NCBI GenBank assembly: GCA_030040965.1
Contig: JASHOT010000244.1
Span: 1 to 51,324, forward strand
Length of the DNA stretch: 51,324 nt
Reading direction: 5' to 3'
Source of the DNA: Candidatus Sulfotelmatobacter sp.
GTDB taxonomy: Bacteria > Acidobacteriota > Terriglobia > Terriglobales > Acidobacteriaceae
Of the stretch, positions 1-51,324 are shown one piece after another. Both the position numbers and the translations under genes were made by a program. Position 1 is the first letter of the stretch, and every line of letters begins with the position of its first letter. The notes beneath the pieces are model-generated. The model was not told the DNA's origin and did not search any database. It worked only from the letters and a program-made list of their open reading frames with translations.

Positions 1-571
1 GAAGAAGCTGGTGTGAGATCGAAAGCGGAAGCTTCAGGGCGTCCAGCGCTTCCGCGACCGCTAGTTCGCCTTTCGGATTCACAAACGAAAAAAGCAGCGA
101 GATCGCGACGGATTGCGGCTTTGCCTCCTGGATCCGCTCCGCCAGAGCATGTAACTGCTCTTGCGTCGGCTGGCACAGAACTTCGCCGTCTGCCCCGGTT
201 CGTTCATCGACGCCGAAGCGAAGCTCTCGAGGCACCAGCGGTTCGACCCGGTCGAAGAAAAAATCGTAAAGCTTGGGACGCGCCTGCCGGCCGATCTCGA
301 TCGCATCCTCGAAGCCTGTCGTGGCCACCAGCGCCGTGCGCGCGCCTTTGCGTTCGAGCAGCGTGTTGGTGCCGACCGTCGTTCCATGAAGCAGAATGAA
401 GGTTTTGTCAGTTACGATTTTTGCCACGGCCTCTGCGATCGCGTGCGAAGGATCACGCGGCGTGGAGAAAACTTTCAGCATCCGAATCCGCCCACGCTCC
501 ATCCACACGCAATCGGTGAAGGTGCCGCCGGTGTCGATCGCGATGCGTAGCGGTGACGAAGAGCGGGCCAT
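1..571 (-). CDS. Hydantoinase/oxoprolinase family protein, N-terminal part (cut by window edge)
   Basis: Reads leftwards from ATG at 571 and runs off the window, so only the first 190 residues are visible. Residues 13-20 read DTGGTFTD, the nucleotide-binding signature of the HyuA/oxoprolinase (ASKHA-fold) family, followed by a typical HGTTVGTNTLLERKGA segment (about residues 73-88) and an EIGRQARPKLYDFFF segment. Known members hydrolyse hydantoins, 5-oxoproline or acetone-type substrates in an ATP-dependent way, usually with a HyuB partner. The substrate cannot be told from this part, and the partner gene, if adjacent, lies outside the window. It is transcribed divergently from the DinB gene, with about 47 bp between the start codons. 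Confidence 0.88.
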   Translation of the reverse strand, partial: MARSSSPLRIAIDTGGTFTDCVWMERGRIRMLKVFSTPRDPSHAIAEAVAKIVTDKTFILLHGTTVGTNTLLERKGARTALVATTGFEDAIEIGRQARPKLYDFFFDRVEPLVPRELRFGVDERTGADGEVLCQPTQEQLHALAERIQEAKPQSVAISLLFSFVNPKGELAVAEALDALKLPLSISHQLL

Positions 572-618
572 GTTTGCGAGCGAAATGTTAGCGAGCGATA
601 AGAGTAACATTGGCCGCT

Positions 619-1224
619 ATGAGATATGCCTTCCTGGTCGAGACCTATGCCACGGAGCGGATCAAAGTGGCCAGCGTGTGGAGTGAATTCCGCGATGAGG
701 ATCTGCCTTTCCGTCCTCGACAGGGAGATCCGCGCGGACGCAGCGTGCATGAGCAGATGGTGCATCAATGCGTCAGTGAAGATTTATGGTTCCGCAATAT
801 GCTGGGAATCGATGTCGCGGCGCTACCTCTGCCTGCGCAGGAGACGCGCCTCGAATTCATCAAGCGCTATGCCGAAGACAGCGCGAAGCGCCTTTCAGTG
901 CTGCATGCGAAAGACGATGCCTGGTGGGAGAGCGACACCAACTTTTTTGATGTGAAGCGATCGCGCGCGTGGGTGATAGTCCGCAGAATCGCTCACACGT
1001 CGCATCATCGCGGGCAGCTTATGGCAATGCTTCGCATGCTCGGGCGGGACGTGCACAGCAACTACGGACCGACGGCGGACACGGGTGGCCTCATGGCGAA
1101 TCACGCTCCGACGATATATTCCTATGGGAGCCTCGAAGAGCTCATTTCTGCCGAAAGCATGGGCGGCCGAAAAGCGACTTTACCGGGCTCCAGCGGAAAG
1201 CCGGTGACGGAGCGTCCAGGATAA
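619..1224 (+). CDS. DinB/DUF664-family protein (putative metal-dependent, four-helix bundle)
   Basis: About 201 residues. The C-terminal half carries HTSHHRGQLMAMLRMLG, the histidine-rich helix typical of the DinB/YfiT superfamily, where three histidines bind a metal; an earlier histidine in VHEQMVHQ is the likely third ligand. Some family members transfer thiols such as bacillithiol or mycothiol, others are uncharacterised, so the reaction is not assigned. The ATG at 619 is used; an in-frame TTG at 610 has an AAGAG five bases upstream and would add three residues. A second, shorter DinB protein is encoded at 28.8 kb. Confidence 0.82.
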   Translation: MRYAFLVETYATERIKVASVWSEFRDEDLPFRPRQGDPRGRSVHEQMVHQCVSEDLWFRNMLGIDVAALPLPAQETRLEFIKRYAEDSAKRLSVLHAKDDAWWESDTNFFDVKRSRAWVIVRRIAHTSHHRGQLMAMLRMLGRDVHSNYGPTADTGGLMANHAPTIYSYGSLEELISAESMGGRKATLPGSSGKPVTERPG

Positions 1225-1230
1225 ATCACG

Positions 1231-1468
1231 ATGGGCACGCGCAGGATCACAGTCGAAGTTCCAGAAGAGCTCTTGAAGAAGGCGCAAAGGGCGACAGGTG
1301 CCAGCATAACCCAAACAGTTCGAACAGGTCTCCGCACTGCTGGCGCTATCGCAAACCTGCGCCCGACTGCGAGATCTGCGGGGCAAGGTTCGCTTCTCGT
1401 GCACGCCTCGCGAACTGAAGACCGACCGGTCATGCCTCACGCCAGCCGACGCAGTTACTTTGTTGTGA
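1231..1468 (+). pseudogene. Frameshifted VapB/ribbon-helix-helix type antitoxin remnant
   Basis: The ATG at 1231 opens a reading frame with a clear antitoxin N-terminus (RRITVEVPEELLKKAQ, then GASITQTVRTGLR). After codon CGC at 1333 the frame becomes meaningless, while the +1 frame resumes the family sequence as LLALSQTCARLRDLRGKVRF and stops at 1466-1468. One extra base near 1336 explains the shift. Antitoxins of this kind normally precede a VapC/PIN toxin; here no toxin follows, and the convergent sucA gene overlaps the 3' end. It is therefore an orphan, broken antitoxin, unless the extra base is a sequencing error. Confidence 0.68.
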
Positions 1469-3965
1469 ACGCCAGCGTCAGCAGCGTTTTCTGCTCCACT
1501 TCATGCGCCTTCGCGCTGCCCGTGGCAGGGCTCGGTCCGGCGCTGCGTTTCACGCTCAGCACAGGTCGGCCGCCGGCAATGCGATTCAGCCGCGGCAGCA
1601 TGTTGAACATCGCTCCCATGTTGGCCGGCTCTTCCTGCACCCAGACAATGTCGGCGTTCTTGCCGTGCCGATCGAATTCCGCCGCCACTTCCGCTTCAGG
1701 GAACGGATAGAGCTGTTCCAGAAAAACAATCGCCGTGCTCGTGTCTTTTCTCTTTTTCCGCTCCGCCTGCAGTTCGTGCCCGATTTTTCCTGTGCAGATG
1801 AGAATGCGTTCCGCCTCGCCAACTTCCGTATCCGGAATCACATTCAAAAAATTCTTGTGCGTGAAATCTTCAATCGGCGAACTCGCATCCGGATGCCGCA
1901 GCATGCTCTTGGGCGTAAACACAATCAGCGGCTTGCGCCAGTGGCGCAACCCCTGCCGCCGCAGCAGATGGAAATACTGCGCGGCGTTCGAGGGCTGCGC
2001 GATCTGAATATTGTGCTTCGCCGCCAGCTGGATGAATCTCTCAATGCGCGCGCTCGAATGCTCCGGCCCCTGGCCTTCGTAGCCGTGCGGCAAAAGCATC
2101 ACCAGCCCGGAGAGCAGATTCCACTTCGCCTCCCCCGAGGCGATGAACTGGTCAACGATGGCTTGGGCAACATTGGCGAAATCGCCGAATTGTGCCTCCC
2201 ACAGCACGAGCGATTCAGGATAGTCGCGTGAATATCCATACTCGAATCCAAGAACACCGGCTTCAGCCAGCGTCGAATTGTAGATTTCGCATCGCGCCTG
2301 CCCGGGCGCAATGTTTTCCAGCGGCACGCATTCGTTTTCGTTCTCCACATCGATCAGCACCGAATGCCGCTGATTAAACGTTCCTCGGCGAGAGTCCTGG
2401 CCGCTGAGGCGAACGTGTATTCCCGCTTTTACCAGGCTTGCGAACGCCAGCGCTTCGGCCATTCCGTAATCGACCGGCCGCTTGCCTGTGCCCATCTCTG
2501 CTCGCTGCTCGAGCAACTTCTTTACTTTCGGATGAATGTGAAGCCAATCGGGATACGTGGTAAGGCGCTCCGTAAGCCCGGAGAGTTCTTCCTGCGTGAG
2601 CCCGGTTTCGACTTCGTATTCCGGCTTGTAAAGACCGCCGAAGTAGCCATCCCAATATTTGGGAAGCTCGCGAAGCAGCGGTTTTTGCTTAATGCTCTTG
2701 GCGCGTTGCTGCGCAGCCTCGAACTCGGCTTTTATCGCACCCGCTTGCGCTTGAGCGTCGCTCGCGCCAATGTCGTCGGCGTAAATTTCCCACAGCGGCG
2801 GATGCTCCTTGATCTTCTTGTAAAGCAGCGGCTGCGTGATCGTCGGATCGTCCACTTCGCTGTGCCCGTGTCGCCGATAGCCGATGAGATCGATGACGAC
2901 ATCGGTGCCAAATTCATAGCGAAATTCGGCAGCCATGCGGGCCACACGAACGACGGCATCAACATCTTCGCCGTTGACGTGAAAGATGGGGATCGACTGG
3001 CGCCGCGCAATGCAAGCCGCAAAACGCGTGGAATGTTCTTCGGTGTAGTTGGTGGTGAATCCGAGAAGGTTGTTGACGACGACATGGATAGTGCCGCCCA
3101 CGCTGTAACCGGGGAGATCGGCGTAATTCATCGTCTCGGCAAGAATCCCCTGTCCGGCAAATGCGGCATCGCCGTGCACCAGCAGCGGTAGATATTTTTT
3201 TCGTCCGCCTTCACCGGTGCGATCCTGCTTGGCGCGCGTGCGGCCAATGGTGACCGGGTCCACGGCCTCGAGATGACTCGGATTCGAGACCAGATGGATG
3301 TGAACCTTGCCGCCGTTGCGCGTGGCATACTCGCCGGTCGCACCCATGTGGTATTTCACATCGCCCGACCCCAGCACGCTGCGCGGATCGACGTCTTCAA
3401 ATCCGGCAAAAATCTCCTCGGGCGGCCGCCGCGCCACATGCGCGATCACGTTCAGCCGTCCGCGATGGCTCATGCCCATCACCAGTTCGATCGCGCCCAG
3501 GCGTGCCACCGTTTCGAGTACCTCGTCCACCAGCGGGATCAGCGCGGTCACACCTTCGAGCGAAAATCGCTTCGAGCCCAAATATCGCTGCTGCATCACC
3601 TGCTCAAAGATGTCGGCGCGGATGAGAAAATCGAGGGTGCGCTTTTGATCCTCTTCGGTAAGCTTGTAACCTTGATCCGGAGATTCCATCCGCTCGTAGA
3701 TCCAGCGGCGGCGCACGGGGGAGTAGATATGATTGATCTCCACCCCGATGGTGCTGGAATAGATGGCGCGCGCCTCTTTCGCATGTTCGCCGTCGCGCTC
3801 GAGTTCGGGAGTGTAGCGTGGGCGCAGGAAGCCGAGCGGATCGAGGTCGCCCTCCAGATATCCCCACTGGCGATACGCGGCGAACACACGTTCACGCTCG
3901 GGGTCGGCGCCGTTACTGCGCGCGGCGTCTAATACCGCGCTGGGAGTCTTGGATTTCGGGGTCAT
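1455..3965 (-). CDS. sucA: 2-oxoglutarate dehydrogenase E1 component
   Basis: About 836 residues, thiamine-diphosphate-dependent decarboxylase of the TCA-cycle 2-oxoglutarate dehydrogenase complex. Family landmarks are plain: GMSHRGRLNVIAHV, GDAAFAGQGILAETMN, HVNGEDVDAVVRVARMAAEF, RGTFNQRHSVL, YEGQGPEHSSARIERFIQLA and the C-terminal WVQEEPANMGAM. ATG at 3965 is chosen because the 55 codons upstream are not family-like. From this start the protein begins at AYRQWGYLEGDLDPLG and lacks most of the N-terminal arm (about 80-100 residues) that docks E1 to E2 in E. coli SucA. No sucB or lpd is adjacent. It converges on the broken antitoxin gene. Confidence 0.93.
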   Translation of the reverse strand: MTPKSKTPSAVLDAARSNGADPERERVFAAYRQWGYLEGDLDPLGFLRPRYTPELERDGEHAKEARAIYSSTIGVEINHIYSPVRRRWIYERMESPDQGYKLTEEDQKRTLDFLIRADIFEQVMQQRYLGSKRFSLEGVTALIPLVDEVLETVARLGAIELVMGMSHRGRLNVIAHVARRPPEEIFAGFEDVDPRSVLGSGDVKYHMGATGEYATRNGGKVHIHLVSNPSHLEAVDPVTIGRTRAKQDRTGEGGRKKYLPLLVHGDAAFAGQGILAETMNYADLPGYSVGGTIHVVVNNLLGFTTNYTEEHSTRFAACIARRQSIPIFHVNGEDVDAVVRVARMAAEFRYEFGTDVVIDLIGYRRHGHSEVDDPTITQPLLYKKIKEHPPLWEIYADDIGASDAQAQAGAIKAEFEAAQQRAKSIKQKPLLRELPKYWDGYFGGLYKPEYEVETGLTQEELSGLTERLTTYPDWLHIHPKVKKLLEQRAEMGTGKRPVDYGMAEALAFASLVKAGIHVRLSGQDSRRGTFNQRHSVLIDVENENECVPLENIAPGQARCEIYNSTLAEAGVLGFEYGYSRDYPESLVLWEAQFGDFANVAQAIVDQFIASGEAKWNLLSGLVMLLPHGYEGQGPEHSSARIERFIQLAAKHNIQIAQPSNAAQYFHLLRRQGLRHWRKPLIVFTPKSMLRHPDASSPIEDFTHKNFLNVIPDTEVGEAERILICTGKIGHELQAERKKRKDTSTAIVFLEQLYPFPEAEVAAEFDRHGKNADIVWVQEEPANMGAMFNMLPRLNRIAGGRPVLSVKRSAGPSPATGSAKAHEVEQKTLLTLAFTTK

Positions 3966-4045
3966 AGGAGTGCTGCTACTAGAATAAAGGATGCGCGGGC
4001 AGAGGTGCACGATTCTGCTCGGAAAAACTGGAGACGTGAGTTTGC

Positions 4046-4858
4046 ATGAAGCGAGGGCTGCCGACTTTGCTCGGAGTTCCGTTCGACGGCCAATCCTCTT
4101 ACCTGCGCGGAGCCGCGGATGCCCCGCCAAAAATCCGTGAGGCCATGCACTGCGATGCGTGCAACAGCTGGACGGAACTGGGCGTCGACCTTGGCCGGAA
4201 GGAAACCTGGCACGACGCGGGCGACCTCGAATTTTTCGAAGAAGACGCTTTTTCTGCCATCGAAAACGCTCTGAGCGAAATCGTTGCTGCGGGGAATCTC
4301 CCGCTCTCCCTCGGCGGAGATCATTCCATTACCTTTCCCATCATCAAGGCTTTTGCGAGAAAGTATTCCGCTCTCACCATCTTTCATTTCGACGCCCACC
4401 CCGACTTGTATGACGAATTCGAAGGTAATCGGCTTTCGCACGCCTGTCCTTTCGCCCGCATCATGGAAGCTGGCCTCGCCAAACGGCTGGTGCAGATCGG
4501 CATACGCACGGCGACCCACCATCAGCGCGAGCAGGCGGCCCGCTTCGGTGTGGAAGTCATCGAGATGCGCTCGCTTCCTGCCGTTGAAGAAGTACGCGCA
4601 CAGCTAAAGGCCGAAGGCCCCGTTTATATCTCCTTCGACATCGATGTTCTCGATCCCGCCTGCGCGCCCGGAGTCTCGCATCGCGAGCCGGGAGGGATGA
4701 CGACCCGCGAAGCCATCAATCTTCTCCACGCGATCCAGGGAGAAATTGTCGGCGCAGACTTCGTCGAATACAATCCCGTACGCGATGTGTCCGGCATTAC
4801 CGCCACCGTCGCCGCAAAAATCGTGAAAGAAATTCTCGGCAAGATGATCGCAGAGTAA
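4046..4858 (+). CDS. Ureohydrolase: agmatinase/arginase family
   Basis: A 270-residue member of the binuclear-manganese ureohydrolase family, which removes urea (or formamide) from guanidino or formimino compounds. Metal-binding signatures are complete: GGDHS at 90-94, DAHPD at 116-120 and SFDIDVLDPACAPG at 196-209, giving ligands His93, Asp116, His118, Asp120, Asp198 and Asp200. The short length and APGVSHREPGG segment resemble agmatinase (SpeB) more than arginase, but agmatinase, arginase and formimidoylglutamase cannot be separated safely by eye. It starts 80 bp from the divergent sucA start. A hairpin follows the stop codon. Confidence 0.87.
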   Translation: MKRGLPTLLGVPFDGQSSYLRGAADAPPKIREAMHCDACNSWTELGVDLGRKETWHDAGDLEFFEEDAFSAIENALSEIVAAGNLPLSLGGDHSITFPIIKAFARKYSALTIFHFDAHPDLYDEFEGNRLSHACPFARIMEAGLAKRLVQIGIRTATHHQREQAARFGVEVIEMRSLPAVEEVRAQLKAEGPVYISFDIDVLDPACAPGVSHREPGGMTTREAINLLHAIQGEIVGADFVEYNPVRDVSGITATVAAKIVKEILGKMIAE

Positions 4859-4882
4859 ACGATAGTCGCGAGTCACTCCGAA

Positions 4883-4906
4883 GGCCCGCGCCTTCACTAG
4901 CGGGCC
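4883..4906 (+). terminator. GC-rich hairpin after the ureohydrolase gene
   Basis: GGCCCGC (4883-4889) pairs perfectly with GCGGGCC (4900-4906) around a 10-base loop, 25 bases after the stop codon. There is no U-tract, so it is only a candidate terminator or mRNA-stabilising stem. Confidence 0.4.
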
Positions 4907-4925
4907 GAGGGAGACAGGTCCTTGC

Positions 4926-4970
4926 TTAAGGAAATCCCGCGCTCCTCTGAAAACGGCTTCGCTTTAGGTG
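4926..4970. repeat. Dispersed intergenic repeat, copy A
   Basis: The stretch around 4930-4970 (containing CGCTCCTCTGAAAACGGCTT) matches, over about 40 bases with a few substitutions and two one-base gaps, a second intergenic stretch at 36517-36560. Both are imperfect palindromes and both sit just after a gene end. Similar elements are, to my knowledge, common between acidobacterial genes. Confidence 0.5.
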
Positions 4971-5062
4971 ACAGCAGCGAGGAGCGAAACGAGGCCACAA
5001 TTCAAACGCGAAACGGTACCCGGTCTTTCGCAGCCCCACCCGCCGGAGTAAAATGGCCGACC

Positions 5063-6571
5063 ATGAAGGCACTCCTTCTTGCGGCCCTTTGTGTTTCTGC
5101 CTGCGGAGTCGGTTGCGGAGGAGGTAGCGGTTCCATGTCGGGCGGCGGAGGCACAACTCCACCCACCGCCACCGTCACCGTCTCCAATACCACGACCGGT
5201 CCTTTCAGCGTGTCCATGTCCACCGCCTTCCAACCCGCCGAATGGGACAACGCCTTCTTCACCGATAATTCCGGCGCGACATCAACTCTGCAAAACCTCG
5301 GCCCGCATCATATTCGCCTGCAGCCTATCTCGGAAGGCATTCCGCAGGGTTCCCAGCTCACCAGCTCTAACACGTGGAATTTTTCCATCGTCGACGCCAT
5401 CGTCCAGCCCGTGCTCGGGGTGGCCGATCACAGTCCTGAGTTCCAGATCGCCAAGGCGCCCGCCTTCATGTACGTAGGTGACGACGACACCCAGAGCTTC
5501 GTCGATACCACATTTCAGACCTTCGCCGGATATGCGCAGAATGTGGTCCAGTACTACAACTCGGGAGGCTTCACCGCGGGCGGCACGCTCTACGTCTCGC
5601 CCGCCTATCCCACCGAGACGATCACGTGGTGGGGCATTTACAACGAACCCAGCATCAACAACAACCTCACCGCCGATCAATACGTCACCATGTACAATGC
5701 GCTCGTGCCCGCCATGCAGTCGGTCGATCCTTCCATCAAGTTCGTTGCGCTGGAGATGTGCTGCGGTTCAGAGTCCTGGGCTTCGACATTAGCGGCCAAC
5801 GTCACGGCCCAGGTGGATGCCGTCGCGTCCCACTACTACGCGTCCTGCAATCAGAAAGACACCGATGAAATGCTGATGAGTGCCGTGCCGGGATTTATCA
5901 GCAGTGTGCAGACTATCCAATCGAATCTCGCGGCCAACCCATTGCTGGCAAACGTCCCCATATGGGTGACGGAAAACAACGTCAACGCCGACTATGACGC
6001 GGGCAATGGTATGAGCGCGTGCAATCCGGGGCAGGTTTTTGTCACCGACACTCGCGGTTCCAGCCCATTTTTCGCCGCGTGGCGCCCGTATGTCTTTTCA
6101 CAGTTCGGCAAAGCCGGTGTGCCCATGCTCTATCACTGGGACTTTGACGCCGACCAGCAGTTCGGCGAGGTGCTCTACAACAACGATCAGATTGAACTGA
6201 GCTACTGGGTCGACTACTGGCTTGGCCAACTCATCCCGCCCGCTGCCGGATCGCAACTGCTCAACTACACTTCATCCGACAATTCCGACCTCGAAACCCT
6301 CGCGCTTCTCAACAGCGACGGCAGCGTCACCGTCATGATCTCCAATCACACCATCGACGACCCCGCGACCGACAATAACGGCCCCGGCGTTTCTCAAACC
6401 GTTCAGGTTGACGTCTCCGCGCTCGCCACATTTTCCACCGCCAGCCTGTTGGTCATCGACAAAGACACCAGCGTGTCCAGCGGCCCAACCGCAACTTCCT
6501 TGTCCCCAGCGGCACAGATGACGATCCCGCTCAACGGCTATTCCGTGGGCTTTCTCACTTTGAAGCCTTGA
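5063..6571 (+). CDS. Secreted lipoprotein, clan GH-A-like glycoside hydrolase
   Basis: About 502 residues from ATG 5063, the start that gives a proper lipoprotein signal (VSAC with Cys14 as the likely lipid site). A Gly/Ser-rich linker leads into a catalytic region with TWWGIYNEPS (acid/base Glu near residue 195) and IWVTENNVN (nucleophile Glu near residue 304), spaced as in TIM-barrel clan GH-A enzymes such as GH39, GH5 or GH30. A beta-sandwich-like C-terminal part ends YSVGFLTLKP. The likely role is hydrolysis of plant or microbial polysaccharide at the outer membrane or cell surface; the glycosidase family and substrate are not resolved. The longer reading frame from 4922 runs through the dispersed repeat and is rejected. 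Confidence 0.72.
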   Translation: MKALLLAALCVSACGVGCGGGSGSMSGGGGTTPPTATVTVSNTTTGPFSVSMSTAFQPAEWDNAFFTDNSGATSTLQNLGPHHIRLQPISEGIPQGSQLTSSNTWNFSIVDAIVQPVLGVADHSPEFQIAKAPAFMYVGDDDTQSFVDTTFQTFAGYAQNVVQYYNSGGFTAGGTLYVSPAYPTETITWWGIYNEPSINNNLTADQYVTMYNALVPAMQSVDPSIKFVALEMCCGSESWASTLAANVTAQVDAVASHYYASCNQKDTDEMLMSAVPGFISSVQTIQSNLAANPLLANVPIWVTENNVNADYDAGNGMSACNPGQVFVTDTRGSSPFFAAWRPYVFSQFGKAGVPMLYHWDFDADQQFGEVLYNNDQIELSYWVDYWLGQLIPPAAGSQLLNYTSSDNSDLETLALLNSDGSVTVMISNHTIDDPATDNNGPGVSQTVQVDVSALATFSTASLLVIDKDTSVSSGPTATSLSPAAQMTIPLNGYSVGFLTLKP

Positions 6572-6751
6572 ACGAGTTGAGTCAAAATGAGCTATGGGGA
6601 TGCGCTTGGCCGGCATCTGCCCCGAAACTATTTTGCGCCCTCGACGGAGCCTGCCGAATCTGATATTTCAACCTGTTCGGTGCGGCAAGATCAGGCTTCC
6701 AGCGAGGCGTGGGGTCAATACAAAACATTTTGCCGTGTCGGCCATTTGCGA

Positions 6752-6788
6752 TCAGATTTGTGGATCTGACTTATTGGATCTGACTTAT
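6752..6788 (+). promoter_or_regulatory. Inverted repeat plus tandem 14-bp repeat over the RND operon start
   Basis: TCAGAT (6752-6757) and ATCTGA (6764-6769) form a perfect inverted repeat with a six-base spacer. TGGATCTGACTTAT then occurs twice head-to-tail (6761-6774 and 6775-6788), the second copy running into the ATG at 6787. The ATCTGA half-site thus appears three times in 32 bases, directly over the place where a ribosome binding site would be. This layout suggests an operator for a repressor of the efflux operon. Confidence 0.5.
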
Positions 6789-7896
6789 GAAGACGAACTT
6801 TGAACAATTAGCGGCAATCGGCCTCATCGGCGCCGGGATCGCGCTGAATGCAGTGACCATCGCCTGCTCCAGCAATGCGGCGCAAAGCGCCCAAGCCGGC
6901 GGGCCTCCAGCCATGCCGGTAAAAGTGCTCGAAGCCAAGGATGTTCCTGTCAGCGACGCTGCCGAGTACGTCGCCACGATGAAGTCGCGCGACTCAGCCG
7001 TGATTATGCCGCAGGTCGAAGGCCAGATTACACAGATCTTCGTTCACTCCGGCGACAAGGTTTCCGAGGGCGCGGCCTTGATGGAGATCGATCCCTTGAG
7101 GCAGCAGGCGACCGTGAAGAGCCAGGAAAGCGCAGAAACCGCGCTTGAGGCCAACGTCATCTGGACGAAGCAGCAATACGAGCGGAATAAGGAGCTCTTC
7201 GCCGCGGGAGTGGTAAGCAAGCAGGATCTGGATCAGGCGAAGGCAGCCATGGACTCGGCGCAGACGCAGAAGGACGCGGCCGGGGCACAGGTTAGCGAGC
7301 AGCAGGTGCAGTTGCACTATTACAAGGTCATTGCTCCGCGCGCCGGCATTGTCGGCGATATTCCGGTGCGCGTCGGCGATCGTGTCACTACCTCGACTCA
7401 GCTCACCACAGTCGATCAGCCAGGCAGTCTGGAAGCCTACGTCTATGTTCCGATCGAGCACTCTTCGCAGCTGAGGATGGATCTCCCGGTGCAGATCATC
7501 GACAGCCAAGGCAAGGTTCTGGCCAATTCGCGGATTACCTTCATCTCTCCGCAGGTCGACAACACCACGCAGACGGTACTGGTGAAGGCGCGCATCGCCA
7601 ACGGAAACGATGCGCTGCGCCAGTCGCAATTCGTTCGCGCCCGCGTCGTCTTCGGCACCCACCAGAATCCTGAGGTTCCGATTCTTGCCGTCTCGCGTCT
7701 TGCCGGCCAGTATTTCGCTTTTGTGGCCGAACCGCAGAATGGCGGCTCGTTTGTAGCACGCCAGCGGCCTCTCAAGATCGGCCTGACCGTCGGCAACGAT
7801 TACGAAGTTCAGGATGGCATCAAGCCTGGCGACAAGATCATCGTCTCCGGGACACAGTTTCTGATGGACGGTGCGCCGGTGATTCCGCAAAGCTGA
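6787..7896 (+). CDS. RND efflux periplasmic adaptor (membrane fusion protein, AcrA/MexA type)
   Basis: A 369-residue lipoprotein (TIAC, Cys27) with the usual adaptor order: barrel-sandwich half with PQVEGQITQIFVHSGDKVSEGAAL, a helical hairpin (about residues 105-175), the returning lipoyl half YKVIAPRAGIVGDIPVRVGD, then beta-barrel and membrane-proximal domains. It bridges the inner-membrane pump encoded next (135 bp downstream) to an outer-membrane channel. No classic Shine-Dalgarno precedes the ATG; instead a tandem 14-bp repeat abuts it. Substrates cannot be predicted. Confidence 0.92.
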   Translation: MKTNFEQLAAIGLIGAGIALNAVTIACSSNAAQSAQAGGPPAMPVKVLEAKDVPVSDAAEYVATMKSRDSAVIMPQVEGQITQIFVHSGDKVSEGAALMEIDPLRQQATVKSQESAETALEANVIWTKQQYERNKELFAAGVVSKQDLDQAKAAMDSAQTQKDAAGAQVSEQQVQLHYYKVIAPRAGIVGDIPVRVGDRVTTSTQLTTVDQPGSLEAYVYVPIEHSSQLRMDLPVQIIDSQGKVLANSRITFISPQVDNTTQTVLVKARIANGNDALRQSQFVRARVVFGTHQNPEVPILAVSRLAGQYFAFVAEPQNGGSFVARQRPLKIGLTVGNDYEVQDGIKPGDKIIVSGTQFLMDGAPVIPQS

Positions 7897-8031
7897 AAAG
7901 CTCGCGGCGCAGGGAATTTTTCCAGGCACAGCAAATAACGGAAGCACCTGCGGCTGCTGCGCATAAGAACTGCCACGCGATTCAAGACGCTTCAAACAAC
8001 ACGGATTCAAAACAGCGGATTCTAAAAGAAT

Positions 8032-11000
8032 ATGTTCGTTGAATTCTTCGTTCGACGTCCGGTTTTTGCCTCGGTTTGCGCGATGCTCATCGTTCTGGCC
8101 GGCTCCGCGGTCATTCCGACTCTTCCCATCGCGCAGTTTCCGAACCTCGCACCGCCGCAGGTGGGCGTCACAAGCGCCTATATCGGCGCCAGCGCGCAGA
8201 CGGTGGAGAGCGCAGTTACCATTCCGCTCGAGCAGGAGATCAACGGCGCCGAGGGCATGAAATACATGACCTCGACCAGCGGCAACGACGGCACCAGCAG
8301 CATCCTGGTCACCTTCGATCTTTCGCGCAATCCCGATCTCGCCACCGTCGACATTCAGAACCGCGTGAACACCGCGCAAGGCAGGCTGCCGGCCTCGGTA
8401 AAGGCGGTGGGCATCACCACCGCCAAGACATCGCAGAATTTCGTCTTCGGCGCGGCCATCACCGCTGACAACGACCGATACACTCCGCTGTTCATGAGCA
8501 ACTACATCGACCTTTACGTCAGGGACGCTCTCAAGCGCATTCCGGGCGTCGCGGATGTGATCGTCTTCGGCGAAGGCCGGTACTCCATGCGGCTGTGGCT
8601 CGATCCCGTGCGCATGGCGGGCCGCGGGCTGACCGCTACCGACGTGGTCAACGCGCTTTCCGAGCAGAACGTCGAGGTCGCGGCCGGTCAGGTCGGCCAG
8701 CAGCCTTCAATTCCCGGACAGCAGTACCAGGTAAGCGTGCGCGCCGTCGGACGACTCAGCGAAACGTCGCAGTTCGAGAACATCATTCTGAAGACGAATG
8801 CGGATGGCACGCTGGTTCGCCTAAGAGATGTGGGACGCGCTGAGCTTGGCTCGGAGAGTTACGCCAACAAGATTACGTATAACGGCCAGCAGGCAATCGG
8901 TATGGGCGTGACCCAGCTTTCCACCGCCAATGCCCTCGACGTTGATCGCAGAGCCATCGCCGAGTTGGATAGGCTCTCGAAAGCCTTCCCACCCGGCATG
9001 CATTATAAGGTCGCATTCGATACGACCGATGCCGTAGGGGAATCGATTCGCGACGTGGTCTTCACCGTCGGATCCGCGATCTTTCTCGTCATCCTGGTTA
9101 TCTTTGTGTTTCTTGGCGACTGGCGAACCACGATGATTCACTTCATCGCGACTCCGGTCTCGCTCATTGGTACGTTTGTTTTCGTCAAGTTGCTCGGCTT
9201 TTCCATCAACACGCTCACGCTGTTCGGCATCACCCTGGCCACCGGACTCGTGGTTGATGATGCCATCGTCGTCATCGAAAACATCGAGCGCCATATCCAA
9301 GCCGGCGAGCACGACTCGCACAAAGCCGCGATCGCCGCAACCGCCGAGATTACCAGCGCCGTCATCGCGACATCACTCGTGCTGGTCGCTGTATTCGTTC
9401 CCGTCGCTTTCTTTCCCGGCACGACCGGCATTCTATTTCGCCAGTTCGCGCTGACCATCGCATTTTCCATCGCCATCTCAGCCTTCAACGCGCTCACTCT
9501 CGCCCCTGCGCTCGCAGCGATATTTCTGGCCGGCTCTCACGGGCAAAAGTGGTGGATCCTGCGCAAATTCGACGACGGCGTCGCCGCCATGACTCGCGGC
9601 TACCAGGCCGTTCTCCATCGCGTTCTCGACTACAAGGTCGCGATGGTCGTTCTTTTTTTCCTCGGCCTGGGCGCAACCTACCTGGTTCTGAAGCACGTTC
9701 CTACCGGCTTCGTCCCTGACGAGGATCAGGGATATTTCATCATCGTGATTCAGGCTCCCTCGGGCGCATCGCTCGAATACACGGAGAATATCGGGAAGCA
9801 GGTTTCCCTGATGCTCGCCGATATGCCGGAACTGGAAGGCACCTTCTCGATTGCCGGATTCAGTTTTTCCGGATCATCGGCGAATCAGGGATTGATCTTC
9901 GTCCCGCTGAAACCCTATTCCCAGCGCAAGGGGGAGGAACACAGCGCGTCGGCGATTGTGAATCGTGTGCGTCCGCGGCTGTTCGGGATTCAGGGTGCCA
10001 TCGTGTTCGCCACGCTGCCACCCGCCGTTCAAGGTCTCGGGCAGTTCGGTGGATTTCAGTTTGTCGTCCAGGATCTCGCGGCGCACAAGCTGGACGAACT
10101 CGCAGCCGCCACGCAGGGAATTATGCGCGATTCCCACCAGCGCAAGGATCTGGTCGGACTTTACACTCCGTTCACGGCGAACGATCCACAGTACGTGGTG
10201 ACCCTGGACCGCGATAAGGCCAAGAGCCTGCACGTGCCGCTCTCGCAAATTACCGACGCGCTCGGTGTCTACATGGGATCGGCCTATGTTAACGATTTCG
10301 ATTTCAACAATCGCTCCTACCGCGTCTATGTGCAGGCTGACCAGCAATTCCGCGCCAACGCGCAGGAGATGAAGCAGTTCTATGTCCGCGCCGACGGCTC
10401 AGCCATGGTGCCGCTGGATAATCTGATTACCATCGATCAGACGACCACCCCGCAGGTGATCAGTCACTACAACATGTTTCGTTCCGCCGAAATCGACGGG
10501 TCCGCCGCCCCCGGACACAGTTCCGGCCAGGCCATTGCCGCCATGGAAGATCTCGCCAAGAAATTACCGCGGGGTTTTTCCTATAGCTGGACCGGTCTCT
10601 CGCTGGAAGAACTCCAAGCCGGAGGCACTTCCTTGATTCTCTTCGGACTCGGAACGCTCGTCGTCTATCTCACACTTTCGGCACAGTATGAAAGTTTCGT
10701 CCTGCCTTTCATCGTACTGCTCGCCGTCCCGATGGCGCTGCTCGGCGCGCTGGGCGCGCAGTCGATTCGCGGCCTGCAGAATGACATCTTTTGCCAGGTC
10801 GGGCTTGTCATGCTCGTCGGCCTCGCCAGCAAGAACGCCATCCTCATTGTTGAATTTGCCGAACAGTTGCGCGAGCGGGGAGTGTCTCTGGTCGAGTCGG
10901 CCGTGCAAGCCGCAACCATTCGCCTGCGCCCCATCCTCATGACTTCGCTCGCTTTCATCCTCGGCGTTGTCCCGCTCGTGGTTGCCAGTGGCGCTGGGGA

Positions 11001-11139
11001 AAACGGCCGGCACTCGGTCGGCACCACCGTTTTCGGCGGAATGATCATGTCCACGGTCCTCAACCTCTTTTTCATCCCCGTGCTTTATCTGATCATCGAG
11101 GGATGGCGCGAGCGCAAAGGCGAAGTCAAGCATCGCTGA
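8032..11139 (+). CDS. RND efflux pump inner-membrane permease, HAE1 family (AcrB/MexB type)
   Basis: 1035 residues, full length for a hydrophobe/amphiphile RND pump. It begins MFVEFFVRRPVFASV with TM1, followed by a large porter/docking loop with the second six-helix half beginning near residue 540. Proton-relay residues are present: Asp409-Asp410 in GLVVDDAIVVIENIERH (TM4) and Lys934 in LASKNAILIVEFAEQLRERG (TM10). It uses the proton gradient to export drugs, detergents or metabolites with the preceding adaptor. No TolC/OprM-type channel gene follows, so the pump must use a channel encoded elsewhere. A T-rich hairpin follows the stop. Confidence 0.95.
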   Translation: MFVEFFVRRPVFASVCAMLIVLAGSAVIPTLPIAQFPNLAPPQVGVTSAYIGASAQTVESAVTIPLEQEINGAEGMKYMTSTSGNDGTSSILVTFDLSRNPDLATVDIQNRVNTAQGRLPASVKAVGITTAKTSQNFVFGAAITADNDRYTPLFMSNYIDLYVRDALKRIPGVADVIVFGEGRYSMRLWLDPVRMAGRGLTATDVVNALSEQNVEVAAGQVGQQPSIPGQQYQVSVRAVGRLSETSQFENIILKTNADGTLVRLRDVGRAELGSESYANKITYNGQQAIGMGVTQLSTANALDVDRRAIAELDRLSKAFPPGMHYKVAFDTTDAVGESIRDVVFTVGSAIFLVILVIFVFLGDWRTTMIHFIATPVSLIGTFVFVKLLGFSINTLTLFGITLATGLVVDDAIVVIENIERHIQAGEHDSHKAAIAATAEITSAVIATSLVLVAVFVPVAFFPGTTGILFRQFALTIAFSIAISAFNALTLAPALAAIFLAGSHGQKWWILRKFDDGVAAMTRGYQAVLHRVLDYKVAMVVLFFLGLGATYLVLKHVPTGFVPDEDQGYFIIVIQAPSGASLEYTENIGKQVSLMLADMPELEGTFSIAGFSFSGSSANQGLIFVPLKPYSQRKGEEHSASAIVNRVRPRLFGIQGAIVFATLPPAVQGLGQFGGFQFVVQDLAAHKLDELAAATQGIMRDSHQRKDLVGLYTPFTANDPQYVVTLDRDKAKSLHVPLSQITDALGVYMGSAYVNDFDFNNRSYRVYVQADQQFRANAQEMKQFYVRADGSAMVPLDNLITIDQTTTPQVISHYNMFRSAEIDGSAAPGHSSGQAIAAMEDLAKKLPRGFSYSWTGLSLEELQAGGTSLILFGLGTLVVYLTLSAQYESFVLPFIVLLAVPMALLGALGAQSIRGLQNDIFCQVGLVMLVGLASKNAILIVEFAEQLRERGVSLVESAVQAATIRLRPILMTSLAFILGVVPLVVASGAGENGRHSVGTTVFGGMIMSTVLNLFFIPVLYLIIEGWRERKGEVKHR

Positions 11140-11177
11140 CGGTGGTTGTGCTTTTGAAAAGGCGCGGCTTTGCGCCG

Positions 11178-11206
11178 CACCGTGAGTCCTACGGTGTCGG
11201 CTTTTT
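11178..11206 (+). terminator. Candidate rho-independent terminator after the RND operon
   Basis: CACCGT (11178-11183) pairs with ACGGTG (11191-11196) around a seven-base loop and is followed within five bases by CTTTTT. A smaller stem, GGCGC/GCGCC, lies immediately before it. It also overlaps the 3' end of the convergent small gene. Confidence 0.55.
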
Positions 11207-11407
11207 CACGGGAGGGTTGTTGGTGGGAGCCGCTCCAGGAAGATTAGGAGGAGCGCTCGACGCCGGGCCGGCTGGAGCAGAAACCTTCGCGGGCTGTCCG
11301 CCAGTTGCCTGTCCCGATTTCTTCGCTGATTTTTTCTTTTCCAGCGTCTCCAGCAATTGCCGCGCCCGTCTTTCCTCGTTCGGTCGGCCGATTTTTTTCT
11401 TTGCCAT
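11189..11407 (-). CDS. Small basic protein of unknown function
   Basis: A 72-residue product starting MAKKKIGRPNEERRARQ from ATG 11407, which has GGGAG nine bases upstream. The N-terminal half is charged and probably helical (KKIGRPNEERRARQLLETLE), then KKKSAKKSG; the C-terminal half is a Pro/Ala-rich, probably disordered tail. The GRP tripeptide among lysines recalls an AT-hook, but one copy is weak evidence of DNA binding. I do not recognise a family. It lies between the RND operon and the glycosyltransferase gene, and overlaps the candidate terminator. Confidence 0.5.
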   Translation of the reverse strand: MAKKKIGRPNEERRARQLLETLEKKKSAKKSGQATGGQPAKVSAPAGPASSAPPNLPGAAPTNNPPVKKPTP

Positions 11408-11465
11408 GCCGACAGTCTCCCACAGCTGCCCACACTTTGCCATGTTGAAGTGAGAACGCATCCCC

Positions 11466-13079
11466 TTACCCAAACCTCTGATGCTCTTCCCAGAACTTTG
11501 GCCACGTCAATTTCGGCTTGCCGCACACAAAAATGTCCGCATGATCGCGGCCCTCTTCATTTTTCACGCCCAGCGAATTTTCATTGCGCCCCGCCACGCG
11601 GCAGCCGGTAAACGCCTCCTCCATATCTTCATGCGACCACCCCACTACAATCAGCGTCGTCGGCTGCGGTGTCGGATATCCCCGGTACCATCCCGAATTC
11701 GTCAGCGAGATCGGCCGCGGCAGTCCATACGCCGGTCCCAGAATTTCCACCGCGCCCATCTCGCCGTAATTTCCCACCAGCACTCCGTAATTCGCCCGCT
11801 CGTCCGCCGGCAGCGCATCCCGCACCCTTGCCACTTCCCGCACCAGATCGTCCCATCCAATCTCTTCGCGCAGATCGCCATTATTCTCCAGGGCGAACTT
11901 CTTCAGCGGACCATCGCCCGCCCACGGAATAATCACCGCCGCAAAATACGCGCCGCAAATTGCCATCCCGGCAAACAGCGCGCCCTCGATCGCCCATCGC
12001 CATCTCCGCCCGAGTCCCTCGACCCATCGTTCGCCCGCCGTCGCGCCCATCGCGATCAGCGCCGGATATGCCGCTCCCACGTAGTAAAATCGCGCCTTCG
12101 TGAGCGCAAAAATCGTGAGCGGGATCAGATACATCCAGCCCAGAATCCGGTACCTCGGGCTGCGTAAGAAGCAGATCAGCCCCCCAATCCACAGCGGCGC
12201 TGCCGCCAGATTTGTGTTGATGCGGAACTGGTCGCGCCAGTATCCCTCCGCGCGGCCCTCGCCTACATCGCGCACGTGAATGTGATGCAGAAAGTGATAC
12301 GAAACAAAATCGTGCTGCGCCTGCCACACCAGATTCGGCACGCAGATCACGAAAGCAATCCCGATCCCGATCCAGAACCAGCGGCTCGCAAGATACTTTC
12401 GCGCTCCGGTCAGGACCGCTCCGCCCACAATTCCCGCGACATAAAACGCCATCGTGTACTTCGTCATCAGCCCTACGCCAATGGTCGCGCCAATCGCCAC
12501 GCACCATCGCGGGTCGTCTCTCTTCAAAAGCAGGATCACGAAATACGCAATCAGCACCCACCACAAATAATCAAACGTCGTGTACTGAAATTCCGTGCCT
12601 TCAAACATGGCCAGAGGAGCCAGTGCCGCCGCCGTTGCTGCTGTCGCCTGCGCCAGCCGCCCGCCGCCCAGCTCGCGCGCCATCAAGCCCGTCACCACAA
12701 TCACCGCCGCCTGTGCGATCACCGCCGCCATCCGCAGTCCGATCAGCCAATGCCCAAACAGCGCCATCGATACCCGTTCGACCGCTGGCGTGAGCGGCGG
12801 ATACGCCACAAATCCCCACTCCAGGTGCAGCGCGTCGCTCAGTGTCTGCAGCTCATCGCGATGCAGCCCATATCGCCCATTGGTTGCCACATGCGCCAGC
12901 GCCATGGCGCCTGCAATCGTGAATAACATAAACATGTCGCGATGGGAGCTGACTTGCGCTTCAACATGGCGATCTACCACCGCAGGTCCACGAGTCATGC
13001 AGTCGTCCTCGATCGATGTTCGATAGGTGTTACGCACAGCGGCGCTCTTCGGTTCCGGGAAGCTGGCTAGTTCCGACAT
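11466..13079 (-). CDS. Integral-membrane glycosyltransferase, PMT/ArnT type (GT39/GT83-like)
   Basis: 537 residues with about ten predicted membrane segments and the luminal/periplasmic acidic signature near the N-terminus, YGLHRDELQTLSDALHLEWG followed by YPPLTP. Proteins with this architecture transfer sugars from polyprenyl-phosphate carriers to lipids, proteins or cell-wall polymers at the outer face of the inner membrane. The C-terminal 170 residues form a soluble domain. ATG 13079 is used because CAGGAG lies eight bases upstream; an internal ATG at 12998 lacks comparable support. Acceptor and donor are unknown. Confidence 0.82.
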   Translation of the reverse strand: MSELASFPEPKSAAVRNTYRTSIEDDCMTRGPAVVDRHVEAQVSSHRDMFMLFTIAGAMALAHVATNGRYGLHRDELQTLSDALHLEWGFVAYPPLTPAVERVSMALFGHWLIGLRMAAVIAQAAVIVVTGLMARELGGGRLAQATAATAAALAPLAMFEGTEFQYTTFDYLWWVLIAYFVILLLKRDDPRWCVAIGATIGVGLMTKYTMAFYVAGIVGGAVLTGARKYLASRWFWIGIGIAFVICVPNLVWQAQHDFVSYHFLHHIHVRDVGEGRAEGYWRDQFRINTNLAAAPLWIGGLICFLRSPRYRILGWMYLIPLTIFALTKARFYYVGAAYPALIAMGATAGERWVEGLGRRWRWAIEGALFAGMAICGAYFAAVIIPWAGDGPLKKFALENNGDLREEIGWDDLVREVARVRDALPADERANYGVLVGNYGEMGAVEILGPAYGLPRPISLTNSGWYRGYPTPQPTTLIVVGWSHEDMEEAFTGCRVAGRNENSLGVKNEEGRDHADIFVCGKPKLTWPKFWEEHQRFG

Positions 13080-13166
13080 AACGCCGACTCCTGGCGGTTG
13101 GCGATTCGAACCCGCCCAGACTTACGCGAGCGCTGTAATATGCTTGAGTTGTCTGCGAGAATTCCC

Positions 13167-13592
13167 ATGAGAACCGTGCCCGCCATCACCTGCGCCGAAG
13201 CCCAACAGGCGATCCAATTGATCTTGGAAAAAGCCGGTAAGCTGCAGAAATCGGTCACCATCGCCGTTGCCGATTCGCATGGCGAACTCCTTGCCTTTGC
13301 CCGCATGGATGGTGTTCCACTCCCCTCCATCACGATTGCCCAAAACAAGGCCTGGACCGCCGCTCGCACCGGCAAGACCACACAGGAAATCGGCGAGAAG
13401 GTTAAGCATCCCGAGCGCGGCCACGATATCTCCTACTACGGCGACGCGAGATTCGTCGGCTGGGGCGGAGGCGTTCCGATCTTGAAAGATGGCCAGATTG
13501 CGGGCGCAATTGCCGTAAGCGGGTTATCTTCAAGCGAGGATGCAGAGCTGGCAAGCATGGCAGCGGAGCTGCTGGCCGGATTGAACGGGTGA
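13167..13592 (+). CDS. GlcG/HbpS family protein (DUF336 fold)
   Basis: About 141 residues. The sequence ITCAEAQQAIQLILEKAG, then VTIAVADSHGELLAFARMDG and IAQNKAWTAARTGKTT, is diagnostic of the GlcG/HbpS family, and the C-terminus GGVPILKDGQIAGAIAVSGL closes the domain. Members include heme-degrading or heme-sensing extracellular HbpS and GlcG of glycolate operons; most have no proven function. Nothing adjacent points to glycolate or heme use. Start at 13167 is preferred to 13140 because the family normally begins close to this point. Confidence 0.85.
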   Translation: MRTVPAITCAEAQQAIQLILEKAGKLQKSVTIAVADSHGELLAFARMDGVPLPSITIAQNKAWTAARTGKTTQEIGEKVKHPERGHDISYYGDARFVGWGGGVPILKDGQIAGAIAVSGLSSSEDAELASMAAELLAGLNG

Positions 13593-13638
13593 TCTCGAGC
13601 GTATGGCATCGCCATGTGCGCTGCAGCGACGGCGCAAG

Positions 13639-15714
13639 TCACGGTTTTTTCTTGTGCTGCTCGAACCACTCCTCAACGTAAATAATTTTCGCCATCAGAT
13701 GACTCGGCCGCGTGCTCATGCCATGCGGTTCACCCGGAAAGCGCAACAGAGCGGCTTCTACCTTTCGCAGTTTCAGCGCCTCGTAGTATTGCTCCGCCTC
13801 TGAAATTGGCGTGCGGTAGTCTTCCTCGCCCGTGGCCAACATGGTAGGCGTCGTCACTTTATCTACGTACGAGAGCACCGACCTTTTCACATACTGGTCG
13901 GGCTTCTCCCACGGCGGGCCCTCAAACCAGTAGAGCGTTCCGAACGAGGGAAGGTCTGACGTCAGCACCCAGCTATACCAGTTGATGACGGGATACAAGC
14001 TTGCGGCCGCGCGAAAGCGGGTGGTCCGATCGATCATCCAGCAGGTGAGCACTCCGCCTCCCGATCCCCCGGTGACGAAAAGATTGTCGGGATCGACGTA
14101 TCCCTTGGCGATCACCGCGTCCACTCCCGAATTCAAATCGTAGAAATCGTCTCCGGGATAGGCATGGTGAATGAGATTGGCAAACTCTTCGCCATAGCTC
14201 GTGCTCCCGCGCGGATTGATGTACACGACCACGTATCCCTTGGCAGCCCAGATCTGCTTGATGGTGTCGAAGCGGTCGCCGTAGTTGGCAAACGGACCGC
14301 CATGAATCTCGAGGATCAGCGGATATTTCTTGGTCGCGTCGAAATCCGGCGGCTTGACGATCCAGCCTTGTACCTTCCGCTTGTCGACCGAGGACTCGAA
14401 CCAGAATTCCTCGGTCTGGCCTATGGGTTTCTGCGTAAATAGCTGCTGATTCAGCGCGGTCAGAACACGCGTCTTGGGATCGGTTCGCGATCCTGCCGCG
14501 ATGTCGCCAGGATCGGTCGGTGTTCCGTGCGTGACGGCGAAAGCTCCGTCCTTGGCTACGCTATACACGGCTCCGCCACTGTAACTCGATCCGCCGCTGC
14601 CCACATGATCGGTCAACTGTTTGACTTTTCCGTCAAGCGAGTAAAACGCGAGCTTGGTATCGCCCTGATCGTCGTACAGAAAATAGATTCCGCTGCCGTC
14701 CGCGGCCCATTGCGGATCCTGCACATCGCGATCCAGTTGCGCGGTCGCGATCCGAGAATTGCTCCCATCCCGGTTCATCAGATAGAGATGGGAGGTCTGG
14801 TGCCCTTGATAGCGGTCGTCGAAGCCCACGTACGCGATGGTCTTGCCGTCGGGCGAAATTGCCGGGGATTCATCGGGGCCGTTGCGGTTGGTCAGTGCTT
14901 TCACCTGCCCATCGGACAGCGACAGTTCGTAGACCTCGCTGTTTAACGGTTGATATTCGTAATCAGGATGAGCGTTGGCCGAAAAGATCAAAACTTTTCC
15001 ATCTGGTGTCCACACGGCACGTCCGTTGCCGGAGAACTCCCATCCTCCGTAAGGCAGATTTCCGCTCGTGAGCTGCCGTGGTGCCCCGCCGTCTGCGGCG
15101 ATCACAAATCGCTGGCGGAATCCCGGCTTCAAATATCCTCTGGCGTTGAAGCGATAAATGAGGCGGTCATATATCTTCGGCGGATCGGCCCATTTTGCTC
15201 CTTCTGGAGCCTTCGGCAAGGATGCAATTTTGGGCGGTTCCACTTCCACCAACGACGAAAACGAGATCAGCCTGCCGTCGGGAGACCACGAGAGATCCGA
15301 AGGTCCGTTCTCCAGATCGGTCAACTCCGCCGTCTGCCCGCTATCCATCCAGCGGACATAGATCTGTGGTTTGCCGTCGCGATCCGAGATGTAGGCGATT
15401 CGCGTTCCGTCCGGCGACCAGCGAGCCGCGCTGTCACTGTAATTGCCTGTGGTGAGAGCACGATCTTCCGTGCCATCCAAGTTGATGATCCACAAATTCG
15501 ACTCGCGCTTATCGGCGATTACGTCGCTGAACTGCCGCGTGTAGACGATCCGTTTGCCGTCCGGCGAAATCTGCGGGTCGGCGGCATATTGCAGATGGAA
15601 AACGTCCATCGGCGTCAGCCGGTCCGATTTTTGTTGAGCCAGCGCAAGACTGGCAAGCAGCGCGGACAGAATGGCGAACATCAGTCGCAAGCGATTTCGC
15701 AACGTGCAGTCCAT
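13639..15714 (-). CDS. Secreted S9-family prolyl oligopeptidase / acylaminoacyl-peptidase
   Basis: 691 residues from ATG 15714, which has AAAGG seven bases upstream. A signal peptide (LMFAILSALLASLALAQQ) is followed by a beta-propeller with TolB/WD40-like blades (repeated ISPDGKRIVYT, WSPDGTRIAYIS, ISPDGKTIAYVG) and a C-terminal alpha/beta hydrolase domain. The catalytic triad is readable: Ser551 in VTGGSGGGVLTCW, Asp632 in GEEDYRTP and His664 in GEPHGMS. The enzyme should cut short peptides in the periplasm or outside. Its stop lies 47 bp from that of the convergent GlcG-like gene. Confidence 0.93.
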   Translation of the reverse strand: MDCTLRNRLRLMFAILSALLASLALAQQKSDRLTPMDVFHLQYAADPQISPDGKRIVYTRQFSDVIADKRESNLWIINLDGTEDRALTTGNYSDSAARWSPDGTRIAYISDRDGKPQIYVRWMDSGQTAELTDLENGPSDLSWSPDGRLISFSSLVEVEPPKIASLPKAPEGAKWADPPKIYDRLIYRFNARGYLKPGFRQRFVIAADGGAPRQLTSGNLPYGGWEFSGNGRAVWTPDGKVLIFSANAHPDYEYQPLNSEVYELSLSDGQVKALTNRNGPDESPAISPDGKTIAYVGFDDRYQGHQTSHLYLMNRDGSNSRIATAQLDRDVQDPQWAADGSGIYFLYDDQGDTKLAFYSLDGKVKQLTDHVGSGGSSYSGGAVYSVAKDGAFAVTHGTPTDPGDIAAGSRTDPKTRVLTALNQQLFTQKPIGQTEEFWFESSVDKRKVQGWIVKPPDFDATKKYPLILEIHGGPFANYGDRFDTIKQIWAAKGYVVVYINPRGSTSYGEEFANLIHHAYPGDDFYDLNSGVDAVIAKGYVDPDNLFVTGGSGGGVLTCWMIDRTTRFRAAASLYPVINWYSWVLTSDLPSFGTLYWFEGPPWEKPDQYVKRSVLSYVDKVTTPTMLATGEEDYRTPISEAEQYYEALKLRKVEAALLRFPGEPHGMSTRPSHLMAKIIYVEEWFEQHKKKP

Positions 15715-15802
15715 AGCGATACCTTTCGTCGACACCGGAGAAATCGGCGGAAGTGTATCGCAATGAGCCAGCGACGAACAATATTGGCGAGTGGAGAATT
15801 TG

Positions 15803-16831
15803 CTAGCTTCGGCAGTGCGAGCTCGTTGCCAAAGGAAGTCCCATCTCACTATTCAGGGTTCTTTGCCGGTAGAAACGGCTGAAGATAACAGCCGCTGCCA
15901 GCAATGCGATCGGACAGAAGATGCTGGCCTCAGGCCCGACGATTCCGCCGCTCAACCACGCCGGTCCATTTGCTGCTGAGTGGAAGACGCTGTGATACGG
16001 CACAATGCCGCTGTCGGGAACGCCGTAGAAGCAGGTCTGTCCCCAGTCCCAGCCAGCGTGAAAGCCGATCGCGCACCACAGGCTGCCGGTTCTTTGCAGA
16101 AAGAAGCAGTGGAGCAGACCGAAGAAAACCACACCCACCACGCCGATCAGAGTTTCGTTCGAATTGAAGGCGTGGCCGAAGGCAAACAGGCCCGACGTGA
16201 TAAACGCCGCCGGCCAGAATCCAATACCCGAGGCTAGCGTGTATTGCGCATATCCGCGCATGAGAAACTCTTCGCACAATCCGGCAGCGATGAAAGCCAA
16301 GCCCCACGCCAGCATCGACGAGAAAATTGCCGCGCCGTGAAGCGCGAGCCCGGTAATGCGGAAGCCGTGCAGCAGAAACATCGCCAACAGGGCGGCGCTC
16401 AGCGCAAGAAAACCCGACACGCTGCCCAACCAGAAGTCCTTACGGAAGGCGTGGCGCAGGCGAAGGCCATATTCGCCGAATTTTCGGTGCTCGATCCGGC
16501 TCATGATCCAGGTCGCGAGGCAGATCAGTAGAAATGCGATTCCTGTGGATCGCCCCATCACGAGCGGGGTGACGATCATCTGGCCTTCGCTCCGGTGTGC
16601 TTCCTTGAAGCCTTCGACGCCGCCATTGCCGATGATCAGCATGCCGCCGAGCAGGCCGACGATCAGCACGCTAAAGATCAGCAGTCGCCATCCTGCGCGC
16701 AGGCCACGCGGACCGATGAAAATAAATTTTACTCCGCTGCCGAAGTGAGTGACGGCTGGCGCGTTCGTAGATAAAGGTGCGATGTCGGCGGCCTTCAGTT
16801 GAGGTGGGAGCAGTTGCGTAGCGAGCGTCAT
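15803..16831 (-). CDS. CPBP-family intramembrane glutamic protease (CAAX protease-like)
   Basis: 342 residues, about eight membrane segments. The conserved motifs of the CPBP/Abi family are present in order: CEEFLMRGYAQ (catalytic di-glutamate), FGHAFNSN, and FHAGWDWGQT. Bacterial relatives process membrane proteins or peptides or act as bacteriocin self-immunity proteins; here the target is unknown. It is the last gene of a three-gene operon: XRE regulator, 86-residue membrane protein, CPBP. Its ATG lies 11 bp after the upstream stop. The longer frame from 16927 would overlap the upstream gene. Confidence 0.9.
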   Translation of the reverse strand: MTLATQLLPPQLKAADIAPLSTNAPAVTHFGSGVKFIFIGPRGLRAGWRLLIFSVLIVGLLGGMLIIGNGGVEGFKEAHRSEGQMIVTPLVMGRSTGIAFLLICLATWIMSRIEHRKFGEYGLRLRHAFRKDFWLGSVSGFLALSAALLAMFLLHGFRITGLALHGAAIFSSMLAWGLAFIAAGLCEEFLMRGYAQYTLASGIGFWPAAFITSGLFAFGHAFNSNETLIGVVGVVFFGLLHCFFLQRTGSLWCAIGFHAGWDWGQTCFYGVPDSGIVPYHSVFHSAANGPAWLSGGIVGPEASIFCPIALLAAAVIFSRFYRQRTLNSEMGLPLATSSHCRS

Positions 16832-16842
16832 AGGTTTTCTCG

Positions 16843-17103
16843 TTATTCGGTGAACAGATACCAGGTGATCGTGATGAGATAAACAGCGGCGACGGTAAGA
16901 ACCACAGCCAACAGGTCGGGATTCCAAATGTGACTAACAAGCTGACGATAGACAAGCAGGGCATCAGCCAGCAGAAAGCCGGTCAGGCCGGCGATTCGCT
17001 GCGCGCGCCGACGATGGCTGAGGAAGCGTTCGTCAACCAGCTTGCCCAGAACAGGTAGCTTTCGCAGCCATTTGCCGATAAGCACAAGAACCGGAATTAC
17101 CAT
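16843..17103 (-). CDS. Small membrane protein of the XRE-CPBP operon
   Basis: 86 residues with a hydrophobic N-terminus (MVIPVLVLIGKWL), a basic loop (FLSHRRRAQR) and two further hydrophobic helices ending in VLTVAAVYLITITWYLFTE. Its ATG shares a base with the TAA stop of the XRE regulator (TAATG), implying translational coupling. It could be a partner or substrate of the downstream CPBP protease. I do not recognise a named family; helix-turn-helix genes followed by small membrane proteins of this kind are widespread. Confidence 0.75.
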   Translation of the reverse strand: MVIPVLVLIGKWLRKLPVLGKLVDERFLSHRRRAQRIAGLTGFLLADALLVYRQLVSHIWNPDLLAVVLTVAAVYLITITWYLFTE

Positions 17104-17327
17104 TACTGGCCCTCCTGCGGTCCGTGATTCAAGGTGAAGATTTCGTCGGTCGAGCAGCCGAAGACGCGTGCGAAAGTCAGTGCGAGCTCCAAGCTGGGGA
17201 CGTAACGATCGCGCTCGATTGAGTTGATACTTTGCCGCGAGACGCCCACAGCCTCGGCTAGCTGCTCCTGCGTCCATCCGCGAGCTGTGCGGAGCTCCTT
17301 GACTCGGTTTGTGACGGTTGGCGTCAT
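17103..17327 (-). CDS. XRE-family HTH transcriptional regulator
   Basis: 74 residues, essentially a single helix-turn-helix domain: RVKELRTARGWTQEQLAEAV, then GVSRQSINSIERDRYVPSLE, matching the short YozG/Xre-type regulators that control adjacent membrane-protein genes. ATG 17327 is used; a TTG at 17345 would add six residues. It is the promoter-proximal gene of the operon, and two copies of a 21-bp direct repeat lie around the promoter, the expected arrangement for autoregulation. Confidence 0.9.
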   Translation of the reverse strand: MTPTVTNRVKELRTARGWTQEQLAEAVGVSRQSINSIERDRYVPSLELALTFARVFGCSTDEIFTLNHGPQEGQ

Positions 17328-17349
17328 GTTGAAATCGAGGGCCAATTAA

Positions 17350-17417
17350 TGTAAAGCCTACTTTCCATTCCCAGGATAGGGCATTTCTTAGGCGGATGTC
17401 AAGCTAACTTTCCATCC
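17350..17417 (-). promoter_or_regulatory. Promoter of the XRE/CPBP operon with two operator-like direct repeats
   Basis: On the minus strand TTGACA (complement of 17397-17402) and TATCCT (complement of 17373-17378) are 18 bases apart, a good sigma-70-type promoter. A 21-base element occurs at 17350-17370 and 17397-17417 in the same orientation, with 17 of 21 positions identical (shared core AACTTTCCAT/TACTTTCCAT after TGT-AAGC). One copy covers the -35 hexamer, the other the transcript start region, so a protein bound to both would block transcription. Confidence 0.6.
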
Positions 17418-17488
17418 GGTTCAGGCGAAGTCTTGCGCTTCGTCTGTTGTTGGCGCGTGAGTGGCCGACCGTGCTAGCCTATGCCATG

Positions 17489-17527
17489 TAGGGGCTTGAA
17501 ACGACTCGGTTTATATGTCGGCCCCTA
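17489..17527. repeat. Inverted repeat upstream of the ECF sigma gene
   Basis: TAGGGGC (17489-17495) and GCCCCTA (17521-17527) are perfect inverted repeats with a 25-base spacer in the leader of the sigma-factor gene. It may be a regulator site or a leader stem; nothing further is visible. Confidence 0.35.
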
Positions 17528-17699
17528 GTCCTATTCCAGAGTTGCGATGGCGCCCGATCCGAAACCCGCCCGCGTGCCGCTAGCGCGATCATTCCAAAGT
17601 ACTTCGCCTGAAAATGAGGACGCAGAATCGATACAACTTTCGACTCCCGATGGGGTTGAAATTAGTGTGAGCACAGCCGCACTCGACGGAGGCATGCTG

Positions 17700-18326
17700 A
17701 TGGCTGCGACGACGTCGCAGTCCTCCGCGTTCACGCCGCAAATACCGGGCGGGAGCGCGCCGTCGGACGCCGACGTCATGCTACGAGTCAAGGCGGGTGA
17801 TCAGTCGGCATTCGACTACCTCGTGCAGAAGTATCGCCGACCGCTGGTGAGTTTCATGTTTCGTATGGCTCGCAATTCGGCCGTGGCGGAAGATCTGGCG
17901 CAGGAAGTTTTCCTGCGCGTTTATCGTTCGCGCGAGAGTTATGAAGCGAGTGCAAAATTCACGACCTGGTTGTATCGTATTGCGACCAATCTTGCCGTGA
18001 ATCATGCGCGTGACACGCGTCATGAACGTCCAGAGGTGACCGTCAGCCTTGATGAGCAGGATGACGACACGGGCACGACGCTGGAGTTGCCGGATGCCCA
18101 TTTGACCGCCGAACAGGCGATGGTGCGGCGCGAGCGGCTGCTGGCGATCCGAAGCAAGGTCGAAGCCCTGCCCGAGCAGCAAAAGCTGGCAGTAGTCATG
18201 CATAAGTATCAGCAGATGGATTACAAACAGATTGCGGAAGTTTTGAAGAAGAGCGAGTCGGCAACGAAGTCGTTGCTTTTTCGAGCATATGAAACATTGC
18301 GGGAACAGTTAAAAGAATTTTTGTGA
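17700..18326 (+). CDS. ECF-type RNA polymerase sigma factor
   Basis: 208 residues from ATG 17700, chosen because GGAGG lies seven bases upstream; an in-frame ATG at 17547 would add a 51-residue extension that does not look like the family. Region 2 reads DADVMLRVKAGDQSAFDYLV, then RNSAVAEDLAQEVFLRVYRS and FTTWLYRIATNLAVNHARD; region 4 reads LPEQQKLAVVMHKYQQMDYK through SATKSLLFRAYETLREQL. It should direct polymerase to stress or envelope promoters and is followed at once by a zinc-finger anti-sigma gene and a DUF3106 gene. Confidence 0.93.
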   Translation: MAATTSQSSAFTPQIPGGSAPSDADVMLRVKAGDQSAFDYLVQKYRRPLVSFMFRMARNSAVAEDLAQEVFLRVYRSRESYEASAKFTTWLYRIATNLAVNHARDTRHERPEVTVSLDEQDDDTGTTLELPDAHLTAEQAMVRRERLLAIRSKVEALPEQQKLAVVMHKYQQMDYKQIAEVLKKSESATKSLLFRAYETLREQLKEFL

Positions 18327-18380
18327 GCAGCCTGGTTTTGTGTGAGGACAGTTGGCGGAATTTTTAAGGGGAACGTGCTT

Positions 18381-18866
18381 ATGAACTGCAATGAAATTCG
18401 TGAACGGATGCCGGATGTGGCCGCGGGATTGAACGCGGCTACGGCCGACGAGAACAAGCATCTGGCGAGTTGCGCGGCGTGCGCGGAGGCGTTGAAGTCG
18501 ATGCGCGCGACCATGGCGCTGCTCGATGAATGGCAGGCGCCGGAGCCCTCGCCGTATTTCGACGTGCGGCTCCAGGCACGGCTACGCGAAGAGATGGCCA
18601 AGCCGCAAGCGGGATGGCTGAGCTGGTTGCGCCGCCCGGTTCTGGCGGCGGCGCTCACCGTGTTGATGGGAGTGGGCATCGGGCTTTTCCTGCACGACGG
18701 CGGTCCGAACCGTCCAGTCGAAGACGCCGCGGTCATCGAAGCGTCCGAACCGGGTACGGCGGTCAGCGATCTGCAGGCGCTGGAGAAGAATCACGATCTG
18801 TATTCCGATTTCGAATTGCTCGATGATCTGGATGTGCAGCAGAATGTCGGCGCCAATTCGGAGTAG
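18381..18866 (+). CDS. Putative membrane anti-sigma factor (zinc-finger type)
   Basis: 161 residues. The N-terminus MNCNEIRERMPDVAAGLN with HLASCAACAEAL carries the H-x3-C-x2-C signature of ZAS/zf-HC2 anti-sigma domains. One membrane helix (about residues 92-112, VLAAALTVLMGVGIGLFL) separates it from an acidic tail that ends in DFELLDDLDVQQN. It probably holds the upstream ECF sigma factor at the membrane until a signal releases it. AAGGGGA lies about ten bases upstream of the ATG, and the gene follows the sigma gene by 54 bp. Confidence 0.85.
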   Translation: MNCNEIRERMPDVAAGLNAATADENKHLASCAACAEALKSMRATMALLDEWQAPEPSPYFDVRLQARLREEMAKPQAGWLSWLRRPVLAAALTVLMGVGIGLFLHDGGPNRPVEDAAVIEASEPGTAVSDLQALEKNHDLYSDFELLDDLDVQQNVGANSE

Positions 18867-18898
18867 ACGGCGCCGGCGATTGGAAACCGACGGGGCGA

Positions 18899-19513
18899 AT
18901 GAAACTGGGAAGAGACATCACGGAGTGGCTGACTACCGCTGCGCTTGTCGCGGCGGTGACGATGGCGCTTCCCTGTCTCGCGCAGAAGAATGAATCTCAC
19001 CCCGCTCCGCCAACGCAGCACAATTCGACGTCGGCGTATCAGTCACATCCCGCGCAGGCTCATCCGCAGAACCAGCCACGCGGCCATGCGGGAGACTGGC
19101 TGCGGCGCTACAAAGATCTGCCTCCAGCCGAGCAGGAGCGCGAATTACAGAAAGATCCCGGCTTCCGTGCTCTGCCGCCCGCGCGGCAACAGGAATTGCG
19201 TCAACGTCTGCAGCATTTTTCCAGCCTGTCCCCGCAGGAGCAACTCCGCATCCTGAACAACATGGAGAGGTGGGAGCATCTGACTCCCGGGCAAAAGCAG
19301 CAGGCGCGGCAGGTCTTTAATCAATTCAGGCGGCTGCCGCCTGCTCGTAAGCAAATGGTAGCGACGGCAGTGAACGAACTGCGCAACATACCGCCGGATC
19401 AGCGTGATCGGGTGATCGACTCGCCCCGATTCAGAGGCATGTTCTCAGATCAGGAACGGGAAATGATCCGCGGCGCCTCGCGCCTGCCGCTGGCGCCTCC
19501 GGACGGGCCGTAG
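18899..19513 (+). CDS. DUF3106-domain secreted protein
   Basis: 204 residues with a signal peptide (AALVAAVTMALPCLAQ), a His/Pro/Gln-rich linker, and repeated helical segments of the DUF3106 type: YKDLPPAEQERELQKDPGF, FSSLSPQEQLRILNNMERWE, LTPGQKQQARQVFNQFRRLP. The helix pattern resembles periplasmic sensor proteins of the Spy/CpxP kind, but this is only a structural analogy. It is the third gene of the sigma/anti-sigma operon and is a candidate sensor or regulator of that pathway. Confidence 0.8.
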   Translation: MKLGRDITEWLTTAALVAAVTMALPCLAQKNESHPAPPTQHNSTSAYQSHPAQAHPQNQPRGHAGDWLRRYKDLPPAEQERELQKDPGFRALPPARQQELRQRLQHFSSLSPQEQLRILNNMERWEHLTPGQKQQARQVFNQFRRLPPARKQMVATAVNELRNIPPDQRDRVIDSPRFRGMFSDQEREMIRGASRLPLAPPDGP

Positions 19514-19547
19514 AAGCTGCGCCTGGCTCGGCGGTTCGCTGAGCCGC

Positions 19548-20474
19548 CTACTTTCTCAACACATTTCTTGCGATAAAGAACACGTTCGCCGGCCGCTCGC
19601 CCAGGCGGCGCATGAGATAGGGATACCACTCCGTGCCGAACGGAATGTAGACGCGCATTCGCCATCCGTCGCGCACCAGGCTTTGTTGAAGGTCGCGGCG
19701 AATGCCGTAGAGCATCTGGAATTCGAACGAATCACGGGCAATTTTTTCGCGAATCGCGAAGGCTTGCGCCTCGCGAATGATGTTTTCGTCGTGGGTTGCC
19801 AGTCCGTGGTAGGTGTCGCTCTTCATCAAAATCTTCATCAGCTTGATGTAGTTGGCGTCGACGTCTGCCTTGCTCTCGAACGCGATTGTCGCCGGCTCTT
19901 TGTAGGCGCCTTTGCAAAGCCGGATACGGATTCTTTCCGAGAGCAGTTTCTCGATGTCGCTCTCGGACCGCTTGAGATAAGCCTGAATCACGGTTCCCAC
20001 ATTGTTGGCGTTTCCCGGCATGCGATGCAGTTCGTGAACGAAGTCGAGCGTGCGTTGCGTGTACGGAGAGCCTTCCATATCCACGCGCACGAAGTTCTTC
20101 GGCGTCATGGATGCGGCCTTGGCCACGAGGCCGCTGACCACGTCGCGCGCAAGTTTTTCGTCAACATCGAGTCCCATGTGGGTCAGCTTGAGGCTGATGT
20201 TGGCATTCAGCTGATTTGCTCCGATCGCATCGAGAATCTGGGAGTAGAGCTGTGCGCTGAGGTGCGCCTCGTCGGGATTGGCGACATTTTCGCCGAGATT
20301 ATCGATGCTCACGCTCATGCCGGCGCGATTGACGGCCTGAGTCACGCGCACGGCGTCGGCAATTTCGGTGCCGGCTACGAAACGATTGGAGACGCGGCGT
20401 CCGATCGGGGAACGCTCGGCGAAATAACGAAGAGAATGATTTTCAGAAAGTTTGACGAAGAACGCCCTTAACAT
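19548..20474 (-). CDS. Proline dehydrogenase (monofunctional)
   Basis: 308 residues, the length of stand-alone FAD-dependent PRODH enzymes, which oxidise proline to pyrroline-5-carboxylate and pass electrons to quinone. The barrel signatures VSIDNLGENV, ISLKLTHMGLD, VRVDMEGSPYTQRTLDF, RIRLCKGAYKEP, LYGIRRDLQQSL and WYPYLMRRLGERPANVFF are all present, the last being the proline-binding helix. ATG 20474 is preceded by GCAGGT at good spacing. The partner P5C dehydrogenase is not adjacent. Confidence 0.93.
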   Translation of the reverse strand: MLRAFFVKLSENHSLRYFAERSPIGRRVSNRFVAGTEIADAVRVTQAVNRAGMSVSIDNLGENVANPDEAHLSAQLYSQILDAIGANQLNANISLKLTHMGLDVDEKLARDVVSGLVAKAASMTPKNFVRVDMEGSPYTQRTLDFVHELHRMPGNANNVGTVIQAYLKRSESDIEKLLSERIRIRLCKGAYKEPATIAFESKADVDANYIKLMKILMKSDTYHGLATHDENIIREAQAFAIREKIARDSFEFQMLYGIRRDLQQSLVRDGWRMRVYIPFGTEWYPYLMRRLGERPANVFFIARNVLRK

Positions 20475-20646
20475 GAAAGACCTGCCGGTGCCGGAAAGAT
20501 TGTATCCGGGGAGATGAAGGAAGGAACCAAGGGCACGCGCAAAAAGATCACAGAAAGTTTTATCACAAACCGGCTGTGCGCGAGCGGTTGTGCGGCGAGC
20601 GGGCTGCGTGAGAAAGGGGTGCAAGCCAACACGCTGCCGCAAGCTC

Positions 20647-21045
20647 CTACGGATTGAATTTTATTTCGACGACTTCACGGGACTCGTGTGGCGCAGACTC
20701 CCATCGCCAGCGGCGGATGGCGTTCACGGCGGCCTGCGCCAGAACGGGATGTCCGCCTCGAATGTCGATAGCTTTGACCGTGCCGTCGGGCTCAACTACC
20801 GCTTCGACTTTCACGCTGCCCGCTAGCGCCATGCTCCGCGCAATCTCCGGATAGACCGGGGTTGCATGATCGACAATCTTGCGTTTGGCGGTGTCTTGCG
20901 CCAGGGAGTGGACGGGGAGGGCGAGCAACACGAAAATCGCGACCAACAAAGTTTGCCACACCGGATTATGTGTTCTGCGAGGCCGACTCTTGTGGTGCCG
21001 AATCTTGCTGTAGCGAAGCGTATCAGGCGATGCAGGGGATTTCAT
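20647..21045 (-). CDS. TonB-family C-terminal domain protein
   Basis: 132 residues: a basic cytoplasmic N-terminus, one membrane/signal helix (LLVAIFVLLALPVHSLAQ) and then directly a TonB C-terminal domain (PVYPEIARSMALAGSVKVEA through AAVNAIRRWRWESA). It lacks the long proline-rich spacer of classic TonB, so it may not span the periplasm, and no exbB/exbD genes are adjacent. Such short TonB-like proteins are frequent in Acidobacteriota; their role is unclear. Confidence 0.83.
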   Translation of the reverse strand: MKSPASPDTLRYSKIRHHKSRPRRTHNPVWQTLLVAIFVLLALPVHSLAQDTAKRKIVDHATPVYPEIARSMALAGSVKVEAVVEPDGTVKAIDIRGGHPVLAQAAVNAIRRWRWESAPHESREVVEIKFNP

Positions 21046-21135
21046 TAACGCAGTCTACATAATTCCCGAATTGGGCGACAGTAACCCCAGTAATAGCCAT
21101 ATTTGGCTATTTCATGGTTACTACGTAGACGGGAG

Positions 21136-22068
21136 TCACTTGCCCTGTTCTTCCAGGAATTTTTCCACTTCCATGGCGGCCATGCAGCCGCTACCGGCGG
21201 CAGTGATGGCTTGGCGATAGCGGCGATCCTGCACATCGCCACAGGCGAAGACGCCGTGGACGCGCGTGAGGACGTAATTGTGCGTCTTCAGATAGCCGTC
21301 GGCGTCGGTATCGAGCTGGCCGGCGAACATTTTGGCGTTCGGCTCATGCCCAATGCCAAGAAACAGTGCGCTGGTGGAGAAGTCCCATTCCTTACCGGTT
21401 TTGAGGTTGCGAAGTTTTAGTCCCGTGACTTCTTTGTGATGCACGTCATAAACGTCTTCGACCACTGTGTCGGTGAGGAACTGGATTTTTTCGTTGTGCT
21501 GCGCGCGCTCCAGCATGATTTTCGAGGCGCGGAACGAATCGCGGCGATGGATGATCGTGACCTTGGTGGCAAAGCGTGTAAGGAAGAGCGCCTCTTCCAT
21601 CGCAGAATCGCCGCCACCGACGACCACGATTTCCTTGCCGGAGAAAAAGAATCCGTCGCAGGTGGCGCATGAGGAAACGCCGTGGCCGATCAGTTGCTGC
21701 TCGTGCGGCAACCCCAGCCAGCGCGCCGAGGCCCCACTGGCGATGATCAACGTTTGTGCATGAACTTGCTGATGCCCCAGATGCAATACGAACGGCCGCT
21801 GGCTCAAGTCGGCGCTGGTCAGGTGTGCCATACGATATTCGGCGCCGAAGCGCTCGGCCTGCTTGCGCATGTTCTCCACCAGCTGCGGGCCGAGGATTCC
21901 CTCGGGGAATCCAGGGAAATTTTCGACCAGCGTGGTCATGGAAAGCTGGCCGCCGGGTTCGTGGCCTTCAATGACCAGCGGTTTCAGGTTGGCGCGGGCG
22001 GTGTAAAGTGCCGCCGTGTGCCCGGAACATCCCGATCCGATGATGACGACGTTGCGAATTTCGCTCAT
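21136..22068 (-). CDS. trxB: Thioredoxin-disulfide reductase
   Basis: 310 residues, standard length. The FAD-binding motif is IGSGCSGHTAALYTARANL, the redox-active pair Cys134-Cys137 is in SCATCDGFFF, the NADPH-binding glycine motif is VVVGGGDSAMEEALFL, and the C-terminal FAD segment is GVFACGDVQDRRYRQAITAAG. It reduces thioredoxin with NADPH in the cytoplasm. CAGG lies five bases before the ATG. It is transcribed alone, between the TonB-like gene and an unknown secreted protein. Confidence 0.96.
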   Translation of the reverse strand: MSEIRNVVIIGSGCSGHTAALYTARANLKPLVIEGHEPGGQLSMTTLVENFPGFPEGILGPQLVENMRKQAERFGAEYRMAHLTSADLSQRPFVLHLGHQQVHAQTLIIASGASARWLGLPHEQQLIGHGVSSCATCDGFFFSGKEIVVVGGGDSAMEEALFLTRFATKVTIIHRRDSFRASKIMLERAQHNEKIQFLTDTVVEDVYDVHHKEVTGLKLRNLKTGKEWDFSTSALFLGIGHEPNAKMFAGQLDTDADGYLKTHNYVLTRVHGVFACGDVQDRRYRQAITAAGSGCMAAMEVEKFLEEQGK

Positions 22069-22164
22069 GATTGCCTGAAGATTAGATAGCTAAATTCAAC
22101 TTTCGATGCAGCGGCCGAGGCACGCTCTCAGTGCACGCCGAGTCGACAACCAGCGATTGACAAT

Positions 22165-22920
22165 TCATTTTGGCTTTGACGCTTTGGCTGCCGCGGGTTC
22201 TTTCGCCCGCGATGCGCCCGAAATCTTCGCCAATTCTTCCGGTACGATCTTCTTCACTCCCAGCAGCAAGCGGTAGTTTGCCAGCACATCGGATGCGCTG
22301 CGGAATAGCGGTTCGTACAAGCTCTGATCGGGCGCGGGACCCTCCGCAGTCGCCTGGCAGCGGACAAGAGCTACGGAAGACTTGCCGAATCTCTCGAGGC
22401 GTACGCGGCTGGCGGGCGTAGCTGCGGTCAGCATCGCCAGCGGGGTGGTCACCGACGACGCGCTGTCTTCGATCGTGAGCTCAATCAAATCCTTAGGCTC
22501 GCGCACGTGGAACACGAGAGTTTCGATCATGCTCTGGCGATCGTCGCTGAAGGAATATTGGACGCTGGAAAAAAGCGCTTGTACGGAAAATTCGTGGCGA
22601 ATGCGCACGTAGCTGGCAACAGAAGGTTCGCCCGCGACGTGGCCGGCTTGTCCGGCTTCGAGCATGGCCGGCATGTCGGTGAGCGTGGAACGGCCGCGCG
22701 TGACTTCAAAATCGGCCGAAAACAATGGCTGCTTTGGGACGCGAGCCAGCGCGGCCGCAATCTCTTTCTGCTCGTCGGCCGAGGGCGTGCACACGTTCAG
22801 CACATTGACTTTGACCTGAGGCTGGCCGGACTGCGCGTTCTCTGGCTGCTGCTGCGCGCAAAGTGAAGTAATGGAGAGCGCAATCGCGCAACTCCAAAGG
22901 CGAAAGGAAATTCTGAGCAC
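22165..22920 (-). CDS. Secreted protein of unknown function
   Basis: 251 residues from a GTG start, with a signal peptide (LWSCAIALSITSLCAQQQ). The mature part has mixed alpha/beta content without repeats or an obvious active site: VNVLNVCTPSADEQKEIAAALARVP, a middle beta-rich section (FSVQALFSSVQYSFSDDRQS), and a Lys/Ala-rich C-terminal tail. I do not recognise a family. It lies upstream of trxB in the same direction, separated by 96 bp. Confidence 0.7.
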   Translation of the reverse strand: MLRISFRLWSCAIALSITSLCAQQQPENAQSGQPQVKVNVLNVCTPSADEQKEIAAALARVPKQPLFSADFEVTRGRSTLTDMPAMLEAGQAGHVAGEPSVASYVRIRHEFSVQALFSSVQYSFSDDRQSMIETLVFHVREPKDLIELTIEDSASSVTTPLAMLTAATPASRVRLERFGKSSVALVRCQATAEGPAPDQSLYEPLFRSASDVLANYRLLLGVKKIVPEELAKISGASRAKEPAAAKASKPK

Positions 22921-23029
22921 GGCGGCATTTTAAACGAGATGGATAGAAAAATGAGATCGATAAAATTTTAGTGGGCAGCGGACAGCTCGCCGTTCGCCAA
23001 CGATGCGCGGAAGCCGTAAAATTTAGGTT

Positions 23030-23230
23030 ATGGCAAATCTAACATTGGTGTACGGGATGCGATTGCTGCCCTCGGAGGATGTGGCGGAAGTCGGTCAGGC
23101 TCCGGTGAAGCTCACCAACGGCCGAGAGGCGCGCGTGACCATGCACGTGCTGGAAGGCAGCAAAGAAGATATCGAAAAACAGTTGCGCACAAGCCTGGAG
23201 GCATTTTTCGATCTCTATCCCGAGATCTAG
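23030..23230 (+). CDS. Small conserved-looking protein of unknown function
   Basis: 66 residues, MANLTLVYGMRLLPSEDVAE followed by VKLTNGREARVTMHVLEGSK and a C-terminal amphipathic helix. A weak AGG precedes the ATG by three bases. The clean start, codon use like its neighbours, and lack of a better frame make it probably real. It has no recognisable domain. It precedes the SpoIIE phosphatase gene by 127 bp and could be co-transcribed with it. Confidence 0.62.
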   Translation: MANLTLVYGMRLLPSEDVAEVGQAPVKLTNGREARVTMHVLEGSKEDIEKQLRTSLEAFFDLYPEI

Positions 23231-23356
23231 TGAAGCGGAGAATCCTCAGCAGCCAGTGCCCGGAGAAGACTCCGTCACGGACAGCTGAAAATCAACTATT
23301 CGTACTTGGCAAGACCGTATAATCCTAGTCCTCACGCGACGCGTCAGCGGAATCCT

Positions 23357-25549
23357 ATGCAGTGGTCTTATCCGCAAATTCGGCAGCGTCTCATTCATGC
23401 GGAACTGTGGCCGCAGGGACGAATGGCGCGGCTGGCCTGCTATCTGGCGGCGCTGGGCGCGGTCCTGTATGCGGTCAAAAAGCTGCTGGGACTGTTTGCC
23501 CCATCCTGGGGTGAGCAACTCGGAAGCTGGGTCGGATTCCTGATCTTTCTCTCGGGCGTTTTGTTTTTCATCCTTGCCTTCAAATGGGTGAAGCGCAGGA
23601 TTCTATGGCGGCTGCGCAACCGCCTTATCGTGACGTACGTTTTCATCGGAGTGATTCCGGCCGTTCTTCTCGTGGGGATGGCGCTGATCACGCTGTATGG
23701 GCTCGCCGGGCAGTTTGCGGTCTTCGTCGTGACCTCGGAGATTCACGCGCAATTGAGAAGCCTGGAAGCGGTCAACGAGGCTGTGAGCAATGAACTGGCG
23801 GTGCGGATCGAGCACGGGGAAACCCCGACTGCGGCGTCGCTGGCCGGACTGGCGAAACGCGACCCGGCATGGGGACAGCGCGAGGTTTGCGCCTGGTACG
23901 GGGAAAAACAGCTTTCGCTGTGCAACGAATATCGCGGGACGTCGCTGATCTTGCCCAGCTTTCTGAAAGCGCATTTCCGCGATATTGTCCGCGCCAGGAA
24001 TCAACTCGATCTCCGCGTAGGCTCGTCGATTGAGGTTGGGGCCAACCGGTTGACGGTTGTCACCAGCGAACCCTTCGACAAGGAACTGGTTGGGAACATT
24101 GCCAAGGATCTGGGAGAGATCACGCTTTACGGCGCGGGAGCATCCTTGACCGAGCCCAAGCCCGGGGTTTCGACCGTGCCTGAGTCGGGATCGCCTGCTT
24201 CGACAACTGGAACGAATCAGCAGAAGTTTTCCTACAGCAGAGTTGAGCAACCGGGGAAGTTGACGCTCAGAAACAACGATGAAGTTCTCACCCCGACATT
24301 CAGCGTCGGTGCCCTGCCGGAGCCTACGGGAGGCTTTGATCGCATAGTCACTTTCGCCACGCCCCTGTCGGTCGTGGATTGGAAGACTGGAGATCAACAG
24401 GTCGGTGCGGTATTGCAGGTCACAACGCGGCCATCGGTGTTGTATGGGCACCTGTTCGCTGCTTTGGGCGAGTTTGTGCGAGGTGTGGCCTACATTCTGT
24501 TAGGCGTGGCCATCTTCTTTGCCATTATCGAGCTGATCGCTCTCATCATTGGCACGCGCATGACGCGCACCGTCACTGCGGCAGTCGCGCAGCTGCACGA
24601 GGCCACGCAGCATGTCGACAAGGGCGATTTCAGCCATCGCATTCCGGTGAAGTCGAACGATCAGCTGGCCCATCTGGCGCTGTCATTCAATTCCATGACG
24701 GCGTCGATCGAGAAGCTGATTCAGGAGCAAAAGGAAAAGCAGCGGTTGGAAAACGAACTGGCGATCGCGCAGGAAGTCCAGGCGCAGCTTTTTCCGCGGC
24801 AGGTTTCCGAGCTGGAATCTCTGGAAGTGCATGGATTCTGCCGTCCCGCGCGAACCGTGAGCGGAGATTATTACGACTTCGTGGCTGCCAGTTCGCACAA
24901 GCTGATTCTGGCGGTGGGCGATATCAGCGGGAAGGGAATTTCAGCCGCTCTGCTGATGGCGACGATTCACTCCGCCGTTCGAGCTTACAGCATGGAAAAC
25001 ATGCCGCAGCTGCGCGAGCCGGTTGCGGTGGGCGCGGTCGCGGGTGCGGGAAGGATGATGGCTGCATGGCCCGAGGGAGTGGAGGTTTCGCCGGGAGCCT
25101 TGCTGGGACTGCTCAATCATCAACTCTACGAAAGTACGCCGCCGGAAAAATATGCCACGTTGTTTCTCGGAATCTATGACGGACGCTCGCAACACCTGAC
25201 TTACAGTAATGGAGGTCACTTGCCTCCAATTCTCATTGGCGAGGATGGCACAACCCGCAGGCTGGAGGCTGGTGGCACGGTTGTCGGGCTTTTTGACAAC
25301 ATCAGTTACGAGGAAGGTTCGGTACAGATGTCGACCGGAGAGATTTTCGTCGCCTACAGCGACGGCGTGACCGAACCGGAGAACGATTTCGGGGAATTCG
25401 GCGAACAACGGCTGATTGAACTCGTCCGGCAGAACCGTCACTTGCCGCTGCCGCAGATCAGCCAGATGGTGACCATGGCCGTCGACGACTGGATTGGCGA
25501 TAAAGAACAGCCCGACGACGTCACGCTGGTGCTTGCGCGGGCCCGTTGA
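23357..25549 (+). CDS. Membrane HAMP-SpoIIE (PP2C) serine phosphatase, RsbU type
   Basis: 730 residues. Two or three N-terminal membrane helices, an extracytoplasmic sensor region to about residue 370, a further helix, HAMP (about 398-450, ending FNSMTASIEKL), a short coiled coil (EQKEKQRLENELAIAQEVQ) and a C-terminal SpoIIE phosphatase with SGDYYDF, AVGDISGKGISAALLMA, YSNGGHLPPIL, AYSDGVTEP and DDVTLVL, giving the metal-binding aspartates. Such enzymes dephosphorylate anti-sigma-factor antagonists in partner-switching pathways. No STAS or RsbW gene is adjacent, so its partners lie elsewhere. ATG 23357 is chosen over an upstream TTG. Confidence 0.9.
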   Translation: MQWSYPQIRQRLIHAELWPQGRMARLACYLAALGAVLYAVKKLLGLFAPSWGEQLGSWVGFLIFLSGVLFFILAFKWVKRRILWRLRNRLIVTYVFIGVIPAVLLVGMALITLYGLAGQFAVFVVTSEIHAQLRSLEAVNEAVSNELAVRIEHGETPTAASLAGLAKRDPAWGQREVCAWYGEKQLSLCNEYRGTSLILPSFLKAHFRDIVRARNQLDLRVGSSIEVGANRLTVVTSEPFDKELVGNIAKDLGEITLYGAGASLTEPKPGVSTVPESGSPASTTGTNQQKFSYSRVEQPGKLTLRNNDEVLTPTFSVGALPEPTGGFDRIVTFATPLSVVDWKTGDQQVGAVLQVTTRPSVLYGHLFAALGEFVRGVAYILLGVAIFFAIIELIALIIGTRMTRTVTAAVAQLHEATQHVDKGDFSHRIPVKSNDQLAHLALSFNSMTASIEKLIQEQKEKQRLENELAIAQEVQAQLFPRQVSELESLEVHGFCRPARTVSGDYYDFVAASSHKLILAVGDISGKGISAALLMATIHSAVRAYSMENMPQLREPVAVGAVAGAGRMMAAWPEGVEVSPGALLGLLNHQLYESTPPEKYATLFLGIYDGRSQHLTYSNGGHLPPILIGEDGTTRRLEAGGTVVGLFDNISYEEGSVQMSTGEIFVAYSDGVTEPENDFGEFGEQRLIELVRQNRHLPLPQISQMVTMAVDDWIGDKEQPDDVTLVLARAR

Positions 25550-25729
25550 GGAGGAACGGCGTCCCTGTAGGTCTTCCGTAGTTAAGAAACCGCTGTTCTG
25601 TTTTCTCATTGGAAGCCAAATTTCTTCGTTGGCTCGAAGTCGTTTGCGGCTGTTCGGCGAGGGCCTGTCGATATTGACAGACGAAACTGCCTTGCAATAC
25701 CTTGGTCGAGCAGTTTGTGGGTACGATCC

Positions 25730-25807
25730 GCGGGAGTAGCATAAGATCGGCAATGCGCCGGGGCTCCATCCCGGAGATGACGGTTCGATACCGTTCCTCC
25801 CGCCCCA
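25730..25807 (+). tRNA. Divergent tRNA-Gly(UCC)-like gene or pseudo-tRNA
   Basis: A full cloverleaf can be drawn: acceptor GCGGGAG (25730-25736) with CTCCCGC (25797-25803), D stem GCAT/ATGC with GG in the loop, anticodon stem CCGGG/CCCGG (25758-25762 and 25770-25774), T arm GACGG-TTCGATA-CCGTT, and encoded CCA (25805-25807). The acceptor and D arm match tRNA-Gly, and the loop aligns the anticodon as UCC. Oddities: position 33 is C instead of the near-universal U, the variable loop has four bases, one extra C (25796) sits between T stem and acceptor, and the discriminator is C. It may be a specialised or decayed tRNA. Confidence 0.5.
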
Positions 25808-25819
25808 AATCTTCCGTAG

Positions 25820-27250
25820 TCAGATTCGCTTTTTCTTCCATTTGCCCTGTTTGAACAGAATGGCGCTGGCCGCGGCCATGGCCGATTCGGCAATCGCAAT
25901 CGAAAAAAAGACTCCGTTCGAGTGCATCCCCAGCGGCAATGCCAGCATGTAAGCCAGAGGAATTTCCAGCAGCCAGAATCCGAACAAATTGACGATCGTG
26001 GGAGTGATGGTATCGCCGGCGCCGTTGAAGGCCTGCATCATCACCATGAAATAGGCGTATCCCAGGTTGCCGTAACTCACGATGCGCAGGCAGGATGCGC
26101 CCATCGGCACGACTGCGGGATTGGTTGTGAACAGGCGCACCACAGGTTCTGCGAAGGCAATGAAGAACACCCCGACGGCACCCAGAAAAAGCACGTTGTA
26201 AAGGCCAGTGCGCCAAACCGCCTGCTCGGCGCGCTCGGGATGCCCCGCGCCCAGGTTCTGGCCCACCAGAGTTGCGGCGGCATTGCTCAATCCCCACGAC
26301 GGCAATATGACGAAGATAACGATGCGAATGGCGATGGTGTACCCGGCAAGCGCAGACGCTCCGAAAATGCTCACGATGCGGACCAGACCGATCCAACTGG
26401 TGTGTGCGATGGCGAATTGCAGGATGCCCGTCAGCGAAACCCGCACAAGCCGGAACAAGACTTCTGCATGGATGCGAGTCTGTCGGCGAAGAATGCGGAT
26501 TCGTTCAGTGCCTTTCAGAAGTCGATAGAACTGATAAATGACGCCAATGCTGCGGCCGGTGAAGGTGGCGAGCGCAGCTCCTGTCACGCCCATGCGCGGG
26601 AATGGTCCCCATCCGAAGATGAGGCATGGATCGAGAACCAGATTGATGATGTTCGAGACCCAAAGCAGGCGCATGGCGATGGCGGCATCGCCGGCGCCTC
26701 GGAAGATGGCGTTGTTCAGAGTGATCAGCAGTACCACGCAACTCCCGCCGCCTAAACAGATGCGGGCATAGCCGCTGCCCACGGAGACAATCCCAGCACT
26801 GGCTCCCATCAAGCGCAGAAGACGCGGAGCAAAGATGAAACAAGGCAGTCCGATCGCACCGGACACAATCAGCCCGAGAACTATGGCCTGGACCGCGGCG
26901 TCCGCCGCGCCTTCGCTATCTTTCTCGCCGATACGGCGTGCCACCATGGCCGTTGTCGACAGACTCAGGCCCATGGCCACAGACAGCACCAGGCTCGACA
27001 TGGATTCGGCCAGTCCCACCGTGGCTGTGGCGTCGGCGCCAAGCCTGCCGACCCAGAACACGTCGACAACGGCAAACAGCGACTCCAGAACCATCTCAAG
27101 CACCATGGGCACGGCGAGCAAAAGAATGGCGTGATTCAGGTTGCCGGAGGTGTAGTCCTGGTGCGAGCCGCGCACAGCCTCGATCAACGACGACCAGAGC
27201 GAACGCTGCGGTGCTGAGCTTTGTGGTTGGACGACTTCTGTTGCTCCCAT
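25820..27250 (-). CDS. MATE-family efflux transporter
   Basis: 476 residues with twelve predicted helices in two six-helix halves, as in the MATE family. The first half contains NHAILLLAVPMVLEMVLESLFAV and GADATATVGLAES; a glycine-rich, lysine/arginine-bounded loop separates the halves. It exports cationic drugs or metabolites against sodium or proton flow. ATG 27250 is used, preceded by CAGG; the longer frame from 27643 has no family-like sequence. The gene ends just beyond the tRNA-like sequence, which is on the other strand. Confidence 0.9.
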   Translation of the reverse strand: MGATEVVQPQSSAPQRSLWSSLIEAVRGSHQDYTSGNLNHAILLLAVPMVLEMVLESLFAVVDVFWVGRLGADATATVGLAESMSSLVLSVAMGLSLSTTAMVARRIGEKDSEGAADAAVQAIVLGLIVSGAIGLPCFIFAPRLLRLMGASAGIVSVGSGYARICLGGGSCVVLLITLNNAIFRGAGDAAIAMRLLWVSNIINLVLDPCLIFGWGPFPRMGVTGAALATFTGRSIGVIYQFYRLLKGTERIRILRRQTRIHAEVLFRLVRVSLTGILQFAIAHTSWIGLVRIVSIFGASALAGYTIAIRIVIFVILPSWGLSNAAATLVGQNLGAGHPERAEQAVWRTGLYNVLFLGAVGVFFIAFAEPVVRLFTTNPAVVPMGASCLRIVSYGNLGYAYFMVMMQAFNGAGDTITPTIVNLFGFWLLEIPLAYMLALPLGMHSNGVFFSIAIAESAMAAASAILFKQGKWKKKRI

Positions 27251-27524
27251 GAGAACCTGCTCCCATAAGCGTGCCTGCGCCAATCTGCAGACACGTCGCT
27301 TGCGAAATAATTGTGAACGAGCCCCGCTTGCCGGGGCTGATAGGGAAGGCAAACTTAACGCAGATTCAACATGATGATCCTCAATGCAGATCGCATACAG
27401 CAGGTCCCAAGAAAACCAGGAAGGGATTGTAGCGCAGAACTGGAGACCACGGAAAAAGAAAAACGGCAGATGGCTTAAGCTGCTCCATCCGCCGGTTTCT
27501 TTCAGGAGGTAATTCTCAGGAGGT

Positions 27525-27662
27525 ATGAGTGATGTTCGCTCTGTGGACACGATAGCGCCACGTGCCAAAGAGCACGAGATCACAAAAGTACTATCGCGAG
27601 GCAACGCTCTCGATTTCCGCGATGAGAGACTTCCAATGCACAAAGACGGCGAAATGGTGTAG
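27525..27662 (+). CDS. Possible small ORF behind a duplicated ribosome-binding site
   Basis: The 431-bp gap between the MATE and Kelch genes contains two perfect AGGAGGT sequences 14 bases apart (27504-27510 and 27518-27524). ATG 27525 directly abuts the second and opens a 45-codon frame beginning MSDVRSVDTIAPRAKEHEI; it is 14 bases from the first. A second ATG at 27532, at ideal distance (seven bases) from the second AGGAGGT, opens only a seven-residue peptide, MFALWTR. Either could be a translated leader or small protein. The rest of the gap shows nothing recognisable. Confidence 0.3.
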   Translation: MSDVRSVDTIAPRAKEHEITKVLSRGNALDFRDERLPMHKDGEMV

Positions 27663-27681
27663 GAGATCCCCGGATCGCCTT

Positions 27682-28716
27682 CTACTTCTTGCTCAGCATG
27701 AGCACGCGCGCGGTAAAGGCTGAGTTGGAAAGCATTCCTCCCACCACCAGAGGGCCAATGGGAGTGCTTACGATGCCGCGGGTGTCGCTGCGGACGTCGA
27801 AGGTATTCTCGTCAATGGTTTCCCAGCGATTGCCGTGCCCATCGAATGCAAACGTGACTTCAGAAAGCGGGGCCGGCTTGCCCTCCGCGTCGAGGCCCTT
27901 GTAGTTGTGAGGAACAAGCGTGCCGCCGGAGAACAGAATCTTGCGTCCTTCGACGGGACCGGCAACGATGGCGAATCTTCCCGGGCCAGGATGGGCGGGA
28001 AGCTTGGTCCATTCAATTTTATTGGGATCTTTCCTCTCGATCTTGCCCAGCCAGCACTCGTCGGAGGCGACATAAGGCCCACCGGCCGGATTTTTCTTCG
28101 CGCCATCGACAAAGACGATCATGCCGTCCGTCAGGCCACCGGCGTGGCCAAACACCGGGGTGCCGGGAAATGGCGTCGCCTGGCTCCAGGTGTTGGCCTG
28201 AACATCGTAGACCTGAACATTATTGACAGGGCCGTCTTTGGCCTTTCCGCCGACTAGATAGACGTACCGGTCGTGGTCGACTCCGATCACGGCATCGTCG
28301 ACCGGGATTGGAATATCCGTGCCGCGATACCAACGCTGATCCTGCGGAAGATAAGCATTAACGTCGCCGAGAGTCATTTCGTTGCCATGACCATCCACGA
28401 CAAGTCCGCCGAAGAGAAAGATTTTTCCTCGCACGCCGACCGCGGATGCTCCCAGACGGCCGGCCACGCCCGGGACGGGACGACTATCAGCCCATTTGCC
28501 GGACTTGAGACTGAGGACATAGACCTTGTTGGTGATATCGTCCCAGGTTTTTTTCGGGCCAATACCCATGAGCGAATAGACGTCGAGCCCACTGTGGAGA
28601 ACCACGACGGCGTTCTCAGCTACGGCGGCGGGCATGGGCGGGATCTTGGGCTGGTCTGCTGCAAGCAGCAGTACCACAGCCAGGGCGGTGAGAACGAAGA
28701 TAGCGGTCTTTTTCAT
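27682..28716 (-). CDS. Secreted Kelch-repeat beta-propeller protein
   Basis: 344 residues with a signal peptide (KTAIFVLTALAVVLLLAA). Kelch-like blades are visible as KVYVLSLKSGKWADSRPVPG, RLGASAVGVRGKIFLFGGLV, YLVGGKAKDGPVNNVQVYDV, and KILFSGGTLVPHNYKG. Secreted Kelch propellers include NanM-like mutarotases and galactose-oxidase relatives; no catalytic residues are recognised here, so it may be a binding protein. It appears monocistronic. Confidence 0.8.
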   Translation of the reverse strand: MKKTAIFVLTALAVVLLLAADQPKIPPMPAAVAENAVVVLHSGLDVYSLMGIGPKKTWDDITNKVYVLSLKSGKWADSRPVPGVAGRLGASAVGVRGKIFLFGGLVVDGHGNEMTLGDVNAYLPQDQRWYRGTDIPIPVDDAVIGVDHDRYVYLVGGKAKDGPVNNVQVYDVQANTWSQATPFPGTPVFGHAGGLTDGMIVFVDGAKKNPAGGPYVASDECWLGKIERKDPNKIEWTKLPAHPGPGRFAIVAGPVEGRKILFSGGTLVPHNYKGLDAEGKPAPLSEVTFAFDGHGNRWETIDENTFDVRSDTRGIVSTPIGPLVVGGMLSNSAFTARVLMLSKK

Positions 28717-28795
28717 CGCTAAAAATTTTACGTCCTTGTGCGTAGCCAGGGCAAAGGGAGCGTCATGGGCAGATGCGAATTCGAGCGAACTTGCC

Positions 28796-29257
28796 TCAAT
28801 CGATCAATCCATGCCTGGCGGCGTGAATGAAATCGGTGTAGGCGGGACTCTTCCCGCTTTCGCGGGTGTGGCTGGCGATCTGGCCGCGATGATAGGCAGA
28901 GTGCAGAACGACATGAGTCAGGACATCGAGTACAGTGCTGCTCCAAAGCTCGCCCTTCGAGTTCTTATAAGAAACGGTTTGCGAGAATTCGGTGAGTGCG
29001 GTGAGAAAATCGCGCCATTGGCGGGCGATTGCGGCGGCCAGGGCATTACACTCCTCCAGATCGAAAGTCGGCCAGACCGGAATCGTCTGCGGCTGCTTCC
29101 GCATCCGCTCAAGCCACAGGCGCTCGGCTGCCAGAATGTGCCCCATCAACTGCAGCGAGCGAGCGTCGGTTTCGTGGGCACGCATTCCGGCCAGAACTTC
29201 CTGATTCGCCCACTCGTTGTAGGCAAACTCGCGTCGCAGATAATTGGCAAGATCCAC
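28796..29257 (-). CDS. DinB-family protein
   Basis: 153 residues from GTG 29257, chosen because GGGAGG lies five bases upstream; a GTG at 29263 overlaps that sequence. Helix 1 reads YLRREFAYNEWANQEVL, helix 2 MGHILAAERLWLERMRKQPQ, and the C-terminal histidine motif is VVLHSAYHRGQIASHTRE, a textbook DinB metal site (with His of GHILAAE). Function of this subgroup is unproven; some relatives are thiol-transferases or damage-inducible proteins. It is divergent from phoU. Confidence 0.88.
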   Translation of the reverse strand: MDLANYLRREFAYNEWANQEVLAGMRAHETDARSLQLMGHILAAERLWLERMRKQPQTIPVWPTFDLEECNALAAAIARQWRDFLTALTEFSQTVSYKNSKGELWSSTVLDVLTHVVLHSAYHRGQIASHTRESGKSPAYTDFIHAARHGLID

Positions 29258-29493
29258 AAGCACCTCCCGGCCTGGTAAGAGCGATAGTCAAATTCTAATG
29301 CGATCATTCGCATGCCGTGTCGAATGTTGGCAGTATCCGGCTATTTTGCCCCCTTCGTGGACATTGCGGAATTTCTTTGCGTCCTTTGCCATTTAGGCTC
29401 CTGTGCTCGAAGACAAGGACAATACGCGAATTTTAAAGGTTGAACTTTCCCTCTCGCGAGGAAAGGTGGGGAAAAGTCATGTTCTGGAAAATG

Positions 29494-29522
29494 TTGTAAT
29501 GATCCTTTCATAATCCGGTAAT
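29494..29522 (+). promoter_or_regulatory. Pho-box-like array upstream of phoU
   Basis: Three seven-base units with the 11-bp period of PhoB sites: TTGTAAT (29494-29500), CTTTCAT (29505-29511) and CGGTAAT (29516-29522), separated by GATC and AATC. Against the E. coli half-site CTGTCAT they score 5, 6 and 5 of 7. It lies 47 bp before the phoU start codon. The downstream phoU/PhoB-like pair supports the reading. Confidence 0.5.
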
Positions 29523-29569
29523 AAACTGAGCTTTCGATAGGTCAATCTGAAGGTGCGTGATTCGATTCG

Positions 29570-30310
29570 ATGACTGGAAAAGGGTCAACATCACGACAGC
29601 ATCATTCGCCAGAACCGTCTGGCTCTCGTTCAGCTCGGGCTGGACACAAGATTACTGAATTGAAGCCGGGCGCGGGTGACGATCTGTCGCGGCTGGCGTT
29701 AAAAGCGTGCCTGATCGCCCGTGACGCGGCCTTTAACGTGCGCGATCTGCTGACCAATTCGTCCCGCATGGCGTTTTTGGCGATCAAGGACTGCGAAAAA
29801 GAGCTCGACATCATCGAGCGGCAGATTGATGAGCGGCTTCCGGCAGCGATCACGCGCGTGGGCGAGGCGCGTGCGCGGCAACTGCTCTCGGCCCTGAAGT
29901 CCACAACAGATCTCGAGCGCATTGGCGACCTGGTGATGAGCGTGGCCCTTCGGGTACAGGCGAGGACAGAAAAGATTCCCGCGTCTGATGTGCGGCAACT
30001 GGTGGAGATGTCGGTCGTTTTGCATGACATGCTCGACCTGATCCACAAGGGTTTTTCGAAACTCGATCTGGAGTGTGCGCGTAAGGTGCTGCAGATGGAT
30101 AAAGAAATCGATCGCATCTGCCACGGATTGTTCCAGAAACACCTGGCGGAGACGGTATCGCAGGGCGACACATCGCATTTTGAGCTTCTGCTGATGGCGC
30201 AGGCTTTGGAGCGCGCCGGAGACCATACGACTAATCTCGCCGAAGATCTCTACAGCCTCATCGAGGGCCGCAGTCTGCGGCATGTTCCCAAGAAAAAGGC
30301 GGCAAACTAA
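29570..30310 (+). CDS. phoU: Phosphate transport/regulation protein PhoU
   Basis: 246 residues: a disordered basic N-terminus of about 30 residues followed by the two three-helix PhoU bundles. The metal-binding repeats are LKSTTDLERIGDLVMS (first) and MAQALERAGDHTTNLAEDLY (second), matching the E-R-I/A-G-D/N-x signature. PhoU restrains the phosphate regulon and PstSCAB uptake together with the PhoR/PhoB pair. Here a PhoB-like regulator follows 155 bp downstream, while pst genes and phoR are not in the window. Confidence 0.92.
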   Translation: MTGKGSTSRQHHSPEPSGSRSARAGHKITELKPGAGDDLSRLALKACLIARDAAFNVRDLLTNSSRMAFLAIKDCEKELDIIERQIDERLPAAITRVGEARARQLLSALKSTTDLERIGDLVMSVALRVQARTEKIPASDVRQLVEMSVVLHDMLDLIHKGFSKLDLECARKVLQMDKEIDRICHGLFQKHLAETVSQGDTSHFELLLMAQALERAGDHTTNLAEDLYSLIEGRSLRHVPKKKAAN

Positions 30311-30464
30311 GCAAGAATCCGGGCCACCAACGCAGCCCTACAAATTCATCTTCCATTAACACGCGAGAAACATTCGCGCAACATTCTGCCAATACAGTTT
30401 GGAGATTGCTGGGTGCGTGACGCAGGTCCGCGAAGGTAAGCACCGGCAAAACTTGTTCATAGAA

Positions 30465-31217
30465 ATGCACCTGCCATCCGAATCCTATAGCGAGAGCGCC
30501 AGCCCGAGCCGAAGTGTGCCGGTTCGGCCTGTGATTTTTGTCGTCGAAGACGAAGAGGATATCGCGCGCCTGATCTCGCACAATCTGCAGGGGGCCGGCT
30601 ACGAAGTGCAAAGCTTTGTCAGTGCAGCCTCGGTCCTGACCGAGGCCGTGCGTGAGATGCCCGCGCTGTTTCTGCTCGACGTGATGCTGCCGGGGACGGA
30701 CGGCTTTGAGCTGTGCCGCCATATCCGCCAGACGCCGGTGCTTTCGGCGACGCCCATCATTTTCCTGACCGCCAAAACCTCGGAGTCGGATCGTGTAAAA
30801 GGACTCGAACTGGGAGGCGACGACTACATCACCAAGCCGTTCAGCCCGCGCGAGCTCGTAGCGCGGGTGCGCAGTGTGCTTCGCGGATTGGGCACCGAGC
30901 GTGCTGCCAGCGAAGTGCTGCGACTGGGCGAGCTGGAAATCGATGTCTCTTCCATGACCGTGCAGGTGCAGGGACGCAACGTAATGACCACCGTGCGCGA
31001 ATTCCGCCTGCTGGAATACCTGGCGGCGCATCGCGGCCGCGTTCTTACTCGCGATCAGTTGCTCGACGCGGTGTGGAAGGAAACTCCCTTTGTCACACCG
31101 CGATCGATCGACGTTTACATTCGCCGCTTGCGCGAGAAGATCGAACCCGACGCGCGTCATCCGCAATATTTGAAAACTTTACGCGGGATCGGCTACCGGT
31201 TCGAAGTCCCCAAATAA
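30465..31217 (+). CDS. OmpR/PhoB-family response regulator
   Basis: 250 residues. The receiver domain has the acidic pair VEDEED, phospho-acceptor Asp72 in LFLLDVMLPGTDG, the threonine of IIFLTAKTSE and lysine of YITKPFSPREL. The C-terminal winged helix (REFRLLEYLAAHRGRVLTRD, SIDVYIRRLREKIEPD, LKTLRGIGYRFE) is PhoB/OmpR-like. ATG 30465 begins a short serine-rich tail before the receiver. Position next to phoU suggests it is the phosphate regulator PhoB; the cognate sensor kinase is missing from the neighbourhood. Confidence 0.9.
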   Translation: MHLPSESYSESASPSRSVPVRPVIFVVEDEEDIARLISHNLQGAGYEVQSFVSAASVLTEAVREMPALFLLDVMLPGTDGFELCRHIRQTPVLSATPIIFLTAKTSESDRVKGLELGGDDYITKPFSPRELVARVRSVLRGLGTERAASEVLRLGELEIDVSSMTVQVQGRNVMTTVREFRLLEYLAAHRGRVLTRDQLLDAVWKETPFVTPRSIDVYIRRLREKIEPDARHPQYLKTLRGIGYRFEVPK

Positions 31218-31367
31218 TTTCGCAAAGACCGAGCCGCTTCCTGACGGATTCTCCCACGCCGTTTTCTGTGTTCCGATCTGTTGCGGCAAGGTTCTTTTGA
31301 AGCGACAACTCTTTCGATACCCGCCGCTTTTCCTCTGCGTCATTTATCCTGTCGTACATCCACTCTA

Positions 31368-34124
31368 ATGTCTGCGAACAAGACCAAACTGCTATGGAAA
31401 GCCGATGACCAGCAGGCTCGTCTGGCGGAGTTGACCGCGCCGTCTGGCGAACCGGCGAAAGATTTTCCGCTGCGGCGCGATGTGCGCTCATTGGGCGCCG
31501 TGTTGGGAGAAGTGTTGCTGGAGCAGGGTGGGCAGGAATTGTTCGATTCCGTTGAGCAACTGCGCCGATTACTCATCGAACACCGGGAGGTGGTGCGCCG
31601 AAATCCTGGAACCTCGGATGCCGAACTGATGGTGAAAGCGCAGAAAATCATAGCGGCCATGGATCTGACTCGCGCCTATCAGGTCACCAAGGCGTTCGCG
31701 ATTTATTTCGAGCTTACGAATCTCGCAGAGACCAACCATCGCAAACGCCGCCGGCGAGCGGGCAAACTCGAACGCGAGCGCACTACACAACCGGGATCGT
31801 TTCATGGAACTCTCGAGCGCATGAAGCGCGACGGAGTTTCGGCGGAGGCCGTGCTCGAAGCTTTGGGCCAGATCGTCATCACTCCGGTTTTTACCGCGCA
31901 CCCGACCGAAGTCGCGCGGCAGACGGTGCTCTTGAAACGGCATCGTATTGCGCAGCAACTGGAACGGCTCGATCATCTGCCATTAACGGCTGAAGAAGCG
32001 GAAGAGTGTGAAAATCGTATTCGCGCCGAGGTAACTTCCCTGTGGCAAACCGATGAAGTTCGCACGGCGAAGCCGACGGTCAACGACGAAATTCGCATGG
32101 GACTGCGCTACTTTCGGCTTTCGCTGTTTGACACGCTGCCCAACATCTACGCGGAAATTGCGGAATCGTTTCGTGAGATCTATGGTGTCGAGCCGCAGGA
32201 GTCCGCGCTGCCTGACCTGCTCACGTTCGGATCGTGGATTGGTGGAGACCGCGACGGCAATCCCCTGGTGAAGCCGGAATGCATTCAGGATGCACTCGCG
32301 ATGGCGCGCGAGTTAATCCTGCGGGAGTACATGCGCGATGTCGAGGCGCTGAGCGACCGATTGAGTTCCTCGCGGCGGCAAACAGATTTTTCCTCCGAGA
32401 TGCTTTCCCGCCTCGCACATTATGAGGCGACCATTCCCGGTGTTCATTTGGCGTGGGGTGCGCATAACACGACCGAGAGCTATCGCCGGTTCTTGTCCTA
32501 CATATTTCATCGGCTGTGGCAGAGCCGTGAAGCCCCAGGCACTGCTGCGGCATATGGCTCGCCCGCGGAGTTCACGCACGACCTGCGCATGATTCGGAAC
32601 AGCCTCGAGGCCGATCGTGGACAAAGGCTGGCGCGGACCTACCTCGATTCGCTGCTGCGCAAGGTGCGTACGTTTGGATTCCACCTGCACACGCTAGACA
32701 TCCGGCAGCACGCTCGCATACACGCGCAAGTCATTAGTGAACTTCGGAAGTATGAAAAAGGCGAGGCGATATCAGCAGAAGGAGAAGAGCTGAGACAGAC
32801 GTTTCGCATGATTGCGAAGCTTAAACAGAACTATCCGCCGTCGTCGATTCAAAACTACGTCATCAGCGGAGCGGAGTCACCTGACGATGTGTTGAATATG
32901 GTTCGTCTGGCGCACGCGGCGGGCGTGAATGTGGCGGGATCTGGGAACGATCCCGGTTTGATGCCTGTGCCACTGTTTGAATCGATCGAATCGCTACGCC
33001 GCGCTGCCGATGTTATGCGGCGGGTCTGGAGCAACCGCGAGTACCAGATTTTGCTCGACTCCTGGGGGCGCTGGCAGGAAGTGATGCTGGGATACTCCGA
33101 TTCCAACAAAGATGGAGGCATGCTCACCAGCACATGGGAACTATATAAGGCGCACCGCAAATTGCACCACGCCGCCGCGGAACACGCGTTGAAGCTGCGG
33201 CTGTTTCACGGACGCGGAGGCACCGTGGGCCGCGGCGGCGGGCCCACTCATTCCGCGATCCTGGCGCAGCCCGAGGGATGTTTTTCGGGCCAGATTCGCA
33301 TCACCGAGCAGGGCGAAGTCCTCAACTGGAAATATGCGGATGCGGTGCTGGCGGAATGGAATCTGGAGCTGATGATGGCAGCGAGCCTGGAAGCTGTGAC
33401 CCGCAAAGAGAACGGGCGCGATTCACAGCGAACCAACTGGGAAGAAGCAATGGAAGAAATGTCGGAGGACGCGTATCGCTTCTACCGGCGAGAAATCGCG
33501 GAGAATCCCGAGGTGCTCGAATATTTCGAGCAGGCGACTCCAGTCAACGAACTGGACGCGGCACGCATCGGTTCGCGCCCGGCGCGGCGCAGCAAGAGCC
33601 GCAAACTCGACGATCTGCGCGCCATCCCGTGGGTGTTTGGCTGGATGCAAAGCCGGCATGCCGTGCCCGCTTGGTTTGGAGTGGGTCGGGCGCTGGAACG
33701 ATTTGCCAGGAGGAATCCTGCGCAAGAGCAACTGCTGCGCCATATGGCGCGTGGCTTCCCGCTTTTTGCCGATCTGCTGCGCAACGTGGAACTGGGCATG
33801 GCGAAAGCCGATCTCGACATCGCGCGGCTTTATTCCGGGCTGGTGAAAAACGCCGCGCTCGGAAGACGAGTTTTTGCCTTGCTGGAAGATGAATTTCTCC
33901 GCTCGCGGCGCATGCTGCTGCGCGTGACCGGGCAACGCGAACTGCTGGCGCGCAATCGCGTGCTGGCGCGGTCAATTCGATTACGAAATCCGTATGTCGA
34001 TCCCATGAGCCTGATTCAGGTCGAGTTGCTGCGGCGCAAGCACGATGGGGACGCCGGAGATCTGGAATACCCCTTGAGCGCGACCATCAACGGCATCGCG
34101 GCCGGCCTGCATAATACGGGATAG
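31368..34124 (+). CDS. ppc: Phosphoenolpyruvate carboxylase
   Basis: 918 residues, slightly longer than the 883 of E. coli. Catalytic segments are intact: VFTAHPTEVARQTV with His178, GSWIGGDRDGNPLV, VMLGYSDSNKDGGMLTSTWE, FHGRGGTVGRGGGPTH, and a C-terminus GIAAGLHNTG that corresponds to the conserved MRNTG end. It adds bicarbonate to PEP to make oxaloacetate, refilling the TCA cycle. ATG 31368 is used; the frame from 31281 is not family-like. It stands alone, 150 bp after the PhoB-like gene. Confidence 0.96.
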   Translation: MSANKTKLLWKADDQQARLAELTAPSGEPAKDFPLRRDVRSLGAVLGEVLLEQGGQELFDSVEQLRRLLIEHREVVRRNPGTSDAELMVKAQKIIAAMDLTRAYQVTKAFAIYFELTNLAETNHRKRRRRAGKLERERTTQPGSFHGTLERMKRDGVSAEAVLEALGQIVITPVFTAHPTEVARQTVLLKRHRIAQQLERLDHLPLTAEEAEECENRIRAEVTSLWQTDEVRTAKPTVNDEIRMGLRYFRLSLFDTLPNIYAEIAESFREIYGVEPQESALPDLLTFGSWIGGDRDGNPLVKPECIQDALAMARELILREYMRDVEALSDRLSSSRRQTDFSSEMLSRLAHYEATIPGVHLAWGAHNTTESYRRFLSYIFHRLWQSREAPGTAAAYGSPAEFTHDLRMIRNSLEADRGQRLARTYLDSLLRKVRTFGFHLHTLDIRQHARIHAQVISELRKYEKGEAISAEGEELRQTFRMIAKLKQNYPPSSIQNYVISGAESPDDVLNMVRLAHAAGVNVAGSGNDPGLMPVPLFESIESLRRAADVMRRVWSNREYQILLDSWGRWQEVMLGYSDSNKDGGMLTSTWELYKAHRKLHHAAAEHALKLRLFHGRGGTVGRGGGPTHSAILAQPEGCFSGQIRITEQGEVLNWKYADAVLAEWNLELMMAASLEAVTRKENGRDSQRTNWEEAMEEMSEDAYRFYRREIAENPEVLEYFEQATPVNELDAARIGSRPARRSKSRKLDDLRAIPWVFGWMQSRHAVPAWFGVGRALERFARRNPAQEQLLRHMARGFPLFADLLRNVELGMAKADLDIARLYSGLVKNAALGRRVFALLEDEFLRSRRMLLRVTGQRELLARNRVLARSIRLRNPYVDPMSLIQVELLRRKHDGDAGDLEYPLSATINGIAAGLHNTG

Positions 34125-34293
34125 TTTTGCCAATTTCAGCTGGTTGCTTACTTCGCGCGTCTACATTCGTCTGTAGTATGGTGTTGAGAGGATGAAGTGT
34201 GCCGTCCATGGAACTTCCCTGATGTGCCATGCGTAGTTTCCGTTGTTCGTTCTGCCAAAAGTTCACGCCATGATTGTTTTCCAAAGAGGATCT

Positions 34294-36426
34294 ATGCATA
34301 ACGCGCGGTGCATCGCCGTATCGGTATTTATTTTGGGCGCAATGCTGTTTGCCCAGGAAAACTCCGTCCCAGCTATGCCCGAAAATTATGAGGGCGGCCG
34401 GGCATCGTCGCAGGACTCCGAGCCGAAACTGCAGCATTTCGATCCCACCATAATCGAGAAGAATCTCAACCCGTGCGACGACTTTTACAAATATTCGTGC
34501 AGCCGATGGATGAGCGCAAATCCGATTCCGGCCAATGAGGTCGTGTGGGGTACAGGCAGCGATCTGCAGTTGTGGAATGAAAATCTGCTGCGCGAAATTA
34601 TGGAAGCTGCCAGCAGAACTGATCCGGGTCGCACCGCGGTCAATCAGAAGATCGGCGATTATTGGGCGGCTTGCATGGATGAAAGCGGCATCGAAGCGGC
34701 CGGACTCAAGCCGCTGACGCCGGAACTGGAGCGCATCGCCGCGTTGAAGTCGAAGAAAGATCTGACGGTCGAGATTGCGCACGTGCACCACTTGTTTCCC
34801 GGCGCATGGGAGGGTGGCGACAATCAGAGTGCCGCGCCATTTTTCGGATTCACAGGCCAACAGGATTATGACGACGCGTCGAAGGTGGTGGCGCAGATCG
34901 ATCAGGGAGGGCTGGCTCTTCCCAATCGTGACTATTATTTGAAGACCGACGACAAGTCCAAGGAGATTCTTGAGAAGTATCGCTCGCACGTGCAGAAAAT
35001 GCTCGCGCTGACCGGAGAATCGGGGACGCAGGCTGCCGCCGACGCCAACGCTGTAATCGAGATCGAGACCGCGTTGGCACAGGCACAAATGGACAACGTC
35101 AAACGCCGCGATCCGAAAAACATCAACAACAAGATGAGTCTGGCCGAGGTTCGGCTCGTGGCTCCGGCGATCGATTGGAGCGCATATCTGAAAGCCGTGA
35201 ATGCGCCGGCCAGCGAGCATTACATTGTGACTTCTCCCGATTTTTTCCGCGCTGAGAGCAAACTCATCGAGGACCAACCACTGGAGCATTGGCAGGCTTA
35301 TTTGCGCTGGTGGGTGGTGCATCGTTCCGCGCCCTTTCTGACCAAGCCGCTCGTCGATGAGAACTTTGATTTTTTTTATCGCACGCTGGCAGGCCAGCAA
35401 GAAAATCAGCCACGCTGGCGTCGATGCGTTCACAATGCAGACCGCGACCTGGGCGAGGCTTTGGGACAGGCCTATGTGGCTCGCGCATTTCCGCCGCAGA
35501 GCAAGACCCGCATGGTGCAGTTGGTGCACGCGATCGAGTCAGCCCTTGCCTCGGATATCCAGAGCCTCAATTGGATGTCGGCCGCGACCAAACAGCAAGC
35601 CCTTGTCAAGCTGAAGGGAATTGAAGAGAAGATCGGCTATCCGGCGCACTGGCGCGATTATTCCAGCGTCGAAATTACACGCGATAGTTATCTGACCAAC
35701 GTCGAGCACGCATCCTCATTCGAATTTGAGCGCTGGGTAGCGAAGATCGGCAAGCCAGTCGATCGCGGGGAGTGGACAATGACTCCCCCGACGATCAACG
35801 CCTATTACGATCCGCAACTGAATACCATCAATTTTCCGGCAGGCATCCTGCAGCCGCCATACTTCGATCCCACGCAGGATGATGCCGTCAACTACGGCGC
35901 GATCGGCATGATCATCGGCCACGAGATTATTCATGGCTTTGACGACGAAGGGCGCAAGTTCGACGCGCAAGGAAATCTGCGCGACTGGTGGACGGCAGAA
36001 GACGCCAAACAGTACGAGCAGCGTGGCAAATGCATTTCCGACGAGTACACGCAAGAGGTTCCCGAGGCCGGGCCCGGAGTCAAACAGAACGGCCTGCTCA
36101 CGCAGGGCGAGGATACGGCCGACAACGGCGGCATTCATCTGGCATTGAATGCGCTTGAGGCCACCTTGAAGCAGCAGGGCAAATCGCTCGATGACAAAGC
36201 GGAAAATGGCTGGACGTATCGGCAGGAATTCTTCCTGTCGAACGCCTACTCGTGGTGCGCGAACATCCGTCCCGAGATCGCGCGCATGGCGGTAACGACA
36301 GATCCGCACTCGCTGCCGACATTCCGCATCGACAACGTAATGGGAAACATGTCCGAGTTCGATCAGGCCTTTGGCTGCAAGGCGGGTCAACGCATGGTAC
36401 ACGCGAATGCTTGCCGGGTGTGGTGA
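34294..36426 (+). CDS. Secreted M13-family zinc metallopeptidase (neprilysin/PepO type)
   Basis: 710 residues with a signal peptide (AVSVFILGAMLFAQ). The N-terminal signature FDPTIIEKNLNPCDDFYKYS and the zinc site GHEIIHGFDDEGR (His543, Glu544, His547) with third ligand Glu606 in GEDTADNGG are standard, as are NAYYDPQLNTINFPAGILQP and the C-terminal CKAGQRMVHANACRVW. It should cleave peptides in the periplasm or outside. AAAGAGGA lies three bases before ATG 34294; an upstream ATG at 34270 is an alternative. Confidence 0.95.
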   Translation: MHNARCIAVSVFILGAMLFAQENSVPAMPENYEGGRASSQDSEPKLQHFDPTIIEKNLNPCDDFYKYSCSRWMSANPIPANEVVWGTGSDLQLWNENLLREIMEAASRTDPGRTAVNQKIGDYWAACMDESGIEAAGLKPLTPELERIAALKSKKDLTVEIAHVHHLFPGAWEGGDNQSAAPFFGFTGQQDYDDASKVVAQIDQGGLALPNRDYYLKTDDKSKEILEKYRSHVQKMLALTGESGTQAAADANAVIEIETALAQAQMDNVKRRDPKNINNKMSLAEVRLVAPAIDWSAYLKAVNAPASEHYIVTSPDFFRAESKLIEDQPLEHWQAYLRWWVVHRSAPFLTKPLVDENFDFFYRTLAGQQENQPRWRRCVHNADRDLGEALGQAYVARAFPPQSKTRMVQLVHAIESALASDIQSLNWMSAATKQQALVKLKGIEEKIGYPAHWRDYSSVEITRDSYLTNVEHASSFEFERWVAKIGKPVDRGEWTMTPPTINAYYDPQLNTINFPAGILQPPYFDPTQDDAVNYGAIGMIIGHEIIHGFDDEGRKFDAQGNLRDWWTAEDAKQYEQRGKCISDEYTQEVPEAGPGVKQNGLLTQGEDTADNGGIHLALNALEATLKQQGKSLDDKAENGWTYRQEFFLSNAYSWCANIRPEIARMAVTTDPHSLPTFRIDNVMGNMSEFDQAFGCKAGQRMVHANACRVW

Positions 36427-36516
36427 TCGGCGGTACCCGGCTTTCTGCGGAGTCAACCCGAGGGTTTTTGCCAGTGGGCCGAGGGATCTCCCGGAAAGAA
36501 GGCCTTGGGGAACCAG

Positions 36517-36560
36517 AAATTCCTCGCTCCGCCTGAAAGACGGCTGCGCTCGGAATGACG
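36517..36560. repeat. Dispersed intergenic repeat, copy B
   Basis: Contains CGCTCCGCCTGAAAGACGGC and matches copy A near 4930-4970 over about 40 bases. TTCC at its left and GGAA at its right begin an imperfect palindrome. It lies 90 bp after the M13 peptidase stop codon, between convergent genes, and no coding function is visible there. Confidence 0.5.
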
Positions 36561-36624
36561 CCATCACAACATGACGATTGACATCCAAAGTGAGCCAATG
36601 CCACGCGCGCGGAATTCCGCCTTC

Positions 36625-38283
36625 CTATTTCCCTGTGTAGCTCACGCGCCAGATCGAATTCGATCCGTCGTCGCTCACCAGCAGCGAACCGTCCGGAGCG
36701 GTCGTGATTCCGACCGGACGCCCCCAGACATCGCCATTGGGAAGCACGAAGCCCGTGAGAAAATCCTGATACTCGCCACTCGCATGACCAGACTGATGCA
36801 ATGGCACGCGAATCACTTCATAGCCCGCACGCACAGACCTGTTCCACGATCCGTGCTCTGACGCGAAAATATCACCTTTATATTCGGCGGGAAATTTGCC
36901 GGCTTCGTAAAAAAGAAATTCGAGCGAAGCATTATGCGGCTGCAAAAGCACATCGGGAACGATTGCCTTATCCTTCAGTTCCGGATGTTTGCCCGAGTGT
37001 CGCGGATCCTGGTGCGGCCCGATGTACCACCACGGCCAACCATAGAATCCTCCCTCCTGCACGTGCGTGATGTAGTCCGGCACGAGATTGTCGCCGAGCG
37101 CGTCCCGCTCATTCACTGAGCACCAAAGCTCGCCCGTGTCGGGGCTGACTTTAATTCCGCCACCAGCATTGCGAATTCCGTACGCATAGACGCTCAGCAC
37201 GCAATTAGCCGGATCGCACACCAGAATATCAGCGCGATTTTTTTCCCCCGGATGCGTGTCGGTGTCATCCACATTGGAGGCCGAGCCAACGGCAACGAAC
37301 ATCCTCTTTCCATCGGGTGAAAACTCGACGGCGCGAGTCCAATGTCCACCCCCCGCGGGAAGATGGGCAATGTGTTGCGAAGGCCCGCTCGCCTTGAGGT
37401 CGCCATTGTGATAGGGAAAGCGAACGACTTCATTCTCGTTGCCGATGTACACCCACTGCGGGTCCGGCCCGGGCGGATAAAACGCAATGCCATAAGGTTT
37501 ATACAATCCGCTGGCAAATACCGCGGTCTGTTCGGGCTTGCCGTCGTCGGTCATTCCGCGAAAGACCATAATTCGTCCCGGGTCGCTCTCCGCGAGAAAA
37601 ATGTCGCCATTCGGCGCGGTTCGCATCCAGCGCGGATTCTCGAGGCCTGCGGCATACAGTTCGACTTTGAATCCAGTGGGTGCGACTGGCCATGCACTCT
37701 CCGGCCGCGCTACCAGTTGCGGTCCGTTTTCCGCCGATGAAGTTGCGTATGGTTTCGGCAGATCGTTAACCGTGATCTTGTGCGTCGCTCCCGGAGATTC
37801 GTAGCGGAAATCGGTAAATGGCGGTGTCGGCGGTGGGGCTTTTATCGTCGATTTCATCGCTGTTGGTTCGGCAGGCGGAAGACCGCTGCCCATCGCGTTG
37901 CCCGGCCCCATCGTCGCGACGTAGCTGACGATTTCCCAACGCTGCTTCTCCGGCAAAGCCGCCCACGAAGGCATGCCATTGTCTTTATCGCCCTGGGTGA
38001 TGAACCAGAAGACTTCACCAGGCGCGACGCCTTCCATCTTTCCATCGATAAGCGAAGGGACATTGCCGGTTCCCTGTCCTGATCTGCCATGGCAGGACAG
38101 ACAGTTCCGTGCGTAGAGAGACTTGCCCGCGGTAACTGCATCAGCCTGACCCACATAAGGATTCTTTACTGCTTTGGCGGAATCGGGTGCGTTGTGGAAG
38201 TTCTTGTTATCCGCGTGAAGACTTGCAGTCAGGAGAAAAACGAACATGACTACGGGGATACGGCGGCGTACATTCCAACACAT
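36625..38283 (-). CDS. Cytochrome c / sorbosone-dehydrogenase-type propeller fusion (PQQ-dependent sugar dehydrogenase-like)
   Basis: 552 residues. After a signal peptide (VVMFVFLLTASLHA) comes a mono-heme cytochrome c domain with CLSCH at 61-65 and axial Met in DNGMPSWAAL, a Pro/Thr linker, then a six-bladed propeller resembling L-sorbosone and soluble aldose dehydrogenases: NPRWMRTAPNGDIFLAES, YGIAFYPPG, AYGIRNAGGGIKVSPDTGEL, FASEHGSWNRS, GRPVGITTAPDGSLLVSDD. The fusion would oxidise a sugar or alcohol in the periplasm and hand electrons directly to its own heme. The PQQ requirement is inferred from the family. Confidence 0.85.
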   Translation of the reverse strand: MCWNVRRRIPVVMFVFLLTASLHADNKNFHNAPDSAKAVKNPYVGQADAVTAGKSLYARNCLSCHGRSGQGTGNVPSLIDGKMEGVAPGEVFWFITQGDKDNGMPSWAALPEKQRWEIVSYVATMGPGNAMGSGLPPAEPTAMKSTIKAPPPTPPFTDFRYESPGATHKITVNDLPKPYATSSAENGPQLVARPESAWPVAPTGFKVELYAAGLENPRWMRTAPNGDIFLAESDPGRIMVFRGMTDDGKPEQTAVFASGLYKPYGIAFYPPGPDPQWVYIGNENEVVRFPYHNGDLKASGPSQHIAHLPAGGGHWTRAVEFSPDGKRMFVAVGSASNVDDTDTHPGEKNRADILVCDPANCVLSVYAYGIRNAGGGIKVSPDTGELWCSVNERDALGDNLVPDYITHVQEGGFYGWPWWYIGPHQDPRHSGKHPELKDKAIVPDVLLQPHNASLEFLFYEAGKFPAEYKGDIFASEHGSWNRSVRAGYEVIRVPLHQSGHASGEYQDFLTGFVLPNGDVWGRPVGITTAPDGSLLVSDDGSNSIWRVSYTGK

Positions 38284-38406
38284 AGTCGATCCTTTCGCTC
38301 AATTGCCCGATTAGATTATGCGCGTAACAATAAGGATGGATTGAAAATTCGTTGTGCCTCTTGAACTGGCAGACCCTGCGCGGAGGCATCTTCATCTAAA
38401 ATCGGA

Positions 38407-39804
38407 TTACGCCTGCTGCGATGCGCGTTTCAGCGCACGTTGCAGTGTCTGGTCGAGAGCGGATTTCGCGGACTCATACTCCTGCTGCGAGATTCGCCCT
38501 TGCTTGTGATCCACTTCCAGTTGGAAAAGTTCTTCCTTCAATCCCTGCAACAGCATGCTGGAGGACGACGAACCTGCAGCGGGCGAACCTGCAGCGGGCG
38601 AACCTGAAAGTTGCGTTCGTCCATCTTTGCGACGGCCGTTGCCCGCAGCGTCGCGCGCCACGCCGACCTCCACAGCCTCATAGTCGCTTTCCAGGTCCAG
38701 TTCATCGGCGACCGGCGCCTTGGGTCGAACCGGGGCGCGGCGTGCAGCCTGCTGACGCGACGCAACAAAAATTCCACCGCTGGCCAGCGCCACCGCGAAT
38801 CCACCGAAGATCCACCATTGATATTTCTGCAGCGGCGGCGCAGCGTCGATCGGAGGCCCGAGCCCGCCGCCGGGACGGTTCTCATTCGCCTGCGCTTGCG
38901 AACCGCCTTCGCCCGGTTCGCCCGCATTTTCCTGGCGGGTCTGCAGTGTGCCTTCGCCGGAGATCTTGAACGCCAGCGACTGCCCCAACTTGGCCCCGGA
39001 TGCGACTTGCACATTCCCGTCAGGCTGCTGGGGATCGTTCATCGACTGGTAATTCGTGCCCGGAGCAGCCGAGAACTGCATGGCCTTCGGCAGAATCGCG
39101 ACAAAATGCTGCAGCGGATAAACGCTTCTGGGATCAATGTTCGCGCTGCCCGTGTAGGGAAGCTGATACGCAACCTGAAACTGCGTCGTACCCGGACGCA
39201 GCGGAAAAAGAAATGCATAGCGCGTCTTCTTGTCATCCTCGGGCACGGGTGCGGACTTGATCGGCTGGCCGTTCTCGGTCATCGCCTCGGCCTCGATGAT
39301 CTGCGCCCCTTCCGGAACATAGAACTCGAGATTGTGCTCATTCATCTGCGTACGCGGCGGCTTCGAAGTATTCTGCACGGCGAAAGCGCGCATTACCTCC
39401 AGCTGTCCCTGCTCCGCCTGGATCCGCATGATGTCGGCCACAACATTGATGCCGTCAATTTTCTTCCCTGCGTCGTAAACCTCGACTTCCACCGACGTCG
39501 TTCCCGGAGGAGCCATGCGGTGATAAGTAACGTCTTGATGGATCACGCGCACCAGGTGTGGCGATTGCGCGTTGTCGAGCTTGAAACTGAAATTTCCTTT
39601 CGCATCCGCCTTGGTGTGGCCGGACTCTTCCATTCCCTGACCAAGGCTGAGAAGAACAACTTCATCGCCGGCGCCCGGCTTGCCGGTCGTCGCGTTCTTT
39701 ACCGTGCCCGTAAGAGTCTGCGCAGCGGCGAACGTGGAAACGAAGAGGATGGCGAACACCGTTCCCATTCGAATAATGCGATTTGTTTGAAGCAAATTTT
39801 TCAT
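38407..39804 (-). CDS. Membrane-anchored protein with an N-terminal carboxypeptidase-regulatory-like domain, last gene of the ccm operon
   Basis: 465 residues. A signal peptide (GTVFAILFVSTFAAAQ) is followed by a beta-sandwich like CarboxypepD_reg (LTGTVKNATTGKPGAGDEVV), a further beta domain, one membrane helix near residue 340 (WWIFGGFAVALASGGIFVAS) and a cytoplasmic tail. The tail holds an SPAAG repeat and a coiled segment (LKEELFQLEVDHKQGRISQQEYESAK) strikingly like the CcmI-type segment of the upstream gene. Its ATG overlaps the upstream TGA (ATGA), so it is translationally coupled. The role is unknown; context points to cytochrome c maturation or heme handling. Confidence 0.72.
   Translation of the reverse strand: MKNLLQTNRIIRMGTVFAILFVSTFAAAQTLTGTVKNATTGKPGAGDEVVLLSLGQGMEESGHTKADAKGNFSFKLDNAQSPHLVRVIHQDVTYHRMAPPGTTSVEVEVYDAGKKIDGINVVADIMRIQAEQGQLEVMRAFAVQNTSKPPRTQMNEHNLEFYVPEGAQIIEAEAMTENGQPIKSAPVPEDDKKTRYAFLFPLRPGTTQFQVAYQLPYTGSANIDPRSVYPLQHFVAILPKAMQFSAAPGTNYQSMNDPQQPDGNVQVASGAKLGQSLAFKISGEGTLQTRQENAGEPGEGGSQAQANENRPGGGLGPPIDAAPPLQKYQWWIFGGFAVALASGGIFVASRQQAARRAPVRPKAPVADELDLESDYEAVEVGVARDAAGNGRRKDGRTQLSGSPAAGSPAAGSSSSSMLLQGLKEELFQLEVDHKQGRISQQEYESAKSALDQTLQRALKRASQQA
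38569..38598. repeat. 15-bp tandem repeat within the 465-residue protein gene
   Basis: CGAACCTGCAGCGGG occurs twice head-to-tail (38569-38583, 38584-38598) and a partial third unit follows. It encodes SPAAG repeats (minus strand) in the cytoplasmic linker. In-frame 15-bp units could change copy number by slippage without breaking the gene. Confidence 0.75.
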
Positions 39805-40094
39805 TTTGTCTTCTTAGACATAGCCGCCGCTTCCAGTCGGGCGATCTCAGCCAGCAGCATGGCGGCTTCGTCTTGCAGCGACGATTTCAGCGACTGATAA
39901 TCCACGTCCGGCACCTTGCCGGCTTTGTACTCGAAATTCAAATCGCGCAGATTTTCATAGACGACGTCTTTGCGCTCGCGCAAGTAGGCTGCTCGCGTCT
40001 TCTTCGGACCGACGTAGACTTCTTCCGGTAAATAAAAGATGTACAGAAGCGCCGCAGCGGTGATCACGAGCGCGCATAGCCCCGCGATGTTCAT
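39801..40094 (-). CDS. CcmI-like short membrane protein
   Basis: 97 residues: one N-terminal helix (IAGLCALVITAAALLYIFYL), then a helical stretch with YLRERKDVVYENLRDLNFEY and GKVPDVDYQSLKSSLQDEAA. This matches the N-terminal part of CcmI/CycH, which normally carries a large TPR domain that chaperones apocytochrome c; the TPR part is absent here. It overlaps both neighbours by four bases (ATGA on each side), so ccmH, this gene and the 465-residue gene are tightly coupled. It is likely to assist heme ligation together with CcmF and CcmH. Confidence 0.72.
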   Translation of the reverse strand: MNIAGLCALVITAAALLYIFYLPEEVYVGPKKTRAAYLRERKDVVYENLRDLNFEYKAGKVPDVDYQSLKSSLQDEAAMLLAEIARLEAAAMSKKTK

Positions 40095-40582
40095 AGTTCA
40101 GTCTCCTTGCGCGCCTGCTCGCGGAACTGATCCAGTTCGGCCCCGGCTGCTGGATGGATCCCGTCGGCAATCGCCGGCTCAGGACGATTTTTCCATGCCC
40201 GCACCACGAATACGACCAGGGCGAATCCCGCGACCAGCACCACAACTGGCATGATCCACGCCGCACGGTCGAAACCGGCGGTCGTAGGCGCAGCCAGCAC
40301 TGTAGGCCCATATTTCTGAACAAAAGCCTGCTGCACCAGGCTGTCGCTGTCACCGCGGCTCACGGCGGCCATCAATTCGTTGCGCATGCCGTCGGAGTCC
40401 GGACAGCCGACGTGATTGCACTCCAGCAGAATCTGTCCACAACTGCAGATGCACATCAGCCCATGGCCAAGTTCGTTGAAGCGCGAAGCCGGATCGCCCG
40501 CGCCCGCGAGCCCCACAATCGCCACGCACAGCAAAATGCACTGCACAACGCGAAAACGTATGTTGCCGATGCCGGCCAGCAT
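40091..40582 (-). CDS. ccmH: Cytochrome c maturation protein CcmH (cysteine-rich variant)
   Basis: 163 residues: signal/TM segment, a periplasmic three-helix domain, a second membrane helix (IMPVVVLVAGFALVVFVV) and a short tail. Where the E. coli protein has LRCxxC, this one has LMCICSCGQILLECNHVGC, giving Cys44, 46, 48, 55 and 60. CcmH reduces apocytochrome CxxCH motifs before heme attachment. Multi-cysteine versions are typical of CcmH in Acidobacteriota, to my knowledge. ATG 40582 lies five bases after the ccmF stop. Confidence 0.82.
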   Translation of the reverse strand: MLAGIGNIRFRVVQCILLCVAIVGLAGAGDPASRFNELGHGLMCICSCGQILLECNHVGCPDSDGMRNELMAAVSRGDSDSLVQQAFVQKYGPTVLAAPTTAGFDRAAWIMPVVVLVAGFALVVFVVRAWKNRPEPAIADGIHPAAGAELDQFREQARKETEL

Positions 40583-40587
40583 GTACT

Positions 40588-42636
40588 CTAATCTCCCGTT
40601 GCCACCGGGGCTGCGTGCTCCACCAATCTCGGAGCCGGAACCCGAACTGCGGCCTGCGCATTCGGCACCAGCGCCAGCGCCGTGCCGCCGAGAATAATCC
40701 AAACGCCCAGCCAGATCCACATCACCAGCGGATTCAAATGCGCCTTGAGAATGGGATGGCCGTTATCCTGATTGATCCCCTCGTAGACCAGATAGAGATC
40801 CTCGCTCAGCGAGGAGCGAACGAATGGCAGCGTCGAAGTCTGCTGGCTCGCCTTGTAGAAGCGGCGCTCGGGCGTGAGCGTATCGATCTGCTTGCCGTTC
40901 TTGTAGACATCGAGCACGGCCCATTGCGTGTAGTAGTTGGGATACTCCTCATCCGTGTAGGATCGGCAGACCAGCGTGTAGGGACCGATCGTCATCTTGT
41001 CGCCGTAGTTCATCTCCATCTCTTTGTCCTGATTGAACGCGGCTCCGGCGAATCCGATGATGACGACCACCACTCCAAAGTGCACGATGTATCCGCCGTA
41101 ACGGCGCGTGTTGCGGTGCGTGAGCTGCACCATCGAGGCGAACAGGCCCTGTCCGGTTTTTTCGGAAATCACGCGCCCGCCGCGATAAAACTCGCTGGCC
41201 ACGGTGAGCGTGACGAGAACGGCAAGGCCAATCGCCATCAGGGAATAGAAATAAGAAATGTCCTGCCACGGCCGCAGACCGAACGGAGATCCCCAACTCG
41301 CGGGCGTGATCATCAGAAACGCCATAACGGCGACAGCGCCGAGCGTCGGCCACGCGAAGTTTCTCTTCAGACTTTCGAACGAGGTCTTGCGCCACGCCAG
41401 CAGCGGACCGACTGCCGTGAGGATCAACAGAAGCAGTGCAACCGGAATCGCCACGCGGTTATAAAACGGCGCGCCGACCGTGACTTTATTTCCTTGCACT
41501 AGCTCTGAAATCTTCGGGAACCACGTCCCCCACAGTACGTCGAGAGTGAGCAGCAGGAAAAGAAGATTGTTGAAGAGGAAACTCGATTCGCGCGAGACGA
41601 TCGCTTCCAGCTTGTGCTCGCTGCGCAGATGATCCTTGTTCTTCACGAAGAAGAAAATGAATACCGCGAACGTAATTGCCAGAAAATAGGCGAACCAACT
41701 CCCAATCGACGACTGGGCGAACGCGTGCACTGAGCTGATGATGCCGCTGCGCGTGAGGAACGTCCCCAGAATCGCCAGCCAGAATGTGGCAAAAACCAGC
41801 CACACGTTCCAGACTTTCAGCATGCCGCGTTTTTCCTGCATCATCACCGAATGCAGAAACGCCGTGCCCACCAGCCACGGCATGAGCGAAGCATTTTCCA
41901 CCGGATCCCATCCCCAATACCCGCCCCAGCCCAGAACGGAGTACGCCCAATGCGCTCCCAGAAAAATTCCGCAGGTCAGAAAGCCCCACGTGACCATCGT
42001 CCAGCGGCGGGTGATGTGAATCCATTTTTCGCCCGGATACTTCATGATCAGCGCGCCCAGCGCAAAGGCAAACGGCACAGTGAATCCGACATAGCCGAGA
42101 TAAAGCATGGGCGGGTGAATCACCATCTCGGGATATTGCAAGAGCGGATTCAGCCCGCTGCCGTCAGGCCTCAGCGGACCTTCGAGCAGGCCAAAAGGAT
42201 TTGCGGCAAAATTCACCAGTGCGAGGAAGAATACCTGCACTCCCGCCACGACAACCGAGGCATACGCGAACAGCCGCGGATCCGTCTTGTACCGAAGCCG
42301 CAGAACGAATCCGTAGCCGCTGAGCAGCAGTGCCCAGAACAGCAGCGAGCCTTCCTGTCCCGACCACAGAACAGCGAACTTGTAGGGACTGGGAAGGTCG
42401 CGATTGCTGTGATGAAAGATGTAGGCGATGGTGAAGTCGTCACGAAAAGCCGCAACGACCAGTGCCACGGCTGCGAGCGCGACCGCGCCGAAGATCGCCA
42501 CGCCGGCGCGACGCGCGGTCTCGCCAAGGCGGGCGGCACTCTCGCCGCGCGCAACCAGCGCGACCAGGCCCACAGCAAACGAGTACACGCTCAACGCGAA
42601 GGCGAGGTATAGGGCAAAATTACCGATGAATGCCAT
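40588..42636 (-). CDS. ccmF: Cytochrome c heme lyase subunit CcmF
   Basis: 682 residues, about fifteen membrane helices. The heme-handling WWD motif reads GWGGYWGWDPVENASLMPWL (about residues 233-252), flanked by conserved histidines (HPPMLYLGY before, VHAFAQSS after). The C-terminal periplasmic segment KEMEMNYGDKMTIGPY and last helix VMWIWLGVWIILGGTAL are also standard. CcmF receives heme from holo-CcmE and attaches it to apocytochromes with CcmH. It is the first visible gene of the operon; ccmE, ccmG and the CcmABC exporter are not in the window. Confidence 0.96.
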   Translation of the reverse strand: MAFIGNFALYLAFALSVYSFAVGLVALVARGESAARLGETARRAGVAIFGAVALAAVALVVAAFRDDFTIAYIFHHSNRDLPSPYKFAVLWSGQEGSLLFWALLLSGYGFVLRLRYKTDPRLFAYASVVVAGVQVFFLALVNFAANPFGLLEGPLRPDGSGLNPLLQYPEMVIHPPMLYLGYVGFTVPFAFALGALIMKYPGEKWIHITRRWTMVTWGFLTCGIFLGAHWAYSVLGWGGYWGWDPVENASLMPWLVGTAFLHSVMMQEKRGMLKVWNVWLVFATFWLAILGTFLTRSGIISSVHAFAQSSIGSWFAYFLAITFAVFIFFFVKNKDHLRSEHKLEAIVSRESSFLFNNLLFLLLTLDVLWGTWFPKISELVQGNKVTVGAPFYNRVAIPVALLLLILTAVGPLLAWRKTSFESLKRNFAWPTLGAVAVMAFLMITPASWGSPFGLRPWQDISYFYSLMAIGLAVLVTLTVASEFYRGGRVISEKTGQGLFASMVQLTHRNTRRYGGYIVHFGVVVVIIGFAGAAFNQDKEMEMNYGDKMTIGPYTLVCRSYTDEEYPNYYTQWAVLDVYKNGKQIDTLTPERRFYKASQQTSTLPFVRSSLSEDLYLVYEGINQDNGHPILKAHLNPLVMWIWLGVWIILGGTALALVPNAQAAVRVPAPRLVEHAAPVATGD

Positions 42637-42833
42637 GTGGGGGAACCCCGCGGGTTATTTTTTCAGAAATCCACGGGTACAGGCAAATCTCTACAAGCCA
42701 TCAAAGCAGACGCACAGACCCTTCGGAAGATGCCACGGGGGCATTCTTCCCCATCCCGCAGATTGTCTAGTCCCGGGAACGACGGGAGGCTCTCAACACC
42801 AGATCCATTCCGCGCCCCTTTTCCCGAGCGCCA

Positions 42834-42863
42834 GCTTACCCATTTACGGCTTACCCGTTTACA
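42834..42863. repeat. Tandem 15-bp repeat upstream of ccmF
   Basis: GCTTACCCATTTACG (42834-42848) is followed directly by GCTTACCCGTTTACA (42849-42863), 13 of 15 bases identical. It lies in the 271-bp gap between ccmF and the DUF2934 gene, where a ccm promoter or operator would be expected. Nothing else is recognisable in that gap. Confidence 0.6.
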
Positions 42864-42907
42864 GCGGGGCAGACCCACGCGGAGTCCTTACAGGTTGCGC
42901 ATTCTCG

Positions 42908-43282
42908 TCAGGCACTGTGCTGACGATAGCGCTGTCGCACTTCCCGCTCTGCCGTAAGCCAATCCTCGTTTTCATGCCCCGGCTCGAAGCCACGGCGTTC
43001 CGAAAGCAGGTAGGCAAGCTGCCGGATTTCGTCTTCAAGATTGATGGGAACAACGGTGCCGCGGCCTTCCCCGCGCACGGCCTCCAGCTTCGGAGCAGTC
43101 GCTTTCACGTTTTTGGTCTTCTTCGTGTCTGCCTTGGCCGCGGACTCCGCCGTTGGGTTGGATTCTGCACTGGCCGTCACCGGCAATGCCTCTGTAGCTC
43201 GCGAATTAGATTGCGACTCCTGGGCCCCAGCACCGGAAGTCTCTTTTGCGCCATTGGTTTTGGGAAACTTTGATCTCGCCAT
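42908..43282 (-). CDS. DUF2934-domain protein
   Basis: 124 residues: a low-complexity Ala/Thr/Lys/Ser-rich N-terminal two thirds and a compact C-terminal DUF2934 domain (EDEIRQLAYLLSERRGFEPG through WLTAEREVRQRY). This short helical domain is found in proteobacterial and acidobacterial proteins and has no known function. ATG 43282 is preceded by TAGG at six bases; the longer frame from 43351 is unlikely. The 416-bp stretch between this gene and the tRNA-Glu holds only the tRNA promoter and short frames I do not believe. Confidence 0.82.
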   Translation of the reverse strand: MARSKFPKTNGAKETSGAGAQESQSNSRATEALPVTASAESNPTAESAAKADTKKTKNVKATAPKLEAVRGEGRGTVVPINLEDEIRQLAYLLSERRGFEPGHENEDWLTAEREVRQRYRQHSA

Positions 43283-43677
43283 AGGGAACCTACTCCTTTG
43301 CCGCTTAAGGCAATATGATTGAAGTGTCGGTAAATGAATGAAATACGCCACCTGAAAACGTCGGGGTCATCATGCGGCACAAATCTGCAGAGATTGTATT
43401 CAACTATAGGCCTAATCTCCCTGTGAATGCGAGCCATTCACCAGAAAAAATTTGTAAAACTGGCTGCACAGTACCCAAAAAAGGAACCAATGACGGCAAT
43501 GATCCAGCAACAGTCTCTTGGGATTCCGTCCTCACGGCTTGATCGGCGGACTTCTGCGGCCGCGGCCCTTGCTTGTAACACCTCTCTGAAAACGAAGTGG
43601 GACGAATTATCAAGTGCAGCTCTTGATCTAAGGTGTTTATAGACCATTGCTGAGACCACCCACGAACGCAATCTTGT

Positions 43678-43683
43678 TATAAT
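43678..43683 (+). promoter_or_regulatory. -10 box of the tRNA-Glu promoter
   Basis: A perfect TATAAT ends 15 bases before the first tRNA base, the usual distance for a tRNA transcript start. The -35 region is unclear; TTGCTG at 43647 is too far upstream (25-bp spacer). Confidence 0.6.
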
Positions 43684-43698
43684 CAACTTCTGCCGCAT

Positions 43699-43773
43699 GG
43701 CGCTATCGTCTAGGGGTTAGGACGGAAGATTCTCAATCTTCAAACCCGGGTTCGATTCCCGGTAGCGCTACCA
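43699..43773 (+). tRNA. tRNA-Glu (anticodon CUC)
   Basis: Complete cloverleaf with encoded CCA: acceptor GGCGCTA (43699-43705) with TAGCGCT (43763-43769), anticodon stem GAAGA/TCTTC with loop TTCTCAA and anticodon CTC at 43732-43734, T arm CCGGG-TTCGATT-CCCGG. The discriminator is A. Its 3' end is the left half of a 55-bp direct repeat and appears to be the integration site of the small island that follows. Confidence 0.95.
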
Positions 43774-43808
43774 ACACTTTTCCATCCTGCTGATTCGTAA
43801 CGCTTTCC
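43754..43808. repeat. attL-like direct repeat (tRNA-Glu 3' end plus flank)
   Basis: Positions 43754-43808 and 45211-45265 are identical at 53 of 55 bases, including the last 20 bases of the tRNA with CCA and 35 bases beyond. Such a duplication of a tRNA 3' end is the standard mark of site-specific integration. Confidence 0.85.
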
Positions 43809-43828
43809 CTTGACGTTATTGCGTTCCC

Positions 43829-44587
43829 GTGCGTACCTTGCCCGAAGTGCCGATCAAGATTGGACAGATTGAAGCGATTTTTCGCTACCCAGTAAAATCC
43901 ATGCGCGGCGAGTCGCTGGACGACGCGGCGCTGGGCTGGCACGGTCTTGATGGCGATAGGCGACTCGCTTTTCGTCGGCTCGACGAGCGCGGCGGATTCC
44001 CTTGGCTCACTGCAAGCAAGCTCCCCGACCTCATCCTCTTCACTCCGCTGCGCGGTAATGGCGCAGACGGCGGCTCGTTGCCAACATGCGTTCGTACACC
44101 AGACGGGGAAGAACTACCCGTCTTTGGAGAGGCTCTATCCGCAGAGGTGGGTAGGCGCTGCGGTCGCCGCGTAGAGATGATGCAATTGAAGCACGGTATT
44201 TTCGACGACGCGAGCGTGTCCGTGATTACCTCTGATACCGTTCGCGAGGTCTGCCGACTCGCTGGGAGAGACGCGGATGTCCGACGATTTCGTCCGAATA
44301 TCGTTGTCCGATCCATGCGTGCCGTTCCTTTTGAGGAAGACGACTGGGTCGGCGGCGTGCTCACTTTCGGCGACGGAGACGATGCACCCGCCGTCGTCGT
44401 AACGATGCGAGACGTTCGCTGCGCGATGGTGAACATCGACCCTGACGACGGGAGCCTTGCACCCGAAGTGCTGAAGGCGACGTTTGCTGCCAATGAGAAC
44501 AATGCGGGGATATACGGTACGGTCACGGGCATTGGGCGACTGGCTGTCGGACAGACCGTCGTTCTTCACCCGTCCCAAATTCCCTAG
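43829..44587 (+). CDS. MOSC-domain protein (beta-barrel plus MOSC)
   Basis: 252 residues from GTG 43829; there is no ATG or good ribosome-binding site, and the start lies only 20 bp after the left repeat. The N-terminal MOSC beta-barrel reads IEAIFRYPVKSMRGESLDDA through GWHGLDGDRRLAF, and the MOSC part includes FRPNIVVRSMRAVPFEEDDW, a conserved-type cysteine in VTMRDVRCAMVNIDP and a C-terminal GIYGTVTGIGRLAVGQTVVL. MOSC proteins bind the molybdenum cofactor or sulfur carriers, as in YcbX and mARC. It is the main cargo of the island. Confidence 0.85.
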   Translation: MRTLPEVPIKIGQIEAIFRYPVKSMRGESLDDAALGWHGLDGDRRLAFRRLDERGGFPWLTASKLPDLILFTPLRGNGADGGSLPTCVRTPDGEELPVFGEALSAEVGRRCGRRVEMMQLKHGIFDDASVSVITSDTVREVCRLAGRDADVRRFRPNIVVRSMRAVPFEEDDWVGGVLTFGDGDDAPAVVVTMRDVRCAMVNIDPDDGSLAPEVLKATFAANENNAGIYGTVTGIGRLAVGQTVVLHPSQIP

Positions 44588-44607
44588 CGCAAGTCGCACC
44601 GCTCTTG

Positions 44608-45021
44608 ATGGCAAAGTTCGCACTGACAAAACGACATGGCGACTGCGAAGAGATCGCCAACCCGTCCACCGCCTACGGTCGGCGACGGCGCAACTGGATT
44701 GACGCCCACGGCTCCGTCTCTGCCGGACAAGTTGTGGATGCTTCATGTGGGAACATACACTGCATCACGCTTCGGCACGCTTATCTCCGTCCAAAGGTCG
44801 AGCAGCCGGGCAAGTACCGCAAGATCGCGGATCGCGTCCAAAGGCTCAAAGTCGGTCAGGACTTTGTGGTTCGCGACGTCGGCACCGACGAGCGGAGCCG
44901 CAACCGATTTCGTTCAGGCTTGCGAGCCGCTGCGCCGCTGGACAGGTTCACGGCGCGAGGGCAGCCGGATGGCAGCATGCGGATCACGAAGGTCGGGGAA
45001 TGGCGAGGCTTTTCAGTCTAG
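44608..45021 (+). CDS. Island gene of unknown function
   Basis: 137 residues from ATG 44608, 20 bp after the MOSC stop. The N-terminal half reads KFALTKRHGDCEEIANPSTA and contains two cysteines (DASCGNIHCIT); the C-terminal half is basic, IADRVQRLKVGQDFVVRDVG then SRNRFRSGLRAAAPLDRFTA and a terminal MRITKVGEWRGF. That second half resembles accessory proteins of mobile elements in general composition, but I recognise no family. An overlapping frame at 44636-45058 is less convincing because it is low in complexity. Confidence 0.5.
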   Translation: MAKFALTKRHGDCEEIANPSTAYGRRRRNWIDAHGSVSAGQVVDASCGNIHCITLRHAYLRPKVEQPGKYRKIADRVQRLKVGQDFVVRDVGTDERSRNRFRSGLRAAAPLDRFTARGQPDGSMRITKVGEWRGFSV

Positions 45022-45154
45022 CGCGGACTTCGAGCAGCGAGAGGGTGCGAGATTTTGAACTACGTTGAACCGTTGAACTACATTTCGCAAAAACCCGCGT
45101 AAAAAAGTCCCATCAATGAAGAGATTTTGGATTTGCAATTTTCTCTGAAAACCC

Positions 45155-45186
45155 TTGACTGGTGGGGATTTCCGCATGATTATAGG
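45155..45186 (+). promoter_or_regulatory. Possible promoter pointing out of the island
   Basis: TTGACT (45155-45160) and ATTATA/TATAGG (45179-45186) lie 18-20 bases apart, reading towards the right repeat. It could once have driven a tRNA-like or recombinase transcript. Evidence is only the hexamers. Confidence 0.3.
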
Positions 45187-45210
45187 CGAATCCGGGTTGT
45201 GGCGAGAAGA

Positions 45211-45265
45211 GATTCCCGGTAGCGCTACCAACACTTTTCCATCCCGTTGATTCGTAACGCTTTCC
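45211..45265. repeat. attR-like direct repeat
   Basis: Second copy of the tRNA-Glu 3' end and its flank, differing from the left copy at two positions (T/C and C/T near 45245-45247). The rest of the tRNA is not present upstream of it, so it is not a second tRNA gene. Confidence 0.85.
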
Positions 45266-45299
45266 TGAATTCTCCCTCGCCCGGTGAACGACAGTTGAA

Positions 45300-45939
45300 C
45301 TACATCGGCGCAAAGCTGGAACTTATGTCCTCTTGAGATTGCCATATGCGGTTATACAGATGGCATCGCAAGAGCAGCTCCTGGTGCTTGCCGTTGTCGA
45401 CAACCGCGCCTTCGTGCACCACAATAATTCTGTCGGCCCACAAAGATGGTTGCGGGACGGTGCGAAATAACAACGAGGGTCCGGGCTTTCCGAAATGTAT
45501 TGAGTCCCTGCAGCAAGGCGGCAGCGGTGGGTTCGTCGAGGGCGCTGGTGATCTCGTCCAAAATCAGAATGCTTGGGCTCTGCAACAAAGTACGAGCTAA
45601 TGCTACTCTCTTTTTCTCACCACCGGAGGGACGATTGCCAAGCGGCCCGAGCGGTTCATCGAGCCCTCCCGGGACTTTTGCGAGCACGCGATCGAGTTGG
45701 GTTAGAGCGGCTATGCTGATGAGATCTTCTTCCGTGGCGCGCGGATTGCCGCAAAGAAGATTCTCCCGGATACTTTCATCGAAAAGAATAGGCTCCTGCG
45801 GAACCAACGTGACGACCGAGCGGACATTACGCCGGCTAGCCCTTCGAATGTCCTGGCCGTCCACTAGAATGTGCCCCGATTCGGGCTCGCAGAGCCGCGT
45901 GGCAAGAAGCCCGATGGTACTTTTTCCGGAGCCGCTTGG
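45300..45939 (-). pseudogene. ABC transporter ATPase remnant (5'-truncated and frameshifted)
   Basis: Reading leftwards from about 45939 the sequence gives PSGSGKSTIGLLATRLCEPE (Walker A), VTLVPQEPILFDESIRENL (Q-loop), SGGEKKRVALARTLL (signature) and SILILDEITSALDEPTAAAL (Walker B), then ISHRPATIF. Near 45440 one extra base shifts the frame; in the next frame the family end continues as ADRIIVVHEGAVVDNGKHQE and stops at 45300. Everything upstream of Walker A, including any membrane domain, is missing and replaced by the tail of another gene. It is an exporter-type nucleotide-binding domain that cannot be functional as it stands. Confidence 0.8.
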
Positions 45940-46841
45940 GATTCGACGGTCAACTTCGTTGGCTGTAAATTGCCTAACGAGTCGACTAAGAGCAGTTGGG
46001 TTATGAGGGCGACGCCCTCCAGAGCGCGTTCATTGTTAGGATCGTCATCGGGCAGAGAATTGAGAAACTTTTTGAGATTGCGCTGGCGATGCACCGGCTT
46101 CACAAAAACCCGGCTGACTCTTCGATACTCAGCCGCGTCATCGTGCTCGCGAGGCAAGAACCATGCCACTTCCACCCACCCGCTGTTCTTGCCAAACACA
46201 TCGGGGAACGACTGCTGGGATACGACAGCCGGGTAGTTTTCCGGGAGTGTTCTTATTTCCGCTTCTGTCAGAGCGATCTTCCGAATCAGACGCCCAATCA
46301 GATCGTGAACCATTTTTCTTCTTTCACCCAGAGCCTTTTCATCGTCGGGGAGAAAACCGACGGATAGTTCGTCATAAGCCGCCCATAGATCGTTCTGCAT
46401 CATGGCTCGTGCCGCTGCCGGCCGGGGAGAGTTCTCGTCAAGTGCAGATCTCAGAGCGTCTGCAAGTTGCGCGTATGCCGGATCACGCAAGACCAGCATG
46501 CTCCCGAAGCCGATGGAGAAAGTCGGATACATCGGGTCGATGGCGTGATCGCCGATTTCGTCCCGTTGCAAGACGTTCTTGCTGATCGGAATATCCTGCC
46601 CCACGTTGGCAAAAGGCGCACCTTGCGGAAAGTCGGCGGAGAGGCGCACATCCAGACGCCGCGAAAACAAAAAGAAGAAGATCTTGTTTCACGGATCGTC
46701 CGCCCGTGTGGAATAGATAAGCGCGGGCGCATCAGGCAGTGTCACACGTGGCAAGTCGGATGATGCCCTTTGCCCGTGCAAAGGACCAGCAAAAACCGAC
46801 AAAACAACCACGATAAAACAGCAACTTCCCCAAGTGTGCAT
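45864..46841 (-). pseudogene. Secreted protein of unknown function, interrupted by an in-frame stop and fused at its 3' end
   Basis: ATG 46841 begins a signal peptide (CCFIVVVLSVFAGPLHGQ) and the frame stops at TGA 46689-46691 (codon 51). The same frame continues with family-like sequence for another 250 residues: IFFFLFSRRLDVRLSADFPQ, DPMYPTFSIGFGSMLVLRDP, GKNSGWVEVAWFLPREHDDA. A TGG-to-TGA change would explain the stop. At about 45940 the coding sequence runs into the ABC remnant and ends in out-of-frame ABC sequence. I do not recognise the family. A TTG at 46670 could restart translation, but the product would lack its signal peptide. Confidence 0.65.
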
Positions 46842-46972
46842 ACGAATAGACAGTATGCCAAAACTAGTTGACGAAATCAGTCCATGTCACAACTGAGCCG
46901 AGGGAATTGTTTTGCCGCGCCGTAGATGATTGCAGGGGCGATGCTTCGAGCGGTCCGCCAGATACCGATCTG

Positions 46973-48877
46973 TCACTTTGCCTCAGCAGAAAACGCCAGC
47001 AGTACGTTGCCCGCCATCGCGTTGGTATAGCCGGTATTCACATAAACCATTCCATTTACGACGGCCGGACCCGCGCCGTTGAGCGAACCGCCGTGCGCTT
47101 GCATGCCATTGGTCGTAGAGAATTGCTGCGCGGTATCAAAATCCCAGAGCACAGTTCCATCGCGCGTATCGTAGGCACGAAGGTGGCCATCCATCGAGCC
47201 CGAGAATACTACTCCGGGAATCAACGTGGGCGGCGCCATTTGGGCAGGGCTGCATCCGAACTGCCCAGCGCAGGCTGGTTTCGGCGGATCTACATGCCAC
47301 GATGATCTGCCGGTGTGGAGGTCAAGCGCGAACATCCCGCCTCCTACCAGAGGATTATCGAAATCAAAATCGGAAACAGGAAAATACGCAAACCCGTTAT
47401 CGGCCGCGCCGCCCCATTCGATTCCGCCCAACGGGCCGCCGCGTCCGATGCGGCTCTTCCACAGCAACTTGCCTTTCCGGTCCGGATCCAGCGCGTACAC
47501 CAGGCCAGATTTTTGCGCTACCAAAAGAATATCGCCGCGCCCTGCGAGCCTGGTCAGTATGGGTGGAGCGCCAAAATCGTAGTCGTCGCCATGATTCTCA
47601 GGACAATTGTCTTTTTTTTCGGCGACGCAGCCGCTATTCCACACGTCTTTCGGAGTGAACTGATGCGACCATAATTTTTTCCCGGTTCTTATATCGAACG
47701 CAACGACCGCGTCCGACATTTCGGTCGGCGGATCGGAATAATTATTTCCGGTGGCGACATAAATCGCATTTTGCTTCAAATCTGCCGTTGGCGCGGACCA
47801 CACCGCCGCGCCCGATGGCCCGAAATACTGCACTCCTTGCGGGCTCTTGCGCGTGGGATGAGGCGCGTCCGCAATGGTATAAGCCTTCCAGATTTGCTTG
47901 CCCGTAGCAGCATCCAGCGCGACCACACTGCCGCGAAAAGTGCAGCATGGATATGACGGATCGGCCGACGCGCCTTCTTCGCCAGAAGACATGGGAACAT
48001 ACAGACGCGATCCGACCAGCAGTGGCGAGCCAGTAATTCTCGCTGCCGCGTGAGATTCGGGATGAGCTTTCCATACGATCGATCCATCCGCAGCTTTGAC
48101 CGCGTAAATGAATCCGTTGGTGTCACCGAAGAAAGCAGTGCTTCCTTTGTTGCCAATCGAAATCGCGGTTTTCACCGTGGCGGAAGCTTTATAAATCCAC
48201 CACAGGCAACCGGTCGCCGAATCGAGCGCGTACACGGTGCCGTCTTCGCTTCCGACAAAAAGCTTTCCGGCATAGGAGGTGGGTTGGCCGTATGTCGCGG
48301 ACGCGCCGGGAAACCCGAACGCCCATTTCAATTTCAGATTCTTCACCGAATCCCGATCCAGACCAGCAGCGATGGCAGTCTGGAATCGCCGATTCCTGCC
48401 ATCGCTTCCCCAACCTGACCACGCGGGAAGATTGGCAGGCGGATCAAGGTCGCGTGCGCAATAACCGGTCGCGATCTCCCTCGCACTTTGCGGCGCAGCC
48501 AAATATGTAGCGATCGCGTCTTTTTTTGCTTTGGAAAGACGTTTTCCCTCCCATTTCATTCGGCCCGACTCAAGCGTCGCTAGGATCGAATCTTTGCTCA
48601 TCTGATGAAGAGCGTCGGGTTCGGGCGCGCGCATGTCATTATTTTTTGTGTGACAGCCTGCGCACTGCTGTGTGAACAGCGCCGCTCCATCGGGCGGCGG
48701 AGCCTGCTTGCGGGAGCAGCCTTGTGACAGCAACATCGCCACAAGAGCAGAGGTGAGCGCCAGAGTTAAGCGAGTCGCCCCGCGGGCTCTGACCCAGTGC
48801 AACGAGGGCCGAAGCAGCCGACTCGACACGCTGCAAAATTTGTAAAAGTTTAGGTGCATCCTGGAGCACGACCTCAT
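46973..48877 (-). CDS. Lipoprotein with cytochrome c and PQQ-type beta-propeller domains
   Basis: 634 residues. A long N-terminal leader ends in a lipobox (LLSQGC, Cys54), followed by a mono-heme cytochrome c domain (CAGCH at 72-76, axial Met in SGRMKWEGKRL) and a quinoprotein propeller with tryptophan-docking blades: GKLFVGSEDGTVYALDSATG, GSVVALDAATGKQIWKAYT, AVVAFDIRTGKKLWSHQFTP, GVVFSGSMDGHLRAYDTRDG. The adjacent-cysteine motif CC in YPCCTFRG corresponds to the disulfide seen in PQQ alcohol dehydrogenases. It probably oxidises an alcohol or polyol at the membrane; the substrate is unknown. Confidence 0.85.
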   Translation of the reverse strand: MRSCSRMHLNFYKFCSVSSRLLRPSLHWVRARGATRLTLALTSALVAMLLSQGCSRKQAPPPDGAALFTQQCAGCHTKNNDMRAPEPDALHQMSKDSILATLESGRMKWEGKRLSKAKKDAIATYLAAPQSAREIATGYCARDLDPPANLPAWSGWGSDGRNRRFQTAIAAGLDRDSVKNLKLKWAFGFPGASATYGQPTSYAGKLFVGSEDGTVYALDSATGCLWWIYKASATVKTAISIGNKGSTAFFGDTNGFIYAVKAADGSIVWKAHPESHAAARITGSPLLVGSRLYVPMSSGEEGASADPSYPCCTFRGSVVALDAATGKQIWKAYTIADAPHPTRKSPQGVQYFGPSGAAVWSAPTADLKQNAIYVATGNNYSDPPTEMSDAVVAFDIRTGKKLWSHQFTPKDVWNSGCVAEKKDNCPENHGDDYDFGAPPILTRLAGRGDILLVAQKSGLVYALDPDRKGKLLWKSRIGRGGPLGGIEWGGAADNGFAYFPVSDFDFDNPLVGGGMFALDLHTGRSSWHVDPPKPACAGQFGCSPAQMAPPTLIPGVVFSGSMDGHLRAYDTRDGTVLWDFDTAQQFSTTNGMQAHGGSLNGAGPAVVNGMVYVNTGYTNAMAGNVLLAFSAEAK

Positions 48878-49133
48878 GCCTTACGGGACGTCTTCCTTCC
48901 TTAGATGATGTAGTCCACAGAAGCGCTCGCCATCGCGCGTAGAGAAGAGTAAAGATTTCTCAAGTATGTGATTGGACTGCAGGCTTGAGAATTCGTTGAC
49001 TACGACCGCTCGAGTCCGGCCGGCGCGCGTCGAACTGTCCCGCTCCAGTAACGCACGTAGGGAAGGAATATTTGCACCGTATCAGGCAACTTTGTTCCCC
49101 GGCAGTTTCTCCAACCCGCGTCGAGGTGCAAAA

Positions 49134-49997
49134 TTGTTCAGGGCAAACACTGCAAAGAAGCCGTCGCCGTCCGCTCCGGCGACCTCGTCGATTCCGCTAA
49201 GACTCCCGCGGGAACAAGAGGATCTGTTTCACAATGTGCTTTGCGTCTTCGAGAATGAGCATTTGCCCCATGCGGTCGCCGGCGCCTTTGCGCTGCAACA
49301 TCACACCGGCATTTGCCGGTTCACAAAGGATCTCGACCTGTTCCTCGCTCCGCCCGACGCATCGAGGGCCCTGGCCCTGCTTGCTGACAGAGGTTTTCAG
49401 TGCGAGGTCCGCGATCCGGTTTGGCTGGCAAAGGCGCGTCGCGACGGCTATTTCATCGACCTGATAACCGGCATGAGCAACGGCGCAATCACCGTCGATG
49501 CCTCGTGGATCGACCGTTCCCACCGGGCGACGATTATCCAGACGGACACCAGAGTGCTGGCCGCCGAAGAACTGATCGCTTCTAAACTGTTTGTAGTGCG
49601 GCGCGAGCGCTTCGACGGATCCGACATCGCTCACATCATTTATGCGCTCGAAGGCCGGCTCGTGTGGAATCGCATTCTCCAACTCGCCGGTGAACATTGG
49701 GAGCTGGTGCTCTGGAACCTGCTCTTGTTTCGCTATGCCTACCCGGCACAAACCCACTACGTACCAGAAAGTTTGTGGGATGAGCTTCTGACTCGATTCA
49801 GCGCTGAAATTCGGTCCCCAAATCCGAGGGCCAGGTTCCGTGGCAGTCTGCTCGACGACAAAATGTTCGCCATCGACGTCGATGAGTGGTGCCTGCAAAA
49901 TCTCGCACAGGAATATCGAGAACAATGCCCGAAAATCAACGCCGTGAATCCTCCTAGTCGTTTGAAGAGTAGTCGAGCCGGCCGGAGCGTCGAATGA
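49134..49997 (+). CDS. Nucleotidyltransferase-fold protein (AbiEii/MNT-like)
   Basis: About 287 residues from TTG 49134, supported by GAGGT six bases upstream; the open frame reaches back to 48972 without a better start. After a Pro/Ser-rich leader, HLPHAVAGAFALQHHTGICR and FTKDLDLFLAP form a polymerase-beta-type nucleotidyltransferase core, with the D-x-D pair at Asp66-Asp68, though the usual GG/GS is GA. YFIDLITGMSNG and VLAAEELIASKLFVVRRERF follow, as in AbiEii-type proteins. The stop lies ten bases before a metallophosphoesterase start, so the two form an operon. The target is unknown. Confidence 0.75.
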   Translation: MFRANTAKKPSPSAPATSSIPLRLPREQEDLFHNVLCVFENEHLPHAVAGAFALQHHTGICRFTKDLDLFLAPPDASRALALLADRGFQCEVRDPVWLAKARRDGYFIDLITGMSNGAITVDASWIDRSHRATIIQTDTRVLAAEELIASKLFVVRRERFDGSDIAHIIYALEGRLVWNRILQLAGEHWELVLWNLLLFRYAYPAQTHYVPESLWDELLTRFSAEIRSPNPRARFRGSLLDDKMFAIDVDEWCLQNLAQEYREQCPKINAVNPPSRLKSSRAGRSVE

Positions 49998-50007
49998 GGA
50001 GCACGAA

Positions 50008-50715
50008 ATGAGAATTGCGGCGACCGCCGACTTGCATTTCTCGCCGCCCAGCCACACCGCGGTGCTCGACCAACTCGGCAAGGTACGCGACGAGGCCGAC
50101 GTCCTGGTTCTGGCTGGCGACCTCACCAACTATGGATTGCCGGGCGAGATGGAACCGTTAATCAACGCGCTTGTCCGGCTGCGGGTGCCAACGATCGCCG
50201 TACTGGGCAATCATGACTACGAGAGCGGAAAGCAGGAAGAACTTCTCCGCATGATGACGACCGCCGGGATCAAAGTGCTCGACGGCAGTGGCTATGAGAG
50301 GGACGGCGTCGGGTTCGCCGGCACGAAGGGCTTTGTCGGCGGTTTTGGACGCGGTGCGCTGACCGCATTCGGCGAACCTGAAATTAAAGTATTCGTGAAA
50401 GCTTCGATTGACGAATCTCTCAAACTGGAGCGAGGTTTATCGCAGTTGCGTGCGGCCAAGCGGGTCGTGATCTTGCACTATTCTCCGATCGCCGCAACGG
50501 TAAGCGGAGAAGCTCCGGAGATTTTCCCGTTTCTCGGCACATCTCGCCTCGCGGAGGTCATTGATCGCCACGGTGCCGATCTCGTCATTCATGGCCACGC
50601 ACATCATGGAACCCTCGATGGCCGAACCACCGCCGGCATTCCTGTGCACAACGTCGCCATCACTCTATTACAGGGTCGGCAACCGGCTGTGTCCTACCGC
50701 GTGTTTGATCTTTGA
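50008..50715 (+). CDS. Calcineurin-like metallophosphoesterase
   Basis: 235 residues with the full set of binuclear-metal motifs: ADLH (Asp8, His10), LAGDLTN (Asp38), GNHDYE (Asn68, His69), the histidine of VVILHYSP and HGHAHHG near the C-terminus. It is a soluble phosphomonoesterase or phosphodiesterase; no signal peptide is seen. GAGGAG lies six bases before the ATG. Being coupled to a nucleotidyltransferase-fold gene suggests it could remove a nucleotide or phosphate that its partner adds, but that is a guess from context. Confidence 0.9.
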   Translation: MRIAATADLHFSPPSHTAVLDQLGKVRDEADVLVLAGDLTNYGLPGEMEPLINALVRLRVPTIAVLGNHDYESGKQEELLRMMTTAGIKVLDGSGYERDGVGFAGTKGFVGGFGRGALTAFGEPEIKVFVKASIDESLKLERGLSQLRAAKRVVILHYSPIAATVSGEAPEIFPFLGTSRLAEVIDRHGADLVIHGHAHHGTLDGRTTAGIPVHNVAITLLQGRQPAVSYRVFDL

Positions 50716-50842
50716 TCGACACGACATCAATTTCGCTGCTGAGAATCCAAAGTCCTACTGCGATCGCCGTAGACTCGCCGGCAACTTTCCTTCGATCAAG
50801 AGTCATCCAAAGCGTCGCAGTCTTCGGGGTACTCAAAAACCT

Positions 50843-51324
50843 ATGAATGCCGCGCCGTCTAAGCCTTACAGCTGTGTTTTCACCTTCCTCATCATTTCAG
50901 TTTGCTCCATTTGCGCCGGGTGCGGCTCCTCCAGTTCAACCCCGCCTCCGCCGCCGGCCCAGATTTCTCTTGCCCCAAATCCGGCTTTGCTTCCCGAGGG
51001 AGCAACCCAGCAATTCACCGCAACCATTCAGGGATCGGGCAACTCCGCCGTGAACTGGTCCGTGGATCAGATCAGCGGCGGAAACTCCACCGTCGGCACG
51101 ATTACCTCGGCCGGCGTTTACACGGCACCTGAAGCGACTGGTAACCACACAATCACAGCGACCAGCGTCTCCAGCCCATCACTGACCGCGAGCGTCGCTG
51201 TCTCAGTTTTCTCGCTTTCCCTGACGCCAACCTCCGCGATGATTGCGCCTTCAGCTACCGAGCAGTTCACTGCAACGATTCAGGGATTAACCAATACCTC
51301 TGTGACCTGGTCAGTGGATGGAGT
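50843..51324 (+). CDS. Lipoprotein with BIG-type Ig-like repeats (cut by window edge)
   Basis: Begins at ATG 50843 and runs open to the window end, at least 160 residues. A lipoprotein signal (SICAGC, Cys27) leads to Ser- and Pro-rich linkers and then Ig-like repeats of the BIG_2 type: ATQQFTATIQGSGNSAVNWS and ATEQFTATIQGLTNTSVTWS are successive copies about 85 residues apart. Such proteins are usually long, secreted and surface-exposed, with adhesive or enzyme-carrier roles. The C-terminal part, which would tell the function, is outside. Confidence 0.82.
   Translation, partial: MNAAPSKPYSCVFTFLIISVCSICAGCGSSSSTPPPPPAQISLAPNPALLPEGATQQFTATIQGSGNSAVNWSVDQISGGNSTVGTITSAGVYTAPEATGNHTITATSVSSPSLTASVAVSVFSLSLTPTSAMIAPSATEQFTATIQGLTNTSVTWSVDG

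Follow-up and report, generated by a model that had tools for sequence, protein, structure and literature searches.

A MOSC gene between two copies of a tRNA-Glu(CUC) end in Candidatus Sulfotelmatobacter: a probable residue of stacked integrative elements

The closest described systems are the CIMEs and the genomic islands at ssrA of Dehalococcoides. In the passages of PMC5704250 that deal with them, CIMEs (cis-mobilizable elements, products of the decay of an ICE or IME and of tandem accretion) are elements that have lost their integration and transfer genes, have kept their att sites and then undergo accretion by a newcomer. Among the Dehalococcoides islands, the relevant part of PMC3146451 counts 15 without integration modules.

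Here we describe a locus of similar appearance in a draft genome of Candidatus Sulfotelmatobacter sp. (5.87 Mb in 437 contigs, 93.6% complete). The window, i.e. the whole stretch of DNA that was analyzed, is contig 76 with a length of 51,324 bases. In our reading the locus is very probably what decay has left of two or more integrative elements specific for tRNA-Glu(CUC) that were stacked at one site, a CIME-like relic formed by accretion and deletion. This reading is built on the repeats, the arm sites, the layout of the element family, the colinearity with the congener G023 and the sequences of the junctions, all of which are directly observed. The parts of the locus are interesting, and its kind is already known. 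Its features are as follows (coordinates in the window, strand, description).

43699..43773, + strand: tRNA-Glu(CUC), the target gene, called by ARAGORN
43754..43808, + strand: left repeat, consisting of the last 20 nt of the tRNA and 35 nt of an integrase-side element end, without an arm site behind it
43804..43808, + strand: probable deletion joint at TTTC, from alignments of element ends and MOSC upstream regions
43810..43839, + strand: conserved promoter-like TTGACG-18-TACCTT of MOSC, identified by eye from the alignment; the promoter scan did not call it
43847..44587, + strand: intact MOSC gene (MOSC_N and MOSC); the ORF start is listed at 43829, the likely start is GTG at 43847
44608..45021, + strand: ORF2, a 137-aa protein read from ATG at 44608; its homologues are HNH_3-like at scores below cut-off and are located close to att ends or integrases
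45055..45081, + strand: element-end (P-type) arm sites TTGAACTAC at 45055 and 45073, with the layout of the G001 and G035 ends
45155..45183, + strand: promoter-like TTGACT-17-GATTAT directed across the right repeat, a consensus match only
45211..45265, + strand: right repeat, consisting of the 20 nt of the tRNA 3' end and 35 nt; apparent junction core between two element ends
45266..45305, + strand: apparent integrase-side (P'-type) end of another (second) element, with arms GTGAACGAC at 45284 and TTGAACTAC at 45295
45352..45942, − strand: remnant of an ABC ATPase, truncated so that it begins at Walker A (by eye) and has no membrane part

The left repeat (43754-43808) and the right repeat (45211-45265) are identical at 53 of 55 positions, with 2 mismatches and a spacing of 1457. 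No third copy was found in the 5.87-Mb draft. A preliminary description of this DNA had claimed that the tRNA-Glu end recurs nearly identically 1457 bp downstream and that the repeats bracket two genes without a recombinase. Both statements hold: the repeat was found in these two places only in the draft, and the bracket contains MOSC and ORF2 with no match to the integrase queries. The 55-bp repeat described there is real as well, but it is not a clean att core, as the repeat common to both ends of the element in G001 is 37 bp long. In the window the repeat continues into element-end sequence and ends where the left copy meets MOSC.

A 24-nt piece of the 35 nt past the tRNA was found with up to 3 mismatches in three of 398 family genomes, namely our own (both copies), G035 and G279; the reversed control had no match in the 398 genomes. 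The 35 nt look like element sequence. In G279, which belongs to the same family and to another genus, tRNA-Glu is followed by these 35 nt and then by the right outer flank of the window, up to GTTGAACTACAT (95 nt, 92%). Across the 55 nt, G279 has 1 difference to the left copy and 3 to the right copy. The two mismatches between the repeats could be point mutations rather than marks of two origins. In G005 (L064:8993-9034), tRNA-Glu continues into 22 nt from the start of the same element end before unrelated DNA follows, perhaps another truncated scar.

A tRNA-Glu query found a match in 41 of the 45 genomes of the genus. At 29 congener loci, 40 nt of the 3' flank could be read, and these represent 24 different flanks (70% ungapped cut-off). 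In G020 and G025 the tRNA 3' end is repeated 11.4 and 9.9 kb away, respectively, with an integrase inside. Within the genus, tRNA-Glu(CUC) is a hotspot of integration. The layout of the element family is tRNA-Glu, core, paired arm sites and a tyrosine integrase reading away from the tRNA. The integrase behind tRNA-Glu is open in G001 (451 aa, PF00589 above cut-off). In G309 its longer piece scores above the PF00589 cut-off and the frame is broken near the N-terminus. In G356 it is a 294-aa fragment below the Pfam cut-off, where the frame after the arms starts with MGTVTVAIYERVK. G279 retains a broken remnant of the integrase N-terminus (E 4e-4), and in G367 a short stub is left before a stop. 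The best other matches of the G356 fragment lie on G309:C180 (46%) and G001:C144 (35%), both directly behind tRNA-Glu; 26 of 53 genomes matched in this comparison, mostly weakly.

According to the lambda-type model, att sites are composed of a core and of arm sites, and we apply these terms here. The arms are element-specific: TTGTCCCAA at both ends of the G001 element, TTGTGACTA in G309 (only the tRNA side was seen) and TTGAACTAC in G356, G279, G367 and the window. A search for the arm pair with at most 2 mismatches matched seven of 398 family genomes (reversed control: 1 match). The pair is located directly behind tRNA-Glu in the window, G279, G356 and G367 (the last with two mismatches), and away from any tRNA found in three of the seven (G079, G154 and G357, two mismatches each). 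None of these genomes yielded a complete element that combines TTGAACTAC arms with an open integrase; the type is represented by the G356 fragment and by the scars in G279 and G367. The elements of G001, G023 and G309 each span contigs.

The far end of the G001 element, on another contig, carries TTTGTCCCAA twice, 171 and 161 bp before the copy of the tRNA 3' end. G035, from the same genus, has TTTGTCCC arms 171 and 161 bp to the left of the core, as in G001 (77% over 221 nt). To the right of this core, G035 continues with 35 nt of the TTGAACTAC type and, further on, with only a loose likeness to the P' flank. The G035 site appears to be a mixed junction of two elements that formed independently, which suggests that stacking occurred more than once in the genus.

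Taken together, these loci outline a family of integrative elements at tRNA-Glu(CUC) that is found in Sulfotelmatobacter-like Acidobacteriota and can be recognized by arm repeats near the element ends. As far as the listed titles and the openings of the abstracts go, no match from the literature on CIMEs and accretion, tRNA islands of Acidobacteria, tRNA-Glu elements or MOSC islands describes such a family, and a literature search for a Sulfotelmatobacter integrase gave 0 matches. Pattern scans of IMG/VR for core and arms also gave 0 matches, no relative of the G356 integrase was confirmed in IMG/VR, and a PDB sequence search with the G001 integrase had 0 matches.

Other arrangements of the target gene were seen as well. 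In G017:C141 (L068, 6728-7217) an intact, divergent tRNA-Glu(CUC) stands 415 bp behind a 5' half of tRNA-Glu. The DNA between the two copies encodes, as judged by eye, the end of a tyrosine recombinase, which suggests an element by which the 3' half of the tRNA was replaced. In G015:C19 (L067, 6088-7060) tRNA-Glu is present as two partial copies approximately 900 bp apart, and ARAGORN called no intact tRNA there. An assembly gap is possible at this position, because each partial copy has two N.

At the right junction of the window, TTGAACTAC accounts for two arms 156 and 138 bp before the right core and for one behind it. These are three exact copies in the 51-kb window (45055, 45073 and 45295), where ~0.4 would be expected; a degenerate copy, GTGAACGAC, is located at 45284. 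The 12-base, arm-like sequence reported earlier on both sides of the right repeat is real, with TTGAACTAC as its core. Since arms of one motif flank the right repeat on both sides, it would be the junction of two elements and not the edge of a single island. A core with arms of a single system to its left and right would be expected for such a two-element junction, or for a circle. The homology of the right flank to G279 ends at 45305, immediately after the arm. We considered the right outer flank as an integrase C-terminus and rejected this, as the integrase of G356 starts there and reads away. Its arms and the integrase remnants also count against plain native chromosome, a rival that is weighed below.

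Promoter-like consensus sites were found three times in 1.8 kb (0.6 expected), including the one directed across the right repeat. ICEclc is known for promoters that drive the integrase only once the circle is closed. Further to the right, the ABC ATPase remnant abuts an unrelated reading frame (45864-46670, no Pfam match), marking the DNA beyond the junction as a putative decay zone.

At the left end, the window switches from the element end (GCTTTCC) to MOSC (CTTGAC) at TTTC, a stretch common to the element end and to the region upstream of MOSC in relatives (CAGTTTCGCTTGAC). This upstream region reads CAGTTTC(G/A)CTTGAC in G035, G114 and G154, and CTTGAC is invariant in all four aligned sequences. 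Homology to the MOSC region of the window starts at 43804 in both G114 and G154. G035 is no independent witness for this start, because the query that found it began at 43804. Of the 11 nt preceding TTTC, 7 are identical between the window and G035 (4 in G114 and 3 in G154), so the joint possibly lies a few nt further to the left. The left repeat has the appearance of a broken, armless element end that was joined to the promoter of MOSC, probably when sequence was deleted at or near TTTC. A deletion between two TTTC stretches would account for the missing arm, the missing integrase and the odd length of 55 bp in one step. The direction of the event, its single step and its exact joint are what we infer from these alignments.

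The MOSC protein scores above both Pfam cut-offs (PF03473, 45.4 bits against 22.7; PF03476, 30.7 bits against 25). Its dN/dS is 0.20-0.25 against three relatives. NCBIfam profiles and a PDB sequence search with this protein gave 0 matches each. MOSC was rejected as an element-specific gene: the protein matches 46 of 200 family genomes, some of them distantly. Its neighbors, recognized by eye, are presumably MutS2- and HemB-like in G154 and, as we take it, peptidase- and TPR-like in G114. In G035 it lies on a contig without any tRNA found, and no ORF2 follows it.

We regard ORF2 as a real gene, because it aligns over its full length with three homologues (74-76% identity) at a dN/dS of 0.20-0.29. 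By these comparisons MOSC and ORF2 are both intact and have evolved under constraint. The best ORF2 homologue reaches 20.5 bits against HNH_3 (PF13392), which is below the curated cut-off of 24.8, and the protein of the window has no match to PF13392 at E up to 10. All four aligned ORF2 proteins contain the stretch VVxASCxN, which we take to be without the catalytic His of the HNH motif. With this His apparently missing, ORF2 may be a binding rather than a cutting protein.

ORF2 matches were obtained in 6 of 300 family genomes and in further members of the genus; there was no match among phages and plasmids. Full-length copies with readable flanks are present at six loci (window, G023, G309, G033, G014 and G092), and each of them has an att end, an integrase or both within ~1.3 kb. 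This count leaves aside G035:C51 (contig edge), fragments in G030 and G035:C205, and weak matches in G242. The G033 locus contains an integrase above the PF00589 cut-off and tRNA-Met, the G014 locus a 403-aa recombinase (22.7 bits, cut-off 27.1) and tRNA-Asn, and the G092 locus an HTH gene and a tRNA-Leu fragment (by eye). An ORF2-type gene is found near att ends or integrases for tRNA-Glu, tRNA-Thr, tRNA-Met, tRNA-Asn and probably tRNA-Leu (window 44608-45021; L137, L138, L139, L186, L187). Given its position at element ends or near integrases for different tRNAs, ORF2 is usable as a marker to find such elements.

A search of the genus with the 1.4-kb segment (45 genomes; 8 candidates scored in nearly all) matched 12 of the 45, our own included. 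Besides our own genome, both genes are joined only in G023. There, MOSC-ORF2 is colinear over 890 nt (83%), and the match begins at the contig edge inside MOSC. Behind ORF2, G023 has four GCTGCACAA-like repeats and then an orphan 3' end of tRNA-Thr. The intact tRNA-Thr(CGT) of G023 is located on another contig, with an integrase end directly behind it that is 71% identical to that of the tRNA-Thr element in G309. The end of the G309 element has ORF2 in the same place. The G023 integrase is tied to MOSC-ORF2 solely through the shared tRNA-Thr end, because the element is split over two contigs. G014 and G035 contain both MOSC and ORF2, on different contigs. We rejected a recent transfer of the whole MOSC-ORF2 unit, as the joined pair is confined to our own genome and G023 among the 45. 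The segment of MOSC, ORF2, arms and core resembles the right end of an integrative element that targets a tRNA, of a kind present in relatives in pieces or nearly whole.

The G309 contig with the ORF2-attR end (L154:344-7167; L139, L153) also encodes a type IIG restriction enzyme and a short pAgo (PADLOC pAgo_I, E 2e-195) together with a TIR partner (PADLOC Aga_TIR, E 6e-122). This set is likely a defence cargo of the G309 tRNA-Thr element, which is split over two contigs.

We propose the following course of events, the order of which we infer. Elements of this family would integrate at the 3' end of tRNA-Glu, with the integrase gene just inside the tRNA-side end, behind two arm sites. At the far end, arm sites would be located ~140-170 bp before the repeated tRNA 3' end. 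An earlier element would have left a scar composed of tRNA, core and P' arm, like those of G279 and G367. A newcomer would then have integrated as the second element at the same tRNA, so that the old P' arm was pushed to the right of the new P arm-core end. A deletion, probably at the TTTC microhomology, would have removed the left arm, the integrase and the inner cargo of this second element. In the same event the first 35 nt of its end would have been fused to the promoter of the right-end pair MOSC-ORF2. The unit would now persist as an ordinary resident MOSC gene together with ORF2. Without an integrase and a left arm, MOSC-ORF2 should not move as a normal unit and is presumably immobile. 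The earlier suggestion of an element shrunk to its cargo gains support from the right end, which has the same layout as in relatives, and from the left repeat, an element end that lacks arms. Micro-islands without an integrase can arise by erosion and need not be new mobile units; here the junctions are resolved at the base level.

The other suggestion of the preliminary description was a cargo moved in trans. MOSC-ORF2 would then be a non-autonomous unit for which an integrase encoded elsewhere carries out excision and integration, with a 1.4-kb circle as the mobile form. It would have two direct repeats and paired arms at the right repeat at its disposal, and the genome contains 25 integrase-domain matches elsewhere as well as three remote matches to the family integrase (26-34% identity). 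However, the left repeat has no arm sites, the homology of MOSC meets the repeat at the likely deletion joint, and the repeats differ at 2 of 55 positions. Moreover, our own genome has no close relative of the tRNA-Glu integrase (best E 1e-12, 30%), and the only other joined pair among the 45 genus genomes, in G023, stands at a tRNA-Thr end. We consider mobilization in trans quite unlikely and see no support for this suggestion. That the tRNA flank was duplicated locally, or that the assembly is misjoined at the repeat, is very unlikely in view of the colinear MOSC-ORF2 in G023, the similar kind of junction in G035 and the arm motif matches on both sides. Nevertheless, in a draft of 437 contigs, a misjoin at the repeat keeps a small residual chance.

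The right flank could also be the native half of attB, left by a single insertion at an element-free tRNA-Glu, with the arm-like repeats there by coincidence. G279 indeed has tRNA, core and right flank without MOSC, as an empty site would, and the flank could be old, since G279, G356 and G367 belong to other genera. On the other hand, the flank bears the same 9-mer arm as the inner end of the island, once exact and once degenerate. It recurs in three genera, whereas the flanks of congeners are highly variable; an integrase or its remnant lies behind it in G356 and G279; and directly behind the arm, at 45305, the homology to G279 breaks off. A single insertion is improbable on this evidence. 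The proposed check for empty sites had a divided outcome: G279, G356 and G367 display tRNA, core and arm with no MOSC in between, but the DNA of the window to the right of 45305 was in none of the relatives' loci compared. There is, finally, a slim chance that the polarity is reversed and the locus still switchable, with the left repeat (tRNA-core) acting as attB and the right one (P arm-core-P' arm) as attP. The cognate integrase of a newcomer would then excise MOSC-ORF2 by the integration reaction alone, without an excisionase. A scar tRNA-core-P' would remain, as in G279, reading tRNA-core-GAACGACAGTTGAACTAC, and the reverse capture would need an excisionase. Each newcomer would in this way purge decayed islands.

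As a decayed residue of stacked elements, the locus is similar to CIMEs, as far as the cited passages describe them: it has no integration genes, its repeat ends are kept, and it is stacked beside the end of another element at one tRNA, in line with their path of decay followed by accretion. Its bounds are the 55-nt direct repeats, with arm sites lacking at the left copy and an apparent two-element junction at the right. Inside, there are no integration or transfer genes, only MOSC and ORF2 without an integrase match. The segment is colinear with the G023 element end, and an element end is fused to the MOSC promoter, presumably by deletion. Accretion at the same site is represented by the P arm-core-P' arm arrangement at 45055-45303, and G035 has a similar mixed junction. 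Compared with the CIMEs of those passages, the unit differs in its left end without an arm and in its tiny size (1.4 kb). Since the left site has no arms, it would be more eroded than a CIME, and even mobilization in cis may be lost. The Dehalococcoides islands, in the part of the source considered, resemble it in their tandem arrangement at one RNA gene, in being split by repeats of the 3' end of this gene and in that some are integrase-less. They differ in that a serine recombinase and ssrA are involved there, and a tyrosine integrase and tRNA-Glu here. With no integrase between its repeats, the segment is also distinct from an autonomous tyrosine-integrase island. The islands of G020, G025 and G001 from the same genus share the tRNA-Glu target, the direct repeat of the tRNA 3' end and an integrase at one end; those of G020 and G025 comprise ~10 kb including the integrase (that of G001 is on two contigs), whereas the window contains a remnant.
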